A DNA stretch of 64,000 bases from Muribaculaceae bacterium (GTDB lineage: Bacteria; Bacteroidota; Bacteroidia; Bacteroidales; Muribaculaceae). A model generated the notes under the pieces. That model was not told where the DNA came from. It made no database searches and saw only the letters and a list, made by a program, of their open reading frames with translations. A program made the position numbers and the translations under genes. The stretch is from assembly GCA_017651515.1 (NCBI GenBank), contig JAGCCU010000006.1, forward strand, positions 1 to 64,000, in the 5' to 3' direction. Shown here in pieces: positions 1-64,000 of this stretch. Numbering within the stretch: the stretch's first letter is position 1; the number at the start of each line of letters is the position of its first letter.

Positions 1-1
1 T

Positions 2-790
2 ACTGAGTTCGCGAAGGTGGCAAATGCCGACGGACGCATGATTCCCATTGGCCAGAACGGCAAGAGCGGTAAGTTTGTCACCACCTATGACCTTGACCTC
101 GAGACGGGCGACATCGACCATAAGCTGATTCCAGTTAATGCTGACTGGGATGAAGCTGCAAAGGCTTATCCAGCAATGGACCGCTGGCTGGCACGCTTCA
201 AAAACGGTGTGGATTCGTTGATGAACAATCCTGTGGGCGAGTCGGTACGTTTTATGAAGAATTCAAGCGCTGCGGCTCAAAATTGGGTGAGCGATGCCAC
301 GATGGCCATCATTCCTGGCTTGTCGGGAATTAAGGATGTTCAATTTGCCATCATGAACAAGGGTGGCATCCGCACCGATATGCCGCAGGGCACGGTGACC
401 GAAGGGTTGCTCAGTTCGATGTTCCCATTCGACAACCGCTTCATGGTGCTGGAAATCAATGGACAGGACCTTCTCGATGCACTGAAGGTGATGGCTGGCC
501 GTGGCGGTGATGCCGTGAGTAAGGAACTTAAGGTGACGTTCAACGACAAGGGTGAAATAACCTCGGCGAAGGTTAATGGCAAGAAAATTGATCCTAAGAA
601 GAAATACCGCTTGGTAACAATCGACTATCTTGCCAATGGTGGCGATTATATGGTGCCACTCAAGAAGGCCGAGCGACTTTATGAGGATGATGTGAAGTAT
701 GGCGAACACATTCTGAATTATGTAAAGCAACTTACTGCCCAAGGCAAGAAGATTGACAGCACCGATGAGGTGCGCATGCAGAAGAAGTGA
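2..790 (+). CDS. 5'-nucleotidase / UDP-sugar hydrolase family protein, C-terminal part (5' truncated)
   Basis: The reading frame is open from the window edge, so the true start lies upstream. The first ~75 residues look like the tail of a metallophosphatase domain, and the rest is the 5'-nucleotidase C-terminal domain that binds the nucleoside: an NKGGIR loop (about 360), FPFDN (about 425) and the signature NGGDYM near 640. Members of this family act outside the cytoplasm, releasing phosphate and nucleosides from nucleotides or UDP-sugars. In many Bacteroidota the two domains are encoded by adjacent genes, while here they seem to be in one frame, as far as the visible stretch shows. The product ends in MQKK. 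A separate promoter precedes the next gene. Family assignment is firm, exact substrate unknown. Confidence 0.85.
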   Translation, partial: TEFAKVANADGRMIPIGQNGKSGKFVTTYDLDLETGDIDHKLIPVNADWDEAAKAYPAMDRWLARFKNGVDSLMNNPVGESVRFMKNSSAAAQNWVSDATMAIIPGLSGIKDVQFAIMNKGGIRTDMPQGTVTEGLLSSMFPFDNRFMVLEINGQDLLDALKVMAGRGGDAVSKELKVTFNDKGEITSAKVNGKKIDPKKKYRLVTIDYLANGGDYMVPLKKAERLYEDDVKYGEHILNYVKQLTAQGKKIDSTDEVRMQKK

Positions 791-882
791 TGTAACTCAT
801 CATTGGGATTATATAATGAGTTGTCCAGTTATTGGGCGACTCATTATTATATAGATTAGTTTTCCAAATAGAAAAATTATCG

Positions 883-890
883 TAAATTTG
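883..890 (+). promoter_or_regulatory. Bacteroidota -7 promoter box for the GH3 fusion gene
   Basis: TAAATTTG matches the TAnnTTTG -7 consensus and lies 22 bases before the ATG at 913. A T-rich stretch (TTTT at 860-863) sits near the -33 position. Confidence 0.55.
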
Positions 891-912
891 TCGCGAGAAA
901 TAACAGATTAGA

Positions 913-3900
913 ATGAAAAGACGAATATTTATTGTTGCGATAGCAGTGGCAATGTCGTTGTTTGCCATGTTTGGCGCTGGTGTTCAGCCATCTTTGTTCA
1001 ATAATGTTGATAAAGCTGCTATGGAGGCTTGGGTGGATGCCCAAATGGCCGCGATGACACCTGAACAACGTGTGGCGCAACTGATGGTAATGGGTATTGA
1101 TCCACAAGACAATGAACCGACGCGCGCACTGATACGCAAATATGTAGCTGAGAATCGTGTTGGCGGACTTATTTATAATGAGAGTACGCTCGCCGAACAG
1201 ATTGCTGTTACCAACTATGCGCAGTCGCAGGCAGTTGTTCCATTGATGATTACCATCGATGGTGAATGGGGGTTGGCAATGCGTGTTGAAGGTTTGCCCA
1301 GTTTTCCACGCAATCTGATACTTGGTGCAGTTGACGATGATGCATTGCTATATAAGTATGGCCGTGAAGTGGCGCGAGAATTGCGTCGTGTGGGCATTCA
1401 TGTGAATTTCGCTCCGGTGCTTGACGTTAACGACAACCCGTTGAACCCGGTAATTGGTACACGTTCCTTTGGCGAAAGTCCTGAGATGGTGTCACGCCAT
1501 GCCATAGCTTATGCGCGTGGCTTGGAGGACGGTGGCGTGCTTTCGGTAGGTAAGCATTTTCCGGGACACGGTTCGTCAATTGAAGATTCACACAAGACGT
1601 TGCCACTTATCAGCAAGTCGATGAAAGAAATCAACACATGTGAACTTGTGCCGTTCCGTGATTATATTGCTGCGGGACTATCGGGCATACTCACTGCTCA
1701 CCTCAATGTGCCGGCTATCGACAAGAGTGGGCGTCCCACTACGATGTCGGAGCATTGTGTCACTGACTTGCTCAAGAATCAGCTTGGCTTCGAGGGACTG
1801 GTATTTACCGATGCCTTGAGTATGGAAGGTGCCAAGCGCAATATAACTGGTTCGCCTTGTGTCAACGCCTTGTTGGCGGGCAATGATATACTGCTGATGC
1901 CCGCCAATGCTGATGCTGAAGTGAAAGCCGTGATGTCCGCCATTGCTACAGGCACATTAAAGCAAAGCGACATCGACGAGCATTGTCGGAAGATGCTTCG
2001 TTATAAATATGTGCTTGGACTCACTCAGCGTCAACAGGTATCGTCATCAGGTGCCATGAATGCGATAAACGGCGGAAATGCCAATGCGTTGCAGCATGAA
2101 CTGGCTGCTGCATCGGTGACAGTGATTAAAAATCACGACGATCTGCTCCCGTTGCGTAACCTTCAGAGCCGCCATATTGCCGTTGTGACGATGGGAGATT
2201 CACGTGGTGCGAAATCGATGCTCTTCAAGCGAGCCTCCGACTATGCCGATGTGACATCCTATTCGTGGCAGCAAGGTGAGTCGGTTACAAGTTTGGCCCA
2301 GAAGTTGGCTGACGGCAGATATAATGTGATATGTGTGGCAGTGTGCGATGCTTCTGCATCGACCTGCGAAGCTTTACGTATGCTTGTGAAGAAGTGCAAG
2401 AATATTGTTCTCACGGTTATGAGCAAGCCATACGAGATTTCGCGCTACGGCGAGTCAATAACGAGCAATCATGTAAAAGCAGCTTTGGTGACATATCAGA
2501 ACGATGACCTAGCTCAGGACTATGCCATGCAGACAATATTCGGAGGCAATGCCGCCAAGGGCGTTCTCCCTATATCGGTGAAATGTGGCAGCAAAACCTA
2601 TAGTGCCGGTCATGGCATACATTTTGCGGCTAACCGTCTGGGCTATGGAGTTCCCAGTGAAGTTGGAATAAATGACCGATTGTTGAGTCAAATCGACTCT
2701 GTTGCCAGATTGGGCGTACGAGAGAAGGCATTTCCCGGTTGTCAGGTGCTTGTGGCTCGTCATGGGAAGATTATCTGTCAAAAGTCATACGGTGAGATAG
2801 ATTTCGGCAGCGGTATAGCCGTCGATGACAATACATTGTTTGGCTTGGCTTCGGTATCTAAAGCCACTGGTACGTTGTCGGCCGTTATGAAGATGTATGA
2901 CGAAGGCAAAATCAAGCTTGATGAACCTGTGAGTAAAGTCATCACTGACCTGCGTGATGGAGACAAGGCCGATCTCACTTTCCGTGACTTGCTATATCAT
3001 GAAACAGGTATGCCGGCATCGCTTAACATGTGGACCATGATGATGGACAAGCAGTCTTATACAGGTTCCCTGATTGCCAATTCAGCCGATGATAATCACA
3101 CAATAAAGATAATGAATGGTGCATGGGGACACAAGGATGCCCGGCTGCGTACCGATATTCTTTCGTCAAAGCAGACCGATCGTTTCAACATTGCCATTGC
3201 TGATGGCCTGTGGGGTGGGCGAGTGACCTATGACTCCATCATGCAGCGAATCTATCATGCCGACCTGGGCAAGAAGAAGTATCTGTACAGTTGTCTGAAT
3301 TTCTGCTTGCTTGCTGATGCTGTCCAGCGCTTGACAAAAGCTCCACTCAATTATTATGTCAACACCAAGGTATTTGCCCCGCTTGGTGCTTATCGCACAC
3401 TTTATCGTCCATTAACTCGTTTCCCGCGTAACCAGATTGCCTATACCGAGGTTGATACTTATCTTCGTCGCCAACACATACATGGATATGTGCATGATGA
3501 GCTGGCTGCATTCTCCGGGGGTGTTCAGGGCAACGCAGGTCTGTTCTCCAATGCGGCTGACTTGGCTAAACTGTTCCAGATGTGGCTGAATGGAGGAACT
3601 TACGGTGGTATACGCTTTTACAAGCCATCGACTATAGAAACGTTCACCACACAAAAGAGCGCCAACAGCCATCGTGGACTGGGCTTTGACAAGCCTGTGG
3701 TGGGTGACCCTGAAGCATCTAACACTTGTCCCGAAGCAACTCCTGAGACTTATGGCCACACTGGTTTTACCGGAACCTGCTACTGGGTGGATCCAAAGAA
3801 TGATATGTTCTACATCTTCTTGAGCAACCGCGTGAGTCCAACACGTAATAATCCTGCTTTCTCACGTATTAGTGCCCGCAGTCACATCGCTACGCTGATT

Positions 3901-3921
3901 TACAAGAATCTGGTGGAATAA
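913..3921 (+). CDS. Secreted glycoside hydrolase family 3 / beta-lactamase-fold serine hydrolase fusion
   Basis: A 1002-residue two-enzyme protein with an N-terminal signal or anchor segment (residues ~4-22). Residues ~30-370 are a GH3 N-terminal barrel of the NagZ type: KHFPGHG near residue 213 followed by DSH, and the nucleophile motif FTDALSMEGA near 299. A linker resembling the GH3 C-terminal domain follows (~380-570). From ~590 the protein is a serine beta-lactamase/class C-like fold: S647-V-S-K650 is the SxxK catalytic motif, YSCLN (near 795) the YxN motif and HTG (near 953) the third box. Family knowledge suggests removal of N-acetylglucosamine from peptidoglycan fragments plus a peptidase or esterase activity. 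This combined architecture is known in Bacteroidota. The substrate is inferred. Confidence 0.88.
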   Translation: MKRRIFIVAIAVAMSLFAMFGAGVQPSLFNNVDKAAMEAWVDAQMAAMTPEQRVAQLMVMGIDPQDNEPTRALIRKYVAENRVGGLIYNESTLAEQIAVTNYAQSQAVVPLMITIDGEWGLAMRVEGLPSFPRNLILGAVDDDALLYKYGREVARELRRVGIHVNFAPVLDVNDNPLNPVIGTRSFGESPEMVSRHAIAYARGLEDGGVLSVGKHFPGHGSSIEDSHKTLPLISKSMKEINTCELVPFRDYIAAGLSGILTAHLNVPAIDKSGRPTTMSEHCVTDLLKNQLGFEGLVFTDALSMEGAKRNITGSPCVNALLAGNDILLMPANADAEVKAVMSAIATGTLKQSDIDEHCRKMLRYKYVLGLTQRQQVSSSGAMNAINGGNANALQHELAAASVTVIKNHDDLLPLRNLQSRHIAVVTMGDSRGAKSMLFKRASDYADVTSYSWQQGESVTSLAQKLADGRYNVICVAVCDASASTCEALRMLVKKCKNIVLTVMSKPYEISRYGESITSNHVKAALVTYQNDDLAQDYAMQTIFGGNAAKGVLPISVKCGSKTYSAGHGIHFAANRLGYGVPSEVGINDRLLSQIDSVARLGVREKAFPGCQVLVARHGKIICQKSYGEIDFGSGIAVDDNTLFGLASVSKATGTLSAVMKMYDEGKIKLDEPVSKVITDLRDGDKADLTFRDLLYHETGMPASLNMWTMMMDKQSYTGSLIANSADDNHTIKIMNGAWGHKDARLRTDILSSKQTDRFNIAIADGLWGGRVTYDSIMQRIYHADLGKKKYLYSCLNFCLLADAVQRLTKAPLNYYVNTKVFAPLGAYRTLYRPLTRFPRNQIAYTEVDTYLRRQHIHGYVHDELAAFSGGVQGNAGLFSNAADLAKLFQMWLNGGTYGGIRFYKPSTIETFTTQKSANSHRGLGFDKPVVGDPEASNTCPEATPETYGHTGFTGTCYWVDPKNDMFYIFLSNRVSPTRNNPAFSRISARSHIATLIYKNLVE

Positions 3922-3942
3922 GTAAAAGTAATATGGTTTAAC

Positions 3943-3979
3943 AAAAAAATGCATCCCGATTTTCGGGATGCATTTTTTT
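3943..3979. terminator. Bidirectional intrinsic terminator
   Basis: Inverted repeat GCATCCCG (3951-3958) / CGGGATGC (3964-3971) with a 5-base loop, flanked by seven A on the left and seven T on the right, so it works in both directions. It separates the convergent GH3 fusion and Omp28/T9SS genes. Confidence 0.95.
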
Positions 3980-4004
3980 GTCTAGAGTGAACTCAGTTTT
4001 GCTT

Positions 4005-6269
4005 TCACTTAATCACGACTTTTTTGCCATTGTTGATGTAAATACCGGCTGCAGTGGGAACACCACGCAACTTCATACCTTGCATGTTGTACCAAGTGTT
4101 GTCGGTGTTCTCAGTGGTGATGTCGGTGATTGCAGTAGGATCCAGCTTGGTGATAATCAGAGTGCGGCCGCGGCTATCAAGGTTGATTTCCAGCTTGTAG
4201 TTGCCGTTGGGAACCATGATGGCGTTGTTGTAGTTCACACCGTCCTCTTCGAGAGTGATGGGCTGGCCATAGAGTTCGTCGGTCATGATGAAGTCACCTT
4301 CACTTACGGCTGTGAAACGATAAGGAGCGATTGCATCCCAGTCGTTGCTGTTCTCAGCAAGCATTCTAGTAAAGCTGAAGTAACCAGTTTCACCTTCAAC
4401 ATAGATTTCGGCAGTATAAATTCCGTTGTCTAATGTCATAGGAACGCCCACTGAAGGATCCCAGCTGTTGCCGTTCACCTCACCAAGGATATAAACATCA
4501 TTGAGTTCTGGCACTTCTGGACCGAGGTCCTTGATGTCGATCATTTCAGCATTGATAACATCTTTGTTGCCCGATCCTGTGCAGTTGATGAAAGCAACGA
4601 TGTGCATATTTTCGCTGTTCCATGCCTCGTTGAGCGTAGTAGAGAAGGTGTTGCTGTAAGTGGTTTCACCAGTCCAATTGATGGCATCGCCATATACGCT
4701 ATTGCTGATAACGTCGCGCATCACATGGTTGTGAGTATAGTTCTGATTCCATGAGCCATTGGAGAGCTGTTTTGCCACGAGCCCGTCTTCGGTGAGATAA
4801 ACGGTGATTGCAACCTTGTTGCCAAACACGGTGTTGAAGTCGGGCGAAGCATCACCGGCCACAGTTACGTTGAGCTGGCGTGTTTCGGGGTCGAAGGTTC
4901 CGCTGAGATTAATGTTGGCAAGGGCTGGAGTGGGGTTTGCATCGAGTGCCTCATCGCTGAGCATCTGAGCCACTTGTTGTGCATAACTGGCATTGTAGCC
5001 CAGTCCTGGCGACAGTTCACCATCATAAGGATGACGGTTGAATGAAGCGCTGGGGTATCCGGAGCATTCGAGATACGACATAATCTGGTTGCCCTCATTA
5101 GTCGTGAAGATGTCGGTTCCTGATGTCATGTCGCCATGAATAGCCACCCAGGCGATGTCGCCGCGCAGATTGCTCAGAGCTTCAAGCACATAAACTCCTA
5201 AGTAGCAGTAAGTGCAATACTGTGAGGTGAACTGCTCGACGAGTTGCTTTTGGCGTGGGAATCCATTGGTGTAAGCAAAGAACTCTTGAGAAACTTCTTC
5301 GCCTGTCACTTCTTCGCCTGCAGCATCAACAGCACGCATAGTGAGAGTGTGAGGGCCTGAGGCTATTCCGTTGAGCTGAACGGTTCCAGAGTAGTTTGTA
5401 GGTGCCATTGTAAGTTCCACAGGAGAGTCGAGCTGATCTACTTTCTGGTTATCGATGAGCACGTCAATGTGATAATTAGTGAGGGTTCCAATGCCGAAGT
5501 TAGACATGGTAAGTACGTAATTCAGGCCCATAGCTGCATCTGCATAAGAGTCACAGGTCAGGTTGTTGAGTTGCAAGTCATACTCAGGGAAGTTTTCATT
5601 TTCGACCACAGCCTGCACACTCAGGTTGCCATAGGAACTCAGACCAACGTCTTGCCACTGAGTGCTGCCTTGGATGCCATACATGTATGTGTCGTAGATA
5701 GTACCCTCCATTACAGCTGAGATGGGATAACAAGCATTAGTACTTCCTGAAAGTTGCTTGTACTGGTATCCCAGCAGGAAGCCTTGAATACCTTCGGTGC
5801 TGATGGTGTAAGGATTGTCTATTACCACTTCGTTCCATCCAGCCGTTGTGCTAGCCACGTTTTGTTCGATAACAGGTGTGCCTGTTGCAATTGTCGTGGC
5901 ATTGGTGACTGGAATGAGGTAAACTGCAGCACTAGAAACCGAAGCACACAAGCCGAAACGTATTTTCGTCACCGTTCCGCCTTCGAAATTCTGAACCAAG
6001 TCCAGTGGCAGGAAAGCACAGATTTTGTAAGTACCGGGGAGTCCGGTAAGTCCTAAACCGCTAGTGGCGAGCGCATCGCTTGTGTAAGGACCCATGTACA
6101 TTTCATTTTCGCCAAGGGCTTTCATCGGAGCCTTCATTACGTTGGGCTGAGAGAAAGTCATGACTGGATTGCGGCTAAGTAAGCCATTGTCGAGCACGAT
6201 TGCCTGACCATGTGCCATAGCCATGCCGGCAATGGCAACAATTGTTGTAAGTAATAATTTTTTAATCAT
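4005..6269 (-). CDS. Secreted Omp28-like thioredoxin-fold protein with type IX secretion C-terminal domain
   Basis: 754 residues beginning with a signal peptide (MIKKLLLTTIVAIAG...HGQ). The N-terminal third is a beta-rich adhesin-like region. Near residue 350 the segment EQFTSQYCTYC carries a CxxC motif in the context typical of Omp28-related proteins, a Bacteroidota family with a thioredoxin-like fold. The C-terminus (AITDITTENTDN... to ...NNGKKVVIK) is a type A T9SS sorting domain, so the protein is probably exported and attached to the cell surface. It is the last gene of a minus-strand cluster and starts 12 bases after its neighbour. The exact role is unknown; a surface thiol-disulfide function is an inference from CxxC. 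Confidence 0.82.
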   Translation of the reverse strand: MIKKLLLTTIVAIAGMAMAHGQAIVLDNGLLSRNPVMTFSQPNVMKAPMKALGENEMYMGPYTSDALATSGLGLTGLPGTYKICAFLPLDLVQNFEGGTVTKIRFGLCASVSSAAVYLIPVTNATTIATGTPVIEQNVASTTAGWNEVVIDNPYTISTEGIQGFLLGYQYKQLSGSTNACYPISAVMEGTIYDTYMYGIQGSTQWQDVGLSSYGNLSVQAVVENENFPEYDLQLNNLTCDSYADAAMGLNYVLTMSNFGIGTLTNYHIDVLIDNQKVDQLDSPVELTMAPTNYSGTVQLNGIASGPHTLTMRAVDAAGEEVTGEEVSQEFFAYTNGFPRQKQLVEQFTSQYCTYCYLGVYVLEALSNLRGDIAWVAIHGDMTSGTDIFTTNEGNQIMSYLECSGYPSASFNRHPYDGELSPGLGYNASYAQQVAQMLSDEALDANPTPALANINLSGTFDPETRQLNVTVAGDASPDFNTVFGNKVAITVYLTEDGLVAKQLSNGSWNQNYTHNHVMRDVISNSVYGDAINWTGETTYSNTFSTTLNEAWNSENMHIVAFINCTGSGNKDVINAEMIDIKDLGPEVPELNDVYILGEVNGNSWDPSVGVPMTLDNGIYTAEIYVEGETGYFSFTRMLAENSNDWDAIAPYRFTAVSEGDFIMTDELYGQPITLEEDGVNYNNAIMVPNGNYKLEINLDSRGRTLIITKLDPTAITDITTENTDNTWYNMQGMKLRGVPTAAGIYINNGKKVVIK

Positions 6270-6281
6270 AACACATTAAAT

Positions 6282-6974
6282 TTATATTTTGAGGATTATG
6301 TTAATTATCGCATTTACGTCCGACACGTCAATGATGCCGTTGTTGTCCATATCGCCGTTACCTGGATAATCGGTTACAGACTTGAGTTTAAGGATGATAT
6401 TGATAACGGCATTTACGTCTGACACGTCGATGACTCCGCTGCCATCTACGTCTCCAATAGAATACTCGGGCATTCCGTAATTGAAACGGACAGTGATTTT
6501 GGGACCGAAGCCTGTGGAAATATAATTAAGCCCTAACTGAGCCATCATTTCTATCTGAATCTGCGCCTCGCAGATTCCCTCTGCATCGGCAAACCACTCC
6601 ATTTGCAGGTCGCGGCTCTCACCAGGAGCCAATGTGCCACTGTTGGTCTGGTATTCGCCCACTGCTGGCAGAGGCATACAGTTCATAGGGAAGCAAATTT
6701 GGCCTGCGCCATTGTCCATGCGCGTGAGATTGACGTTTAGCCTAAGGGCTGCATTGTTTTCTGAGTTGTTCTTTATGAACAGTCCCGAATTAATTAGGTT
6801 AATCAATTCGCCTGTTCCTGGGTCTTCTTCCTGAATCAAGTCGGTAGCGTTAAACACTGCACCATCGACAATTTCGTTTCCGTCTTTGTCGATAAAGGCA
6901 AATGGGCAGTCCTGTGCCGTTGCCGTAAGGCTTGCCAGTACAAGAGTTAGAGTAAAAATAAGCTTTTTCATCAT
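6282..6974 (-). CDS. Secreted protein with C-terminal dockerin-type tandem EF-hand motif
   Basis: 230 residues with a signal peptide (MMKKLIFTLTLVLASLTATAQ). Residues ~22-165 form a beta-rich domain I do not recognise, with three cysteines at DC, ICF and NCM and a fourth at GICE. Residues ~170-230 hold two copies of a calcium-loop repeat, GDVDGSGVIDVSDVNAVINI and GDMDNNGIIDVSDVNAIINI, the dockerin type I pattern (D-x-D/N-x-D/N/S-G-x-I-D). No cohesin is visible nearby. In Bacteroidota such tails occur on many secreted proteins without cellulosomes. It lies between two Omp28 family genes, 4 bases after the upstream one, so co-transcription is nearly certain. Function unknown. Confidence 0.72.
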   Translation of the reverse strand: MMKKLIFTLTLVLASLTATAQDCPFAFIDKDGNEIVDGAVFNATDLIQEEDPGTGELINLINSGLFIKNNSENNAALRLNVNLTRMDNGAGQICFPMNCMPLPAVGEYQTNSGTLAPGESRDLQMEWFADAEGICEAQIQIEMMAQLGLNYISTGFGPKITVRFNYGMPEYSIGDVDGSGVIDVSDVNAVINIILKLKSVTDYPGNGDMDNNGIIDVSDVNAIINIILKI

Positions 6975-6978
6975 ATAT

Positions 6979-7794
6979 TTAATTTTCTGTTTCTAATTCA
7001 GTTTCAATTAATGCTTTCTTGACCACTTGCAGCACTCCGCTGTCATTATAGACAAAAGCAACAACCGAGACGTTGTCGGCGTTCCATTCACTGTCCAGGG
7101 TGATTTGGCTGGTCAATGCAGTTGTGTTTCCCTCGGTGATGTTCACATCCTGCCCCCAAGTTCCGTTAATTGCGCAGCGCAGCACATGGTTGTGGACATA
7201 TTCGCGGTCAGTGGAATTGTCGGGCATATACTGGAAAGCCACGATCCCATCTTCGACAATCCAAAGTTGCAGTTTTCCTGCAACGGTGCCATCGAGAGCC
7301 ATCATCGAGGTGGCTACGTCGAGCTGTCGTGTGTCGGGGTCGTAGTTTGTGACAACGTCTATCGAGACAGGTGCATTACTCTGTATTTCATTGTAAACCT
7401 GTGTTGCCCATTCGGTGTAGTCGGAAACCTTTCTTCGGTTAACCATTCCGATGGGCTGCCGGTCGAATTGCCAGTAAGCAAAGTATTCGTCTCCCTCATC
7501 AGTGCCCAGTGCGTAGCGCGTGCCTTTTGGTGAACGGGAGAATGGTCCGGAGTGAATACCAACTGCTATCACCGCTTCAGAGCCGTATTGTTCAATCAAC
7601 TGATCGATGGCAGCTGTGGCAGAAGGGCAGTTCACACACCGTTGGCCTGTGAAATCTTCAATCAGCACTGCACGCTGCACGGTGGCAGGCTTGACGTAGA
7701 TTAGCCTGTCGTCATCATCCACATTGTCGCATGCACTCAATGCCACTAGAACAATTGTTGCGAACAGTGAGAATATGTATTTATATCTTGTCAT
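6979..7794 (-). CDS. Omp28-related outer-membrane lipoprotein
   Basis: 271 residues from the ATG at 7794. A longer frame upstream begins with TTG and is unlikely. The N-terminus is a lipoprotein signal with lipobox ALSAC. Soon after, VLIEDFTGQRCVNCPSA shows the Omp28 signature with a CxxC motif, and the rest follows the thioredoxin-like Omp28 domain (VHNHVLR, also seen as THNHVMR in the T9SS-tailed paralogue). It follows the DUF6029 gene by about 11 bases. The paralogy with the gene at 4005-6269 suggests both act on the same extracytoplasmic thiol process, which is inference. Confidence 0.85.
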   Translation of the reverse strand: MTRYKYIFSLFATIVLVALSACDNVDDDDRLIYVKPATVQRAVLIEDFTGQRCVNCPSATAAIDQLIEQYGSEAVIAVGIHSGPFSRSPKGTRYALGTDEGDEYFAYWQFDRQPIGMVNRRKVSDYTEWATQVYNEIQSNAPVSIDVVTNYDPDTRQLDVATSMMALDGTVAGKLQLWIVEDGIVAFQYMPDNSTDREYVHNHVLRCAINGTWGQDVNITEGNTTALTSQITLDSEWNADNVSVVAFVYNDSGVLQVVKKALIETELETEN

Positions 7795-7805
7795 AATAAT
7801 CAATG

Positions 7806-9440
7806 TCAGAAGTTGTAGTTATACACAACGGTCACGCCTCGGCTGGCAGGTACGTAACGGCACACACCACCTGAGCAGTTATAGCCAGCGCGTGTGCGGC
7901 CGTAGCCCACTTGCAGTCGATGCGACTTGACGTTATAGGTAACCAGTCCCTGATAGTAATGGATGCCCGTGTCGCCACTGTTGTACATATCTGCAACGGT
8001 GAACATCCAGTGAGGTGATACCGAGAGTTCGAGCAGTCCGTAGAGCCAGTCTCCTTGGTCATCGTGAGTGGCAAGGTATTGTGCTTCACCGCGCAGGGTG
8101 AGTTTACGTGAGATGTAGTAGCTCACGTCGGCCACAACGATGTTGCTGTGAATGGTTCCGCCTTCGCCCTCAATACAAGTCTTGTTGTAGAACTGGTTCA
8201 TGTACATCAGGTTGAGTTTCACCTTGCGTGATAATTTTTTCTCAAATTGCAGATTAATGTCACGGTAGTAAGTATTCTTACCCCAACCCCAGAACGTGGC
8301 TTCCTTTCCGTCACTGCCCTTATCGGGTTCTGGTGCATCTACATTGTCAAGTGATTGTATGTGCGAGAAGTTAAGCCTTAACTTTGTTCCGTACTTTCCG
8401 CCTAACTTTGTGCCTTTTTTGAAAAGGTAGCTCAGTTCTGCTTGATATGCCCATTCTCCGTTGGCATTAGTGGCATAGGGATAAAGTGCCGGTAATGCGT
8501 AGGTGTGCTCAAGTGTGAACGCAGGCAGATGATTGATCATCGAGGATACACCGCTCATCGACCTGCGGCTGCGGAACATCATGTTCTCACTGCGCTTGGC
8601 CTGGACAAGTGCGCTGAAACCTTTCTGTGAATATGACATAGACAACATCTCAACGTGTCCAGGACGATATATGTATCCGTTGTCGAACGATGGGTCTTGT
8701 GACTTGTGGGCATATTCCAGCAAAATACTGAACGGCCCTTTCTGGAATTGTGTTCGAGCGTCCCAGGCGTTTACGTAGGTAGGGAAGTTGAGTTTGTGTG
8801 TAGCATCGACCATCAGGTCTTCCTGTGACTCATGCTTGTTGACCCACGAGAGCCCCAACATAAGGTGAGAATTGCTTTGCTTGAGGGGATTGATCCACTG
8901 TTCCAGCCCTAACTCAACATCGGCACCGGTGAGCCATGCCTTGTTCCAGTCCCAGTAACGGCGTTGTCTACCAGTGATGGCCTTGACAGTGATTCCGTCA
9001 AATCTAACTACGGCGCGGGCACCCAGAATGGAGTTATCCACACCTAGGCTGCGCTGTTCGTAGGCGCGCAGGATGAATCCGGAACCGAACTGCTCGTAGT
9101 TGGTACCGAGGGTCAGTTCAACGTGGTTGAGTTTGCCTTTGACCCAAAAGTTTGGCACACCCCAGCCCTTGAAGTCATTTTCAAATCCGGGCAGGGGATA
9201 CTTTGTAAATTCAAATCGTGCTCCAGCATCTACATAACGACTCGAAAGAGCCAGGTTGGCATAGGTGTTGGTGAGCACCTTGTCATCGGGCTTTTCCGAG
9301 CCGATTTTCTCGTCTTCCTGAGGAATGAGAATTTCGCTGTGAATGCTTCCAGAGAAGTTTATTTTTTTGTCTGTTTGTTCTTGCGCCAAAGAGGCAGCGG
9401 AAATTGTTGCAATGGCAGCAAGAATCAAGAGTCGTCTCAT
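7806..9440 (-). CDS. DUF6029 family outer-membrane protein
   Basis: 544 residues with a signal peptide (MRRLLILAAIATISAASLAQ) and a beta-strand-rich body ending in an aromatic residue (VVYNYNF), as expected of an outer-membrane barrel. The composition and conserved stretches (NFWVKGKLNHVELTLG, EQFGSGFILRAYEQRSLG) fit the Bacteroidota family DUF6029, commonly found beside TlpA and Omp28 genes. Its ATG overlaps the stop of the upstream thioredoxin gene (ATGA), so translation is probably coupled. No enzymatic motif is visible. It may form the outer-membrane component of the same system. Confidence 0.82.
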   Translation of the reverse strand: MRRLLILAAIATISAASLAQEQTDKKINFSGSIHSEILIPQEDEKIGSEKPDDKVLTNTYANLALSSRYVDAGARFEFTKYPLPGFENDFKGWGVPNFWVKGKLNHVELTLGTNYEQFGSGFILRAYEQRSLGVDNSILGARAVVRFDGITVKAITGRQRRYWDWNKAWLTGADVELGLEQWINPLKQSNSHLMLGLSWVNKHESQEDLMVDATHKLNFPTYVNAWDARTQFQKGPFSILLEYAHKSQDPSFDNGYIYRPGHVEMLSMSYSQKGFSALVQAKRSENMMFRSRRSMSGVSSMINHLPAFTLEHTYALPALYPYATNANGEWAYQAELSYLFKKGTKLGGKYGTKLRLNFSHIQSLDNVDAPEPDKGSDGKEATFWGWGKNTYYRDINLQFEKKLSRKVKLNLMYMNQFYNKTCIEGEGGTIHSNIVVADVSYYISRKLTLRGEAQYLATHDDQGDWLYGLLELSVSPHWMFTVADMYNSGDTGIHYYQGLVTYNVKSHRLQVGYGRTRAGYNCSGGVCRYVPASRGVTVVYNYNF

Positions 9441-9919
9441 TGTTTCAGTTCTATCAGTTTCTCCAACAACTCGTTCTCGGCACCATCGGTGTAGCCGTTG
9501 TGTTTGTAAACGATTTGTCCGCTCTCATCGATAATTATTACGAATGGAATCATTTGAATGCCCAAGGCGCGTTTTAATTCGCCGTTTGGGTCGAGAAGCA
9601 CGCGATACGGCCATCCGTTGGCATCCACCAACGGCTTGACACGCTGAGAAGTCTGTGCCTAATCTATAGAGATTGCAAATAATTCTACGCCGGTTTCTTC
9701 TTGCCATTCATCATAGACGTCGGCAATGGCACTCAGCTCGCGCATGCATGGCTTGCACCATGTTGCGAAGAAACTAACAATTACCGGTCGGCCAGGACCT
9801 GCCAGTGTATCGGTACTCACTTTGTTGCCCTCAATGTCGTTCAGTTCAACAACTGGCATCTGTGCACTTGCTGTTAAAGCGCAAATCGTAAGCAATAAAC
9901 TAAATAATAACTTTTTCAT
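9437..9919 (-). pseudogene. TlpA-like periplasmic thioredoxin with an in-frame amber codon
   Basis: A 160-codon frame reads as one complete TlpA/ResA-type thioredoxin except for a TAG at 9659-9661 (codon 87). Before the stop come a signal peptide (MKKLLFSLLLTICALTASAQ) and the active site FFATWCKPCMREL. After it, in the same frame, are the rest of the fold (VLLDPNGELKRALGIQMIPF with the cis-proline, and a normal C-terminus). No compensating start codon is evident just after the stop except a GTG at 9631. Codon 87 may have been GAG, AAG or CAG. The intact flanks suggest a recent mutation or a sequencing error. TAG is used as the normal stop by several neighbours, so genome-wide recoding is unlikely. 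It is the first gene of the operon and overlaps DUF6029 by ATGA. Confidence 0.8.
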
Positions 9920-10032
9920 GTTACATGAGTTTTATATAAATGGCAAATTTCGCAATAAAAATTGAAAAATGCAAGCATTACACATTATTTATTATTTTAC
10001 AATAGAAAATTGGTAGAAATCTATAAATAAAT

Positions 10033-10062
10033 GAGGGTGTGTAATGAGACAGACACACCCTC
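10033..10062 (-). terminator. Probable terminator downstream of the alpha-2-macroglobulin gene
   Basis: Inverted repeat GAGGGTGTG (10033-10041) / CACACCCTC (10054-10062) with a 12-base loop. On the minus strand the stem is followed by a T/A-rich tract. It separates the large gene from the thioredoxin operon. Confidence 0.7.
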
Positions 10063-10081
10063 GTAAATTTTACTATGTTTT

Positions 10082-13000
10082 TTATTCGGCAGGTTGGACG
10101 GTTAGGATGTTGCCGGCACTGTGCGCGGTGACATCGGGCGACTGCTGGCTTTGAACGGTTGCCACACCACTGCTGAACTGTCCTGGAGCAGTAACGAACA
10201 CATCGTAGGTAATGACGTGAGTTCCTTTGCGAAGACGATCGAAGAACAGGTTGGTGCCGGCATCGCGTGTCTCGCGGTAGTGTCCCACGCCGTCGCTTAC
10301 GCGGTAGCCGCTGGTTCGGTCAACGGGCTCGAAGCAAGAAGCACGCTCGTCGGTGAGCGTCATATAGTCCATATCGCGCCCGCAGGTGATGGTGAGTCGT
10401 ACCTGCACCTTGTCGCCCACGCGCAAGCCATTATTTTGCGGCTTGCCGCTCGGTGTGAGAGGATATAAGTCCTTATGAATGCTCAAGTCAGGAATACTGG
10501 CTTCCTGCACCTCACTCATGGGTAGGCTGTACTGCCAGTAAACAGCACCCCAAGCGGGACTGTTGCCACTTCGCTCTATGTTGATTTGGCTGCCGGAATG
10601 TGCATCAATGTTCTTACGGCAATAACCCATATAGGCATCGAAGCGATCCATTTCTACTGGCTTGCCGTCAAGTGTGATGACCGGTGCCTGTGCACGGTCG
10701 AGCCACTGGCTTCCGGTGGAGAGGAGGGCGTAGGTGGCGTCGGCAGCGAGGCTGCTGCCTCCCCAATCGGTGGTCTGCTTGCTCAGAAGCATCCATTTGC
10801 GCACTTGGTTGAGTTCATCCTGTTGACGGTCAACCTCATGCAGAGCTTGCAAGACAGTACTCGTCACAGCCACTTGCGACGGTGTGTACCATCCGTGTCC
10901 CATATAGCTGTCCCAATACATTCCGTGCAGCGAGTCGGTAAGTGCAAATTCTCTGATTGACTGCACGAGCGGCATTGCCTGCTTGTGCATTCCTTCGTGT
11001 TCGAGCGTGATGGCGTAGAAGGCTTTTTCGCCGAGAGAGAGATCCATCTTGTTCCACTTCTTGCCCATGTTCTTAAGCGTCTTTTTGAAGAGCTTTCGGC
11101 TGGCCTTGGTGTGTTCTACGTCGGGGAACAATGAGCGCACGTATGCGTAGTCAGAGAAGATGTCGTTCTTGAACTCCTTTTTCTTAGATAATTCAACGTG
11201 AGTCTTGTCGTAGTAAGTCACGGCTTTGGATATCATATCGTTGAGTTTGTCATCCTTTGGCAGATAGCCCAGGTTGCGGATTTCGCCAATCAGTTCGAGT
11301 ACTTCTTCCGTAGTCCACAGCGATGACTTACATCCGTCATAGCGGTACCACGTAAAGCCTCCGTCAGACAATTGCAGGTCACTCAAGGCCTTCACCAGTC
11401 GGTCGTGTTCATTCTTAGCTTCGGTGGGGTCGAAATAGGTGGCGAGTTGCTGCATCTGCAGTGTCTGGCGTTCGCTGTCGCGCAGCCAAGGTGAAGTGAT
11501 GAGGCTGCCAATCTTCAGGTCGCTGTTACGGCTGAGTGCCGACACGAGCATAGAGTCCTGGCAGTTCTCTTTCCAATAGTTCACAGCTTCGCGGATGATG
11601 GGCTGCGAATTTGCCACGCCCTGAGCCACATCTACTGCGTAGAACGTGTGTGCTATGCTTGTAGCGACAAAGCTGTTGTCGCTGGCGATGCTTGGCAGTG
11701 CGGTGACAGTGTACCACACGGGATTGTCACAGTATTCAAGCGTATATCTTGCAGTCTCTGGAGCATTGGGCAGGGTAGCGGTGAATGTACTTTGGTCAGC
11801 ATTGATGAACATCGGCAGCGACTCGACGATGGGCGAAATTGCTGTTAGAACCGGAATCATTGTCTGCTCTCCATCGCTGAAGTCGGCATTTGCAGCCCTC
11901 ACTCGGAAGCCGAGATATGGGATTGTGTCAGGCACATTCCAGTCGATTGTCAGAGCTTGAGTTGCCTTTGCATCAAGTGCTGGCTTAAACGTCTGCGAGG
12001 TGTAAACGTTCATAGTGCGTGGGTCGAAAATCTCAACGATTGCATCGCACTGCTGGGTGGCATCTGTGGCATTCTGCAATGTTGCCGCGAGTGACACCTT
12101 GTCGCCTTGTCGTACAAATCGTGGCAGCGATGGCTTTACCATGATGGGCTTTTGCGTGAGCACGTTCGGAGTCCAAATGTTAGTGCTAAGTTCCTTGGTG
12201 AAGCCGAGTGCCTGCACGAGCCATGTAGTGTTAAAGTCGGGCGCATTGAACTCAATGGTTACATTGCCCTGTTCGTCGGTTTCAAGCATTGGCTGCCATA
12301 GTGCTGTTTTTACGTCGGCCATGCGTAATTCAACTTTGTCGAGGAGAGCCATGTCAACTTCGGCCTGTTGCCCGGCACTTTCTTCTTCGTCGGTTTCTTT
12401 AATAGAACGACTTTTTTCCTTATAGTTAACTGCTGCTCCAAATGCTGCTTGTGTTTCGTAAATGCGATAGCGCATTGATGAGCATCCTTCCCATAGTTTA
12501 GTGTTGTATTGGATTAGTCTTGGCTCATCATAGTAGGTTTTGGAGTCCAATCTTTCGGCTTGCCAACTACTGGTGTTCTGAATGCTCGAAGCAAATCTCA
12601 TGCACCAAGCCTTCATAGGTGTGCAAGAGAGCAGTGACGGGGCAAAACTCCAAGTATTGTTCTTCAAATCGTGAATAGCTTTGTCAATCATCTCAAGCAT
12701 AAGCGCTCCCTGTTGTGGCTTGTCGGCGTTGCCCAACAGTTGCAGTTGCCATCGTTCTGGTTTGCCTGGTATAAGCTTGTCGCGGAATGCAGTAGCTTTG
12801 ACTTTTAACGGTCTGACATTGACTGGTGAAGTCATACTAACTTCCTTGTTGTAGAATTTTGCTTTATACAAGCTGGTGAAATTGAGAGTGAGCGTTTCAT
12901 GTGCCACATCAGGAACTTTGAATGTGAACTCGGTGATTCCACGCTTAAGCTCAACCCATCCTTGTTTCAGTACTTTTTCCCGTCCGTATGCCACGTAATA

Positions 13001-15595
13001 GACGTGTGCCTTTTCGATGCTTGCTCCAATGGTTACGTGTGCCATGTTGTTTTGGTCAATGTAATAGCCGTCGGAGGGAATCCAGAGAGGTACATCGTTT
13101 ATTGGTGGCTGAGAGTCGGAAGGCCTGTATAGGGTAATGTCAGCACTCTTTTTTTCATAGTAGCTGTCGGTTCCTGGAATGGCTATGCGTAGTCTGTATT
13201 GTCCCGATGGGAAGCCGGTAAGGTCGATTACCGGATCGGCAAGCGACATTGTTCCTGTTGCCACGGTGTCACTGTAGTTTCTGAACAATATCCATTCCAA
13301 ATGTTCGGGAAGCAGGGTAGAGTCGGAACAATTGATGGTTACAGGCACGCGCACCGGTTTAGTGTTGCTGATGTCTGAGAAAGAGTTGTCTAACGTCAGC
13401 TTACGTTTACTGCCGATGTGGAAGACGGCATCGGTCTGCTGGCTCTCGCCCCCGACATTTGTCACCTGTACGTGAGTATCATAGATGTAGTGGCAGTAAC
13501 TGTGGTGTTGGTTCTCGTAGAAGCGTTCGGGAGCAAATGTGACAGAGAATCGTCCATCGGCATCGGTTCGCACTACGGTGTCGGCCACCTCGGTGTTTCT
13601 CAGTCGCACAGGATGATACATAGGTCTGCGCCAGCAAAGCCAGTCCCATTCGCGTTGCCGCATCGAAAGCTTGACTTCTGCATTGGCCACGGGCATGTCG
13701 GTATAAGTACGCGCCTTGCCAGTAACTGTAATGGGTTCGCCAGGTTTGTATGCCATGTCGTAATAATCCATGTCGACGTGGAATGTAGGCGTCTTGTATT
13801 CGCTTACTTCCACATCGTGGCTGCAGGAGCATAAAGGGCCGCTCTTGTGTGTGGACATACGCAGCATGTAGGTTCCCAACAGTCGGTCGGAAGGTACGGT
13901 GAATGAGCCTTCAACACGACCGTAACTGTCGGTAGTGAGTATCTGTTGGTCTATTAATTTGCCATTAGCATCGCTAAAGGAAATTTTTACTTCTTGACCA
14001 GGTAATATTTGTCGTGTGACAACTGAAGTGAAATAGACGATACCTACAAAGTGGATTGTCTCACTTGGTCGATAGATAGCGAGGTCGGTAAAGAGCTTGC
14101 ATCTGTTGCTGACTGATTCGCGGTTATCGATTCGCCGGAATTCTGAGTATGGCCCAAAGTGGTCATCTCCTTTAGAAACGGTGTATTTCGTGGTGGCGTA
14201 GCCAGTATTTTCGGGTAGGGTAATTGTGCCATCGGCATTGGTGGTCTCGCTCCAATTGTCGCCTTTTACAGTGGCTCCGGCCACTGGAGAACCATTCACT
14301 ACATCCACCACTACGATGCGGTTATCATTGTCGTTATCGGCAATGGAAAATGATGTAATGTCATAAATCTTAATCACTTCTTTCCAATCCACTTGTTCAA
14401 GCATGGTGGTTTTTCCCTTGGCATTGACATATCGTGGGACGATTACGTATGCGCCGTAGGTTAACGGTTGAATGGTTACATAAAAAGACGTGTCGTATGG
14501 TACGGTGCCTGGAGCATCCACCTCCATAGTGCTGACTCGTTCCATCTCCTTTATTTTGAAGCGGTTCTCCTTGTATTTCGGGGAAAGCATTTCGTCGGTG
14601 AGGCGATACACGTCCACATTGAAGTGGTTCACGTTCCTCACCGAAACATGCACCTTGAGCGGTTCACGTGAATTCCATTGCCCGTCATGCGAAAGCTTCA
14701 CGCTGCTGCGCTCAATGTAGGCAATGTTGTTGCGCACGTCGTTGGCATATATGGATTTGGAATACTTAGCCACATAGTTGCGAAGTATGCCATAGTCTTC
14801 ATCATTGTCCATTTCTTCGAGCAAAAGCCCGTTGATTTCTTCATTCGGGTGTAATGCAATGATTTTCATCAAATCATCGTGAGCGCCACTCCACGAGTAT
14901 TTCACTTCAAGGTTTTCCTTTCTGACCCATGTGTTGGCTGTAATATTTCCTTCGGTGGAACTTAAGCGGAGCTGTTTAAGCTGCTTTTTCAGGTCGCTGC
15001 TAACGTAAGGCAGGCTCTGGTTGATGAGAAACTGGTACAGAGTAGGAACGTAGGTAGCACCTAGTTTGTCGCACGTGATAATGCGTGGCATGCTTGTCAC
15101 CGGTACGGCGCATAATGCGGCGGAATCGGCAAGCGACTCCATCACCAGCTCGTCAATTCGGTTTTGGAACCGTTCATGAGTCCATTGAGCGTATGGGTCT
15201 CGTTGCGTTGCCTTGGGGTCGGGGTCATACAGATCGAGGTCATCACCGCCCCTGCGGTCTTCGGGAATGAAAGCATTGCAGTAGGAACTCATTACCACTG
15301 CTTCGAAATGTCGTAGCAGGGCCCGTGTGGCAGGATTATTCTCGCGTGAAATGGTTTTTTCGATGCGGTCGATGATATTGGACATCTTATCGCGAGACAA
15401 CTGGCTCTGTGCTATTGATGCCCGCACGATGGCATCCACCACCATCTGTCCGTCTCCTTTGGCGAGGGCTTTTTCAAGGTCGCTCTCAGCCTCCTTGGTC
15501 ACTTTCTTGGGAAAATTGAAATCGGGGCCATCATCACGACTCCATCCGTTCATGGCAAATAGTGCAATCAGCACCACTATAAGAATTCGTTTCAT
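10082..15595 (-). CDS. Alpha-2-macroglobulin family protein, thioester motif absent
   Basis: 1837 residues with a signal peptide (MKRILIVVLIALFAMNGWS). The MG2-type segment YRPSETIHFVGIVYF lies near residue 510, and the macroglobulin core LWQPMLETDEQGNVTIEF...PDFNTTWLVQALG near residue 1100. The C-terminal half holds an alpha/alpha-toroid-like helical region and a final beta domain. Where family members with thioester chemistry carry CxEQ, this protein reads ALPSIASDNSFVATS (around residue 1300), so it cannot form the covalent trap by that route. Bacterial homologues guard the periplasm against proteases or act in envelope repair. Here no penicillin-binding protein 1C neighbour is present; the next genes encode the thiol cluster. 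The ATG at 15595 is supported by the signal peptide and a -7 box upstream. Confidence 0.88.
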   Translation of the reverse strand: MKRILIVVLIALFAMNGWSRDDGPDFNFPKKVTKEAESDLEKALAKGDGQMVVDAIVRASIAQSQLSRDKMSNIIDRIEKTISRENNPATRALLRHFEAVVMSSYCNAFIPEDRRGGDDLDLYDPDPKATQRDPYAQWTHERFQNRIDELVMESLADSAALCAVPVTSMPRIITCDKLGATYVPTLYQFLINQSLPYVSSDLKKQLKQLRLSSTEGNITANTWVRKENLEVKYSWSGAHDDLMKIIALHPNEEINGLLLEEMDNDEDYGILRNYVAKYSKSIYANDVRNNIAYIERSSVKLSHDGQWNSREPLKVHVSVRNVNHFNVDVYRLTDEMLSPKYKENRFKIKEMERVSTMEVDAPGTVPYDTSFYVTIQPLTYGAYVIVPRYVNAKGKTTMLEQVDWKEVIKIYDITSFSIADNDNDNRIVVVDVVNGSPVAGATVKGDNWSETTNADGTITLPENTGYATTKYTVSKGDDHFGPYSEFRRIDNRESVSNRCKLFTDLAIYRPSETIHFVGIVYFTSVVTRQILPGQEVKISFSDANGKLIDQQILTTDSYGRVEGSFTVPSDRLLGTYMLRMSTHKSGPLCSCSHDVEVSEYKTPTFHVDMDYYDMAYKPGEPITVTGKARTYTDMPVANAEVKLSMRQREWDWLCWRRPMYHPVRLRNTEVADTVVRTDADGRFSVTFAPERFYENQHHSYCHYIYDTHVQVTNVGGESQQTDAVFHIGSKRKLTLDNSFSDISNTKPVRVPVTINCSDSTLLPEHLEWILFRNYSDTVATGTMSLADPVIDLTGFPSGQYRLRIAIPGTDSYYEKKSADITLYRPSDSQPPINDVPLWIPSDGYYIDQNNMAHVTIGASIEKAHVYYVAYGREKVLKQGWVELKRGITEFTFKVPDVAHETLTLNFTSLYKAKFYNKEVSMTSPVNVRPLKVKATAFRDKLIPGKPERWQLQLLGNADKPQQGALMLEMIDKAIHDLKNNTWSFAPSLLSCTPMKAWCMRFASSIQNTSSWQAERLDSKTYYDEPRLIQYNTKLWEGCSSMRYRIYETQAAFGAAVNYKEKSRSIKETDEEESAGQQAEVDMALLDKVELRMADVKTALWQPMLETDEQGNVTIEFNAPDFNTTWLVQALGFTKELSTNIWTPNVLTQKPIMVKPSLPRFVRQGDKVSLAATLQNATDATQQCDAIVEIFDPRTMNVYTSQTFKPALDAKATQALTIDWNVPDTIPYLGFRVRAANADFSDGEQTMIPVLTAISPIVESLPMFINADQSTFTATLPNAPETARYTLEYCDNPVWYTVTALPSIASDNSFVATSIAHTFYAVDVAQGVANSQPIIREAVNYWKENCQDSMLVSALSRNSDLKIGSLITSPWLRDSERQTLQMQQLATYFDPTEAKNEHDRLVKALSDLQLSDGGFTWYRYDGCKSSLWTTEEVLELIGEIRNLGYLPKDDKLNDMISKAVTYYDKTHVELSKKKEFKNDIFSDYAYVRSLFPDVEHTKASRKLFKKTLKNMGKKWNKMDLSLGEKAFYAITLEHEGMHKQAMPLVQSIREFALTDSLHGMYWDSYMGHGWYTPSQVAVTSTVLQALHEVDRQQDELNQVRKWMLLSKQTTDWGGSSLAADATYALLSTGSQWLDRAQAPVITLDGKPVEMDRFDAYMGYCRKNIDAHSGSQINIERSGNSPAWGAVYWQYSLPMSEVQEASIPDLSIHKDLYPLTPSGKPQNNGLRVGDKVQVRLTITCGRDMDYMTLTDERASCFEPVDRTSGYRVSDGVGHYRETRDAGTNLFFDRLRKGTHVITYDVFVTAPGQFSSGVATVQSQQSPDVTAHSAGNILTVQPAE

Positions 15596-15619
15596 ATAAT
15601 GTTTTTTAGGTTGTGACTA

Positions 15620-15627
15620 CAAAATTA
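15620..15627 (-). promoter_or_regulatory. -7 box for the alpha-2-macroglobulin gene
   Basis: Read on the minus strand the bases give TAATTTTG, a TAnnTTTG match 25 bases upstream of the ATG at 15595. No convincing -33 element was found. The rest of the 15596-15892 gap is AT-rich and contains only this box and the divergent promoter of the next gene. Confidence 0.55.
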
Positions 15628-15835
15628 GTGCAAGCAGAATGCAATAAAAAGAATCATTGTTATTGCTTAAGTGCAGCCTAATCTCACGTTTTTATCGCAA
15701 ATTTAGAGTAAACTTGGATTAAAACCAAATTTATATCTGAATTATTCATTATTCTGGCATTACTATTATTTTTGACACATATTGTCAAAATGGGTTTAAT
15801 AATAAATGAAAACAAGTTTATCATAATGTGAAATA

Positions 15836-15867
15836 TTTGCTTAAACCAATCAATAATAGTACTTTTG
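15836..15867 (+). promoter_or_regulatory. Bacteroidota-type promoter of the TlpA lipoprotein operon
   Basis: TTTG at 15836-15839 (-33) and TACTTTTG at 15860-15867 (-7) are separated by 20 bases, the classical Bacteroidota layout. The ATG lies 26 bases downstream at 15893. Confidence 0.8.
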
Positions 15868-15892
15868 CAAAAAAATAGAAAACCTATTAAAG

Positions 15893-16867
15893 ATGAAAAA
15901 GTTATTGTATTTTTTAGCTGTGGGACTTATAACTCTCGCAGCATGTAATCAAAACAGCAACTATAAAGTGGTGGTTACATTCCCCGATAATAGCGCTGAT
16001 GGCGATACAGCTTATCTTACCAGCTACGACAGTGGTGATACATTGCTGACTGGTGTGGTGAAAGACAAGTTTGTCGTGCTCGAAGGCGAGGTTGACGGCT
16101 CGTTCATGTCAAGACTGCTGGTAGCCGGCAAGCGTATCGGCTTCGTTGTAGAAAAAGGCGAAATTTCCATCATGATGCAGGATGGAAAAGCTACCGGCAC
16201 AGCGCTCAACGACCGAATGAATGTCCTTGACGAGGAACTCAGCAAGCTGGAAGATGACTCGTTGATGACTGATTTGTTTTACAAGGCATATAAGTATAAT
16301 AAGGAGAATGCTATCGGTCCATGGGCTTTCAACTATTATCTGATGTATAATTCATTTACTCCTACTCAGATTGACTCTTTGCTCAAAGATGCTCCCGAAG
16401 GCTATCGCAATCTTAAGCGTGTTCAGAAAGCCATCAAGGCTTCCGAGCAGCTTGTGGCAACTGCAGTGGGCAAGAAATTCACCGACTTCAGTGCCCCAAA
16501 CGGAACAGCTCTGTCAAAATATGCCGGTAATGGCAAATACACGCTTGTGGATTTCTGGGCAAGTTGGTGTGGTCCGTGCCGTCGTGAGATTCCAAACATC
16601 AAGAAACTTTATGAGAAGTTTTCTTCGAAGATGAACTTCGTAGGAGTAGCTGTGTGGGACAACCCCGATGATACACACAAAGCTGTTGATGAGTTGGGTA
16701 TCGTGTGGCCAGTGATGGAAGGTGGCAAGAATTGGACAGAGCCTACCGATCTTTATGGTGTCAGCGGTATTCCTCACATCATGCTCATTGACCCAGAGGG
16801 CGTGATAGTAGCTCGTGGTCTGGAAGGAGAAACTATGATAAAGACAATCGAAGACCTTAAATTATAG
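15893..16867 (+). CDS. TlpA-family thioredoxin-like lipoprotein with DUF4369 N-terminal domain
   Basis: 324 residues with a lipoprotein signal ending in the lipobox LAAC (residue ~18). Residues ~20-110 form a beta domain of the DUF4369 type, followed by a helical linker to ~190. The C-terminal third is a TlpA/ResA thioredoxin domain: FWASWCGPCRREIP with CGPC near residue 225 and the cis-proline loop GVSGIPH near 298. Such proteins are thiol-disulfide reductases attached to the membrane facing the periplasm. It leads a plus-strand operon with a porin and a secreted protein of unknown function (spacings of ~30 and ~16 bases). Unlike the gene at 9437-9919, this one is intact and might cover the same activity. 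Confidence 0.88.
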   Translation: MKKLLYFLAVGLITLAACNQNSNYKVVVTFPDNSADGDTAYLTSYDSGDTLLTGVVKDKFVVLEGEVDGSFMSRLLVAGKRIGFVVEKGEISIMMQDGKATGTALNDRMNVLDEELSKLEDDSLMTDLFYKAYKYNKENAIGPWAFNYYLMYNSFTPTQIDSLLKDAPEGYRNLKRVQKAIKASEQLVATAVGKKFTDFSAPNGTALSKYAGNGKYTLVDFWASWCGPCRREIPNIKKLYEKFSSKMNFVGVAVWDNPDDTHKAVDELGIVWPVMEGGKNWTEPTDLYGVSGIPHIMLIDPEGVIVARGLEGETMIKTIEDLKL

Positions 16868-16897
16868 ACACAGATAATAAAAGTGTAATTTCCAAAC

Positions 16898-17908
16898 ATG
16901 AAAAGAATTGCCATTATTTTGGTGCTTTCGTTCATGTCGATGAATATCGTTGCGCAGAATAAACTGAAAAGCACCCTTGATTATTTAACAGAACATTTCA
17001 CATTCAATGGATATGCTCATTTAGGATGGGAATATGGTAGTGAAAGCGATCCTAATAACTCATTCAAGATTAGTCGAATAATCGTATTTACCGATTATCG
17101 CATCAATGATCATTGGGATGCTTTTGCAATGGTCGATTTCAAGGCATTTTCGTTGCATGAAATGTGGATTAACTACAAGGTGGCTCCATGGATGCAGTGG
17201 AAGATAGGTCAATTCAAGACTCCGTTTACTCTTGAGAATCCAATTTCACCTGTGGTGATGGAAATGATTACGCAGATGTCACTTGCAGGTAATTTCATGG
17301 TTGCAGGTTCCAGCACGCTGATGATGCCTGGTGGTGCGGGTCGTGACATCGGTCTGACTGTGTATGGTGATTTAGACAAATGGGCGAGTTATGATTTAGC
17401 AGTAATGAATGGCGAGGGTCGAAACCGCCTTGACGGGAACTCGTGGAAAGACTTCGTTGGTCGTCTCACATTCCACCCCATCAAGGGTCTTGATGTGAGT
17501 GGATCGGTAATACTTGGCAAGGGCAGTTTGAGCAATCTCTCGCTGTATAATGGCGGAAACGGTGATGTGAAAGGCAACTACACGCGCAACCGCTACTCTG
17601 CGGGATTCCAGTTAAAGACCAAACCGGTTAACCTGCGTTGTGAGTGGATGTGGGGCAAAGATGCCGACTTAAAGACCAACGGAGGCTATGCCACGGCTCA
17701 GGTGAACAACATTGGAGTGAAAAACCTCGACATGGTGGCCTCTTATGATCGTCTTGACCTAGGCGAAGAGGAAATTAACCGCTATCAGGCAGGCTTTCAG
17801 TACTGGTTCTATAAGATGTGTCGTATTCAGGCCGCCTATACTTATACCGACATTACTGGCGTTGGACATGAGCATGGAGTGCTCACGCAGCTACAAGTAG
17901 GATTTTAA
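16898..17908 (+). CDS. Outer-membrane porin (OprO/OprP-like)
   Basis: 336 residues with a signal peptide (MKRIAIILVLSFMSMNIVAQ). The body is a run of amphipathic beta strands with the pattern of the phosphate-selective porin O/P family: EMWINYKVAPWMQWKIGQFKTPF, a glycine-rich GGAGRDIGL turn, and a C-terminal strand ending in LTQLQVGF with a final phenylalanine. It should form a trimeric diffusion channel in the outer membrane. Its solute is unknown; the absence of phosphate genes nearby gives no support for phosphate. It starts 30 bases after the TlpA lipoprotein and precedes a secreted protein by 16 bases. Confidence 0.8.
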   Translation: MKRIAIILVLSFMSMNIVAQNKLKSTLDYLTEHFTFNGYAHLGWEYGSESDPNNSFKISRIIVFTDYRINDHWDAFAMVDFKAFSLHEMWINYKVAPWMQWKIGQFKTPFTLENPISPVVMEMITQMSLAGNFMVAGSSTLMMPGGAGRDIGLTVYGDLDKWASYDLAVMNGEGRNRLDGNSWKDFVGRLTFHPIKGLDVSGSVILGKGSLSNLSLYNGGNGDVKGNYTRNRYSAGFQLKTKPVNLRCEWMWGKDADLKTNGGYATAQVNNIGVKNLDMVASYDRLDLGEEEINRYQAGFQYWFYKMCRIQAAYTYTDITGVGHEHGVLTQLQVGF

Positions 17909-17924
17909 TTGATTAAAAAAAGGA

Positions 17925-18782
17925 ATGGTAAAGCGGATTTATTTAATCATACTGTTTACATTTGTAACTTGTGCGGTCTTGGCACAGTCGCCTTGGCCCG
18001 TCGAAGAGCGTGACCGTGACGAGAGCGTGCGTAAGCCAGTCCGCCGTCTACATCCCGAGCGTGACCGTGAAAAGGCCATTAAAGAGTATCTCAAAGAGCA
18101 GGAACGTCTGAATGGTTCAGCATGGAGCGATGAGGAAGAGGCTAAGCCCAACAAGCCAGACCGTCGCAAGGTAGTTAAACGTGTGGCACATCAACAGTCA
18201 TCGACGGTTGACCAGGCTTTCCTTGATGAATTGCTCAGTCACGACTATTCGCTTGGCCCAGTCCTTCCCGAGTATTCTGCCCCTGAGCCATACAAGTGGA
18301 AGGATGAGCCTGTGGAAGCAACCGAGAGCGAATTGATGGCAACGATAGGCAAGGAAAGTCATGGTGGCGCCATGCGCTACATGCCTCGTGGTATAACCAT
18401 GAAGCCTAGTGAAAATGCCTTCTTCCTCTATTTCGATGAACGGTCATATCCTGAATCATTGCGCTTGCGTATTCAGTATTGTGCCGATGACCCCCTGAAT
18501 TTCTCACGCATTGACTTTGTGGTCGATGGCTTCGACTATTCCTACATTCCACAAAATCCCAAGCGCGGAAAACTCTCAGCAAAGTTATACTGGGAGAATG
18601 TTGATAACGTCGTCGGTCAAGATGACAAAGACCTTATTTACGCTTTAACACATTGCCAATGGGCAGAAATGTTGCTCATAGGCGCCGATGGCATCAATCA
18701 TCGCAAAGAATTTACAGAAGAACAACTCGCAAACCTTCGCGCAATGTTGCAGCTGTATCTATTAAAGGGTGGACAGCTGTAA
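17925..18782 (+). CDS. Secreted protein of unknown family, paralogue A
   Basis: 285 residues with an N-terminal hydrophobic segment (MVKRIYLIILFTFVTCAVLAQ) suggesting secretion. Residues ~25-85 are strongly charged (Arg, Glu, Lys) and probably disordered. From ~145 to the end it aligns with the product of 18975-19721: MPRGITMKPSENAFFLYF, SLRLRIQYCADDPLNF, FVVDGFDYSYIP, LYWENVDNVV and DKDLIYALTHCQWAEMLL are matched motif by motif. I do not recognise the family. Last gene of the TlpA lipoprotein operon, followed by a terminator. Confidence 0.7.
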   Translation: MVKRIYLIILFTFVTCAVLAQSPWPVEERDRDESVRKPVRRLHPERDREKAIKEYLKEQERLNGSAWSDEEEAKPNKPDRRKVVKRVAHQQSSTVDQAFLDELLSHDYSLGPVLPEYSAPEPYKWKDEPVEATESELMATIGKESHGGAMRYMPRGITMKPSENAFFLYFDERSYPESLRLRIQYCADDPLNFSRIDFVVDGFDYSYIPQNPKRGKLSAKLYWENVDNVVGQDDKDLIYALTHCQWAEMLLIGADGINHRKEFTEEQLANLRAMLQLYLLKGGQL

Positions 18783-18806
18783 CAGCCTTATATTCAAAAG
18801 ATAATA

Positions 18807-18842
18807 ATGCCTATTTCTCAATGAAATCGGCATGTTTTTTTA
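18807..18842 (+). terminator. Intrinsic terminator
   Basis: Stem ATGCC/GGCAT enclosing ATTTC/GAAAT with one mismatch and a TCAAT loop, followed by a T run from 18835. It ends the TlpA lipoprotein-porin operon. Confidence 0.75.
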
Positions 18843-18913
18843 TGTGTTGGAAGACTGGAAAATCGAGTTTTCAATTAAAAATAAATTTATTTTTGAAAAT
18901 AATTGAATTTATT

Positions 18914-18945
18914 TTTGTAAATTCGAAATATTTGCCATAACTTTG
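18914..18945 (+). promoter_or_regulatory. Bacteroidota-type promoter of paralogue B
   Basis: TTTG (18914-18917) and TAACTTTG (18938-18945) with a 20-base spacer match the -33/-7 consensus. The ATG is at 18975, so the leader is about 25 bases. Confidence 0.8.
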
Positions 18946-18974
18946 CACGCAAACAATAAATCTAGACTTACGCA

Positions 18975-19721
18975 ATGAAAAAATATTTATTTAAGCGCCT
19001 TAGTGTCGTGGCGTGGGCAATGTTTGTGTTGGCCTGCGTTACGAGTTGCATGTCAACAAATAGATGCACATGCCCCTATTTTGCTAATGGTCACTGTAGC
19101 TTGGGATTTGATACCAATACACATGCAACCTTTGCTTCTCGTGATACATTAGCCGACGATTCGTTGCTTCGTGCTTTGCTCGACCTCTCTAAGTATGATC
19201 TCGTGCAATATGTTCCCGAGACACCCAAACCCATGGTGTGGCTCGATGACTCAATACCCGAAGACCTCACACCGATGTTGTCGAGTGTGAAGACAGGTAA
19301 TTCTCGTATCATGCCTCGTGACGTTACTATGGACAATACAGAGAATGCATTATATCTGTATTATACAGTGAATTCAGAAGGTAATCCCGACCCATTGCGT
19401 CTGCGCCTGCAGTACTATGCCGACGATCCTTTGCAGTACTACGAAGTGGTGTTCTTGATTGATGGTTTCGAATATCGTTTCAAGCCAGAGAACATACACC
19501 GTGGCAAAGGAACAGGTCGTATGATTTGGGAAAACAGCGACGATGTGGTGAAAGCTTCAGACAAGGACCTCATCTATGCCCTGTCACATTGCAAATGGGC
19601 AGAGATGACTCTGCTGGCAAGCAATCACATCAACCATAAGAAGGAGCTTACCGAAGATCAGATAAATGATTTCTACAACGTCCTGCAGCTATATCGCAAT
19701 GCTGGCGGCGTGATTGAATAA
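18975..19721 (+). CDS. Putative lipoprotein of unknown family, paralogue B
   Basis: 248 residues. The N-terminus has a hydrophobic segment followed by CVTSCMSTNRC, so C24 or C28 could be a lipidation site; a cluster of further cysteines (CTCPYF, HCSLG) follows. Residues ~110-248 match paralogue A: MPRDVTMDNTENALYLYY, PLRLRLQYYADDPLQY, FLIDGFEYRFKP, IWENSDDVV, DKDLIYALSHCKWAEM and INHKKELTEDQI. It has its own promoter, unlike paralogue A. No catalytic motif is obvious. The strict conservation of the C-terminal domain against divergent N-termini suggests one function presented differently. Confidence 0.7.
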   Translation: MKKYLFKRLSVVAWAMFVLACVTSCMSTNRCTCPYFANGHCSLGFDTNTHATFASRDTLADDSLLRALLDLSKYDLVQYVPETPKPMVWLDDSIPEDLTPMLSSVKTGNSRIMPRDVTMDNTENALYLYYTVNSEGNPDPLRLRLQYYADDPLQYYEVVFLIDGFEYRFKPENIHRGKGTGRMIWENSDDVVKASDKDLIYALSHCKWAEMTLLASNHINHKKELTEDQINDFYNVLQLYRNAGGVIE

Positions 19722-19801
19722 TAGCATACATGTGAGGCACAGTATATGCAACATGGTAAGAAGTAAAAGTTTTTATTAGGTAAAAATAGTGATAAGTGCG
19801 T

Positions 19802-19836
19802 GCGGCGCCTTTGCCCGGGGAGGGTAGAGGCGTCGC
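19802..19836. other. Long intergenic hairpin
   Basis: GCGGCGCCTTTGCCC (19802-19816) can pair with GGGTAGAGGCGTCGC (19822-19836) across a 5-base loop, giving 15 pairs with a few G-U. No clear T run follows on either strand, so it is not a textbook intrinsic terminator. It lies 80 bases after the stop of paralogue B and may protect or end that mRNA. Confidence 0.5.
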
Positions 19837-19885
19837 CTTCTTAATGCGGAGTTTAAATGAAGAATTATTGGTTTTGTTTTGGATA

Positions 19886-19900
19886 TCTAGACTCTCTAGA
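19886..19900. repeat. TCTAGA-N3-TCTAGA intergenic repeat, copy 1
   Basis: Two TCTAGA hexamers spaced by exactly three bases (CTC), with AT-rich sequence and GATTGATGAGAAC after it. Two more copies with the same spacing lie at 21363 and 28027. Confidence 0.6.
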
Positions 19901-19944
19901 AAATGATTGATGAGAACTAGGAAATGCGTATGTTGCAATAAAAA

Positions 19945-19973
19945 CGTTTCGCACCATTCACTGGTGCGAAACG
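19945..19973 (-). terminator. Intrinsic terminator of the wHTH gene
   Basis: Inverted repeat CGTTTCGCACCA (19945-19956) / TGGTGCGAAACG (19962-19973) with a 5-base loop; on the minus strand the stem is followed by TTTTATTG. It ends the gene at 20001-20204. Confidence 0.9.
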
Positions 19974-20000
19974 CCATAATCATGTTAACCAATAAAAATC

Positions 20001-20204
20001 TTAAAGCAGGGTAACTTCGACGTCAGTCTCAGTTTCGTTTACGTTAACCTTGCTTTCGCGGGCAAGCCAACCGATAGCAGCATAAATCTCTTTCTCTTTC
20101 AGCTTAGTAGCCTTCTTGAGACCCTTGATATTCAGCTTGCCTTCGGCCTCGTTCAGTGCATTCCAAGTAGCACCTGCCCAAAGTCCAATAGTTTCTACGT
20201 TCAT
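20001..20204 (-). CDS. Winged helix-turn-helix domain protein (DUF2582 type)
   Basis: 67 residues from the ATG at 20204; the frame extends two codons further to a TTG that is not needed. The sequence MNVETIGLWAGATWNALNE followed by a helix-rich KKATKLKEKEIYAAIGWLAR segment and a VNVNETETDVEVTLL wing fits the small wHTH family (DUF2582) widespread in Bacteroidota. Members are presumed nucleic-acid binders but no target is known to me. It is monocistronic, with its own -7 box and a strong terminator. Confidence 0.85.
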   Translation of the reverse strand: MNVETIGLWAGATWNALNEAEGKLNIKGLKKATKLKEKEIYAAIGWLARESKVNVNETETDVEVTLL

Positions 20205-20251
20205 AATCAAAAAACCTTAAATGAAACAATCTTTTCACAATAAATTCGCTG

Positions 20252-20283
20252 CAAAGGTATAGCCTTTTTGTTTTAGGACTCAA
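20252..20283 (-). promoter_or_regulatory. Promoter of the wHTH gene
   Basis: On the minus strand TACCTTTG (20259-20252) matches TAnnTTTG, and TTG (20283-20281) lies about 21 bases upstream as a -33 element. Start codon at 20204. Confidence 0.65.
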
Positions 20284-20396
20284 TTATATGTCTTTATAAT
20301 GCAACAAATCGGCACTCAATCGTTTGCATAATGGCATATTTATGCCGAGGTGATTATAAAATAAATTTGTGATTTTCATTATTATAATAAAATGTG

Positions 20397-20404
20397 TAAA
20401 TTTG
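20397..20404 (+). promoter_or_regulatory. -7 box immediately before rsgA
   Basis: TAAATTTG matches the -7 consensus but ends only 7 bases before the rsgA ATG at 20412, so if used the transcript would have almost no leader. Confidence 0.45.
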
Positions 20405-20411
20405 CAAATTT

Positions 20412-21350
20412 ATGGAAGGTCTGGTAGTGAAAAATACGGGCAGCTGGTATATGGTACGGTATCAAGATGGTGTCGAGCCGCTTGCGTGCCGCATCAAAGG
20501 AAACCTTCGTCTGAAAGGTATTCGTGCTACCAATCCTGTTGCTGTGGGTGACATGGTTATGGTTGAGGTGAAGGCAGACGGTTCGGCTGTGATTACAGGA
20601 ATCAAGCCTCGTCGCAATTATATCATTCGTCGTGCGAGCAACCTCAGTAAAGAGTATCAGATCATAGCCAGTAATCTTGATCAGGCTGTGCTTGTCGTAA
20701 CGTTGGCACAACCATTAACGAATACAACTTTCATTGACCGCTTTCTTGCCACAGCTGAGGCTTATCGAGTGCCGGCAGTTATTGCCATAAATAAGGTCGA
20801 TCTGCTTGTTGAACCTGATGACCGCGAATTGCTCGAAGCTGTCGTTTATCTCTACAGGTCGATAGGCTACACAGTAATACCCATGTCAACGGTAACGGGA
20901 GAAGGCATTGATGAATTGAGTAAAGTATTGGAAGGGAAGATGTCGCTCCTTTCAGGCAACAGTGGAGTGGGTAAGAGTTCAATCATCAACAGGTTGGTTC
21001 CAGAAGCCGGATTACGCGTGGGAGATGTGTCGGAAGCTCATCACAAGGGCATGCATACCACAACCTTTAGTGAGATGATTGACCTGTCCGGTACCGGCGC
21101 AATAATTGATACTCCTGGGGTGAAGAGTTTTGGAACCATCGACTTCGAGCCTGCTGAGGTGGCACATTATTTCCGTGAAATTTTTGCTGAGTCGGCGAAT
21201 TGCCGCTATGGTGATTGCACTCATACGCATGAGCCGGGCTGTGCAGTACTTCAGGCGGTGGAGGAAAACCGCATCAGCCAGTCGCGCTATGCCAGCTATC
21301 TGAGCATATTCGAAGAAGACCCAGACAACAAGTATAGAAAACCACAATAG
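20412..21350 (+). CDS. rsgA: Small ribosomal subunit biogenesis GTPase RsgA
   Basis: 312 residues with the circularly permuted GTPase order of RsgA: NKVDLLVE (G4) near residue 121, then the P-loop GNSGVGKSS near 183-191, then DTPGVKSFG (G3) near 236. An OB fold precedes (MEGLVVKNTGSWYMVRYQDG). The C-terminal zinc-binding segment is CRYGDCTHTHEPGC. RsgA checks the decoding centre during late 30S assembly in the cytoplasm. The start is supported by the usual N-terminus of Bacteroidota homologues. The following symporter gene begins about 50 bases downstream after a TCTAGA repeat. Confidence 0.96.
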   Translation: MEGLVVKNTGSWYMVRYQDGVEPLACRIKGNLRLKGIRATNPVAVGDMVMVEVKADGSAVITGIKPRRNYIIRRASNLSKEYQIIASNLDQAVLVVTLAQPLTNTTFIDRFLATAEAYRVPAVIAINKVDLLVEPDDRELLEAVVYLYRSIGYTVIPMSTVTGEGIDELSKVLEGKMSLLSGNSGVGKSSIINRLVPEAGLRVGDVSEAHHKGMHTTTFSEMIDLSGTGAIIDTPGVKSFGTIDFEPAEVAHYFREIFAESANCRYGDCTHTHEPGCAVLQAVEENRISQSRYASYLSIFEEDPDNKYRKPQ

Positions 21351-21362
21351 TTTTTTAGTTTT

Positions 21363-21377
21363 TCTAGATTATCTAGA
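21363..21377. repeat. TCTAGA-N3-TCTAGA intergenic repeat, copy 2
   Basis: Two TCTAGA hexamers spaced by TTA, followed by ACAACTGATAATTGACAACT, a second internally repetitive stretch, before the symporter start at 21402. Same spacing as the copies at 19886 and 28027. Confidence 0.65.
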
Positions 21378-21401
21378 CAACTGATAATTGACAACTGAAT
21401 C

Positions 21402-22748
21402 ATGACAAATAAAAGAGCAGGATTTGCAACGCGAATGGGAGCAATAGCCGCATCGGTAGGCTCGGCAGTAGGATTAGGCAACATCTGGCGTTTCCCTTAT
21501 GAGGCAGGCCAGAATGGCGGTGGTGCATTTATATTGGTATATATACTGTGTGTGCTTGCAATGGGCATACCGGTAATGCTCAGTGAATTTGTCATAGGCC
21601 GTTCGACTCACAAGTCGATGAAAGGTGCTTTGCGAGAGTTGTCTCCCGGAGGCAAGGCTCATTGGTTCACTGCGGTGTGCATAACAGGGTCGGCAGTGAC
21701 GCTGAGTTTCTACAGCGTTGTGTGTGGTTGGGTTTGCGAGTACCTTTATTTGTCATTGACAGGCGCATTGTCAGGACATACATCGCAGGAGTTCAGCGAG
21801 ATTTTCGGTAGCTTCGTTGGCTCACCGTGGCGTTGTGTGGGCTGGACACTTCTGTTCCTTCTCTTGAACTATGCTGTGATGATGCGTGGTGTGGAGAAGG
21901 GAATAGAACGCATTTCACGTGTTCTGATGCCGTTGCTGTTTCTTTTGCTAGTCGTGTTCTGTGTCAATTCGCTGACTATGCCTAAATGTCGCGAAGGATT
22001 GTCCTTCATGTTCAGCATTGATTTCTCTCAGTTTACATTCCGAGGGGCTGTCGATGCATTAGGCCAGGCATTCATGTCACTTTCGCTTGGTATTGCTTGC
22101 CTGATTACTTATTCGTCGTATTTTGATGATAAGACATCGCTTACACGCGATGCGGGAATCATTGCTTTACTGGATACGCTCGTAGCCCTGTTGGCAGGTA
22201 TCATGATTTTCCCTGCCGTGTTCTCATATGGTTTCCAACCCGAGGCTGGCCCGAAACTCGTGTTTGAAGTGCTTCCGGCTATTTTCCAGCAGATGATTGG
22301 AGGGCAAGTTTGGTGCATCCTGTTTTTTGTTCTGTTGCTGTTTGCTTCACTAACGAGCACCATTTCGTTGAGCGAGATTTCCATTTCTTATCTCATCGAG
22401 GAGCACGGCCAGAGTCGTGGCCGTGCTACGTTGTGGAGCAGTATTGTTGTGGTAGTTGTTGCCGTTGTGTGTGCCCTGTCGTTCAACGTTCTTGACGATA
22501 TAAAGGCCTTCGGCATGAACATTTTTGACCTGCTCAACTATGCATCGTCCAACTTTTTCATGTTGTTGGGCGGAATGTTCACGGCTGTGTTTGTGGGCTG
22601 GATAGTTGACCGCAAGATTGTGCGCGCCCAGCTCAATGACGGCTCTCGACTGGCACGCATCGTGGTGCCGTGCATGGTGTTCTGCATGCGCTTTGTAGCC
22701 CCTGTAGCTATTTTACTCATTTTCCTATATTACGTAGGGATATTTTAG
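21402..22748 (+). CDS. Sodium-dependent transporter of the neurotransmitter:sodium symporter family
   Basis: 448 residues with about eleven to twelve hydrophobic segments. The first carries the family signature GSAVGLGNIWRFPYEAGQNGGGAF with the unwound NIWRFP sodium/substrate site; GRSTHKSMKGAL follows the second helix. Homologues import amino acids with Na+ across the inner membrane (LeuT fold). The substrate cannot be told from sequence. Length fits bacterial members. A weak hairpin at 22757-22790 follows. Confidence 0.93.
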   Translation: MTNKRAGFATRMGAIAASVGSAVGLGNIWRFPYEAGQNGGGAFILVYILCVLAMGIPVMLSEFVIGRSTHKSMKGALRELSPGGKAHWFTAVCITGSAVTLSFYSVVCGWVCEYLYLSLTGALSGHTSQEFSEIFGSFVGSPWRCVGWTLLFLLLNYAVMMRGVEKGIERISRVLMPLLFLLLVVFCVNSLTMPKCREGLSFMFSIDFSQFTFRGAVDALGQAFMSLSLGIACLITYSSYFDDKTSLTRDAGIIALLDTLVALLAGIMIFPAVFSYGFQPEAGPKLVFEVLPAIFQQMIGGQVWCILFFVLLLFASLTSTISLSEISISYLIEEHGQSRGRATLWSSIVVVVVAVVCALSFNVLDDIKAFGMNIFDLLNYASSNFFMLLGGMFTAVFVGWIVDRKIVRAQLNDGSRLARIVVPCMVFCMRFVAPVAILLIFLYYVGIF

Positions 22749-22756
22749 CCCTGCAA

Positions 22757-22790
22757 ACCGCCTGACCCAGAGGGTCTGCTGCACAGCGGT
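22757..22790 (+). terminator. Possible weak terminator after the symporter
   Basis: ACCGC (22757-22761) / GCGGT (22786-22790) enclosing GACCC (22764-22768) / GGGTC (22772-22776), followed by GCCTTTTC. The stem is interrupted and the T tract short. Confidence 0.4.
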
Positions 22791-22796
22791 GCCTTT

Positions 22797-22937
22797 TCAA
22801 TACATCCATTCAAGTAGACATCCTAGTATGGTGGCGATTGCAAGCATTGTGAGTTGAAACAGGCAGTCGTCAGCATTGTAGTGACTCTTTCGTGCAGATG
22901 TCATTGAACTTTCAATGATGTTGATGATCTCTTTCAT
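22797..22937 (-). CDS. Putative small membrane-type protein, 46 residues
   Basis: An ORF from the ATG at 22937 (MKEIINIIESS...) with a C-terminal hydrophobic stretch (LFQLTMLAIATILGCLLEWMY) that could be a single transmembrane helix. A perfect -7 box on the same strand lies about 50 bases upstream. The frame extends further upstream only to a TTG located inside that box, so the ATG is preferred. No homologue is known to me and codon evidence is limited by size. It lies alone in a 0.5-kb gap between the symporter and the coiled-coil gene. Confidence 0.5.
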   Translation of the reverse strand: MKEIINIIESSMTSARKSHYNADDCLFQLTMLAIATILGCLLEWMY

Positions 22938-22988
22938 AATTGTGTGTTTTTGTGTGGTATGAATTCGGTTTGTGAAGTATTCACGCTG

Positions 22989-22996
22989 CAAAGTTA
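22989..22996 (-). promoter_or_regulatory. -7 box for the small ORF
   Basis: Minus-strand TAACTTTG is a perfect TAnnTTTG match, 52 bases upstream of the ATG at 22937. No good -33 element was seen. Confidence 0.5.
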
Positions 22997-23103
22997 GTCG
23001 CTACATGTGCTGTAACTGGGCACATCTAAGTTAAACAATGTTGAGGATGGTTCGAAATAAGTAATTTTAGAACATTCTGAAACTGTTGACGCAGTTGTTA
23101 TAT

Positions 23104-23141
23104 CTCACCTCAGGCCGATTGAAGCCTGAGGTGAGTTTTTT
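23104..23141 (+). terminator. Strong intrinsic terminator-like hairpin
   Basis: CTCACCTCAGGC (23104-23115) pairs perfectly with GCCTGAGGTGAG (23124-23135) and six T follow. It sits upstream of the coiled-coil gene and far (about 350 bases) after the symporter, with no plus-strand gene in between. The intervening sequence from 23000 to 23103 shows nothing else I can name. Confidence 0.8.
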
Positions 23142-23240
23142 ATCATAAGTGTCCACTTTTAGTTTCTACCTTAAAACATTAAGTTAAAGTATTGCTTAAA
23201 CTTTTTCTTGCTAAATAGTGCATAAGTGGATTTTTTTTGC

Positions 23241-23248
23241 TAACTTTG
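23241..23248 (+). promoter_or_regulatory. -7 box of the coiled-coil/zapA operon
   Basis: TAACTTTG 20 bases before the ATG at 23269; a T-rich tract precedes it, without a well-placed TTTG. Confidence 0.6.
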
Positions 23249-23268
23249 CACGATATTAGGTGATTATC

Positions 23269-23562
23269 ATGGCAACTGACTTGCAACAACGGCTCAATCG
23301 CATTGTGAGCAAGAGCAATGTACTGGTGGAGAAATACCAGCAGCTGCTCGTGCTCAAGCAGAGTGCTGAGGAAAAGCTTGACCAGAAGCAGCAGGAGATT
23401 GAGCAGTTGCGTCAGCAAGTTGAGCGCCTGGAGCGTGAGAACCAGTATCTACGTGTTGCACGAACTTTGTCGACAACACCCGAGCAACTGAGCGAATCAC
23501 GCATGATAATCAACCGTCTTGTGCGGGACATTGACAAGTGTATCTCACAACTGAATACATAA
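23269..23562 (+). CDS. Small coiled-coil protein upstream of zapA
   Basis: 97 residues from the ATG at 23269 (MATDLQQRLNRIVSKSNVLV); the frame can be opened three codons earlier with GTG, but the ATG is closer to a normal leader. Residues ~5-65 form one long coiled coil rich in Gln, Glu, Leu and Arg (QQEIEQLRQQVERLERENQY). The tail SRMIINRLVRDIDKCISQL is a second short helix. The position before zapA and the shape recall division-associated coiled-coil proteins such as ZapB, but I cannot show homology; the partner role is inference. Confidence 0.75.
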   Translation: MATDLQQRLNRIVSKSNVLVEKYQQLLVLKQSAEEKLDQKQQEIEQLRQQVERLERENQYLRVARTLSTTPEQLSESRMIINRLVRDIDKCISQLNT

Positions 23563-23628
23563 AATAGACACAAGTATGAGCAATTCGCATCACTACGAGG
23601 TGATGCTGAAGCGAGTATGATAAACTGA

Positions 23629-23931
23629 ATGGCAAGCGAAAAACGACATAATATCTGGTTGCAGTTGGCTGATGTCAACCATCCTATTGCTCTCAGTGTG
23701 ACAGCTGACGATGAAGTCGCTTCGAGAGAAGCAGAGAGGTTGGTCAACACACTGTGGGACACATGGATGAAGCGCTATGGCGAGAAATCGTCGTCGCACG
23801 AGTTGCTGGCGCGTGTCGCTTTCCAGTTTGCCCGACTCTACTGGGTTGCTTACCAGCAGAGTAACGAAGTCAATGATTTCCTCGCCGACTTTGAGCAGAA
23901 GCTCGATGAGTTGGTTGTCAACGTTGAGTAG
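23629..23931 (+). CDS. zapA: Cell division protein ZapA
   Basis: 100 residues matching the ZapA fold: an N-terminal beta domain (IWLQLADVNHPIALSVTADDE), then helices including REAERLVNTLWDTWMKRYG and a long C-terminal helix. ZapA promotes FtsZ protofilament bundling at the division site. It follows the coiled-coil gene by 66 bases. That gap contains a 14-codon ATG ORF I do not regard as a gene. Confidence 0.85.
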   Translation: MASEKRHNIWLQLADVNHPIALSVTADDEVASREAERLVNTLWDTWMKRYGEKSSSHELLARVAFQFARLYWVAYQQSNEVNDFLADFEQKLDELVVNVE

Positions 23932-23944
23932 GCGGCTGTTGTTG

Positions 23945-24091
23945 TTACCTGGATAAAGTCAGTCTTTATACCAGGGCACGATATGAAGCCCTGCCCGATA
24001 TAGACTTGAGAGATAAGGTTCCTGCACTTTCCTATTGCGAAGGGTGTCCTGTCGTGGGACGTTTCCTGGCATGAGAGGTAAGTGCTTTTTT
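23945..24091 (+). ncRNA. Structured RNA region between zapA and rny, candidate 6S-like RNA or rny leader
   Basis: The 192-base gap is unusually GC-rich for an intergenic region here and folds locally. CCTGG-ATAAAG (23948-23958) pairs with CTTTAT-A-CCAGG (23964-23975); GGGC/GCCC pairs follow (23974 / 23988); GCACTT (24024-24029) pairs with AAGTGC (24080-24085) and is directly followed by six T, like a terminator. In many bacteria the 6S RNA gene lies just after zapA, so 6S is an attractive identity, but I see no TAnnTTTG box at its expected 5' end and have not matched it to a covariance model. A leader or attenuator of rny is the alternative. Confidence 0.45.
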
Positions 24092-24123
24092 ATTAATATA
24101 TTATATACAATTTTTAAATTAAA

Positions 24124-25665
24124 ATGGACATTATAATTAATTTGGTAATTGGTTTAGTGGCTCTTATTTTGGGAGCTGTGATTGCCAATTACATTGCGCG
24201 CAAGAGTGCAAAGTCGCAAGCCAGCGAGATCATTGAGAAGGCTAAGCTTGAGGCTGAGGTGCTCAAGAACAATGAGATAATAAAGGGTAAGGAAGAAGGA
24301 ATGGCGATCAAGAGCGATGCAGAAAAGCAGGCTAACCAACGCTTGCAGAAAGTGCAGTCGAGCGAGGCAAAAGCCAAGCAGCGCGAGCTTCAGCTCAACC
24401 AGCAGCAAGGAGACTTGCAGCGTCGTAAGAATGAGTTGGACACACTCAAGCAAAAAATAGATAGCCAGACCAACGAATTGGAATATCGCACAAAGGAGGT
24501 TGACAAGCTCGAAAAGAACGTGCGTGAGACACTTGAGCACGTGAGTGGCCTCACAGCCGAAGAGGCAAAGGAAAAACTCGTTGAGAGCCTCAAGGATGAA
24601 GCAAAGACAGCTGCAGCAAGCTATATAAACGACATTATGGACGATGCCAAACTTACAGCGAACAAAGAGGCAAAGCGTATCATAGTTGAGACTATACAGC
24701 GAGTTGCAACTGAGACAGCCGTGGAAAACGCTGTTACAGTGTTCCACATCGATAACGACGAGATAAAAGGACGTATCATAGGTCGTGAAGGTCGCAACAT
24801 CCGCGCCTTGGAAGCTGCTACCGGTATTGAAATTATCGTTGATGACACGCCCGAAGCTATCGTCCTCTCTGGATTCGATCCTGTGCGTCGCGAGATTGCC
24901 CGCCTTGCCCTGCACCAGCTGGTGGCCGATGGCCGCATCCATCCCGCTCGCATCGAAGAGGTCGTAGCAAAGGTTCGTAAGCAGGTAGAAGAGGAAGTTA
25001 TAGAGACTGGCAAACGCACGGCAATTGACTTAGGTATTCACGGTTTACATCCCGAACTTATTCGTCTGATCGGTAAGATGAAATACCGCTCGAGCTATGG
25101 CCAGAATCTGTTGCAACACAGCCGTGAGACAGCCAATCTATGTGCTATCATGGCAAGCGAGCTTGGTCTGAATCCCAAGAAGGCCCGTCGAGCCGGCCTG
25201 TTGCACGACATAGGCAAAGTGCCCGATGATGAGCCCGAATTGCCACATGCAGAGCTCGGCATGAAGCTTGCAGAGAAATATAAGGAAAAAGCTGACATCT
25301 GCAATGCTATCGGTGCTCACCACGATGAAGTGGAAGCTGCCAGTATCTATGCCCCAATAGTACAAGTATGCGATGCGATTTCTGGTGCTCGTCCTGGTGC
25401 TCGCCGTGAGGTGGTGGAGGCTTATATAAAGCGACTCAATGACCTTGAGCATCTTGCTGCCAGCTATCCCGGTGTCGTGAAGACCTATGCCATCCAGGCT
25501 GGTCGTGAGCTCCGCGTGATAGTGGGAGCCGACAAGATTTCGGATGCTGATACCGAGCGTCTAAGTACAGAAATAGCACAGAAGATTCAGGATGAACTTA
25601 CATATCCAGGACAGGTGCGCATTACCGTGATACGTGAAACTCGTGCCGTGAGTTACGCAAAGTAA
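24124..25665 (+). CDS. rny: Ribonuclease Y
   Basis: 513 residues with all RNase Y parts in order: an N-terminal transmembrane helix (residues ~4-24), a long charged coiled coil to ~190, a KH domain ([21 protein letters not shown] near 219) and an HD domain with H-D residues in [15 protein letters not shown] near 358. It is a membrane-bound endoribonuclease that starts mRNA decay. The stop TAA overlaps the ATG of ricT by one base. The neighbouring structured RNA may influence it. Confidence 0.97.
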
Positions 25666-26990
25666 TGGCCATGATTGAGAATAAAAATAACGAAGCTGTT
25701 GTCCCGTCGGGCGACCAGCCGTGCAAGACCGGTTGCCAGTCGAGCGCCACGCGCATCAGTGCCGGTGGCTGCGGAGGTCGTTGCAATCTCCGTGCAACCA
25801 ACTGGCTTGAGGATGTGCCTGGCGAGATGAACGACTTCGACATGGTGGAGGTACATTTCAAGAACACCCGCCGTGGCTTCTACCGCAATTCAGCCGGTTT
25901 GGACCTTCACATAGGAGACATGGTAGCAGTGGAGGCTAATCCGGGTCATGATATCGGAGAGGTGGCAATGACTGGCAAGCTTGTAAAGTTGCAGATGAAA
26001 CGTGCCAACCTCAAGCCTGATGTTGAAATCCTTCGAGTGTTCCGCAAGGCAAAGCCTGCTGATCTCGAGCGTTATGAAGAAGCAAAGGCGCGCGAGGTGG
26101 ATACCATGATACGTTCGAGGCAGATTGCTGTAGACTTGGGTTTGAAGATGAAAATCGGCGACGTGGAGTATCAGGGTGACGGCAACAAAGCAATATTCTA
26201 CTACATTGCCGATGAGCGCGTAGATTTCCGTCAGCTTATCAAGGTTCTTGCCGAAGTGTTCAGAATACGTGTTGAGATGAAGCAGATTGGTGCTCGTCAG
26301 GAAGCGGGCCGCATTGGCGGTATAGGTCCCTGCGGTCGCCCGTTGTGCTGTGCATCATGGATGACAAGTTTTGTAAGCGTTGCAACCAATGCTGCACGCT
26401 TCCAGGATATTTCACTTAATCCTCAGAAACTGGCAGGACAGTGCGCCAAGCTTAAGTGCTGCATCAACTTTGAGGTTGACACTTACGTGGAAGCGGGTAG
26501 GGAAATGCCGTCAAGCGAAGTTGTGCTTGAAACCCGCGACAGGCAATACTTCCATTTTAAGACCGATGTGCTGAAACGTGAGATTTCCTACAGCACCAAA
26601 AAGGGTATACCTGAAAATTTGGTCACACTGCCAGTAGAACGTGTATATGAGGTTATTTCTCTCAATGAGAATGGCATAAAACCCGACAAGCTGGCACTTG
26701 ATGATGCCGAGCGGGAGTTTGAGAAGAATGCTTTCGGTGATATTCTCGGTCAGGATGCCATTAACCGCTTCGACAAAAAGAAAAAGAAGAAGTCAAAGAA
26801 AAATCGTGAATCTCATACCGAGCCTGAACAGCAACAGCATCAATTAATAGATGCCGAAGTTGTCCGTTCGGAGAGTCGACCGCTTCGACAGCGTGACAAC
26901 AAGCACCGTCAGCCGAATCATCGCAAGAACGACCGCAAGATGTTCCGTCCGCGTGACAATGGCGTCAAGAATCAGGAAAACCGGCAGTAG
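25665..26990 (+). CDS. ricT: PSP1-domain protein RicT (YaaT family)
   Basis: 441 residues. A cysteine-rich N-terminus (CKTGCQSS, GGCGGRCNL) leads into the PSP1 domain, with conserved GPCGRPLCCASW near residue 222 and QCAKLKCCINFE near 260. The last ~75 residues are a basic, probably disordered tail (KKKKKKSKKNR). In Bacillus subtilis RicT forms a Fe-S complex with RicA and RicF that acts with RNase Y. Here RicT directly follows rny with a one-base overlap, and no RicA or RicF is visible. Two ATG codons (25665, 25671) could start it. Confidence 0.88.
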   Translation: MAMIENKNNEAVVPSGDQPCKTGCQSSATRISAGGCGGRCNLRATNWLEDVPGEMNDFDMVEVHFKNTRRGFYRNSAGLDLHIGDMVAVEANPGHDIGEVAMTGKLVKLQMKRANLKPDVEILRVFRKAKPADLERYEEAKAREVDTMIRSRQIAVDLGLKMKIGDVEYQGDGNKAIFYYIADERVDFRQLIKVLAEVFRIRVEMKQIGARQEAGRIGGIGPCGRPLCCASWMTSFVSVATNAARFQDISLNPQKLAGQCAKLKCCINFEVDTYVEAGREMPSSEVVLETRDRQYFHFKTDVLKREISYSTKKGIPENLVTLPVERVYEVISLNENGIKPDKLALDDAEREFEKNAFGDILGQDAINRFDKKKKKKSKKNRESHTEPEQQQHQLIDAEVVRSESRPLRQRDNKHRQPNHRKNDRKMFRPRDNGVKNQENRQ

Positions 26991-27494
26991 ATGGCAAGTG
27001 CGGTGAAAATAGGGCATGGACGGATTATGGCTGCAATGGTACTTGCTGCATTGGTCGCTGTATGCACTACGTCATCATGTTCACCACAGCAGCATTCATC
27101 GGGTTATTTCAGTCCTATTAATGCCGGTGAGGGATGGGATCGTTCGATGCCTATAGTGTTTGAACCGCAATATAACGACAGCAGTGCAACCTACGATATC
27201 GTGGTAGCTGTAAGACATACTCATTCCTATGAATATTCAAATCTTCATGTTGTGGTGGATTTGATGGCAGACAGTAACCGTATAGCCTGCCGTATTCCTG
27301 CCCAGTTCGATGTGGCAGACGAATACGGCAACTGGCACGGGACTGGATTCGGCACTTTTTTTCAGTGCAAGACGATGGTAGCACAAGATGTTTCACCGTC
27401 ACAAGCCCGCAAAGTGGTTATTTGGCAGGCAATGGCAGATACTGTAGCCTTGCGCCATATCACCGAAGTGGGGATAATAGTAAGCAAACATTGA
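26991..27494 (+). CDS. gldH: Gliding motility lipoprotein GldH
   Basis: 167 residues with an N-terminal hydrophobic segment and lipobox TTSSC near residue 30. The rest follows GldH: W-x3-MPIVFEP, YDIVVAVRHTHSYEYSNLHV, DEYGNWHGTGFGTFF. GldH is found across Bacteroidota and is needed for gliding and T9SS function in gliding species; its role in non-gliding gut species is less clear. The ATG follows the ricT stop without a gap, and the ricT-gldH pairing is common in this phylum. Confidence 0.85.
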   Translation: MASAVKIGHGRIMAAMVLAALVAVCTTSSCSPQQHSSGYFSPINAGEGWDRSMPIVFEPQYNDSSATYDIVVAVRHTHSYEYSNLHVVVDLMADSNRIACRIPAQFDVADEYGNWHGTGFGTFFQCKTMVAQDVSPSQARKVVIWQAMADTVALRHITEVGIIVSKH

Positions 27495-27518
27495 AACTTT
27501 CAAAAACTGAGCACGACA

Positions 27519-28010
27519 ATGAAAATCGACAAGGCTGAATTGCAAAAAACATGCATACAGTTGCTCAAATATGGGGCGATAGGTGTGATGAACACGCTTA
27601 TTACCCTAGTGTCATTCTATCTGTTAAACACCTGGGCAGGCATATCATACGGTATTTCCAATATCGTGGGTTATGTGTTAGGTGTGGTTAACAGTTTCTT
27701 ATGGAATAGAAACTGGGTGTTCAAGACTAGTAATAACCTTGGACGAGAGGCGTTGCTCTTCGGTTGTGGCTTCCTGCTCTGCTGGATTTTGCAGGGTATT
27801 GTCAGTCTCGTGCTTCTTGAAGGATTTATGTGGAAGAATCTGCCATCTGACATTATACCATTCCTTCCAATGGAGAATGCCGGACAGAACATTGTTATGG
27901 TTGTCTCGATGGTAGTCTATACAGTTGCCAACTATGCTTACAATCGCATGGTGACATTCAAGGAGAGCCAAGATTCAAGAATAGAGAATCAAGAACCAAG
28001 CGACGCGTAA
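27519..28010 (+). CDS. GtrA family membrane protein
   Basis: 163 residues with four hydrophobic segments and the GtrA pattern: LLKYGAIGVMNTLITLVSFYLLN, IVGYVLGVVNSFLWNRNWVF, and NYAYNRMVTFK near the C-terminus. Relatives move bactoprenol-linked sugars across the membrane for polysaccharide or glycosylation pathways. No glycosyltransferase lies nearby, so the substrate is unknown. It begins 24 bases after gldH and probably shares its transcript. Confidence 0.88.
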   Translation: MKIDKAELQKTCIQLLKYGAIGVMNTLITLVSFYLLNTWAGISYGISNIVGYVLGVVNSFLWNRNWVFKTSNNLGREALLFGCGFLLCWILQGIVSLVLLEGFMWKNLPSDIIPFLPMENAGQNIVMVVSMVVYTVANYAYNRMVTFKESQDSRIENQEPSDA

Positions 28011-28026
28011 TCGACTATAGCGTTAA

Positions 28027-28049
28027 TCTAGAAGTTCTAGAATATATAG
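28027..28049. repeat. TCTAGA-N3-TCTAGA intergenic repeat, copy 3
   Basis: TCTAGA-AGT-TCTAGA-ATA followed by a degenerate third unit TATAGATT, keeping the 9-base period, then GTGTCAACTGACAACTGG like the tail of copy 2. It lies between convergent gtrA-like and cca genes. Confidence 0.65.
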
Positions 28050-28063
28050 ATTATTGAAAAGTG

Positions 28064-29497
28064 TCAACTGACAACTGGCTTGAGGCCAAGCGATGCCGCG
28101 GTAGTGAGCATTAGCTCATGAGCCTGGTCATAATCATTCTGAATAGTACCATCGAGGATAGCATCCTTGATGGTATCTTTTATTATACCCACCTCACGTG
28201 AGGGAGTGAGGCCGAAAGTATCCATTATTTCCTGTCCATCAATAGGTGGCTGGAAGTTGCGAACTCGGTCTTTCTCCTCGATGTCGATGAGTTTTTGCTT
28301 CACCAGGTCGAAATTGTCGCGAAATCGCTGCACTTTTTCTTGATTTTTGCTGGTGATGTCGGCCTTGCACAATGTCATCAGGTCGTCAATATCGTCACCA
28401 GCATCGAAAAGCAGTCGTCGCACTGCTGAGTCGGTAACTCCGTCCTCAACAAGTGCAATTGGCCGCATATGGAGCCCAACAAGTTTTTTCACATATTTCA
28501 TGTGTTCGTTTAGAGGAAGCCGCATCTTTGCAAAGATTCTAGGCACCATTTTTTCGCCGATGAAGTTGTGATTGTGGAATGTCCAGCCCAGAGAGTCGTC
28601 CCATCGCTTAGTGGCTGGCTTACCTATGTCGTGAAGCAGTGCAGCCCATCTAAGCCATTCATTTTCGCTGGCGGCAGCCACGTTGTCGAGTACTTGCAGC
28701 GTGTGGCGGAAATTATCCTTATGACCACGTCCGTGGCTTGTGTCAATGCCGCTCAATGCCGCTAATTCAGGGAAGATGAGCTTTAGTAGCCCACACTCGT
28801 TTAACAGGTCAAATCCACGCGAAGGTTGCTGTGAGCGCATGATTTTCATCAGTTCCTCGGCTATTCGCTCTCGAGTGATGATCTCGATGCGACCGGCATT
28901 TTTCTTAATAGCCTCCATGGTTTCGGGATAGATGTCGAAGCCTAATTGTGTGGCAAACCTCACTGCCCGCATCATGCGCAACGGATCGTCGCTGAAGGTG
29001 ATGTCGGGGTCGAGTGGGGTGCGTATTATGTGCCGTTCTAGATCGCCTAAACCGTCAAAGGGATCAAGTACCATTCCGAAGGATGACTTGTTTAGCGATA
29101 TTGCCATGGCATTGATGGTGAAGTCACGGCGGCATTGGTCGTCATTGAGGGTTCCGTCTTCAACGATTGGGTTACGGCTCTCGCGATGGTAACTCTCGCG
29201 ACGTGCCCCGACAAATTCAAGTTCCCAACGTCGAGTACGCACTTGAGCGGTGCCGTAGGTCTTGAATACCGACAAGTGCGACTTGCTGATGCGTGCCGCC
29301 ACTGCCTGTGCCAACTCAATTCCGCTGCCCACAGTCACGAAGTCGATGTCGTTGCTCGAGCGGTCTAGGAAAATGTCTCGCACGTATCCCCCCACAACGT
29401 AGCATTCGCGATTCATTTCATCGGCAACTTGCCCAACGAGATGAAACACAGGATTGCTCAATGCTTTTTCAATATTATGCCGGTCAATTAAAATCAT
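28064..29497 (-). CDS. cca: CCA-adding enzyme / poly(A) polymerase family nucleotidyltransferase with HD domain
   Basis: 477 residues. The class II nucleotidyltransferase head has GGYVRDIFLDRSSNDIDF (G-G-x-V-R-D, then D-x-D) near residues 36-55, and RRDFTINAMAIS near 125. An RNA-binding middle region and an HD domain (LLHDIGKPATKRW near 280) follow. It repairs or adds the CCA 3' end of tRNAs. Poly(A) polymerase homologues look similar, but a single copy with an HD domain fits the CCA role. The ATG at 29497 is preceded by TAATTTCG, a near -7 box. Confidence 0.9.
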   Translation of the reverse strand: MILIDRHNIEKALSNPVFHLVGQVADEMNRECYVVGGYVRDIFLDRSSNDIDFVTVGSGIELAQAVAARISKSHLSVFKTYGTAQVRTRRWELEFVGARRESYHRESRNPIVEDGTLNDDQCRRDFTINAMAISLNKSSFGMVLDPFDGLGDLERHIIRTPLDPDITFSDDPLRMMRAVRFATQLGFDIYPETMEAIKKNAGRIEIITRERIAEELMKIMRSQQPSRGFDLLNECGLLKLIFPELAALSGIDTSHGRGHKDNFRHTLQVLDNVAAASENEWLRWAALLHDIGKPATKRWDDSLGWTFHNHNFIGEKMVPRIFAKMRLPLNEHMKYVKKLVGLHMRPIALVEDGVTDSAVRRLLFDAGDDIDDLMTLCKADITSKNQEKVQRFRDNFDLVKQKLIDIEEKDRVRNFQPPIDGQEIMDTFGLTPSREVGIIKDTIKDAILDGTIQNDYDQAHELMLTTAASLGLKPVVS

Positions 29498-29549
29498 CGC
29501 GCGAAATTAGCCATTTTTCTTGATTAGGCGAAAATTTAGCCTTCAAATA

Positions 29550-29579
29550 TTGTCAATTAAAAAAATAATAGTAATTTTG
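29550..29579 (+). promoter_or_regulatory. Promoter of rho
   Basis: TTG (29550-29552) and TAATTTTG (29572-29579) with a 19-base spacer. The rho ATG is at 29742, so the leader would be about 155 bases, long for this window. Confidence 0.75.
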
Positions 29580-29741
29580 CATCACAATCGACTTAATACT
29601 CGAATTGCTGTTTTCCGTCGAGTAAGAATCACACCACTTTTTATAAAATCTATATCGATAAATCACCAAGAAAGAATTGATGAGTGACGCAATAGTGTGT
29701 GTTGCGTCGAAAGCAATAATTTGTTTACACATTATTTTAAT

Positions 29742-31751
29742 ATGTATAATATCACTGAATTGAATTCAATGAGCGAGGAACGACTGCGTGACCTCGCAAA
29801 GTCAATGGGTATAAAGAAGGCTGATTCGGTCAATAAGGAAGACCTGGTGTTTCAGGTGCTTGACCAGCAAGCCATAGAAGAGAGTAAGACCGCCGATTTA
29901 GAGCCAAAGCGCAAGCAAAGCCGTAAAAATAGTCGCAAGAAGGCCGAACCAGAAGAAAAAGCTCCTGCTGCAGAGGAGGCATCTGCCGAAACAGAGCCAA
30001 AGAAAAAGCGCGGTCGCCCAAAGAAAAAAGATGAAACGCCTCAGCAACCAGATCTGTTTGCCAGTGAAGAACTTAATGATAGAACAGATGCGGCTCAACC
30101 TACAATAGAGACCGAAGCTAAGCCTGAGCAGGACAATTCCGTCCAGACCGATGAAGCTGCTGAAGAAAAGAGTAGCAAAAAGCGCATCCGAACAAAGAAA
30201 AAAGCTAGTAATGCCGAGGTAAAAGACACAGATAATGATGTTGTTGAACAACCTGCACCTGAAAATGTCCCCGCTCAGCCACAGCCTGCTGAGAAGGAAT
30301 CGGCCGAAGCTTCGGCAAAACCTGTTGCCGAGGTAGAAGAACATCAGACTAAACGTGAAGTGTCATTAGGCTCTTTCTTCAAGTCGGGTGGTGTGCAGAC
30401 TTTCAAGCCACGTTCACAAGAAGAACGTGAAGAGGCTGCTCGCCGTGCCGAGGAAGAACGCCGTCGTCGTGCTGAAGAGGCAGCCAAGGCTCCAATTCTA
30501 CTTCAGGAGCCACAAGGAATCAAGCTGCAGCAGCAGGGCAACGGAAAGAAAAATAAAAAGAACAAGAAGAATCAGCAGGTACAGCAGCAGGGTGCTATTT
30601 TGTCGCCATTCGCTGCATCTCCCTATAATTTTGAGGGAATTCTCGACGGCACCGGTGTGCTAGAAATCATGCCCGATGGTTATGGTTTCCTGCGTTCAAG
30701 CGATTATAATTACTTGAATTCTCCTGATGACATTTACGTCTCTCAACAGCAAATCAAGAATTACGGTTTAAAGACAGGTGATGTAATCGAAGGTAACATA
30801 CGTCCTCCACGCGAAGGCGAGAAGTACTTTCCACTGTGTGACGTGCGTCTGATAAATGGCCGTACTCCCGAGTATGTTCGTGACCGAGTGCCCTTCGAGC
30901 ATTTGGTTCCTCTGTTCCCCGAAGAGAAGTTCGACCTCGTTAGCAAGAACAATCCAACTATCTCTCAACGTGTGGTAGATATGTTTGCACCCATCGGTAA
31001 GGGTCAGCGCGGTCTCATTGTGGCTCAGCCCAAGACAGGTAAGACGATTCTGCTAAAAGACATTGCAAATGCTATCAGCGAGAACCACCCCGAGACTTAT
31101 ATGATTATTCTGCTCATCGATGAGCGTCCAGAAGAGGTTACCGATATGGCACGCAGTGTGAAGGCTGAGGTAATTGCATCTACCTTCGATGAGCCAGCCG
31201 ACCGTCATGTAAAGATTGCCGACTTGGTAATCTCAAAGGCAAAGCGTATGGTTGAGTGTGGTCACGATGTAGTAATCTTGCTTGACAGTATCACGCGTCT
31301 TGCGCGTGCTTACAACACCATCGCGCCTGCATCAGGCAAGATTCTCACCGGTGGTGTTGATGCCAACGCATTGCAGCGCCCCAAGCGCTTCTTCGGTGCT
31401 GCCCGCAATATCGAGAATGGCGGCAGTCTGACCATCATCGCTACTGCACTCACTGAGACAGGTTCGAAGATGGACGAGGTGATCTTTGAGGAATTCAAGG
31501 GCACTGGTAACATGGAGTTGCAGTTTGACCGCAAGCTTAGCAACAAGCGCATATTCCCTGCAGTGGACGTGATGGCATCGAGTACTCGTCGCGACGACTT
31601 GCTGCTGCCCAAGGACACGCTTAACAAGATGTGGATTATACGCCGCTTCCTCAGCGACCGTACGTCAGTTGAGGCTATGGAATTCATCAAGGAGCGCATG
31701 GAACGTTCGCGCAACAACGAGGAGTTCCTGCTTGATATGCAAAATGGTTAA
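29742..31751 (+). CDS. rho: Transcription termination factor Rho with long low-complexity N-terminal insert
   Basis: 669 residues from the ATG at 29742 ([20 protein letters not shown]); the frame opens 15 codons earlier but that part is not Rho-like. A Rho_N SAP-like motif is followed by ~230 residues rich in Lys, Glu, Ala and Gln, including an AT-hook-like [10 protein letters not shown], then the cold-shock RNA-binding domain ([13 protein letters not shown] near 303), Walker [11 protein letters not shown] near 430 and Walker [17 protein letters not shown] near 511. It is the hexameric RNA helicase ending transcription. Insertions of this sort are known in Bacteroidota Rho and may drive condensation. 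The long leader may allow autoregulation. Confidence 0.97.
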
Positions 31752-31773
31752 TATGGCTGTAAGCTGAGTGTTT

Positions 31774-32190
31774 ATGGCACGGATTCTGGGCATAGACTAT
31801 GGACGCAAGCGTACAGGCTTGGCTGTTACCGACCCGCTGCAGATAGTGGCTTCGGCCTTAGATACAATCCCTTCTCACACTCTTGTCGACTATATTACTC
31901 AATATGTTGCTCGAGAAGACGTCGAGTTGATAGTGGTGGGGCAGCCGACACAACTCAATGGAGAACCCAGCGAGAGCATGCGTTATATAACTCCCTTTGT
32001 AAACCGTTTAAAAAAGGTGTTGCCGAATATACCCATAGTTATGTATGACGAACGTTTCACGTCGTCGATAGCCCATCAGGCGATGATCGATGGTGGTATG
32101 AAACGTTCCGACCGTCGTGACAAGGCTCGTGTCGATAGCATAGCTGCAACCATCATCCTCAATGACTATTTGTCGAGCAGGAAAGTATAA
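31774..32190 (+). CDS. ruvX: Putative pre-16S rRNA nuclease / Holliday junction resolvase RuvX (YqgF)
   Basis: 138 residues from the ATG at 31774 (MARILGIDYGRKRTGLAVTD); a GTG two codons upstream is less likely. It has the RNase H-like fold with D7 in GIDYG, E near IVVGQP and the final D in KARVDSIAA. YqgF is essential in many bacteria and processes 16S rRNA ends. It lies 22 bases after rho and 37 before def, a compact run suggesting shared transcription. Confidence 0.92.
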   Translation: MARILGIDYGRKRTGLAVTDPLQIVASALDTIPSHTLVDYITQYVAREDVELIVVGQPTQLNGEPSESMRYITPFVNRLKKVLPNIPIVMYDERFTSSIAHQAMIDGGMKRSDRRDKARVDSIAATIILNDYLSSRKV

Positions 32191-32227
32191 ATGATAGATT
32201 ATTAAACATACATACATCATATTAAAA

Positions 32228-32797
32228 ATGGTACTTCCTATATATCTATATGGCCATCCTGTGTTGCGAACTCCAACCGAGTTGGTAACACCTGACTATC
32301 CCGACTTGGACAAACTGATAGCCAATATGAAAGAGACAATGTATGCTAGCGATGGAATAGGCATTGCCGCTCCACAAGTGGGCGTGAGCCTCCGCTTGGT
32401 GTATATTGACGTCGATGTTCTCGGCGATGACCTGCCTGAGCTAAAGGGCGTGCGCATGGTTCTCATCAATCCTGAGATTACTGTTGATGAGAGCGTGGAA
32501 GCCGTGTCACGTGAAGAAGGCTGCCTGAGTGTACCAGGAATACATGAGTCAGTCCAGCGTCACGAAAAAATACATTTAAAGTGGACTGATGAGAACTGGC
32601 AGACGCATGAACGGGACTTTGAAGGCTACCTGTCTCGTGTCATTCAGCATGAATGCGACCATCTTTTCCAGACTGTGTTTGTTGACCGTATCTCACCTAT
32701 CCGCAAGCAGCTTATTAGAGGCAAACTCAACAACATTGTCAAGGGAAATGTGGATTGCAGCTATCGCACTCGTTCATACAAACCTAAAAGGAAATAG
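32228..32797 (+). CDS. def: Peptide deformylase
   Basis: 189 residues with the three deformylase motifs: GIGIAAPQVG (near 38), EEGCLSVPG (near 97, its cysteine a metal ligand) and QHECDHL (near 139, both histidines metal ligands and the glutamate catalytic). It removes the formyl group from nascent proteins in the cytoplasm. No fmt gene is in the window. It follows ruvX closely. Confidence 0.97.
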   Translation: MVLPIYLYGHPVLRTPTELVTPDYPDLDKLIANMKETMYASDGIGIAAPQVGVSLRLVYIDVDVLGDDLPELKGVRMVLINPEITVDESVEAVSREEGCLSVPGIHESVQRHEKIHLKWTDENWQTHERDFEGYLSRVIQHECDHLFQTVFVDRISPIRKQLIRGKLNNIVKGNVDCSYRTRSYKPKRK

Positions 32798-32885
32798 TAT
32801 TACAGGCCTATTTCACTTTAGGAATTGTTGAATTACAGTCAAATGACTGATTGCAATTTATGATTCTTATTTCATAATTATTTTG

Positions 32886-32893
32886 TAATTTTG
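32886..32893 (+). promoter_or_regulatory. -7 box of typA
   Basis: TAATTTTG about 88 bases before the ATG at 32981. The longer frame that begins at 32891 starts inside this box, which argues against the upstream start. Confidence 0.6.
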
Positions 32894-32980
32894 CAGGCTA
32901 AAAGAAGTGTGGCATGCATATCATGTGTTTTTCATGATATGTTGCCACGCGATGAGTTATGTAAAAACATCTCGACAATT

Positions 32981-34798
32981 ATGCAAAATATTAGAAATGT
33001 AGCCATTATAGCCCACGTTGACCACGGTAAGACAACTCTGGTGGACAAGATGCTTGCTGCTGGCAACCTGTTTCGTGACAATCAGCTGGTGGGCACTCAG
33101 ATTCTTGACAGCAACGACCTTGAGCGAGAGCGTGGCATCACAATACTCTCGAAGAATGTGTCGATTAGTTATAAAGATTATAAAATCAATATCATTGATA
33201 CTCCAGGACATAGTGACTTTGGAGGCGAAGTGGAACGTGTGCTGAATATGGCAGATGGCTGTTTGCTGTTGGTGGACGCTTTTGAGGGCCCGATGCCGCA
33301 GACTCGTTTCGTGTTGCAGAAAGCAATTCAGATAGGGTTGAAGCCCATAGTGGTAATCAATAAGGTAGATAAGCCTAACTGTCGTCCCGATGAGGTTCAG
33401 GAACAGGTCTTTGACCTGATGTGCAACCTTGATGCTACCGAAGATCAGTTGGAATTCCCAACTATCTTTGGAAGTGCCAAGAATGGCTGGATGAGTGATG
33501 ACTGGCGTAATCCTACTACAGATATCAATGCAGTGCTTGATGCCATTATCGAGCACATCCCTGCGCCAGAAGTGGTGAATGGTGATCCACAGATGCTAAT
33601 AACGTCATTGGATTACAGTTCCTATGTTGGCCGCATCGCAATTGGCCGTGTGCATCGCGGCACGCTCACCGATGGCATGGAAGTGGGTCTTTGCAAGAAA
33701 GACGGTTCGGTAGTAAAGCAAAAAGTCAAGGAACTGCGCACATTTGAAGGTATGGGACAGAAGCATGTCGATAGTGTGGAATGCGGTGACATCTGTGCCA
33801 TTGTTGGTCTCGAGGGTTTTGAGATTGGCGACACTGTCACAAATATGGAGAATCCCGAGCCGCTGCCGCGTATAGCCATCGACGAGCCCACCATGTCGAT
33901 GCTTTTCACTATCAACGATTCACCTTTCTTCGGCAAGGATGGCAAGTATGTTACTTCACGTCACATCTGGGAACGCCTACAGAAGGAATTGGACAAAAAC
34001 CTCGCTTTGCGTGTTGAGCGGACCGAGAATGAGGACGCCTGGCTGGTGTATGGTCGTGGGGTACTTCACTTGAGCGTTCTTATAGAGGAGATGCGTCGTG
34101 AGGGCTATGAACTTCAGGTTGGTCAGCCGCAGGTGATCATCAAGGAGATAGACGGAGTGAAGTGTGAACCTATTGAGGCTCTCACCATCAACGTGCCTGA
34201 GAAATACTCCAGCAAGATGATTGACATGGTCACGCGTCGCAAGGGCGAGATGACGCTTATGGAGACACAGAATGACCGTATATTGCTTGAATTCAAGATT
34301 CCAGCCAGAGGCATTATCGGTTTGCGTACCAACGTGCTCACTGCAAGTGCCGGTGAGGCTATCATGGCTCACCGCTTCCTTGGCTATGAGCCTTGGAAGG
34401 GTGAAATTACCCGTCGCACTAATGGTTCTTTAATAGCAATGGAAGGCGGTACGGCATTTGCCTATGCCATCGACAAATTGCAGGATCGTGGTAAATTTTT
34501 CATCTTCCCACAAGAAGAAGTTTATGGTGGTCAGGTGGTTGGTGAGCACGCCAAGGACAAGGATTTGGTTATAAACGTCACCAAGAGCAAGAAACTCACT
34601 AACATGCGTGCCAGCGGTGCCGACGAAAAGGTGAAAATTGTTCCGCCCATCGTGTTTAGTCTGGAAGAAGCACTAGAGTATATTAAGGCTGATGAATATG
34701 TCGAAATCACTCCAGCGCATCTGCGTATGCGCAAGATAGTGCTTGACGAATTGGAGCGTAAGCGTATTGAAAAGGCCGCCGAACGCGCTGAAGAATAA
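32981..34798 (+). CDS. typA: Ribosome-binding GTPase TypA/BipA
   Basis: 605 residues from the ATG at 32981 ([20 protein letters not shown]), the usual N-terminus and length of the family. G1 is AHVDHGKTT, the switch region has [12 protein letters not shown]3 is [14 protein letters not shown] and G4 NKVDKP. EF-G-like domains III and V and the TypA-specific C-terminal domain follow. TypA aids ribosome assembly and growth under stress or cold. The extension back to 32891 is rejected because of the promoter box. A strong terminator follows. Confidence 0.97.
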
Positions 34799-34827
34799 AT
34801 AGACTAAATTTCAAGAATAAAGACAAA

Positions 34828-34860
34828 GAAGCAAGTTGATCAACTTGCTTCTTGTTTTTT
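34828..34860 (+). terminator. Terminator of typA
   Basis: GAAGCAAGTTGA (34828-34839) is followed immediately by its perfect reverse complement (34840-34851), then TTG and six T. Convergent lysA ends just beyond it. Confidence 0.88.
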
Positions 34861-34879
34861 GTCATTTGACTCTTGTCAT

Positions 34880-36043
34880 TTAACCCTTATTGAATACTGA
34901 ATGGGGCAAATGGCGCATATTGTAGGTCGATGCCATCGACTCACCGTATGCGCCTGCTGAGCGTATGGCAATAATGTCGCCGCGCTTAGTGAGCGGCAAT
35001 ATGCAGTCATGGGCAAAAGTGTCGCTGGATTCACACACTGGGCCAACAACGTCGTAAGTAGCTTGATTCATTTCAGCCGAGGTTATGTTTTGAATCCTGT
35101 GATGAGCCTCATATAGGGCAGGGCGGATAAGATCGGTCATTCCGGCATCTAGAATCACAAACTGTTTGTTGCGATTCTCCTTGACGAATGTTACGCGGGT
35201 TATGAGTGAACCGCATTGTGCCACTATTGACCGTCCCAGCTCAAAATGCAGCTGTTGATACGGGCGCAATTTCAGGTGTTGCTTGAATGTATCGAAAAAT
35301 AGTTTGAAATCGGGAATGCAATGCTCGTCGGGGTTTGCATAGTCAATGCCAAGTCCTCCGCCCATGTTCATAATCTCAAATTCAATACCCTTCTTCTCGA
35401 AATGGTCAATTAGGCCGTTTGCTGTTTCACACAGCATTTCGTATGGCTTCATCAGTGTTATTTGCGAGCCTAGGTGGAAGTGCAGTCCGCGTAAGTGAAT
35501 GTTTGGCAGATGCAATGCGTGTTCTACTACTTGGTCTAGTACTTCGATGCCTATGCCGAACTTGTTGTCGGCAGTGGCGGTTGTGATGAAGCGGTGTGTG
35601 TGTGCATCGATGTCTGGATTTACGCGGATGGCGACATTGGAGGTCTTACCCATTTCTGTGGCAAGTTGGTTGATGATTTCCAGTTCTGGCACCGACTCAA
35701 TGTTAAAACAGCCTATCTCATGCTCTATTCCCAAACGGATTTCCCAGTCAGTCTTTCCAACACCAGAAAATGCCATTTTCTTTGGATCGAAGCCAGCTTC
35801 GAGTGCAGCCTTTATTTCACCACCACTCACCAAATCGGCACCGAGACCGGATAGTGCAATTTCTTTGAGTATGTGTTCGTTGCCATTGGCCTTGATAGCA
35901 TAGTGCACTATAGTAGGGTATTCCTGTGTCAGTCGGTTTATTTCTTGCAGCGTCTTGTGCAAGATGTCCATATCGTAGTAGTAGAACGGGGTCTGCTCCT
36001 GCTGGAAAGATTCAATTGGAAATTTGTTTGTTCCTTGTCCCAT
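34880..36043 (-). CDS. lysA: Diaminopimelate decarboxylase
   Basis: 387 residues of fold-type III PLP enzyme: the PLP lysine is K51 in HYAIKANGNEH, the phosphate-binding glycines are in MNMGGGLGIDY, and the C-terminal active-site region reads GPVCESSDTFA. It makes lysine from meso-diaminopimelate in the cytoplasm. Related decarboxylases of carboxynorspermidine share the fold, but the motif context and length fit LysA. No other lysine genes are adjacent. A -7 box (36071-36078) precedes it. Confidence 0.92.
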   Translation of the reverse strand: MGQGTNKFPIESFQQEQTPFYYYDMDILHKTLQEINRLTQEYPTIVHYAIKANGNEHILKEIALSGLGADLVSGGEIKAALEAGFDPKKMAFSGVGKTDWEIRLGIEHEIGCFNIESVPELEIINQLATEMGKTSNVAIRVNPDIDAHTHRFITTATADNKFGIGIEVLDQVVEHALHLPNIHLRGLHFHLGSQITLMKPYEMLCETANGLIDHFEKKGIEFEIMNMGGGLGIDYANPDEHCIPDFKLFFDTFKQHLKLRPYQQLHFELGRSIVAQCGSLITRVTFVKENRNKQFVILDAGMTDLIRPALYEAHHRIQNITSAEMNQATYDVVGPVCESSDTFAHDCILPLTKRGDIIAIRSAGAYGESMASTYNMRHLPHSVFNKG

Positions 36044-36070
36044 AGCTTGAAAATATTATCGATGAGAGCG

Positions 36071-36078
36071 CAAAATTA
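36071..36078 (-). promoter_or_regulatory. -7 box of lysA
   Basis: Minus-strand TAATTTTG, 28 bases upstream of the ATG at 36043. Confidence 0.6.
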
Positions 36079-36183
36079 CTCACATTTTGCTATATTCAGT
36101 TAAAATTAAATACTAAAAATAAATAAAGAAATCATAAATTGTATTGAATGATAATCATTCTGAGGAATAATTGTAATGGGTGA

Positions 36184-36213
36184 TTGTAGTGTGGCTGATT
36201 TTTACTATTTTTG
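36184..36213 (+). promoter_or_regulatory. Promoter of the DUF4298 gene
   Basis: TTG (36184-36186) and TATTTTTG (36206-36213) with a 19-base spacer, 22 bases upstream of the ATG at 36235. Confidence 0.75.
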
Positions 36214-36234
36214 CCGAAACAAAGATTAAGAGAT

Positions 36235-36540
36235 ATGGATAATGCTGAACGTATAAAAAAGATGGAGGCTAATCTGGATGAAGCCTACCAAGCAATTTTG
36301 GAACTGTCAGTGGCAATAGAAAAGTATGCAGAGGCAAAACCAGCTGTACATGAGTTAAGTGAGTACTTAGGCAGTGAGGATTGGTTTAACGACCGCGATG
36401 CCGATGATGCAGGGTCGCTGCCGGCTGACCTTAAGCGTGGTGTTCTAAGTGAGGATGGTATTTGGAACGTGCTCGAAGACAGCCGTCAACTAAATATCCG
36501 TCTGCTTGAAGTTGCAACCGACTTTTTGAAAGATAATTAG
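36235..36540 (+). CDS. DUF4298 domain protein
   Basis: 101 residues from the ATG at 36235; the extra eight codons upstream begin at a TTG inside the promoter box. The pattern ERIKKMEANLDEAYQAI, a helix pair, then LSEYLGSEDWFNDRDADDAGSLP and LSEDGIWNVLED fits DUF4298, a small helical family of unknown function. It is followed by the hexosaminidase gene 22 bases downstream, so both are likely on one mRNA. Confidence 0.82.
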   Translation: MDNAERIKKMEANLDEAYQAILELSVAIEKYAEAKPAVHELSEYLGSEDWFNDRDADDAGSLPADLKRGVLSEDGIWNVLEDSRQLNIRLLEVATDFLKDN

Positions 36541-36562
36541 GCATTTGTAAGAATTAGATAAA

Positions 36563-39055
36563 ATGAAAAGGTGCATGATATTTATACTGGCGATGTTGTT
36601 TGCTAATGCATTGTCAGTGGCGCAGTCGCCCGTGAGTGTGCGCTGGGATATGGGACAGAATGAAGCTGAGCAGGGTTGGTACAGTTCTCGTTTCGTGATA
36701 ACAAACACGTCTGGTGCTGCTCTAGACCGGGAGTGGCAGCTGTTCTTCAATCAGTTTTCACGTACGGTGAAGTTGCCAGAGAATTGCCCAGTAAGTATTG
36801 AGGAAGTTTCTACAACCTATTACCGCATCACCCCAAATGAACGTTACATACCGTTAGTAGCCGGTGATTCGCTTGTGGTTGAAGTGTTGATGCGTGGCAC
36901 GATGGTAAACTACAGCTATCGTCCGCAGGGTGCTCACATCGTTATTAACGGCGACTTGGCACATCCATTGCCAGTAGCTTTGGAGTATGGACTGCTTGAC
37001 AAACCAGGGCAATGGCGCGATGGAGTACCTTATCCCGATGGCGAATATATGTGGCATTACAATGAGCGCATAAACAATATAAGCGATGCATATACGGGTA
37101 ATGACTATGACATATTCCCTGCGCCCAAGCGCGTCGACGTGCTTGCAGGTTTTACGCGGATAGGCAATCTGGTGTCGGTGAAATGTAGTTCATGGGTCAA
37201 GTCATGGAGCAAGGATTCGCGTGAGGTAAAGAAATATCTGCTTGAGGAGCTCAAGAGTCGTGGAATCTACAGCGCTTCTGGACAGAGGACAAAAATCACT
37301 TTTGCCATAAATGGTTCGTTAAGTGACAATAAAGAATACTATACGCTGGACGTAGCTGACGGTAAAATATGTATTGAGGCAGCAGGAGTTGAAGGTGCTA
37401 GAAATGCTGTGAAAACGCTCATGGCAGCACTAGATCATAGCAAGGACCATACACTGCAGAATGCACACGTGGCCGACTGGCCTGATCTGCATTATCGTGG
37501 CTTTATGCTCGACATTGCGCGAAATTTCACCAGTTATGATCACTTGAAAAGCTTTATCGACCTTTTGTCGTATTACAAAATCAATCGTTTCCAATTCCAT
37601 TTTACCGATGACGAAGCATGGCGTGTAGAGATTCCTGGTTTGCCCGAACTGACTGAGGTGGCATCGCGGCGTGGTTGCACGCTTACTGAGAGCGGTTTCC
37701 TTGCGGAGATATTCGATGGAAACGGGAATCCCGATGACAAGTCGCAGAGCGCAAACGGATTTCTAACCCGACGTCAGTTCATTAATCTGTTAAAGTATGC
37801 CCACCTTCGTGGAGTAAAGATAATTCCAGAAATTGAAACCCCCGGACATGCACGTGCGGCAATCATAGCCATGCGCAATCGGCAGGCTAAGTATGCTGTC
37901 GTAAACCGTACACTTGCTGACGAATATGTTTTGTGGGATGACCAGAACACGTCGGAATACACTTCGGCACAAAGCTACCATGACAATGTGCTGAATGTGG
38001 CAAGCGATGGCGTGTATCGCTTCTTGGAAAAGGTAGTTGATGAATTGGCTAAGATGTACCACGAGGCGGGATTGAAGCTTGACATCGTACATATGGGTGG
38101 CGATGAGGTGGCTATGTCGGCATGGAGTCAGTCGCCTGCCGTGCAGTCTCTTATGAAGCGCGAGGGTATAGCTGATGCACATGGTGTGAATGAGTATTAC
38201 CTGCGCCGCATAAGCGACATTCTTTACAAGCGTGGAATCAAGATGGAAGGATGGCAAGAGGTGGCTATGAACCGCAGCGAAGCTTTCAAGCGTGACATTG
38301 CACCGCGCATTGCCGGAGTGAACGCATGGAGTACCGTAGGACCCCGTGACGTTGTGCCTTATACCATCGCTAATGATGGCTACCCTGTGATACTGTCGAA
38401 TGTAACCAATTTCTATATGGATATGGGCTATAACTGGCATCAATACGAGCAGGGACTGCACTGGGGCGGCAAGGTTGATGAACTGGACGCCTGGAGCGCT
38501 CTCCCATGGAATATCTATGCCAGTGCACGCACTCAAATCGACGGTTCACCCATCGATGTAGTGGCTAATGGCACCAACAAGCCTTCGTTGCAGAAAAAAG
38601 AAAACATAATAGGTGTTCAGGCTCAACTTTGGGCCGAGACTATACGCAATTTTGATCAGGTGCAGTATCTCACCTTGCCCAAGGTGCTCGGCGTGGTTGA
38701 GAGAGGTTGGAATTCACAGCCAGAGTGGGCATCACACCTTGCCAACGTGGAATTGTACGACAGTGCACTACATCAATATAACCTGAAAATTGGTACGCGC
38801 GAATTGCCCGTTCTCAACAAACTTGGCTATAACTTCCGAATCGGGCAGCCTGGAATTAAGGTGGAGAACGGATTTATTCTGATTAACACGCAGTATCCCA
38901 GCGTACAGGTTCGTTACACGATCGACGGTACCGAACCCAACCAACATTCCACGTTGTGGATGGCGCCTTTGGCGTTGCCAGTTGGCACCACAATCATCAA
39001 GGCTCGTGCTTATTATTTGGGAAAGGAAAGTGTAACTACCCAGCTGCGACTTTAG
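36563..39055 (+). CDS. Secreted beta-N-acetylhexosaminidase, glycoside hydrolase family 20
   Basis: 830 residues with a signal peptide (MKRCMIFILAMLFANALSVAQ). Residues ~20-165 resemble the carbohydrate-binding CHB_HEX domain, ~185-300 the GH20 small alpha/beta domain, and ~310-740 the GH20 barrel with the catalytic pair D514-E515 in VHMGGDEVAM. A C-terminal chitobiase-like beta domain (VRYTIDGTEP) ends it. It should cleave terminal GlcNAc or GalNAc from host glycans or peptidoglycan-derived sugars outside the cytoplasm, by substrate-assisted catalysis. Domain order is that of chitobiase. Host mucin glycans are a likely source in a gut organism, but that is inference. Confidence 0.93.
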   Translation: MKRCMIFILAMLFANALSVAQSPVSVRWDMGQNEAEQGWYSSRFVITNTSGAALDREWQLFFNQFSRTVKLPENCPVSIEEVSTTYYRITPNERYIPLVAGDSLVVEVLMRGTMVNYSYRPQGAHIVINGDLAHPLPVALEYGLLDKPGQWRDGVPYPDGEYMWHYNERINNISDAYTGNDYDIFPAPKRVDVLAGFTRIGNLVSVKCSSWVKSWSKDSREVKKYLLEELKSRGIYSASGQRTKITFAINGSLSDNKEYYTLDVADGKICIEAAGVEGARNAVKTLMAALDHSKDHTLQNAHVADWPDLHYRGFMLDIARNFTSYDHLKSFIDLLSYYKINRFQFHFTDDEAWRVEIPGLPELTEVASRRGCTLTESGFLAEIFDGNGNPDDKSQSANGFLTRRQFINLLKYAHLRGVKIIPEIETPGHARAAIIAMRNRQAKYAVVNRTLADEYVLWDDQNTSEYTSAQSYHDNVLNVASDGVYRFLEKVVDELAKMYHEAGLKLDIVHMGGDEVAMSAWSQSPAVQSLMKREGIADAHGVNEYYLRRISDILYKRGIKMEGWQEVAMNRSEAFKRDIAPRIAGVNAWSTVGPRDVVPYTIANDGYPVILSNVTNFYMDMGYNWHQYEQGLHWGGKVDELDAWSALPWNIYASARTQIDGSPIDVVANGTNKPSLQKKENIIGVQAQLWAETIRNFDQVQYLTLPKVLGVVERGWNSQPEWASHLANVELYDSALHQYNLKIGTRELPVLNKLGYNFRIGQPGIKVENGFILINTQYPSVQVRYTIDGTEPNQHSTLWMAPLALPVGTTIIKARAYYLGKESVTTQLRL

Positions 39056-39073
39056 TGCTGGGATAATAAAAAA

Positions 39074-39169
39074 GTGAAGGGACTCTCACGAGGGCCTTCA
39101 CAAACCTTAAATCTAATACCATGAAAAACACACTTGCAAAAATAGCAACTATTTTTGAATAATTGCAAG
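39074..39169 (+). other. Composite hairpin element with a 13-residue ORF
   Basis: The 170-base gap holds GTGAAGG (39074-39080) / CCTTCAC (39095-39101) around an inner CTC-TCAC-GAG hairpin, an AT-rich spacer, then ATG at 39121 opening MKNTLAKIATIFE with TAA at 39160. Within that ORF CAAAAATAG (39137-39145) pairs with CTATTTTTG (39149-39157), and CTTGCA (39133-39138) with TGCAAG (39164-39169). It may be a terminator, a leader peptide or a regulatory RNA. Confidence 0.4.
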
Positions 39170-39224
39170 ATTATCAGCAAAAAATAATTTGAAATCTGAC
39201 AATATTTAACTAAAATAAATAAAG

Positions 39225-39716
39225 ATGAACAATAATTTAGAAATATCAGAGCTTGACCGACAGTTTATGCGCATGGCTTGTGATATAGCTAGTGAAAATA
39301 TTGACCATGGTGGAGGCCCCTTTGGTGCTGTGATTGTAAAGGATGGGAAGATTATTTCTACCGGCGGTAATACCGTGACAATCGATAATGACCCTACAGC
39401 ATATGCCGAGATGAATGCTATAAGACGTGCTTGTAGTCGTGTGGGCAACTTCAAGCTTGATGGTTGCGTAATATATTCGTCATGTGAGCCGTGTCCTATG
39501 TGCCTTAGCGCCTTATATTGGGCTGGCATAAGCCGCATTTATTACGCTAACACAAAAAATGACGCTCATGATATTGACTTCGATGACAGTTTGATCTTTC
39601 AGGAAATTAACAAGCCAATTTCTGAACGCAGTATCCCTTGCATTCACATTGATGATCCGCATGCAATAGACCATTTCCACAAGTGGCAGAAAAATACTGA
39701 TAAGGTTAAGTATTAA
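39225..39716 (+). CDS. Guanine/nucleoside deaminase-like protein with altered zinc site
   Basis: 163 residues of the cytidine/guanine deaminase fold: GGGPFGAVIVKDG near 30, the PCxxC motif in SSCEPCPMC near 90, and the characteristic C-terminus DHFHKWQKNTDKVKY. Where guanine deaminases have DPTAHAE, this protein reads DPTAYAE: Tyr60 replaces the zinc-ligand histidine while the catalytic Glu62 and both cysteines remain. The codon is TAT, one base from CAT. Zinc binding may be weakened or the activity changed. Length and the rest of the sequence fit a guanine deaminase of the GuaD type. Confidence 0.82.
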   Translation: MNNNLEISELDRQFMRMACDIASENIDHGGGPFGAVIVKDGKIISTGGNTVTIDNDPTAYAEMNAIRRACSRVGNFKLDGCVIYSSCEPCPMCLSALYWAGISRIYYANTKNDAHDIDFDDSLIFQEINKPISERSIPCIHIDDPHAIDHFHKWQKNTDKVKY

Positions 39717-39847
39717 TAAAGATAATACATAAAATATGTTCTGAATGTCGCAACGAGTGTTCTAAATAGTAGATAGATTAAACTTTTTAATACTCATTGT
39801 GTCAAAGAAACGTGAAATAAATAAAGTGTAACCAAAATTTATTTAAA

Positions 39848-40405
39848 ATGAAGAAAGTATTTTTGTTGCTCGCTGTTATGACGCTGAGCATGAGTGCAAT
39901 GGCACAGACACAATTCGGTGTTAAGGTTGGTTTTGATATGACAAACTTCTGGGGAAGTGATACCAAGCATGGCATGGCTCCCAATTATCAGATTGGCGCT
40001 TTGCTCGAACACAAGTTCAGTGATAAGTTTGCCATCGCTCCCGAAGCAGTTTTTGCAGCTCAAGGAGCTAAGTTTGACAATGTCACCTACAATGTGAATT
40101 ATATCAACGTGCCAGTAATGCTCAAGTATTACGTGTCGCCGGTGTTTAGCCTTGATTTCGGTCCTCAATTGGGCATTAATGTTTATAGCAAGGCCACGTC
40201 AGAGGTGGGAAATGTTAAGGTGACCAACGATATTAAAGATGTCACCAAGTCAATCGACTTCGGTGTTGGAATCGGCGGTACTTACAGCCTTACTGAGAAT
40301 GCATTTGTTCAGGCTCGTTACACATTGGGCGTTACCGATGTGTTTGATGGCGGTGGCAATTGCAAGAACGGCAATATCCAGGTCGCATTCGGCTGGAAAT
40401 TCTAA
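39848..40405 (+). CDS. Outer-membrane beta-barrel protein (PorT/OmpA-like barrel family)
   Basis: 185 residues with a signal peptide (MKKVFLLLAVMTLSMSAMAQ). The mature part is alternating beta strands (FGVKVGFDMTNFWG, FAIAPEAVFAAQGAKF, INVPVMLKYYVSP, FSLDFGPQLGINVYS) ending in IQVAFGWKF with a final phenylalanine. It is the small eight-stranded barrel type very common in Bacteroidota and usually annotated as a porin-family or PorT-family protein. Specific role unknown. Confidence 0.82.
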   Translation: MKKVFLLLAVMTLSMSAMAQTQFGVKVGFDMTNFWGSDTKHGMAPNYQIGALLEHKFSDKFAIAPEAVFAAQGAKFDNVTYNVNYINVPVMLKYYVSPVFSLDFGPQLGINVYSKATSEVGNVKVTNDIKDVTKSIDFGVGIGGTYSLTENAFVQARYTLGVTDVFDGGGNCKNGNIQVAFGWKF

Positions 40406-40444
40406 GGACTTACAGACATTTACAGGTTTTTCATATTAGTTTTT

Positions 40445-40474
40445 GAGCGGGGTTGATGCCTCGCTCTTTGTTTG
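40445..40474 (+). terminator. Intrinsic terminator of the barrel gene
   Basis: GAGCGGGG (40445-40452) pairs with CCTCGCTC (40459-40466) with one G-T pair and a 6-base loop, followed by TTTGTTTG. Confidence 0.82.
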
Positions 40475-40548
40475 TTTCATAAACGACAGCATTGCATACG
40501 TCACTTTTTAGTGGCGCATAAGTTGGTCGCTTTGAAGTTTTCAAGAGA

Positions 40549-41175
40549 TTATTTGAAGCTTTTGCAAAAATGGGTTATGGCGCAGTTGGGGCAGTCGGGA
40601 CGTTGTGCCTTGCACACGTATCGGCCATGAAGCAGTATCCAGTGATGCGCCTTGAAGCGCAGTTCTGCCGGAATATGTCGTGTTAGGGTGCGTTCCACTT
40701 CGATTGGAGTGTTGCCACTTGCAAGCCCGATGCGGTTTGCCACACGAAAGACGTGGGTATCGACTGGAATTGCAGCCTTGCCAAACACCATCCCAAGAAT
40801 CACGTTGGCAGTCTTGCGTCCTACGCCCGGCAATCGTGTCAGTGTCTCCATAGTATCAGGCACCTTGCCATCGAATTCGTCGGCGAGCATCTGCGACATC
40901 TGTTGCAGATGAAGAGCCTTGCTGTTGGGGTAGGATATGCTCTTTATGTATTGGAGAATATCGTCGGTTGAGGCTGCCGCCATTGCAGTTGGAGTAGGGT
41001 AGGCAGCGAGCAGTGCCGGAGTGACCATGTTCACACGTTTATCGGTACATTGCGCCGACAGCATGACAGCTACCAGCAACCCGAATGGGTCGCTATAGGT
41101 CAACTCGGTTGTAGGATCAGGTTGTGTGCCCTGGAAATAACCCAGCACACCCTCGTATCGCTGTTTGATTGTCAT
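40549..41175 (-). CDS. nth: Endonuclease III
   Basis: 208 residues with the helix-hairpin-helix LPGVGRKTANVILG (catalytic lysine in GRKTAN), the catalytic aspartate in VDTHVFRV, and the [4Fe-4S] loop C-x6-C-x2-C-x5-C at the C-terminus (CKAQRPDCPNCAITHFC). It removes oxidised pyrimidines and nicks abasic sites. Its ATG overlaps the pheS stop by one base (TGATG), so the pair is co-translated. Confidence 0.96.
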   Translation of the reverse strand: MTIKQRYEGVLGYFQGTQPDPTTELTYSDPFGLLVAVMLSAQCTDKRVNMVTPALLAAYPTPTAMAAASTDDILQYIKSISYPNSKALHLQQMSQMLADEFDGKVPDTMETLTRLPGVGRKTANVILGMVFGKAAIPVDTHVFRVANRIGLASGNTPIEVERTLTRHIPAELRFKAHHWILLHGRYVCKAQRPDCPNCAITHFCKSFK

Positions 41176-42212
41176 CAGTGGGCGCTCTTGAACTCGTCGA
41201 GGAAACGCACGTCGTTCTCGCTGAACATGCGAAGGTCTTTCACCATATATTTCAGGTTGGTGATGCGTTCGATGCCCAGACCGAATGCGTAGCCGCTATA
41301 TACCTTGCTGTCGATTCCACTGGCTTCGAGCACATTGGGGTCAACCATGCCGCAACCAAGAATTTCAACCCATCCAGTGTGTTTACAGAATCCGCAACCT
41401 TCGCCACCGCAGAGCATGCACGAGACATCCATCTCGGCCGAAGGCTCGGTGAATGGGAAGTAGCTTGGTCGTAGACGAATCTTAGTTTCTGAACCGAAGA
41501 GTTCTTGCGCGAAGTTGAGTAGCACTTGTCGCAAGTCGGCAAAAGTCACACCCTTGTCGATGTACAGTCCTTCAATTTGATGGAAGAAACAGTGGGCGCG
41601 AGCAGTGATGGCTTCGTTGCGATAGACACGTCCTGGGCAGATGATGCGGATGGGAGGTTTTTGGGTCTCCATTGTTCGCACCTGCACGCTGCTGGTGTGT
41701 GAACGCAGCACGATGTTGCGTGCTACGTCATCCTTGTCCTGCTCGACAAAGAAGGTGTCCTGCATGTCGCGTGCGGGGTGGTCGGCAGCAAAGTTCAGCG
41801 CACTGAACACGTGCCAGTCATCTTCCACCTCGGGGCCGTCGGCAAGAGTGAATCCTTGTCGCGAGAAAATGTCGATGATTTGTTTTCGGACGACCGAAAT
41901 TGGATGACGCGTACCCAGCTGGGCGGGGAATGATGGACGCGTAATGTCAATTTTGTTAGCCTCTTTTTGCTGTGTGCCAATTGTCTCCTTCAGTGCATTG
42001 ATTTTTTCGGTAGCAATGGTCTTCAGCTCGTTAAGACGCTGCCCAAGTTCACGTTTCTGGTCGGCAGACACAGTCTTGAACTCATTGAACAATGCAGCCA
42101 TTTCACCTTTCTTGCTCAGATATTTTATGCGCAAGTTCTCAAGTTCCTCAGCATTAGAAGCCGTCAGTTCGGCGAGTTGCCCTTTTAGGGCTTCTATTTT
42201 GTCTATCAACAT
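41175..42212 (-). CDS. pheS: Phenylalanine-tRNA ligase alpha subunit
   Basis: 345 residues: an N-terminal coiled coil (to ~90), then class II motifs, with HPISVVRKQIIDIFSRQGF (motif 1 region), YRNEAITARAHCFFHQIEGL (motif 2) and GFGLGIERI-type motif 3 (YAFGLGIERITNLKY). A CMLCGGEGCGFC insert could bind a metal. The alpha subunit holds the catalytic site and works with PheT, whose gene is not in the window. The N-terminal MLIDKIEALKGQLAEL is the expected tRNA-binding coil. Confidence 0.96.
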   Translation of the reverse strand: MLIDKIEALKGQLAELTASNAEELENLRIKYLSKKGEMAALFNEFKTVSADQKRELGQRLNELKTIATEKINALKETIGTQQKEANKIDITRPSFPAQLGTRHPISVVRKQIIDIFSRQGFTLADGPEVEDDWHVFSALNFAADHPARDMQDTFFVEQDKDDVARNIVLRSHTSSVQVRTMETQKPPIRIICPGRVYRNEAITARAHCFFHQIEGLYIDKGVTFADLRQVLLNFAQELFGSETKIRLRPSYFPFTEPSAEMDVSCMLCGGEGCGFCKHTGWVEILGCGMVDPNVLEASGIDSKVYSGYAFGLGIERITNLKYMVKDLRMFSENDVRFLDEFKSAH

Positions 42213-42246
42213 AATCTACTGTTTCTTTTGTGATAAATTTAACGTG

Positions 42247-42254
42247 CAAAATTA
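42247..42254 (-). promoter_or_regulatory. -7 box of pheS
   Basis: Minus-strand TAATTTTG, 35 bases upstream of the ATG at 42212; divergent from the promoter of the Bat operon. Confidence 0.6.
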
Positions 42255-42382
42255 CAAAATTATTTTCAATTAATAATTATCCACTCAAAAATACCATCTT
42301 ATTAAAGAAATTTTGGATTTAGGCTTTGAAATAGCCGCTTTAACAATTATAACTTAAAATTAGTTATATAAACTTGCATTTG

Positions 42383-42414
42383 TTGGTATGCAATCAACTA
42401 AAATGATAATTTTG
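42383..42414 (+). promoter_or_regulatory. Promoter of the Bat operon
   Basis: TTG (42383-42385) and TAATTTTG (42407-42414) with a 21-base spacer, 53 bases before the moxR ATG at 42467. Confidence 0.65.
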
Positions 42415-42466
42415 CATCTGCTATTGAAAATGACATAGACTTTAATATTATTATCGTTACTTTATA

Positions 42467-43462
<996 letters not shown>

Positions 43463-43502
43463 TGCAGCCGGTTAATGTTTAAACGAAAAAAGATGTTTCG
43501 TT

Positions 43503-44372
43503 ATGGAACGTAACGAACTCCTTAAGAAGGTACGCAAAATAGAAATCAAGGCGAAAGGATTGTCGCAGAACATCTTTGCCGGAGAATATCACTCCGCGTT
43601 CAAGGGTCGTGGTATGACTTTTAGCGAGGTGCGCGAGTATCAGTATGGTGACGATGTGCGTGATATTGACTGGAACGTGACGGCTCGCTATGGCAAGCCC
43701 TACGTGAAGGTTTATGAGGAAGAGCGCGAACTTACCGTGATGCTCCTGATGGACGTGAGTGCGAGCAAGGACTTCGGTGCCGTGGGCGACATCAAGCGCG
43801 AGATGATGGCTCAGGTGGCAGCTACGCTGGCATTCTCAGCTATCGAGAACAACGACAAGGTGGGCGTGATTTTTTTCAGCGACAAGATAGAGAAGTTTAT
43901 TCCGCCGCAGAAAGGCCGCAAACACATATTGCTAGTAATTCGCGAGCTGCTCGACTTTACACCCTCGAGTGCCGGCACCGACATCAATCATGTTCTCGAA
44001 TATTTGACAAGTGCCTTGAAAAAGCGCACCACCACCTTCCTTGTGAGCGATTTCATCGATACTCACGACTATGAGAAGGCGATGTCTATAGCCAACCACA
44101 AACATGACTTAATTGCCCTTCAGGTTTATGACAAGCGTGAGTCACAGATGCCAAACGTGGGACTGGTGCGCGTTCGTGATGCTGAGACGGGAGCTGAGCG
44201 GTGGATAGACACGAGCAGCCGACGCGTGCGGCAGGCCTACGACCGCTGGTGGTATGAGCGCCAGCAGCAGATGTCGGCCACTGTCCAGCGTTGTAACGTT
44301 GATATGGTGAGCATTGCCACCGACGATGACTATGTGAAGGCCCTCATGTCGCTGTTCCGTCAGCGAGGATAA
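43503..44372 (+). CDS. DUF58 domain protein of the Bat operon
   Basis: 289 residues. The DUF58 signature FKGRGMTFSEVREYQYGDDVRDIDWNVTAR is present, followed by a von Willebrand-like fold with LLMDVSASKDFG (a D-x-S-x-S MIDAS motif). No membrane segment is visible, so it is likely cytoplasmic. It lies between the MoxR ATPase and the Bat membrane proteins, the standard order. Confidence 0.93.
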   Translation: MERNELLKKVRKIEIKAKGLSQNIFAGEYHSAFKGRGMTFSEVREYQYGDDVRDIDWNVTARYGKPYVKVYEEERELTVMLLMDVSASKDFGAVGDIKREMMAQVAATLAFSAIENNDKVGVIFFSDKIEKFIPPQKGRKHILLVIRELLDFTPSSAGTDINHVLEYLTSALKKRTTTFLVSDFIDTHDYEKAMSIANHKHDLIALQVYDKRESQMPNVGLVRVRDAETGAERWIDTSSRRVRQAYDRWWYERQQQMSATVQRCNVDMVSIATDDDYVKALMSLFRQRG

Positions 44373-44402
44373 TCAGGTGTAAGGTTACAGAAAGACATTA
44401 CA

Positions 44403-45365
44403 ATGAAAAGGATTACAATCATATTTCTTGCTGTTTTAGCAATCAACACATTGACGGCTGCTCCTGTTACTGTCTCGGCAAAACTTGACTCGGCCACATT
44501 GCTTATGGGAAAAACCACGGCATTGCATCTGGAGATTGTACAGCCGCAGGACGTTCATGGCGTACTTGTTGCAGATGCTGTCGATACACTCAATACAATG
44601 GTAGAGATTGCTGCACGTCTTAAGGCTGACACTGTATCATTGGGCAACAACCGCATACAGATTAACCGCGACATTATCCTTCAGTCATTCGACTCTGGAC
44701 TCTATACAGTAGGACCGTTGGCATATATAGTTGATAAAGACACGTTTTTTTCCAAACAACTCACCTTGAAAGTGATGCCGGTACGTGTCGATTCACTCCA
44801 GGATATCAACGATTTGAAGCCAGTGGAAGGCGTGCCATTCAAGTTTTTTGACTGGGTGCCTGACATCATTGCCGACTACTGGTGGGCATGGCTGTTGGCA
44901 TTGCTGCTGTTAGGTGGTGGACTTTATTACTATCTGCATTGGTTCCGTAAGGGTGTGAAGAACCCGTTGAAACAGGAACGCAAGCGATTGCCGCCTTACG
45001 AAGAGGCGATGATTAACCTGCGTGCGCTCAAGCAGCAACAGTTGTGGCAGAATGGTCAAGAAAAGGAATATTTCACAGGTCTTACAGATATCTTGCGTGT
45101 GTATATTGACCGTCGTTTTGGAGTTAATGCTGTTGAGATGACATCAACCCAAATTATCGACACTCTTAAGCAGAATGACGAGACTCGTGCCGTGAATGAA
45201 CAGCTCAGCCTTATCTTGGAAATTGCGGACTTCGTAAAGTTTGCCGGTGCACGACCATTGGCCGATGACAACGAGAAAGCCTATCAGCGTGCAGTGGAAT
45301 TTGTTGAGACTACCAAACCTGTTCTCCAGTTGGAGGATGGTGAAGGAAAGGAGGTGGACGAATGA
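44403..45365 (+). CDS. Bat operon membrane protein of unknown function
   Basis: 320 residues with a signal peptide (MKRITIIFLAVLAINTLTAAP), a beta-rich extracytoplasmic half, one transmembrane helix near residue 155-178 (WWAWLLALLLLGGGLYYYLHWF) and a cytoplasmic helical tail (KRLPPYEEAMINLRALKQQ). The tail resembles the DUF4381-like proteins seen beside MoxR/VWA genes. Its stop overlaps the batA start by four bases (ATGA). A partner of the BatA/BatB complex is likely. Confidence 0.82.
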   Translation: MKRITIIFLAVLAINTLTAAPVTVSAKLDSATLLMGKTTALHLEIVQPQDVHGVLVADAVDTLNTMVEIAARLKADTVSLGNNRIQINRDIILQSFDSGLYTVGPLAYIVDKDTFFSKQLTLKVMPVRVDSLQDINDLKPVEGVPFKFFDWVPDIIADYWWAWLLALLLLGGGLYYYLHWFRKGVKNPLKQERKRLPPYEEAMINLRALKQQQLWQNGQEKEYFTGLTDILRVYIDRRFGVNAVEMTSTQIIDTLKQNDETRAVNEQLSLILEIADFVKFAGARPLADDNEKAYQRAVEFVETTKPVLQLEDGEGKEVDE

Positions 45366-46354
45366 TGCAGTTTGCTCATCCTGGACTATTGTGGTTGTTT
45401 CTGTTGTTCATACCCATAATTGCATGGTATGTTTACAGTTGGAAACGCAACGAGGCCACGTTGCAACTGTCGGCCACTCAGGCGTTCGAAGGCCTGCATG
45501 CCAGTTGGCGCATTTGGTTCAAGCATTTACTGTTTGCTTCGTTGTTGGGAGCTATAGGATGCCTGATAATAATACTGTGCCGTCCTCAGACTCACGATAG
45601 TTGGGCTACGAGCGACGTCGAAGGTACCGACATCGTTGTAGCACTTGACGTATCTACCAGTATGCTTGCCCGAGACTTCCGTCCTAATCGTCTCGAAGCC
45701 GCAAAGGATGTGGCAACACGCTTTGTGACTGGTCGTGACCATGACAACATTGGTCTTGTCCTTTTTGCAGGCGAGAGTTTTACCCAGGTGCCAATGACGA
45801 TGGATAATGCCATCTTGGTCAATGCCATTCATGACGTTAAGACTGGGGTACTCGAAGATGGTACCGCCATAGGTGACGGAATTGCAACTGCCATCAACCG
45901 TATTAAGGACGGTAAAGCTGTCTCGCGAAGCATAATCCTGCTAACCGACGGTTCCAACAATACTGGCGTAGTGGCTCCGCTTACTGCTGCGGAAATTGCA
46001 CGTCAATATGGTATCAAGATTTACACGATCGGTGTGGGAAGCAACGGCTCAGCGCCTTATCCAGTGGCAATCGATTATGCAGGAAACATCCAGTACCAAA
46101 CGTTACCTGTGGTTATTGACGAGGGTACGCTTCGCAAAATTGCTTCGGCAACAGGTGGCAAGTATTATCGTGCCACCAGCAAGAGTACCTTGGCAAGCAT
46201 ATTTAAAGAAATAGACAGTTTAGAGAAGACTCACCTCGACGTGCAACGTTTCAGTCACACCGAGGACAACTATATGCCTTGGGCTTGGGCATTATTGGCC
46301 CTGTTAGTGTTTTACTTGGTGGGACGCTATACCATTTTGCGCCACATTCCATAA
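45362..46354 (+). CDS. batA: Aerotolerance protein BatA (VWA domain)
   Basis: 330 residues: N-terminal transmembrane helix (FAHPGLLWLFLLFIPIIAWYV), a second near residue 60, a VWA domain with the MIDAS motif VALDVSTSM near 92 and TDGSNNTG near 196, and a final transmembrane helix (MPWAWALLALLVFYLVG). It overlaps the upstream gene by ATGA and has a paralogue, BatB, directly downstream. Bat proteins are membrane-anchored and required for oxygen tolerance in B. fragilis. Confidence 0.92.
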   Translation: MMQFAHPGLLWLFLLFIPIIAWYVYSWKRNEATLQLSATQAFEGLHASWRIWFKHLLFASLLGAIGCLIIILCRPQTHDSWATSDVEGTDIVVALDVSTSMLARDFRPNRLEAAKDVATRFVTGRDHDNIGLVLFAGESFTQVPMTMDNAILVNAIHDVKTGVLEDGTAIGDGIATAINRIKDGKAVSRSIILLTDGSNNTGVVAPLTAAEIARQYGIKIYTIGVGSNGSAPYPVAIDYAGNIQYQTLPVVIDEGTLRKIASATGGKYYRATSKSTLASIFKEIDSLEKTHLDVQRFSHTEDNYMPWAWALLALLVFYLVGRYTILRHIP

Positions 46355-46384
46355 TTGGCAGATTATGATTTAAGTAGATAGAAA

Positions 46385-47434
46385 ATGTTTAGTTTTGCTA
46401 ATCCTCAATATCTTTATTTACTGCTGTTGCTTCCTGCAATAGCCGCTTTATTTTGGCTGGCACGGCAGTCAAGGCTTAGGCAACTCAAGAAATTCGGCCG
46501 CCAGGAGGTGATTGACCAACTCATGCCTGACGTATCTCGCTACAAACCGTACATTCAGCTGTCAATTGAGTTGTTGCTTTTGGCTGTGGTGATTATAATT
46601 CTGGCGCGTCCACGTGCTGGATCATCGCCTACCAGTACCACCGTACATGGCATAGAGATGATGGTAGCAATCGATGTATCGAACTCGATGAATGCCAGTT
46701 CTACCGATGACCCGAAAGATATCTCACGTCTTCAGCGTGCAAAGATGATTTTGGAGAAAATCATTGATCGTTCGCAGAACGACAAGGTGGGCTTGATAGT
46801 GTTTGCCGGCAATGCCTATATGCAGATGCCGCTAACTGGCGACGTAAGTTCGGCAAAACTTTTCTTGAATGGCATCAACACAAATATGGCTCCTACTCAG
46901 GGCACTGCTATAGGTGCTGCAATAGAGATGGCTTGTGGTGGCTTTTCACAGAGCAAGAAGTCGCAGAAGACTATAATAGTCATTACCGATGGCGAAAACT
47001 TTGAGGATGATGCCGTAGCAGCTGCGCGGCAGGCTCATAAAAACGGCATCCAGGTTAGCGTCATGGGTGTAGGAAGTACACACGGAGCACCCATCCCCAT
47101 GCCCGGAGGAGGATACCTGATGGATGACAGTGGGAGCCAACCCGTTGTCACTTATCTCAATGAGGAGATGGCACAGCAGATTGCCGATGCCGGTAAGGGC
47201 ATTTATGTGAACGGTAATGCCAGCGATGCCGTGGAAACTCTGCGTGACATGCTCGATAAACTTGCTAAGACCGACTTGGCCACGATAGCCTATACACAAC
47301 ATGACGAACAGTTTCCAGTGTTTGCTTGGATTGCTCTTTTGCTTATTATTGTCTTGATGCTTGTAATAGAACGTAAGAATCCGTGGCTCAAACAGTTTAA
47401 TTTCTTTACTCGAAATAATGAAAATGCTGAATAA
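46385..47434 (+). CDS. batB: Aerotolerance protein BatB (VWA domain)
   Basis: 349 residues with the same layout as BatA: two N-terminal membrane helices, the MIDAS motif VAIDVSNSM near 98, the metal-site loop TDGENFED, and a final transmembrane helix (VFAWIALLLIIVLMLVI). The batC ATG lies inside its last codons (17-base overlap in another frame), so translation is coupled. BatA and BatB probably assemble together. Confidence 0.92.
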   Translation: MFSFANPQYLYLLLLLPAIAALFWLARQSRLRQLKKFGRQEVIDQLMPDVSRYKPYIQLSIELLLLAVVIIILARPRAGSSPTSTTVHGIEMMVAIDVSNSMNASSTDDPKDISRLQRAKMILEKIIDRSQNDKVGLIVFAGNAYMQMPLTGDVSSAKLFLNGINTNMAPTQGTAIGAAIEMACGGFSQSKKSQKTIIVITDGENFEDDAVAAARQAHKNGIQVSVMGVGSTHGAPIPMPGGGYLMDDSGSQPVVTYLNEEMAQQIADAGKGIYVNGNASDAVETLRDMLDKLAKTDLATIAYTQHDEQFPVFAWIALLLIIVLMLVIERKNPWLKQFNFFTRNNENAE

Positions 47435-48260
47435 GATATTGCTTGTACTTTTGGCTTTAGCAGTAGCTTTACCTGTTATTGCCAATGATAACGGAGACGA
47501 GATTCGCACCGTTAAGAAAGAGCGCAATTTCATTCGCAGTGGCAACAAACTTTACAACGCCAAACGTTATGCTGAGGCTGAAGTAGAGTACCGTAAGGCT
47601 TTACAGGTAGCTCCGCAGTCGCCAATTGCACAGTTCAATCTTGCAACGTCGTTGTTGCGGCAGGGAAGTGCAACTGCATCAAAGGACACCAAAAACAATC
47701 CTACCACTGAAGCACAGAGTATACTTGAAAATTTGGTAAAGACTACCACAAGTAAAGATATTCGCGGTAAAGCATCATATGACCTTGGTAACATAGCTTA
47801 TGCACAACAGCAATGGCAACAGGCTATTGAGCATTACAAGAATGCATTGAGATGCAACCCTAATGATGACCATGCTCGAGAAAACTTACGTCTTGCACAG
47901 CTCAAGAAGCAGCAACAGGATAAGCAAAACAAAGACAATAAGGATCAAAACAAGGATCAAAATAAAGATCAGCAAGACAAGGATAAACAAAACCAAGATA
48001 AGCAGAATCAGGATCAAAAAGACCAAGATAAAAAGGATCAGGACAAGCAGAACCAGGATCAGCAGAATCAAAATCAAGATAAACAGAATCCTGCCGACCA
48101 GCGTGATGCACAGCCACGCAAGGGTGACATGAACAAGCAGAACGTGGAGCAGGTTCTCAAAGCCATGCAAGATCAGGAACGTGCCACACAGCAGCGCATC
48201 AATGCCCGTCAGGCACAACAGCAGCGTAATGAGCGCTCTCGCACAAATAGGAAGTGGTGA
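47418..48260 (+). CDS. batC: Bat operon TPR protein BatC with Gln/Asp/Lys repeat tail
   Basis: 280 residues with a signal peptide (to ~22). Tetratricopeptide units occupy ~30-165 (RNFIRSGNKLYNAKRYAEAEVEY, YDLGNIAYAQQQWQQAIEHY, NALRCNPNDDHARENL). Residues ~170-225 are a low-complexity run of K, D, Q and N repeats at DNA level too (roughly 47925-48090), which should be disordered. The tail is basic. A periplasmic scaffold in the Bat complex is likely. The repeated tract is prone to length change. Confidence 0.88.
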   Translation: MKMLNKILLVLLALAVALPVIANDNGDEIRTVKKERNFIRSGNKLYNAKRYAEAEVEYRKALQVAPQSPIAQFNLATSLLRQGSATASKDTKNNPTTEAQSILENLVKTTTSKDIRGKASYDLGNIAYAQQQWQQAIEHYKNALRCNPNDDHARENLRLAQLKKQQQDKQNKDNKDQNKDQNKDQQDKDKQNQDKQNQDQKDQDKKDQDKQNQDQQNQNQDKQNPADQRDAQPRKGDMNKQNVEQVLKAMQDQERATQQRINARQAQQQRNERSRTNRKW

Positions 48261-48309
48261 CGTATTAGACCCAAATATTAAGCCCCAAGAGCGAAGGATT
48301 AAACGAGAG

Positions 48310-50151
48310 ATGAAAGAATTAAAATATATAAGTCAATTGGGCCGTGTGACGGCAATGACGATAGCAATGCTTGTTGCTGTTGTGGCACAGGCTGCGGTGT
48401 CGTTTACCGTGCAGGCACCGCGACAAGTGACGGCTGGCAACAAGTTTAATGTAACCTTCGTACTAAAAAATGCCGAAGGTTCTAACTTCACTGCTCCCGA
48501 CATTCCTGGTGCAACCAAGATTTATGGTCCAGCATTGTCCACATCTTACAGTTCGACGTGGGTGAACGGAAAGTCCAGCAGTTCATCGTCGCAGGAATAC
48601 ACCATGATCTACAAGGCCACTCAGAGTGGACGGCTCAATGTTGGAGCAGCATCGGTGGATGTAGGGGGCAAGACTATGCGTACGGCTCCGTTTACTATCG
48701 AAGTTGTGGGTGGAAACGGAAGTAATCAGCAATCACAACGTGATGAGAGCCAGCAACAGCGCGGGGGAGTACGATACGACGACATTACCACTCAGAGTGC
48801 CGAGAAGGCCGTTACGGGAAAGGATATATTTGTGCGTATCGAGATGTCGAAACCTCGTGTGTTTGAGCAGCAAGCAGTGGTGTGTACCATTAAGTTATAC
48901 ACAAAGTATCAGGTGTCTCAGTTCATGCCCACTCAGCAACCATCGTTCGACGGCTTCCTGATCGAGGAAATTCCTATGCAGCCAAGTCTTAATAAGGTGG
49001 AGACGGTAAATGGCCAGCAATATATGGTAGCAATTCTCAAGAAATGCTTGCTTTATCCACAGAAGTCTGGTCAGTTGACCATCACATCAGGTAACTACGA
49101 TGTCAACGTGGTGCAATATGAGCAATATCGTACCATTTTTGGCACTTTGCAACAACCGGTTGAGAAGAGCTTGAAAGTACAGTCGAACACTGCTACGGTC
49201 AATATCTTGCCGTTGCCTGAACCGAAGCCTGAATCTTTTACTGGTGCTGTTGGAAATTTCACAGTCACCACACAGCTTAAGCCCGACCAATTGAAAACTT
49301 ATTCAGCTGCAACTTACACCTATATTATAAAAGGTACAGGCAATATTAAGTATGTTAAGGCTCCTGAACTCAAGATGCCTAAAGAAATGGATGTATATGA
49401 TCCTAAAAGCAACGTAGATGCCAAGACAACTGGTGTAGATATGACAGGAACTGCGACTATAGACTATCCTTTTATTCCGCAGTTTGCCGGCACATTCGAA
49501 ATCCCGGCATCGGAATTCACCTTCTTTAACCCCGCTACTGAGAAATATGAATCAATACCCATCGAGGGTAGGAAACTTGTGGTGGCAAAGGGTGAAGGTG
49601 CACCGTCTAATCACTACCGCATCCAAAATATGGACATTCGTCATATAGCCACAGGTGATTTAGACTTGAAACACACACCTCGTTATATGGTTGGTAACTG
49701 GACATATTGGTTGTGGTATATAATTCCGTTGCTCCTCCTTACCGCACTGCTGTTATATAACCGCAAGCGGCTCCGTGAACGTGCCGACGTGCGCCTGATG
49801 CGTACCAAACGTGCCAGCCGTGTGGCTCAGCGGCGTCTGAAGCAGGCTCGCAAGTTCATGGAGCAAGGCAACAAAGAGGGTTTCTATGCCGAGACGTTGA
49901 GTTCGTTGTGGGGATATCTGAGCGACAAACTATCCATACCTGTATCGGAGCTTAGCAAGGACAATATAGTTTCTGAGCTTGAGAACTATGGCGTTGAGGA
50001 GAGCCTTCGCAATCGCACCTTGGAATTGCTCGACAAGTGCGAGTTTGCTCAATATGCGCCGCAACTTGCTGACCATGACATGCAGAGCGTGTGGGATGAG
50101 GCAGCTACGGTGATTGACAGCCTGGAGAGTGTTAAACGTAAAAAAAGCTAA
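48310..50151 (+). CDS. batD: BatD family protein
   Basis: 613 residues from the ATG at 48310 (MKELKYISQLGRVTAMTIAM); the frame runs back to 48181 inside batC but that stretch has no BatD similarity. A signal peptide is followed by a long extracytoplasmic beta-rich region with repeated immunoglobulin-like modules (VQAPRQVTAGNKFNVTF, TGKDIFVRIEMSKPRVFEQQ), a transmembrane helix near residue 470 (YWLWYIIPLLLLTALLLY) and a basic cytoplasmic tail. Length and layout are typical of BatD. Confidence 0.9.
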   Translation: MKELKYISQLGRVTAMTIAMLVAVVAQAAVSFTVQAPRQVTAGNKFNVTFVLKNAEGSNFTAPDIPGATKIYGPALSTSYSSTWVNGKSSSSSSQEYTMIYKATQSGRLNVGAASVDVGGKTMRTAPFTIEVVGGNGSNQQSQRDESQQQRGGVRYDDITTQSAEKAVTGKDIFVRIEMSKPRVFEQQAVVCTIKLYTKYQVSQFMPTQQPSFDGFLIEEIPMQPSLNKVETVNGQQYMVAILKKCLLYPQKSGQLTITSGNYDVNVVQYEQYRTIFGTLQQPVEKSLKVQSNTATVNILPLPEPKPESFTGAVGNFTVTTQLKPDQLKTYSAATYTYIIKGTGNIKYVKAPELKMPKEMDVYDPKSNVDAKTTGVDMTGTATIDYPFIPQFAGTFEIPASEFTFFNPATEKYESIPIEGRKLVVAKGEGAPSNHYRIQNMDIRHIATGDLDLKHTPRYMVGNWTYWLWYIIPLLLLTALLLYNRKRLRERADVRLMRTKRASRVAQRRLKQARKFMEQGNKEGFYAETLSSLWGYLSDKLSIPVSELSKDNIVSELENYGVEESLRNRTLELLDKCEFAQYAPQLADHDMQSVWDEAATVIDSLESVKRKKS

Positions 50152-50158
50152 GTGCATT

Positions 50159-50950
50159 ATGAAAACAACTAAATATATAATGTGCCGTGCATTGCTCATC
50201 ATGGTGATTATGTGCCTGATGATGCCTCTTAAGCTATCGGCAAGTCAAATCACCGATCGCGCAGCCAAGGCATACAATCAGGAACTCTATACCGAAGCCT
50301 TGAAACTTTATCAAGAAGCAGAAAAGACCGAAGGCACATCGGCTTCATTGTGCTGCAACATAGGAGATACTTACTATCGTCTTAAGGATAACGCCCACGC
50401 AATAGTCTATTATGAGCGTGCACTGTTGCTTGATCCGTCGCATTCTGATGCTCGCTTTAACCTGGAATTCGTGCGGCAAAAGGCTGGCATTCCTGATGAT
50501 AGCGGTGCTTCCATCCTTACCATTTGGGCAAATAAGGCGGCAGCAACATTTTCATCTAATGTATGGGCTGTTATAGCAATAGTATCATTCATACTGTGCC
50601 TCATTGCTGTGTGTGTATATATTTTCATGGATGGCATCATGCTTCGCAAGGTAGGTTTCTTTGGAGCCATAATTCTACTTGCTATAAGCCTTATTGCCAA
50701 TGTTTGTGCTTTTGTCAACCATGGCAGGGCCGTGAATCACGATACTGCTATAGTGATGTCGGAGTCAGCCACTCTGAGCACATCTCCTCGTGCTCCTAAA
50801 GACAAGAGTGAAATTGCATTTGAATTGCGCCAGGGACGCAAGGTGCAGATTATTGATTCTGTCCGTGTCAGTAACAACTTGTGGCTGAACGTTGAGACTA
50901 ATGACAATCATCGCGCATGGATTGGGTCTCAAGACGTAGAAATTATTTAA
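50159..50950 (+). CDS. batE: BatE-like TPR and SH3 domain protein
   Basis: 263 residues from the ATG at 50159; the longer frame from 50114 lies inside batD and is unlikely. A signal peptide or anchor segment is followed by TPR units (KAYNQELYTEALKLYQEAE, CNIGDTYYRLKDNAHAIVYYERAL), two transmembrane helices (residues ~130-185) and a bacterial SH3-type domain at the C-terminus (LRQGRKVQIIDSVRVSNNLW). It closes the Bat operon. Confidence 0.86.
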   Translation: MKTTKYIMCRALLIMVIMCLMMPLKLSASQITDRAAKAYNQELYTEALKLYQEAEKTEGTSASLCCNIGDTYYRLKDNAHAIVYYERALLLDPSHSDARFNLEFVRQKAGIPDDSGASILTIWANKAAATFSSNVWAVIAIVSFILCLIAVCVYIFMDGIMLRKVGFFGAIILLAISLIANVCAFVNHGRAVNHDTAIVMSESATLSTSPRAPKDKSEIAFELRQGRKVQIIDSVRVSNNLWLNVETNDNHRAWIGSQDVEII

Positions 50951-50969
50951 CTAACGACGCAAAACAGTT

Positions 50970-51632
50970 ATGATAACTTATCTCGATAATATTGATCAGC
51001 AAGTTACGATGGCCATAAACGGCTTCCACGTTGCCTATATGGATAAGGCCATGTGGATGTTGACAAGCGTCTTTTCATGGGTGCTGATGTTGATAGCATT
51101 CTTATGGATTTTGCGTGATAAAGGTTGGCGCAGCGCGTTGGTGGCTGTTGTCGCAGTGGCTTTGACCATTGTTTTTATCGACCAGTTGACATCGGGATTT
51201 ATAAAGCCAACCGTTGCACGCCTGCGTCCGTCGCACAATCCTGCATTGGCTGCTACAATACATCTTGTCAATGGTTATCAGGGGGGAATGTTTGGTTTCG
51301 TGTCCGGTCATGCCGCCAACAGTTTTGGTGTAGCTATGATAATGGGGCTGATGCTGCGTCATCGTCCCGCAATTATTGCAATGATAATATGGGCAATACT
51401 GCAGTGCTATAGCCGTATGTATCTCGGCGTTCATTACTTGGGTGATATATTATGCGGAACTGTTTTGGGGTTGCTGGTTGCATGGCTTGTGTATTGGCTA
51501 TTGCGGTTTTTGTATCGTAAGTTCTCAGCGTTTCCTGCATTTCCGGCTTTCACACGAAATGATGGTAAGATGATAGCATCATCAGTGGTGGTGACAATAT
51601 TAACAATATTTATTTTGGCAATATTTATTTGA
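50970..51632 (+). CDS. PAP2-family membrane phosphatase
   Basis: 220 residues with about six transmembrane helices and the three PAP2 motifs: KPTVARLRP near 73, FVSGHAAN near 110 and SRMYLGVHYLGD near 149. Relatives dephosphorylate undecaprenyl pyrophosphate, lipid A or phosphatidylglycerophosphate. Which substrate applies here is unknown. It starts 19 bases after batE, so it may ride on the Bat transcript. Confidence 0.92.
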   Translation: MITYLDNIDQQVTMAINGFHVAYMDKAMWMLTSVFSWVLMLIAFLWILRDKGWRSALVAVVAVALTIVFIDQLTSGFIKPTVARLRPSHNPALAATIHLVNGYQGGMFGFVSGHAANSFGVAMIMGLMLRHRPAIIAMIIWAILQCYSRMYLGVHYLGDILCGTVLGLLVAWLVYWLLRFLYRKFSAFPAFPAFTRNDGKMIASSVVVTILTIFILAIFI

Positions 51633-51648
51633 TAATCAATATAATACA

Positions 51649-51900
51649 ATGGCAAAGATAATAACCTTCAACCAATTAAGAAACTTAAAGAGTCAACTTC
51701 CCGATGGTACAATCCACCAGATTGCCGACCGTCTTAACTTGCCGGTGCAGTCGGTACGCAACTACTTTGGTGGCACTGATTTTAACGAAGGTGGTCACAT
51801 GGGATTTCACCTTGAGCCGGGTCCTGACGGTGGATATGTGACACTCGATGACACACGCATCCTCGATATGGCTCTAGAAATTTTAGAGAAGAAGGATTGA
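51649..51900 (+). CDS. Small HTH-like protein
   Basis: 83 residues. Residues ~18-42 (GTIHQIADRLNLPVQSVRNYF) have the turn and spacing of a helix-turn-helix, then a short acidic and glycine-rich stretch and a C-terminal helix. It is of the size of small Bacteroidota DNA-binding proteins of unknown function. It follows the phosphatase by 16 bases and its end overlaps the convergent metallo-hydrolase gene by 18 bases. Confidence 0.72.
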   Translation: MAKIITFNQLRNLKSQLPDGTIHQIADRLNLPVQSVRNYFGGTDFNEGGHMGFHLEPGPDGGYVTLDDTRILDMALEILEKKD

Positions 51901-52599
51901 TCCTGCACTCATGCGCTCGCAACGACCGTAATTCGGATTGCGGTAAAGTTCAAACTGTGTGGCCTCGCGGTCACGCCCCCATGTATGCATGGGGATGAAT
52001 AGGTCGCAGTTCACTGTATTGAGTAATCTGCGGGCACCATAGGCGAAGTCGCCGCCTATATTCGGCACCACTGGCATCATTACAACATCGATTGCCGAAG
52101 TGTGTTGCGCTATTGCACTTAGAATAACCTCAAAGTCGCCTTTCGCCTTGCGTGAGGCGGCTTCGTCGTTTTCGGCCATATCCCAGCAAGTGAAGTCGCC
52201 GGCATGGAAGATGCGTTTGCCATCTATGTCAACCATGAAGCACACACCTGCATCGGTAGAGTTGAATGCATGTACGTGAATGCGTTCGTCTTGCCAGTCC
52301 TCGTCATGGTGCAGGAAGGTCACAGGCATATTGTCAAGATTGATGGAACGTTTCAGTTTGCGGCGGCACTCATTGGCAATGATGTAACGGGCAATGGGGT
52401 AGTGGTGTTGCCAGTCAAATATGTCATAACTCAAGTGATCACGGTGGCTGTGCGACACAAATACATATATATTTTGTGCTCGCTGGAGTATTGGCTCCAG
52501 TACATGCGCATTGTCGGTGTAGTAGTCAAAAATCAGTGTTACCGACTTGTCATCGCTCTCTATGGCAAACCCACTATGTCCTATACAGGTTATCTTCAC
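51883..52599 (-). CDS. MBL-fold metallo-hydrolase (UlaG-like)
   Basis: 238 residues if started at the GTG at 52599, which gives MKITCIGHSGFAI-like context (VKITCIGHSGF). The frame continues to a GTG at 52662, but the promoter box lies between the two, so the shorter form is preferred. Metal ligands are in SHSHRDHLSYD near residue 52. HAGDFTCWD and MPMHTWGRD-like loops (FIPMHTWG) follow. The layout recalls UlaG-type L-ascorbate-6-phosphate lactonases and related hydrolases; the substrate is unknown. Confidence 0.85.
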   Translation of the reverse strand: MKITCIGHSGFAIESDDKSVTLIFDYYTDNAHVLEPILQRAQNIYVFVSHSHRDHLSYDIFDWQHHYPIARYIIANECRRKLKRSINLDNMPVTFLHHDEDWQDERIHVHAFNSTDAGVCFMVDIDGKRIFHAGDFTCWDMAENDEAASRKAKGDFEVILSAIAQHTSAIDVVMMPVVPNIGGDFAYGARRLLNTVNCDLFIPMHTWGRDREATQFELYRNPNYGRCERMSAGSILLL

Positions 52600-52620
52600 T
52601 AAATGAATTATTTGTTTTCC

Positions 52621-52628
52621 CAAAAGTA
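52621..52628 (-). promoter_or_regulatory. -7 box of the MBL hydrolase gene
   Basis: Minus-strand TACTTTTG, 21 bases upstream of the GTG at 52599. It decides the start by excluding the upstream GTG at 52662. Confidence 0.6.
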
Positions 52629-52651
52629 GATATTTTTTCTGAGAAAAGCAG

Positions 52652-52659
52652 TATATTTG
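52652..52659 (+). promoter_or_regulatory. -7 box of the TonB-domain gene
   Basis: TATATTTG, 17 bases before the ATG at 52677. It lies only 23 bases from the divergent box of the MBL gene, so the two core promoters overlap. Confidence 0.65.
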
Positions 52660-52676
52660 CACAAAGTTATTTTATT

Positions 52677-53564
52677 ATGAGAAAAATTGGATTAATAGTA
52701 TTGAGTGTTTTGTTTCTTGATTTAGCGATGTTTACAACGGCTAATGGGCAAAACCAAGTCATGGTGGTGACATCGAGCGGTGATACCATTGATTTATCAG
52801 GAAGTAAAGTTCATATTATCGGAAACAATGGATCCGTTGATATAGATGAAGACGGACATGTTAGGGAAAGAAGACAAGTTGAACAATCGAAGTCATCGGA
52901 GGATAAAGTCTATACTTCGGTAGAGCAGATGCCAACATTTCCGGGAGGTGAATCGGCTCTGAAGAATTATATTGATTCACATATTCAATTTCCTGTTGAT
53001 GAGTATGCTTGTTCTGTAGAAGGAAGAGTCGTAGTAAAGTTTGTCGTAACTAAGACCGGAAGTGTGGAAGATGTAATAGTGGTTCGTTCTTTAGATGATA
53101 TTTTTGATCGTGAGGCTGTTCGCTTGTGTAAATCATTGCCCAACTTCGTTCCAGGTCGCCAAAATGGAAAACCCGTGAATGTGTGGTACACTTTGCCCAT
53201 TTATTTTAATTGGAGAAATGTCATTGAAAAGAGACGAATAATTAAAACATTAGATGATGTAATTGATGCTTCTTCGGTAGAGCAGATGCCCACTTTCCCT
53301 GGTGGAGAGGCTGCATTGATAAAGTGGATTAATTCACACATACAACGTCCAAATGATTCTTGTATTCAGGGTAAAGTCATTGTTCAGTTTGTTGTCACCA
53401 AGACAGGAAGGGTTGGAGATGTGAAGATTGTTAGGTCGCTTGATAAAGAATTTGATCAAGAGGCTATACGTGTGTGTAAATCCTTACCCAACTTTATTCC
53501 TGGACGTCAGGATGGAAAGCCTGTGGCTACATGGTACACAATTCCAATTACATTCAAGTTATAA
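52677..53564 (+). CDS. Secreted protein with two tandem TonB C-terminal domains
   Basis: 295 residues from the ATG at 52677 (MRKIGLIVLSVLFLDLAMFTTANGQ); the longer frame from 52476 overlaps the opposite gene and precedes the promoter. A signal peptide replaces the usual TonB membrane anchor. Two copies of the TonB C-terminal domain follow, each opening with SVEQMPTFPGGE and ending with CKSLPNF-PGRQ-GKPV-WYT-PI. No proline-rich linker is seen. Without an anchor it probably does not transduce energy and may instead bind TonB-dependent receptors or act as a periplasmic adaptor. Confidence 0.85.
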   Translation: MRKIGLIVLSVLFLDLAMFTTANGQNQVMVVTSSGDTIDLSGSKVHIIGNNGSVDIDEDGHVRERRQVEQSKSSEDKVYTSVEQMPTFPGGESALKNYIDSHIQFPVDEYACSVEGRVVVKFVVTKTGSVEDVIVVRSLDDIFDREAVRLCKSLPNFVPGRQNGKPVNVWYTLPIYFNWRNVIEKRRIIKTLDDVIDASSVEQMPTFPGGEAALIKWINSHIQRPNDSCIQGKVIVQFVVTKTGRVGDVKIVRSLDKEFDQEAIRVCKSLPNFIPGRQDGKPVATWYTIPITFKL

Positions 53565-53571
53565 CCTATAA

Positions 53572-53994
53572 ATGGAATATAAGGATATTGAAATACGGCT
53601 TGAGAAAAAAGGCATAAAAGCCACCGCCAACAGAATAACCGTGTATAGGGCGTTGGCCAGTGCCCATGTACCTGTCACACTGTCGATGCTTGAAGAAGCA
53701 CTTGTCACGGTTGACAAATCGAGCATTTTCAGGGTGCTGTCATTGTTCCTTGAACATGATGTGGTACATGCTTTTGAGGACGGCCGTGGAGTGCTTCATT
53801 ACGAACTATGCGGCAATGAAGGACACTGTGACCTCTCAGACAGCCATCTCCACTTCTATTGCGAATCATGCCAAAAGTCCTATTGCCTGGATGATGTGCA
53901 TCTGCCTGAAATCTCTCTTCCACAAGGCTTCACCAGCCATTCCATCTCATTCGTCATCAAAGGAATCTGCCCCCACTGCCAAGCACGTCAATAG
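53572..53994 (+). CDS. Fur-family transcriptional repressor
   Basis: 140 residues. The wHTH domain (IEIRLEKKGIKATANRITVYRAL, SSIFRVLSLFLEHDVVH) precedes the metal-binding domain with HLHFYCESCQKSYCLDD and the final CPHC, the pair of structural CxxC zinc sites typical of Fur and Zur. Residues at the sensing site include H-x-H. It starts 7 bases after the TonB-domain gene and 61 bases before a P1B ATPase. A zinc- or other-metal-sensing repressor of the ATPase is the natural reading. Confidence 0.88.
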   Translation: MEYKDIEIRLEKKGIKATANRITVYRALASAHVPVTLSMLEEALVTVDKSSIFRVLSLFLEHDVVHAFEDGRGVLHYELCGNEGHCDLSDSHLHFYCESCQKSYCLDDVHLPEISLPQGFTSHSISFVIKGICPHCQARQ

Positions 53995-53998
53995 CACT

Positions 53999-54015
53999 TT
54001 GCAACTGGGTTGCAA
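53999..54015. promoter_or_regulatory. Candidate Fur-family operator
   Basis: TTGCAAC-TGG-GTTGCAA is a perfect 7-3-7 inverted repeat. It covers the place where the -33 element of the adjacent -7 box would lie, so binding there would block RNA polymerase. A further half-site-like GTTGCC occurs at 54020-54025. The upstream gene encodes the matching class of regulator. Confidence 0.72.
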
Positions 54016-54026
54016 AAAAGTTGCCA

Positions 54027-54034
54027 TAACTTTG
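54027..54034 (+). promoter_or_regulatory. -7 box of the P1B ATPase gene
   Basis: TAACTTTG, 20 bases before the ATG at 54055, with the inverted-repeat operator directly upstream in the -33 zone. Confidence 0.7.
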
Positions 54035-54054
54035 CGCCATAAAAGTTTAAAGAT

Positions 54055-56040
54055 ATGGCACATTCACATAATCATCATAGCTGCTCTTGCGAAGAGAATC
54101 ATCATCACGAAAGTGAGCATCATCACGTCCACTCTCACGAACATCACCATCATGAGCATGGCGGCTTGAAGAGCCGGATATTGCTGATTGTGGTAGCCGC
54201 ATTGTTGCTCATCGCGGCCGTTATAGTCGAGAAAACCTGCCATTTAGCCACTTGGCAACTACTCTTGGTATATCTTGTCCCTTATCTCGTGATTGGCCAT
54301 GAAACGCTGAAGGAGGCTATCGAAGGTGTGATAAGTGGCGATATGTTCAACGAGCATTTCCTAATGTCTGTTGCTACGATAGGTGCCTTGGCCATCGGTT
54401 TTCTGCCTGGCGCCGAGACGCAGTTTCCCGAGGCGGTGTTTGTGATGCTGTTTTTCCAGATAGGCGAACTCTTTGAAGAATACGCCGAAGGTAAGAGCCG
54501 CGAAAGCATATCTCACCTGATGGATATCCGTCCAGACGTGGCACATGTGGAGCGTAACGGCCATATCGATGTCGTCTCTCCTGATGAAGTCAACATTGGT
54601 GAGGTGATTGTTGTCAAACCGGGCGAGAAGATACCTCTTGACGGTGTGATTGCTGAAGGCTCGACGTCACTCAATACGGTCGCTTTGACAGGTGAGAGTA
54701 TGCCACGTACTGCAGAAGAAGGCGACGAAGTGATTTCGGGGTGCGTCAATCTCACTGGTGTTATTCGTGTCAAAACGACCAAGGATTTCGGAGAAAGCAC
54801 CGTGTCAAAAATCATCAAACTCGTTGAGAGTGCCGACGAGAACAAGTCGCGCAGCGAGTCGTTCATCACTAGGTTTGCACGAGTTTATACACCTATTGTG
54901 GTGATTGCAGCATTATTGTTTGCTGTCATTCCTCCGTTTTTCTCTCAGGCAGGCTATGTTGAGGCTTTCCCCACATGGCTTCATCGCGCCCTCATTTTCC
55001 TGGTGGTATCGTGCCCGTGCGCGCTGGTCATCAGTGTTCCTCTCACCTTCTTCGGAGGGTTGGGTGGCGCCTCTCGTAAAGGAATTCTTGTCAAGGGCAG
55101 CAATTTCATGGATGCGTTGGCAAATGTAGAAACCGTGGTATTCGACAAGACAGGAACTCTCACTCATGGCGAGTTTGCCGTCGAAGCCGTGCATCCCGAC
55201 GAGTTTGACGAACACGAATTGTTACATCTGGCCGCTCATGTCGAGCATTTCTCTACCCATCCCATTGGTGCTGCTTTGCGCGATGCTTTTCCCAACGAGG
55301 CTACCGATGGCTGCGAGATTACCGATGTTGAGGAGATTGCCGGGCATGGTATCCGTGCCAATGTCGCTGGGCAAATCGTCTGCGTGGGCAACTCTAAGAT
55401 GATGGATCATTTTGGCATAAAGTGGAAGTCTTGCCATCATGTGGGAACAATTATCCATGTCGCGGTCGATGGCCGATACACTGGACATATCGTTATCAAC
55501 GACCGCATAAAGGATGACAGCGCTTCGAGTATTTCTGCGTTGAAGCAGATGGGTGTTGAGAAAACAGTCATGCTGACCGGTGACCGGGATGACGTAGGCA
55601 AAAATGTTGCCGAAAAAATCGGTGTTGATGAATACCATGCCGAACTGCTCCCAGCCGACAAGGTGGAGTATGTAGAGCGTTTGCTTTCTGAAAAATCCTC
55701 TGGAAAGACTCTGGCATTTGTGGGTGATGGCATAAATGATGCTCCCGTATTGGCACGTGCAGATGTGGGCATCGCCATGGGCGGACTGGGCAGCGACGCA
55801 GCCATTGAGGCCGCTGATGTAGTGCTTATGGATGACAAACCATCAAAGCTTGGCACGGCAATCGCCATTGCACGACGCACAATCGCCATTGCCCGTCAGA
55901 ATGTGTGGCTCGCCATTGGCGTGAAAGTGGCTGTGCTCGCTCTTGCCGCAGTAGGGCTGGCTACGATGTGGATGGCAGTCTTTGCCGATGTGGGCGTTAC
56001 CGTCCTCGCCGTCCTTAACGCTATGCGTGCCCTTCGATGA
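54055..56040 (+). CDS. Zinc/cadmium-type P1B ATPase with His-rich N-terminus
   Basis: 661 residues. Residues 1-36 are a histidine-rich metal-binding tail (HSHNHHSCSCEENHHH). The ATPase signatures are all present: TGESMPR, CPC in SCPCALVISVPL near 320, the phosphorylated D364 in DKTGTLT, the HP motif THPIG near 402 and GDGINDAPVL near 557. In the last membrane helices GVKVAVLALAAVG and DVGVTVLAVLNAMR fit the zinc/cadmium/lead P1B-2 subtype. It exports these ions from the cytoplasm. It has a private promoter and operator and is divergent in control from nothing else nearby. Confidence 0.93.
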   Translation: MAHSHNHHSCSCEENHHHESEHHHVHSHEHHHHEHGGLKSRILLIVVAALLLIAAVIVEKTCHLATWQLLLVYLVPYLVIGHETLKEAIEGVISGDMFNEHFLMSVATIGALAIGFLPGAETQFPEAVFVMLFFQIGELFEEYAEGKSRESISHLMDIRPDVAHVERNGHIDVVSPDEVNIGEVIVVKPGEKIPLDGVIAEGSTSLNTVALTGESMPRTAEEGDEVISGCVNLTGVIRVKTTKDFGESTVSKIIKLVESADENKSRSESFITRFARVYTPIVVIAALLFAVIPPFFSQAGYVEAFPTWLHRALIFLVVSCPCALVISVPLTFFGGLGGASRKGILVKGSNFMDALANVETVVFDKTGTLTHGEFAVEAVHPDEFDEHELLHLAAHVEHFSTHPIGAALRDAFPNEATDGCEITDVEEIAGHGIRANVAGQIVCVGNSKMMDHFGIKWKSCHHVGTIIHVAVDGRYTGHIVINDRIKDDSASSISALKQMGVEKTVMLTGDRDDVGKNVAEKIGVDEYHAELLPADKVEYVERLLSEKSSGKTLAFVGDGINDAPVLARADVGIAMGGLGSDAAIEAADVVLMDDKPSKLGTAIAIARRTIAIARQNVWLAIGVKVAVLALAAVGLATMWMAVFADVGVTVLAVLNAMRALR

Positions 56041-56129
56041 TTTTTTGCGTTTTAGATGCGATAATTAGGAGTTTTGTTCTTGAAATCAGCCGTTTTGTCT
56101 AATTTTTTAGATATAATGAAGGTTTGTTA

Positions 56130-56159
56130 TTGTATTTTGGTCATTTTGATGTAATTTTG
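56130..56159 (+). promoter_or_regulatory. Promoter of the subtilisin gene
   Basis: TTG (56130-56132) and TAATTTTG (56152-56159) with a 19-base spacer; ATG at 56200. Confidence 0.75.
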
Positions 56160-56199
56160 TTCTTTCTTTGTTTTGGGGAAATTTTAAATAATCATTATA

Positions 56200-59100
56200 A
56201 TGCAAAAAATGTTACTTTTGAAAAACCTCAAGGTGGCTCTGCGTAGGGCTGTCTTATTAGCTGTGCTATTGGCATTGGCAATTCCTGCCATAGCACAGGA
56301 ATCGAGTAAATTCTCAATTTCAACTCAGCTTTTCCTTGATGAATTAAACGGAAAAATTGACCGAGATGTCACTATGCGTGGCAGTCAGCAAGGTTTGCAT
56401 AGAGTAGATGGAAAAACGAAGTATGATCGTTGGATTGCTAGTCCAGATACAATTAACGGCGAGGTGTTCATGTCGGCGTTTGTACGTATCGAAGATGAAT
56501 CTGTCATCAGTGAACTTGAGGCTCTTGGCGTACAGGTTCAGGAAAAATTCCTAAATGGCAAACTTATAACAGCCCTTATTCCTATTGATAAAATTGCTGC
56601 TGTAGGAGATATAGCAAAGGTCAACCGTGTGAATGCGGCTACAATGATGAAGCCAGCAACAGATGAAGCCAGAAAGAAGACAAACGTTGACGACGTAATC
56701 ACTTTTAGCGCCGATGCCCAAAGTGTCGGATTGCCAAATGCCTTTGACGGTTCTAATGTAGTGCTCGGCGTTATTGACACTGGTATAGACTTCCAACACA
56801 TTGCATTCAAAGACAAAAATGGAAATTATCGTTTAAAGCGAGCATATGTGTATAATGGTAGTCGTGCACAGGAATATACCTCTTTTTCCAGCTCTTCTCC
56901 TACAACAGATGATTCGTCAGAAGACCATGGTACCCATACAAGTTCTACCGCAGGAGGCTCTAGTGTTATAATGAGTGGGACTAACGGCTCAACGGTAACA
57001 GTTACCGACAACCATGCAAATGCCACCTATGGAGGTATGGCTCCTGGTGCCGACCTTTATCTGGCTGGAATCAATGGCTTGTCCAGCACTTATCTCAGCA
57101 ATGCAATTAATAAAATTGTTCAGTATGCCGACCAACAAGGAAAACCTCTTGTTGTTAGCAATAGTTGGGGATCGCAGATTGGTCCACATGATGGTAGTGG
57201 TGATGTTGCCGATATTTATAACTCTCTCTTTGGTGACAGCCATCCTAACCGTGTAGCGCTTTTTGCTGCTAGTAATAGTGCTGGTAATAGCAAGGATAAT
57301 GAAGGTGGTGGATACCATGTGCGTGGCACAGCCACTAGTGCAAATCCTTTGAGTGCCATACTTCGATCATCCACTTATTCCAACACCGATGCAGGATATT
57401 TCTATCAAGGTATTATTGCTAATGCATGGGCGCGCAATACAAGTGTGTCGAAGTTGGGTGTGAAGATTTTAGTTCTGGATGCTTCTACAGGTGCTGTAAA
57501 AACAAGTGTCACTGTGACTAATTCTGGAAGTGTTAGTGGTTTGAGTTCTTATTATAGTGGCTCGCTTTATGTTTATTATGATCAAGTTGAGTCCAATAAG
57601 ACGCAAGTGCTTCTGTATTCTAGTAGCGGCATAACGTCAAGGAGCACTTCCACCACAACACAGAATGGTTCCACGTATTATACGAGTGACTATACGCTTG
57701 CAATCCAAGTCTATCCTTATTCAGGAGCTTCAAGTTCTGAGATTGATATATGGGGAGGAACTTATGGCTACTTTACTAATCATCTTACCACAAGTGGCTA
57801 CAATTGGACCAATGGTAGCGATGATATGAGTGTTAGTGACGAGGCCATGATTGCAAATGTGATATCTATTGGCGCTTACGTTTCTAAGAATAGTCATATT
57901 GATTATACTGGCACACCCCAAAGTTCAGCAAGTTCATACCCGACTATAGGCGATATTGCTTATTTCTCTAGTTATGCAACTTCAACAGAGAGTATTACAG
58001 GGTTACAATATCCTTGGATTACTGCTCCTGGTGCTAGGCTTGTAGCAGCGGTAAATCATTATCACACATCTGATAATTACAACTATATTAATGGTGAATA
58101 TGCTAAGACAGATCGTGTAAATGATAATACTACCAGCCCATATGGTGCTATGCAGGGAACATCGATGGCAACGCCAACGGCTGCCGGTATTGTGGCATTG
58201 TGGCTGCAGGCTGCAAATACTGCTGAAGGCAAAGTGAATTATCCCAATGGTCTTACAGTAAACAATGTAAAGACCATCATGAAGGAAACGGCTATTCATG
58301 ACAGTTATACAGACACAGGTGCCAATGCCTCACATTTCGGAAATGGCAAGATTGATGCTTTGGCTGGTATTGAATACATTTTGCCGCACAATAGACCAAC
58401 CATTACAGCTACTCCAACAAGTCTCGACTTTGGAGAAATTACTGCAGGAACAAGTACTACCAAGACGTTTACTGTCACTGGCAAAAATCTTGATGGAAAC
58501 ATCTCTCTGGCTTTGAATGGTGCAAATTTCTCAGTTTCACCGACTAGTGTCACCGTGAATGAAGCGACAAACGGAAAGACTATTACTGTGACATTTACCG
58601 CTCCGGCTAATGTAAGCAATACTTATACAGGAACGATTACATTGTCAAGCAGTAATGCAACCAATGTGACAGTTTCGCTTACCGGTAAGGGCAAATATAT
58701 TGCTCCAGTTATCAGTGCTAATCCCACAAGCGTGTCATTTACTGATTGCTATACGAGTCAGACTTATACAAAGACGGTTACAGTGACTGGAACTAATCTC
58801 CAGGGCAATATCACTGCAGCAATTGAAGGCAATAGTCAGTTTACCGTTTCACCAACTACTATCACTCCAGCACAAGCTGCAAATGGTGTGACTGTTACAA
58901 TTACCTATAGTCCCACATCACCGGGTAATGTCAGTGCAACGCTTAAACTAACCACTACTGGAACAGGAGCCAATACCGTATCAGTGCCAATCACCGGTAC
59001 GGCACAAGGTCCTGGTATTTCGGCGACTCCTGGATCACTTGATTTTGCAGGTTATACAGGACAGACGTATACAAAGACCATAACAGTTAAGGGCGTAAAT

Positions 59101-62100
59101 CTTTCTGGCAACATTACTGCAACACTGAATGATGCCAATGGTATTTATAGCATTGACAAAACAACGATTACAAATGCTCAGGCTTCAAGCAATAATGGCG
59201 CAACGATAACAGTGACTTATGCTCCCATTGAGAGAGGCAATACAAATGCTACGCTCACATTGAGTAGCAATGGAGTGGAAGATGTAGTGATTCCTATCAC
59301 TGGCACAGCACAAGGCGGTACCATAACTGCTACGCCCACAAGCGTAACTTTCAATGGATATGCAACCCAAACTTATACTCAGACAGTCAATGTGTCGGGT
59401 GCAAACCTAGAACAGGACATCACTGTTGTTCTTAATGATGCTAACGGTATATACAGCATCGACAAAACATCAATCAGCAAAACTGCAAACGGTGTAGCTC
59501 TAAACATTACTTGGGCACCTGTTACTGCAGGTCAGACAACTGCAACGGTGGTACTGTCAAGCCATAATGCCGATGATGTGACCATTAATATCACAGGTAC
59601 GGCAGAGGCGGCAACACCGACACTCATTGTCGATCCTGCGACATTGACTTTCTCCCCAGCTATTTCCGAGAGCGAGAGCAAGACTTTTGCAGTGACAGGA
59701 CGATTCATAACGAATGACGTTACTCTAACTCTCAACGACCCAAGTGGAGTATTTACCCTTGGCACTGCAACCATACCGGCAGCAAGCATTAGCGAGACTA
59801 CGCCAGTGAACATTACCGTGTCATTCCAAAATGATGAAGAAGGCGATTTCACAGGCTCGGTAACCATTGCATGTGAAGGTGCCGAAACGCAAACTGTGAC
59901 TCTCAACGCTAGCGTAAGCACCGGTGGTACTGCCAGCGATGCTTACCTCAACATTGCCAAGTATGCCACTATCGATGAGGCTGGAAAAGGTAACTATAAC
60001 GGTACAAACCTTTATAAGTTTACCAAGGATGAAGCGAATGCAATCGGGTGGCTGACACTGCCGGCTTATTTTGCCTATGCAGCTGATACAAACCAGAAAT
60101 GGATAACAACTTCAGTTACTTCAACTAATTCTGGTGACTGGAATGAAAACAGCCCGTTCGTAGGCAGCGACTATTATGGCTCAAATAACTATGTCTACTA
60201 TCAAAGCAATGGAAATAGCTGGAATCAGACTTATGTAACACAAACTGAGACTTTCTATGTGAAGAACTGTACGGCAGCAAGTGTTTATGGATATAACGAA
60301 TCAGCAAGTAATAGCTGGTGGTCTTCATCTACTACTTACACTGTTACAATGAATGTCTATGAGTGTACCGAGAATGCAAATGGAACCCTCACTACAAGTA
60401 ACACTGCTGTTGACACACAGTCTTTCTCTACCGCCAGTTCTGAGTATAAACTGACAACTGTAGATCTTGATGAGAGCAAAATCTATAAGGTGGAAATTGC
60501 AGCTCAAAAGGCTCGGATTTATGAGGTCGGATTTAAGACTCCGTTGAATATCCCACATATTTCGGCTAATCCCGATGAACTTTCGTTAAAGACCCAAGTT
60601 GGTACTCCTGTCAGTAAGACTGTTACTGTTACTGGTAAAAAACTGACTGAGAGTGTAACTTTAACAACTAGTGAGAGCATTTTCAGTGTCTCTCCCGAGA
60701 CACTTACTGCCGCACAGTTAATGGAAGGATGCGAGGTTACTGTTACTTTCAAGCCCTCACAGTTCGGTATCTTCTCAGGTACATTGAATTTAGTAAGTGG
60801 TGAAGTGCATGCCGAAGTTTCGTTGATAGGTATTGCCAATGATGGTAATACGGCTTACGATGAATATCTTGATATTGCCAATTATAGCACTATTGATTCC
60901 TATGACTGGTATTCAGAAGATATTGAGAAACCTTACAAGTTTACTGATTATACCGAACAAAAAGTCTCTTGGCTCACAATGCCGGTATATAGTGCTTATC
61001 TTGGAGCTATCAATGGTAAACAGAACTGGTTTGGTGGTAATAGTGATAATTATTTGATTCATACTTCCGAGACAGAAGGCTTGACTTGGAGCGAATCAGA
61101 CGTTTTCCCAGGTAATGAGTATTACTTCAATGGACTGAAGGCATACGGCTTTGGACAGTCATCATCAAGTAATACAGCTACTGGCTACACACTTTACTTT
61201 GTAACAAATTGTACGGCTGTAAAGGCTTATGGTCACAATAACGGCAGAGTATCTTCGTATCCAGCCCGTGTAAGGGTATATGAGTGTACAGAAAATGAAG
61301 ACGGCACACTTGACATAGCCGACAGTTACACAACTCAACAAACCAATACTACTCAGAATTCTGATTTCACTATAACTGTTGATGGACTTGATGCAAGCAA
61401 GATTTATGTCGTGCAAGTAAGTGGTGCAAGAACCTACTACTACGAAGTGGGATTCCAGACTCCGCTGGAGGCTGTTACACTCGCCGATTTGGTTGAAATA
61501 GGCAAGGGTGGTCAGAGCTACCGTCTGATTGATGGCGACCTCGAAGTGGTGGCTGTCTCAAGTGATGGCAAGAGATTATTCTGTAAGGATGCCGACCATT
61601 ATGCAAATCCAAGTATTATTGAGGATGGTCAGATTGATTACATCTACAATAATACAACGTTCATGAGCAAACGTGATACTTGGGATCAGAGCAACTGGGT
61701 GATTTTGGAACTCAAGGATGAATTGACATCAAATGACTATATGACCATCAACAATATGATTGGTTCTCTTATCAAAGATGTTCGTGGTACATTCATTGAC
61801 AAGAATAATCCTGTAGTCCAGATTAGCAGTGCTTATATTCCAGCTAAGATTGAAGGTGCAGAACTTGCAGAGAAGTATTATGAGAATCCGAACAATTACA
61901 TTACTTGTAACTTCTATGGAACGCAAACTAGCGATGTCAGCGGACTCACTTACTTCTTTGTCAATCCAAAGCCGATGGAGATTGCAAAGATTAACTGGGC
62001 AATGTGGAATGCAAAAGAAAAGCGTTTTACGGTGCCTACCAGTATGACTGATGCCAACGGCAATAGCAGTAATGTCAACAACTTGAAGGGCGGCTTCTTC

Positions 62101-62433
62101 ATCAATAGCGAGTATTATGATAAACTGCCATCATTGACCGATGGAGGTGTTTATGAATTTACTGGACTGGTTAAGATGGAGTCTGTGACCACCTCTAAAC
62201 AGCGTGGTGAAGATGCAGTTGACAAGTATGTAGTCTATCCTATTGCAGATATGAATAAGATAGGTTCGATTGAGGACGGTGTCATTACCTACGTCAATGA
62301 CATGTACATTAATAAACCTGTCGTTGAAGTTGGTCGTTTCAATGTCTCGGGTCAGCGTGTTGATGAGAACTATCACGGAGTGGTGATTATCGTCATGAGT
62401 GACGGTAGTGCACGCAAGATACTCCAGAAATAA
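56200..62433 (+). CDS. Very large secreted subtilisin (S8) with Ig-like repeats, duplicated unknown module and T9SS-type tail
   Basis: 2077 residues with an N-terminal hydrophobic signal. The S8 triad is D193 (VLGVIDTGIDF), H243 (EDHGTHTSS) and S655 (GTSMATPTAAG); a large insert of ~200 residues lies between His and Ser. From ~735 come about six Ig-like repeats with a shared start (ITATPTSLDFGE, VISANPTSVSFTD, GISATPGSLDFAG, TITATPTSVTFNG, LIVDPATLTFSP, HISANPDELSLK). Two copies of a ~180-residue module I do not recognise begin near 1246 (AYLNIAKYATID) and 1553 (EYLDIANYSTID). The end (GRFNVSGQRV... to RKILQK) resembles a T9SS sorting domain. Likely a surface protease for host or dietary protein. 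Function inferred. Confidence 0.88.
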   Translation: MQKMLLLKNLKVALRRAVLLAVLLALAIPAIAQESSKFSISTQLFLDELNGKIDRDVTMRGSQQGLHRVDGKTKYDRWIASPDTINGEVFMSAFVRIEDESVISELEALGVQVQEKFLNGKLITALIPIDKIAAVGDIAKVNRVNAATMMKPATDEARKKTNVDDVITFSADAQSVGLPNAFDGSNVVLGVIDTGIDFQHIAFKDKNGNYRLKRAYVYNGSRAQEYTSFSSSSPTTDDSSEDHGTHTSSTAGGSSVIMSGTNGSTVTVTDNHANATYGGMAPGADLYLAGINGLSSTYLSNAINKIVQYADQQGKPLVVSNSWGSQIGPHDGSGDVADIYNSLFGDSHPNRVALFAASNSAGNSKDNEGGGYHVRGTATSANPLSAILRSSTYSNTDAGYFYQGIIANAWARNTSVSKLGVKILVLDASTGAVKTSVTVTNSGSVSGLSSYYSGSLYVYYDQVESNKTQVLLYSSSGITSRSTSTTTQNGSTYYTSDYTLAIQVYPYSGASSSEIDIWGGTYGYFTNHLTTSGYNWTNGSDDMSVSDEAMIANVISIGAYVSKNSHIDYTGTPQSSASSYPTIGDIAYFSSYATSTESITGLQYPWITAPGARLVAAVNHYHTSDNYNYINGEYAKTDRVNDNTTSPYGAMQGTSMATPTAAGIVALWLQAANTAEGKVNYPNGLTVNNVKTIMKETAIHDSYTDTGANASHFGNGKIDALAGIEYILPHNRPTITATPTSLDFGEITAGTSTTKTFTVTGKNLDGNISLALNGANFSVSPTSVTVNEATNGKTITVTFTAPANVSNTYTGTITLSSSNATNVTVSLTGKGKYIAPVISANPTSVSFTDCYTSQTYTKTVTVTGTNLQGNITAAIEGNSQFTVSPTTITPAQAANGVTVTITYSPTSPGNVSATLKLTTTGTGANTVSVPITGTAQGPGISATPGSLDFAGYTGQTYTKTITVKGVNLSGNITATLNDANGIYSIDKTTITNAQASSNNGATITVTYAPIERGNTNATLTLSSNGVEDVVIPITGTAQGGTITATPTSVTFNGYATQTYTQTVNVSGANLEQDITVVLNDANGIYSIDKTSISKTANGVALNITWAPVTAGQTTATVVLSSHNADDVTINITGTAEAATPTLIVDPATLTFSPAISESESKTFAVTGRFITNDVTLTLNDPSGVFTLGTATIPAASISETTPVNITVSFQNDEEGDFTGSVTIACEGAETQTVTLNASVSTGGTASDAYLNIAKYATIDEAGKGNYNGTNLYKFTKDEANAIGWLTLPAYFAYAADTNQKWITTSVTSTNSGDWNENSPFVGSDYYGSNNYVYYQSNGNSWNQTYVTQTETFYVKNCTAASVYGYNESASNSWWSSSTTYTVTMNVYECTENANGTLTTSNTAVDTQSFSTASSEYKLTTVDLDESKIYKVEIAAQKARIYEVGFKTPLNIPHISANPDELSLKTQVGTPVSKTVTVTGKKLTESVTLTTSESIFSVSPETLTAAQLMEGCEVTVTFKPSQFGIFSGTLNLVSGEVHAEVSLIGIANDGNTAYDEYLDIANYSTIDSYDWYSEDIEKPYKFTDYTEQKVSWLTMPVYSAYLGAINGKQNWFGGNSDNYLIHTSETEGLTWSESDVFPGNEYYFNGLKAYGFGQSSSSNTATGYTLYFVTNCTAVKAYGHNNGRVSSYPARVRVYECTENEDGTLDIADSYTTQQTNTTQNSDFTITVDGLDASKIYVVQVSGARTYYYEVGFQTPLEAVTLADLVEIGKGGQSYRLIDGDLEVVAVSSDGKRLFCKDADHYANPSIIEDGQIDYIYNNTTFMSKRDTWDQSNWVILELKDELTSNDYMTINNMIGSLIKDVRGTFIDKNNPVVQISSAYIPAKIEGAELAEKYYENPNNYITCNFYGTQTSDVSGLTYFFVNPKPMEIAKINWAMWNAKEKRFTVPTSMTDANGNSSNVNNLKGGFFINSEYYDKLPSLTDGGVYEFTGLVKMESVTTSKQRGEDAVDKYVVYPIADMNKIGSIEDGVITYVNDMYINKPVVEVGRFNVSGQRVDENYHGVVIIVMSDGSARKILQK

Positions 62434-62465
62434 TTACCGATAGTAGAATACTTAGAAATATGCAA

Positions 62466-62496
62466 TAAGAGCCGATGCACACCGCATCGGCTCTTA
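62466..62496. terminator. Intergenic hairpin between convergent genes
   Basis: TAAGAGCCGATGC (62466-62478) pairs perfectly with GCATCGGCTCTTA (62484-62496), loop ACACC. No clear T run follows on either strand, so it may work with another 3' end signal. Confidence 0.65.
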
Positions 62497-62525
62497 TGTT
62501 ATAACTACTCGCTAAAGTTGGTCAT

Positions 62526-63998
62526 TCAGATTTTCATCGTGAGTGCTATGCGTTGACGGTCAATGTCAACGTTCAAGACACGCACGCGCACATGTTGACC
62601 GATGCGCACGACCTTCGATGGATTGTCAACGCGGCGTGTTGCCATTTGTGAAACATGCACCAGCCCTTCCTTGTGGACGCCGATGTCGACAAACGCACCA
62701 AATTGTGTGATATTGGTCACGATTCCGTTTAGTTCCATGCCTTCACGCAAATCCTTTATATCGGTGATGTTTTCGTCAAATTCAACTGCAGTAACACCCT
62801 CGCGAGGATCGCGACCAGGCTTTTCCAACTCGCGCATGATATCTACCAGGGTAGGTTCGCCCACATCGTTTGAAATATACTTCTTGATATCTATTTCCTC
62901 ACGACATGCCTTGTCTTTGATAAGGTCGGAAACGGTGCAGTGGCAGTCATTGGCCATGCGTTCGACTAGGGCATACCGTTCAGGATGCACTGCCGAGTTG
63001 TCAAGGGGATTCTCGCTTTCAGGAATGCGCAGGAATCCAGCCGCCTGAGTAAAGGTCTTGGCTCCCAGTTTAGGAACTTGCATCAGTTGCTCGCGTGAGG
63101 TGAAATCACCATGTTCGGCACGGTAGTTTACAATGTTCTGAGCAAGTGCCGGTCCCAGTCCTGCCACATATGTGAGCAGCTCTTTCGAAGCCGTGTTGAC
63201 GTTCACGCCAACGCTGTTAACACAGCTGCTTACAGTGAAATCAAGCGACTGTTTGAGGCGATTTTGATCCACGTCGTGCTGATACTGACCGACACCTATC
63301 GATTTCGGGTCAATCTTCACCAGTTCGGCTAGAGGGTCAAGCAGTCGACGACCTATTGATACGGCTCCACGGACGGTGACATCCTCATTGGGGAACTCGT
63401 CGCGAGCCACCTTTGATGCCGAATAAACACTCGCACCATTCTCGCTTACGACGTGAATATCTATATGATTGTCAAAGCGCACTCGTTTGAGGAACATTTC
63501 TGTCTCACGGCTAGCAGTACCATTGCCCAAAGCAATTGCTTGGATGTGATACTTTTTAGCGAGTTGCGTCACAGTGGTTGTAGCGCCTTTAACGTCGTTG
63601 TGTGGGGCGGTGGGGTATATCACGTCGTGGTGAAGCAAATTGCCTTGCTCGTCGAGGCACACCACTTTGCAGCCCGTACGGAAGCCTGGGTCGATAGCCA
63701 TGATGCGCTTGCGGCCCAGTGGGGGAGAGAAGAGCAGTTGCCTTACGTTCTGTGCAAACATTTCAATGGCTTCTATATCGGCTTTTTCTTTTGAAATCGC
63801 AGCAAATTCGGTCTCAATCTGTGGTTTCAGAAGTCGCTTGTAGCTGTCCTCTGCAGCCTCATCCACAAGTTCTGATGCACGATTGCGTCCCTTTACCACG
63901 ATGCGGCACACGTTGTCGATTGCACGGTCATCATCGATGTCGATGCTGACTTTCAGGAAGCCTTCGTTCTCACCGCGGCGGATGGCGAGCAATTGGTG
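62526..63998 (-). CDS. tex: Tex-family RNA-binding transcription accessory protein, C-terminal part (5' truncated)
   Basis: About 490 residues; the frame is open to the window edge, so the start lies beyond it (family length is about 700-780 residues). HQLLAIRRGENEGFL at the edge is the Tex N-terminal core. A YqgF-type nuclease-like domain follows (AIDPGFRTGCKVVCLDEQG), then helix-hairpin-helix segments (VAGLGPALAQNIVNYRAEHG) and a C-terminal S1 RNA-binding domain (GIVTNITQFGAFVDIGVHKEGLVHVSQM). Tex influences transcription and RNA metabolism; its exact role in Bacteroidota is not settled. Confidence 0.95.
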   Translation of the reverse strand, partial: HQLLAIRRGENEGFLKVSIDIDDDRAIDNVCRIVVKGRNRASELVDEAAEDSYKRLLKPQIETEFAAISKEKADIEAIEMFAQNVRQLLFSPPLGRKRIMAIDPGFRTGCKVVCLDEQGNLLHHDVIYPTAPHNDVKGATTTVTQLAKKYHIQAIALGNGTASRETEMFLKRVRFDNHIDIHVVSENGASVYSASKVARDEFPNEDVTVRGAVSIGRRLLDPLAELVKIDPKSIGVGQYQHDVDQNRLKQSLDFTVSSCVNSVGVNVNTASKELLTYVAGLGPALAQNIVNYRAEHGDFTSREQLMQVPKLGAKTFTQAAGFLRIPESENPLDNSAVHPERYALVERMANDCHCTVSDLIKDKACREEIDIKKYISNDVGEPTLVDIMRELEKPGRDPREGVTAVEFDENITDIKDLREGMELNGIVTNITQFGAFVDIGVHKEGLVHVSQMATRRVDNPSKVVRIGQHVRVRVLNVDIDRQRIALTMKI

Positions 63999-64000
63999 CG

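Follow-up and report, generated by a model that had tools for sequence, protein, structure and literature searches.

Three kinds of described system come close to the locus reported here. Thiol-disulfide oxidoreductases of the TlpA/ResA type carry a CxxC motif within an AhpC-TSA/Redoxin domain. Nonsense alleles and young bacterial pseudogenes show one premature stop, a near-identical intact copy and no further decay, and stop-decoding systems, such as those of suppressor tRNAs, pyrrolysine or phage code 15, have in-frame TAG codons in conserved genes. The frame studied here shares the motif and the domain of the first group, and unlike its members it is cut after residue 86. From the second group no difference was seen, judging from the assembled sequence alone. 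With the third it has in common an in-frame TAG in a conserved gene, but its genome showed no UAG-reading tRNA among 42 matches and contains release factor 1 (RF1), and the TAG is single and not conserved.

In this study, we report the comparison of this frame with its homologues, the use of stop codons in its genome and the organization of its operon. The window, that is, the whole stretch of 64,000 nucleotides that was analysed, corresponds to positions 1-64000 of contig C40 of assembly G000, which belongs to a gut bacterium, consists of 2.49 Mb in 85 contigs and is 87% complete. On the sequence data, a nonsense mutation of recent date, limited to this strain or species, is the most likely origin of the TAG. 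As a finding, such an allele in one assembled genome is ordinary, and so is the gene. It must be noted that the split serves as a caution, since reads and relatives are needed before read-through is invoked.

The interrupted thioredoxin frame and its homologues

The tlpA/resA-like thioredoxin frame, recognized by translation and by domain and profile searches, lies on the minus strand at 9437-9919 and consists of 160 codons and a terminal TGA. Codon 87 of this frame (9659-9661) is a TAG, the only one in frame. Its minus-strand translation runs MKKLLF...FAISID*AQTSQR...LIELKQ*, and the terminal TGA overlaps the ATG of the downstream DUF6029 gene (ATGA). A previous sequence-only reading had placed the TAG as splitting the frame up to this overlap, and all of its coordinates were borne out by retranslation. 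The N-terminal piece (9662-9919, minus strand, 86 codons) has a start resembling a signal peptide by eye, the WCKPC motif at residues 54-58 and the first half of the thioredoxin domain. The C-terminal piece (9440-9658, minus strand, 73 codons, residues 88-160) is coding-like and conserved and carries Pro125, which we take to be the cis-proline of the thioredoxin fold.

When the two pieces were scanned separately, they matched positions 4-68 and 69-123 of the AhpC-TSA profile, respectively (4.8e-13 for the N-terminal piece against PF00578), and the Redoxin profile was split likewise (positions 3-71 and 77-143). In a profile search with 15 intact homologues the closest solved sequence was 2m72_A, an "uncharacterized thioredoxin-like protein" (residues 14-158, E 6e-62), followed by ResA (4nmu) and StoA (3erw). 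With WCKPC inside an AhpC-TSA/Redoxin domain, the frame is predicted to belong to the TlpA/ResA-like thiol-disulfide oxidoreductases. The DNA still holds the remaining half of the domain and Pro125 in frame, yet they lie 3' of the stop, and a product translated with code 11 would lack both. As read from its sequence, this copy of the thioredoxin is broken, ending at residue 86.

The open sequence beyond the stop is more than a product of chance, since the two halves hit the same domain families, residues 88-160 share 78-90% identity with eight related loci and the codon-usage score is 0.161 in the thioredoxin frame and does not exceed -0.004 in any of the other five. The earlier proposal that the frame continues as a thioredoxin beyond the TAG stands, with the 73 codons after the stop matching the same domain families. 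Substitution rates before and after the stop showed no clear difference in the comparison with eight relatives, with silent sites near saturation, so that the rates cannot date the mutation.

A database search returned an intact protein of 160 aa (P0001) which was identical to the window's frame at 86 of the 86 residues before codon 87 and at 72 of the 73 after it, in agreement with the absence of decay after the stop that had been proposed from the sequence. The one further difference concerned residue 128, and P0001 must therefore be regarded as another haplotype and not as the same sequence minus the stop. The structure model of this protein was poor (mean pLDDT 55.6). An alignment of homologues at codon 87 had been recommended, and in the best 120 of 3,781 homologues this residue was Gln (70) or Glu (50), while WCKPC was invariant and Pro125 was found in 120 of 120. 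The codons were then compared at 100 loci from two partly overlapping genome sets (80 and 20), the window's own locus included. Position 87 was Gln or Glu in 92 of them, another residue in seven and a stop in one, which was the window's own; the other 99 had no stop anywhere in the match and are, like P0001, uninterrupted orthologues. Internal stops were likewise absent from the other thioredoxin frames among the matches listed in two scans, one of 61 genomes and one of 397 genomes, of which 185 had a match.

Other short forms were also considered. The match in genome G001 covered only residues 2-89 and was rejected as a recurrent truncation, given that the end of a contig cuts the locus. A homologue of 87 residues (P0125, 63% identical), encoded on a contig of 1,368 bases, ends exactly at the residue before the stop reported here; its end may be either that of the contig or a second truncation. 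No identical match to the truncated form of 86 aa was found in the protein set, where the N-terminal query gave 41 matches and the full-length query 3,781; this suggests that fragments were absorbed in clustering and makes the absence of the 86-aa form uninformative. Two thioredoxin paralogues, 24 and 28% identical, were listed in the genome, in which there was at least one further match. The 28% value belongs to a distant thioredoxin-like paralogue at 15893-16867 on the plus strand of the window, which is intact and was aligned over residues 32-139.

The operon and the pairing with DUF6029

The frame is followed on the minus strand by an intact DUF6029 gene (7806-9440, 544 aa), whose start forms the ATGA overlap, and then by the genes of an Omp28 family lipoprotein (6979-7803), a small protein of 230 aa with a C-terminal dockerin-type match (6282-6974) and a large Omp28-like protein of 754 aa (4005-6269). 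The order of these five genes was kept in all seven relatives fetched. The match at the end of the small protein was to dockerin type I (PF00404, residues 174-228). According to one report (PMC9603273), Wzi-like porin hits resemble DUF6029 by HHpred and have a potential role in polysaccharide secretion.

At 98 of 99 loci the thioredoxin shared its strand with a DUF6029 match, the measurable gaps ranging from -53 to 202 bases; at the exception (L088), 6.1 kb downstream of the thioredoxin were free of DUF6029. Among the 397 genomes of the family, the thioredoxin was found in 185 and DUF6029 in 189. Both genes were present in 184 and a single one in six (thioredoxin only in one, DUF6029 only in five), as established by comparing the lists by hand. 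The thioredoxin-only genome was the above-mentioned G001, cut by a contig end, and according to the locus lengths four of the five DUF6029-only genomes were also cut at contig ends. The fifth, G213, was not; it had other sequence upstream of DUF6029 and gave no thioredoxin match. This nearly perfect co-occurrence suggests that DUF6029 depends on the thioredoxin. Given that the thioredoxin is so rarely lost alone, a standing nonsense allele is slightly surprising; the rarity of lone loss would agree with a mutation that is still young, with an operon on its way to being lost entirely, or with an error.

The window's DUF6029 protein was 100% identical to the representative of a cluster of two member sequences (P0159), which stands for five contigs, the longest of them (112,395 bases) being longer than the window's contig. 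In a different species (G188, locus L161, G188:C5:6131-7756) there was one in-frame TGA inside DUF6029, the only interruption of this gene among the matches listed for the 189 genomes that have it.

With respect to its consequences, the TAG would leave the thioredoxin with 86 of its 160 residues and thereby without function: the product would keep WCKPC, lack the second half of the domain together with Pro125, and probably be inactive. In addition, translation would stop about 220 bases before the start of DUF6029, so that the two genes would no longer be translationally coupled through the ATGA overlap and less DUF6029 and Omp28 might be made. As the pair is nearly inseparable (184 genomes with both genes and six with one), a natural strain lacking the thioredoxin would put the role of the thioredoxin/DUF6029 pair to the test.

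Reading of UAG in the genome and origin of the stop

The sequence-only reading had regarded amber as a real stop here, and the genome agrees with it. The gene for RF1 (prfA) was found above cut-off, and TAG terminated 7 of 32 long frames on the window's contig and, over 497 kb sampled from the genome, 45 of 236, which also led us to reject a genome-wide recoding of TAG. Rfam identified 42 tRNAs, of which ARAGORN read 41, and the last one, located at a contig end, was assigned the anticodon CTC by eye. A search for a suppressor tRNA had been called for, and no UAG-reading (CUA) anticodon was present among the 42 matches in this 87% complete genome, the remaining 13% leaving room for a UAG-reading tRNA that was missed. 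Taken together, RF1, the TAG-ended frames and the tRNA census are those of a genome in which TAG is a working stop.

Additional split genes were sought in the 497-kb sample by means of codon usage. The scan covered 83 stops preceded by coding-like sequence and followed by at least 40 open codons. After 15 of these 83 the sequence was again coding-like and scored best in the same frame, the stop being TAA in 14 cases and TAG in one, that of the window, so that no second TAG-split gene was found in the sample. In 12 of the 14 TAA cases an ATG followed within 15 codons, as expected of the next gene. In the other two (C28:8994 and C49:39405) the first ATG was 56 and 54 codons further on, with another possible start nearer. 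On the window's contig, 7 of 16 candidate stops were translated and inspected by eye, and all seven were discarded: those at 26988, 27492 and 44370 separate two different genes lying in one frame, and those at 34430, 55222, 55843 and 69551 look like parts of non-coding frames. The in-frame TAG was neither conserved nor frequent, being limited to one of 100 loci and to one gene in the 497-kb scan.

Recent loss of function, sequencing error and read-through had been listed together as explanations of the stop. The first is now favoured by the near-identical intact copy, by the lack of the stop at all 99 other loci and by the working amber codon, whereas read-through is disfavoured. The undecayed sequence beyond the TAG is what one would expect if the mutation has had no time to be followed by others, and the interruption of another gene of the operon in G188 was also counted in favour of a nonsense allele. 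Counted against it were the variability of position 87, which is neither Gln nor Glu at 7 of 100 loci, and the almost constant company of DUF6029, which speaks for selection against the loss of the thioredoxin. The latter is equally an argument for an unlikely, though by no means negligible, explanation, namely an error of assembly or consensus, or a minority allele in the consensus of a mixed-strain metagenome, the gene being intact in most cells. The existence of P0001 and the fragmented state of the genome (85 contigs, 87% complete) point in the same direction. Nevertheless, P0001 belongs to another haplotype by its residue 128, and the absence of a second TAG-split gene in the 497-kb scan gives no sign of many such errors. 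Consensus errors are, in general, much rarer than natural pseudogenes.

A nonsense mutation also accounts better for the data than the readings in which the interrupted gene would still work. Read-through, in which Glu, Gln or some other residue would be inserted at the TAG with sufficient frequency for full-length thioredoxin to be made, is very improbable. The coding-like sequence beyond the stop would agree with it, as would the end of P0125 at the same place and a UCA-anticodon tRNA beside a TGA-rich frame in this genome (see below), by which stop decoding as such may exist; but the anticodon of that tRNA suits UGA rather than UAG and leaves the thioredoxin amber unexplained, P0125 may simply be cut at the end of its short contig, RF1 is present, and the stop recurs neither at the 99 other loci nor in a second gene of the scan. 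Read-through by a suppressor tRNA was rejected for the genome as assembled, in view of the tRNA census, of RF1 and of this non-recurrence. An even smaller chance is given to the possibility that both pieces function, the N-terminal one as a short protein of 86 aa and the C-terminal one as a product of 64 aa started separately at the TTG at 9631. Both are open frames, but each covers only part of the domain profiles and none of the 99 other loci is split. The least probable reading is that the amber codon is decoded by a suppressor tRNA supplied by the missing 13% of the genome or by a phage, and that thioredoxin would be made only when the suppressor is there; it would set the amber in a genome with another element in which UGA is apparently read as glycine.

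A TGA-rich frame beside a UCA tRNA on contig C84

This candidate UGA-to-glycine module, which is unrelated to the TAG, matters much more than the split thioredoxin and merits a study of its own. ARAGORN called a tRNA-SeC with anticodon TCA at G000:C84:9206-9299, adjoining a second long-armed tRNA with TCG. selB was found above cut-off in none of 31 genomes and the TCA tRNA was below the cut-off of the tRNA-Sec model; by these tests it is not a selenocysteine system. Divergent from the tRNAs, on the opposite strand, there is a frame of 634 codons (G000:C84:9995-11896) with 29 in-frame TGA, which is open only if TGA is read.

The loci of the module are L072 (G000:C84, 8098-11896), L195 (G015:C34, 288-3723), L213 (G396:C31) and L212 (G433:C146). 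In G015, another species, the same frame contains 33 TGA and is 89% identical when TGA is read as glycine. All 29 TGA of C84 are kept there, and the differences are mostly at the third codon position (55, 35 and 142 by position). The four extra TGA of G015 face GGA, GGG, GGT and TCA in the C84 frame. The tRNA pair also adjoins the frame in G015, with 198 of 202 bases identical. In distant homologues, glycine was the most frequent residue opposite the TGA of C84 (9 of 18 in G433, 10 of 21 in G009 and 5 of 15 in G396). Against glycine, of 10 TGA codons of G396 itself five faced other residues, two faced glycine and three faced TGA. In attention to these comparisons, the arrangement looks like a self-contained gene module of Bacteroidales in which UGA would be read as Gly.

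Within the genus, G000, G015 and G396 (3 of 101 genomes) had the full tRNA pair, each time near the TGA-rich protein or a divergent copy of it, and G433 had the UCA tRNA alone. In 26 other genomes of the genus only pieces of 29-51 bases were found among the matches listed. The protein copy beside the tRNAs in G396 is divergent and partly broken (by TAG, TAA and TGA), and G433 has a partial homologue (residues 306-633) with three TGA in its open frame. Among the 397 genomes of the family the TGA-rich protein was found only in G000, G015, G009 and G396, the copy of G009 having no internal stop. Viral contigs, phages and plasmids gave no match to the module, and no comparable system was found in the part of the literature that was covered (including PMC7609411).

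Just beyond the TGA-rich frame there is a second, truncated 5' end of prfA (87% identity over 470 bases). The positions concerned are 12027-12495 and 7285-7753 of L072 (G000:C84), the full prfA lying about 5 kb from the truncated part. It may be that the module is situated within or next to a duplication of the RF1 gene, or that the contig is misjoined at this point. In this regard, the same arrangement in G015 means that a misjoin of C84 alone cannot explain the module. The gene that follows the tRNAs gave a weak, below-cut-off match resembling RNase III and is kept in G015, G396 and G433.
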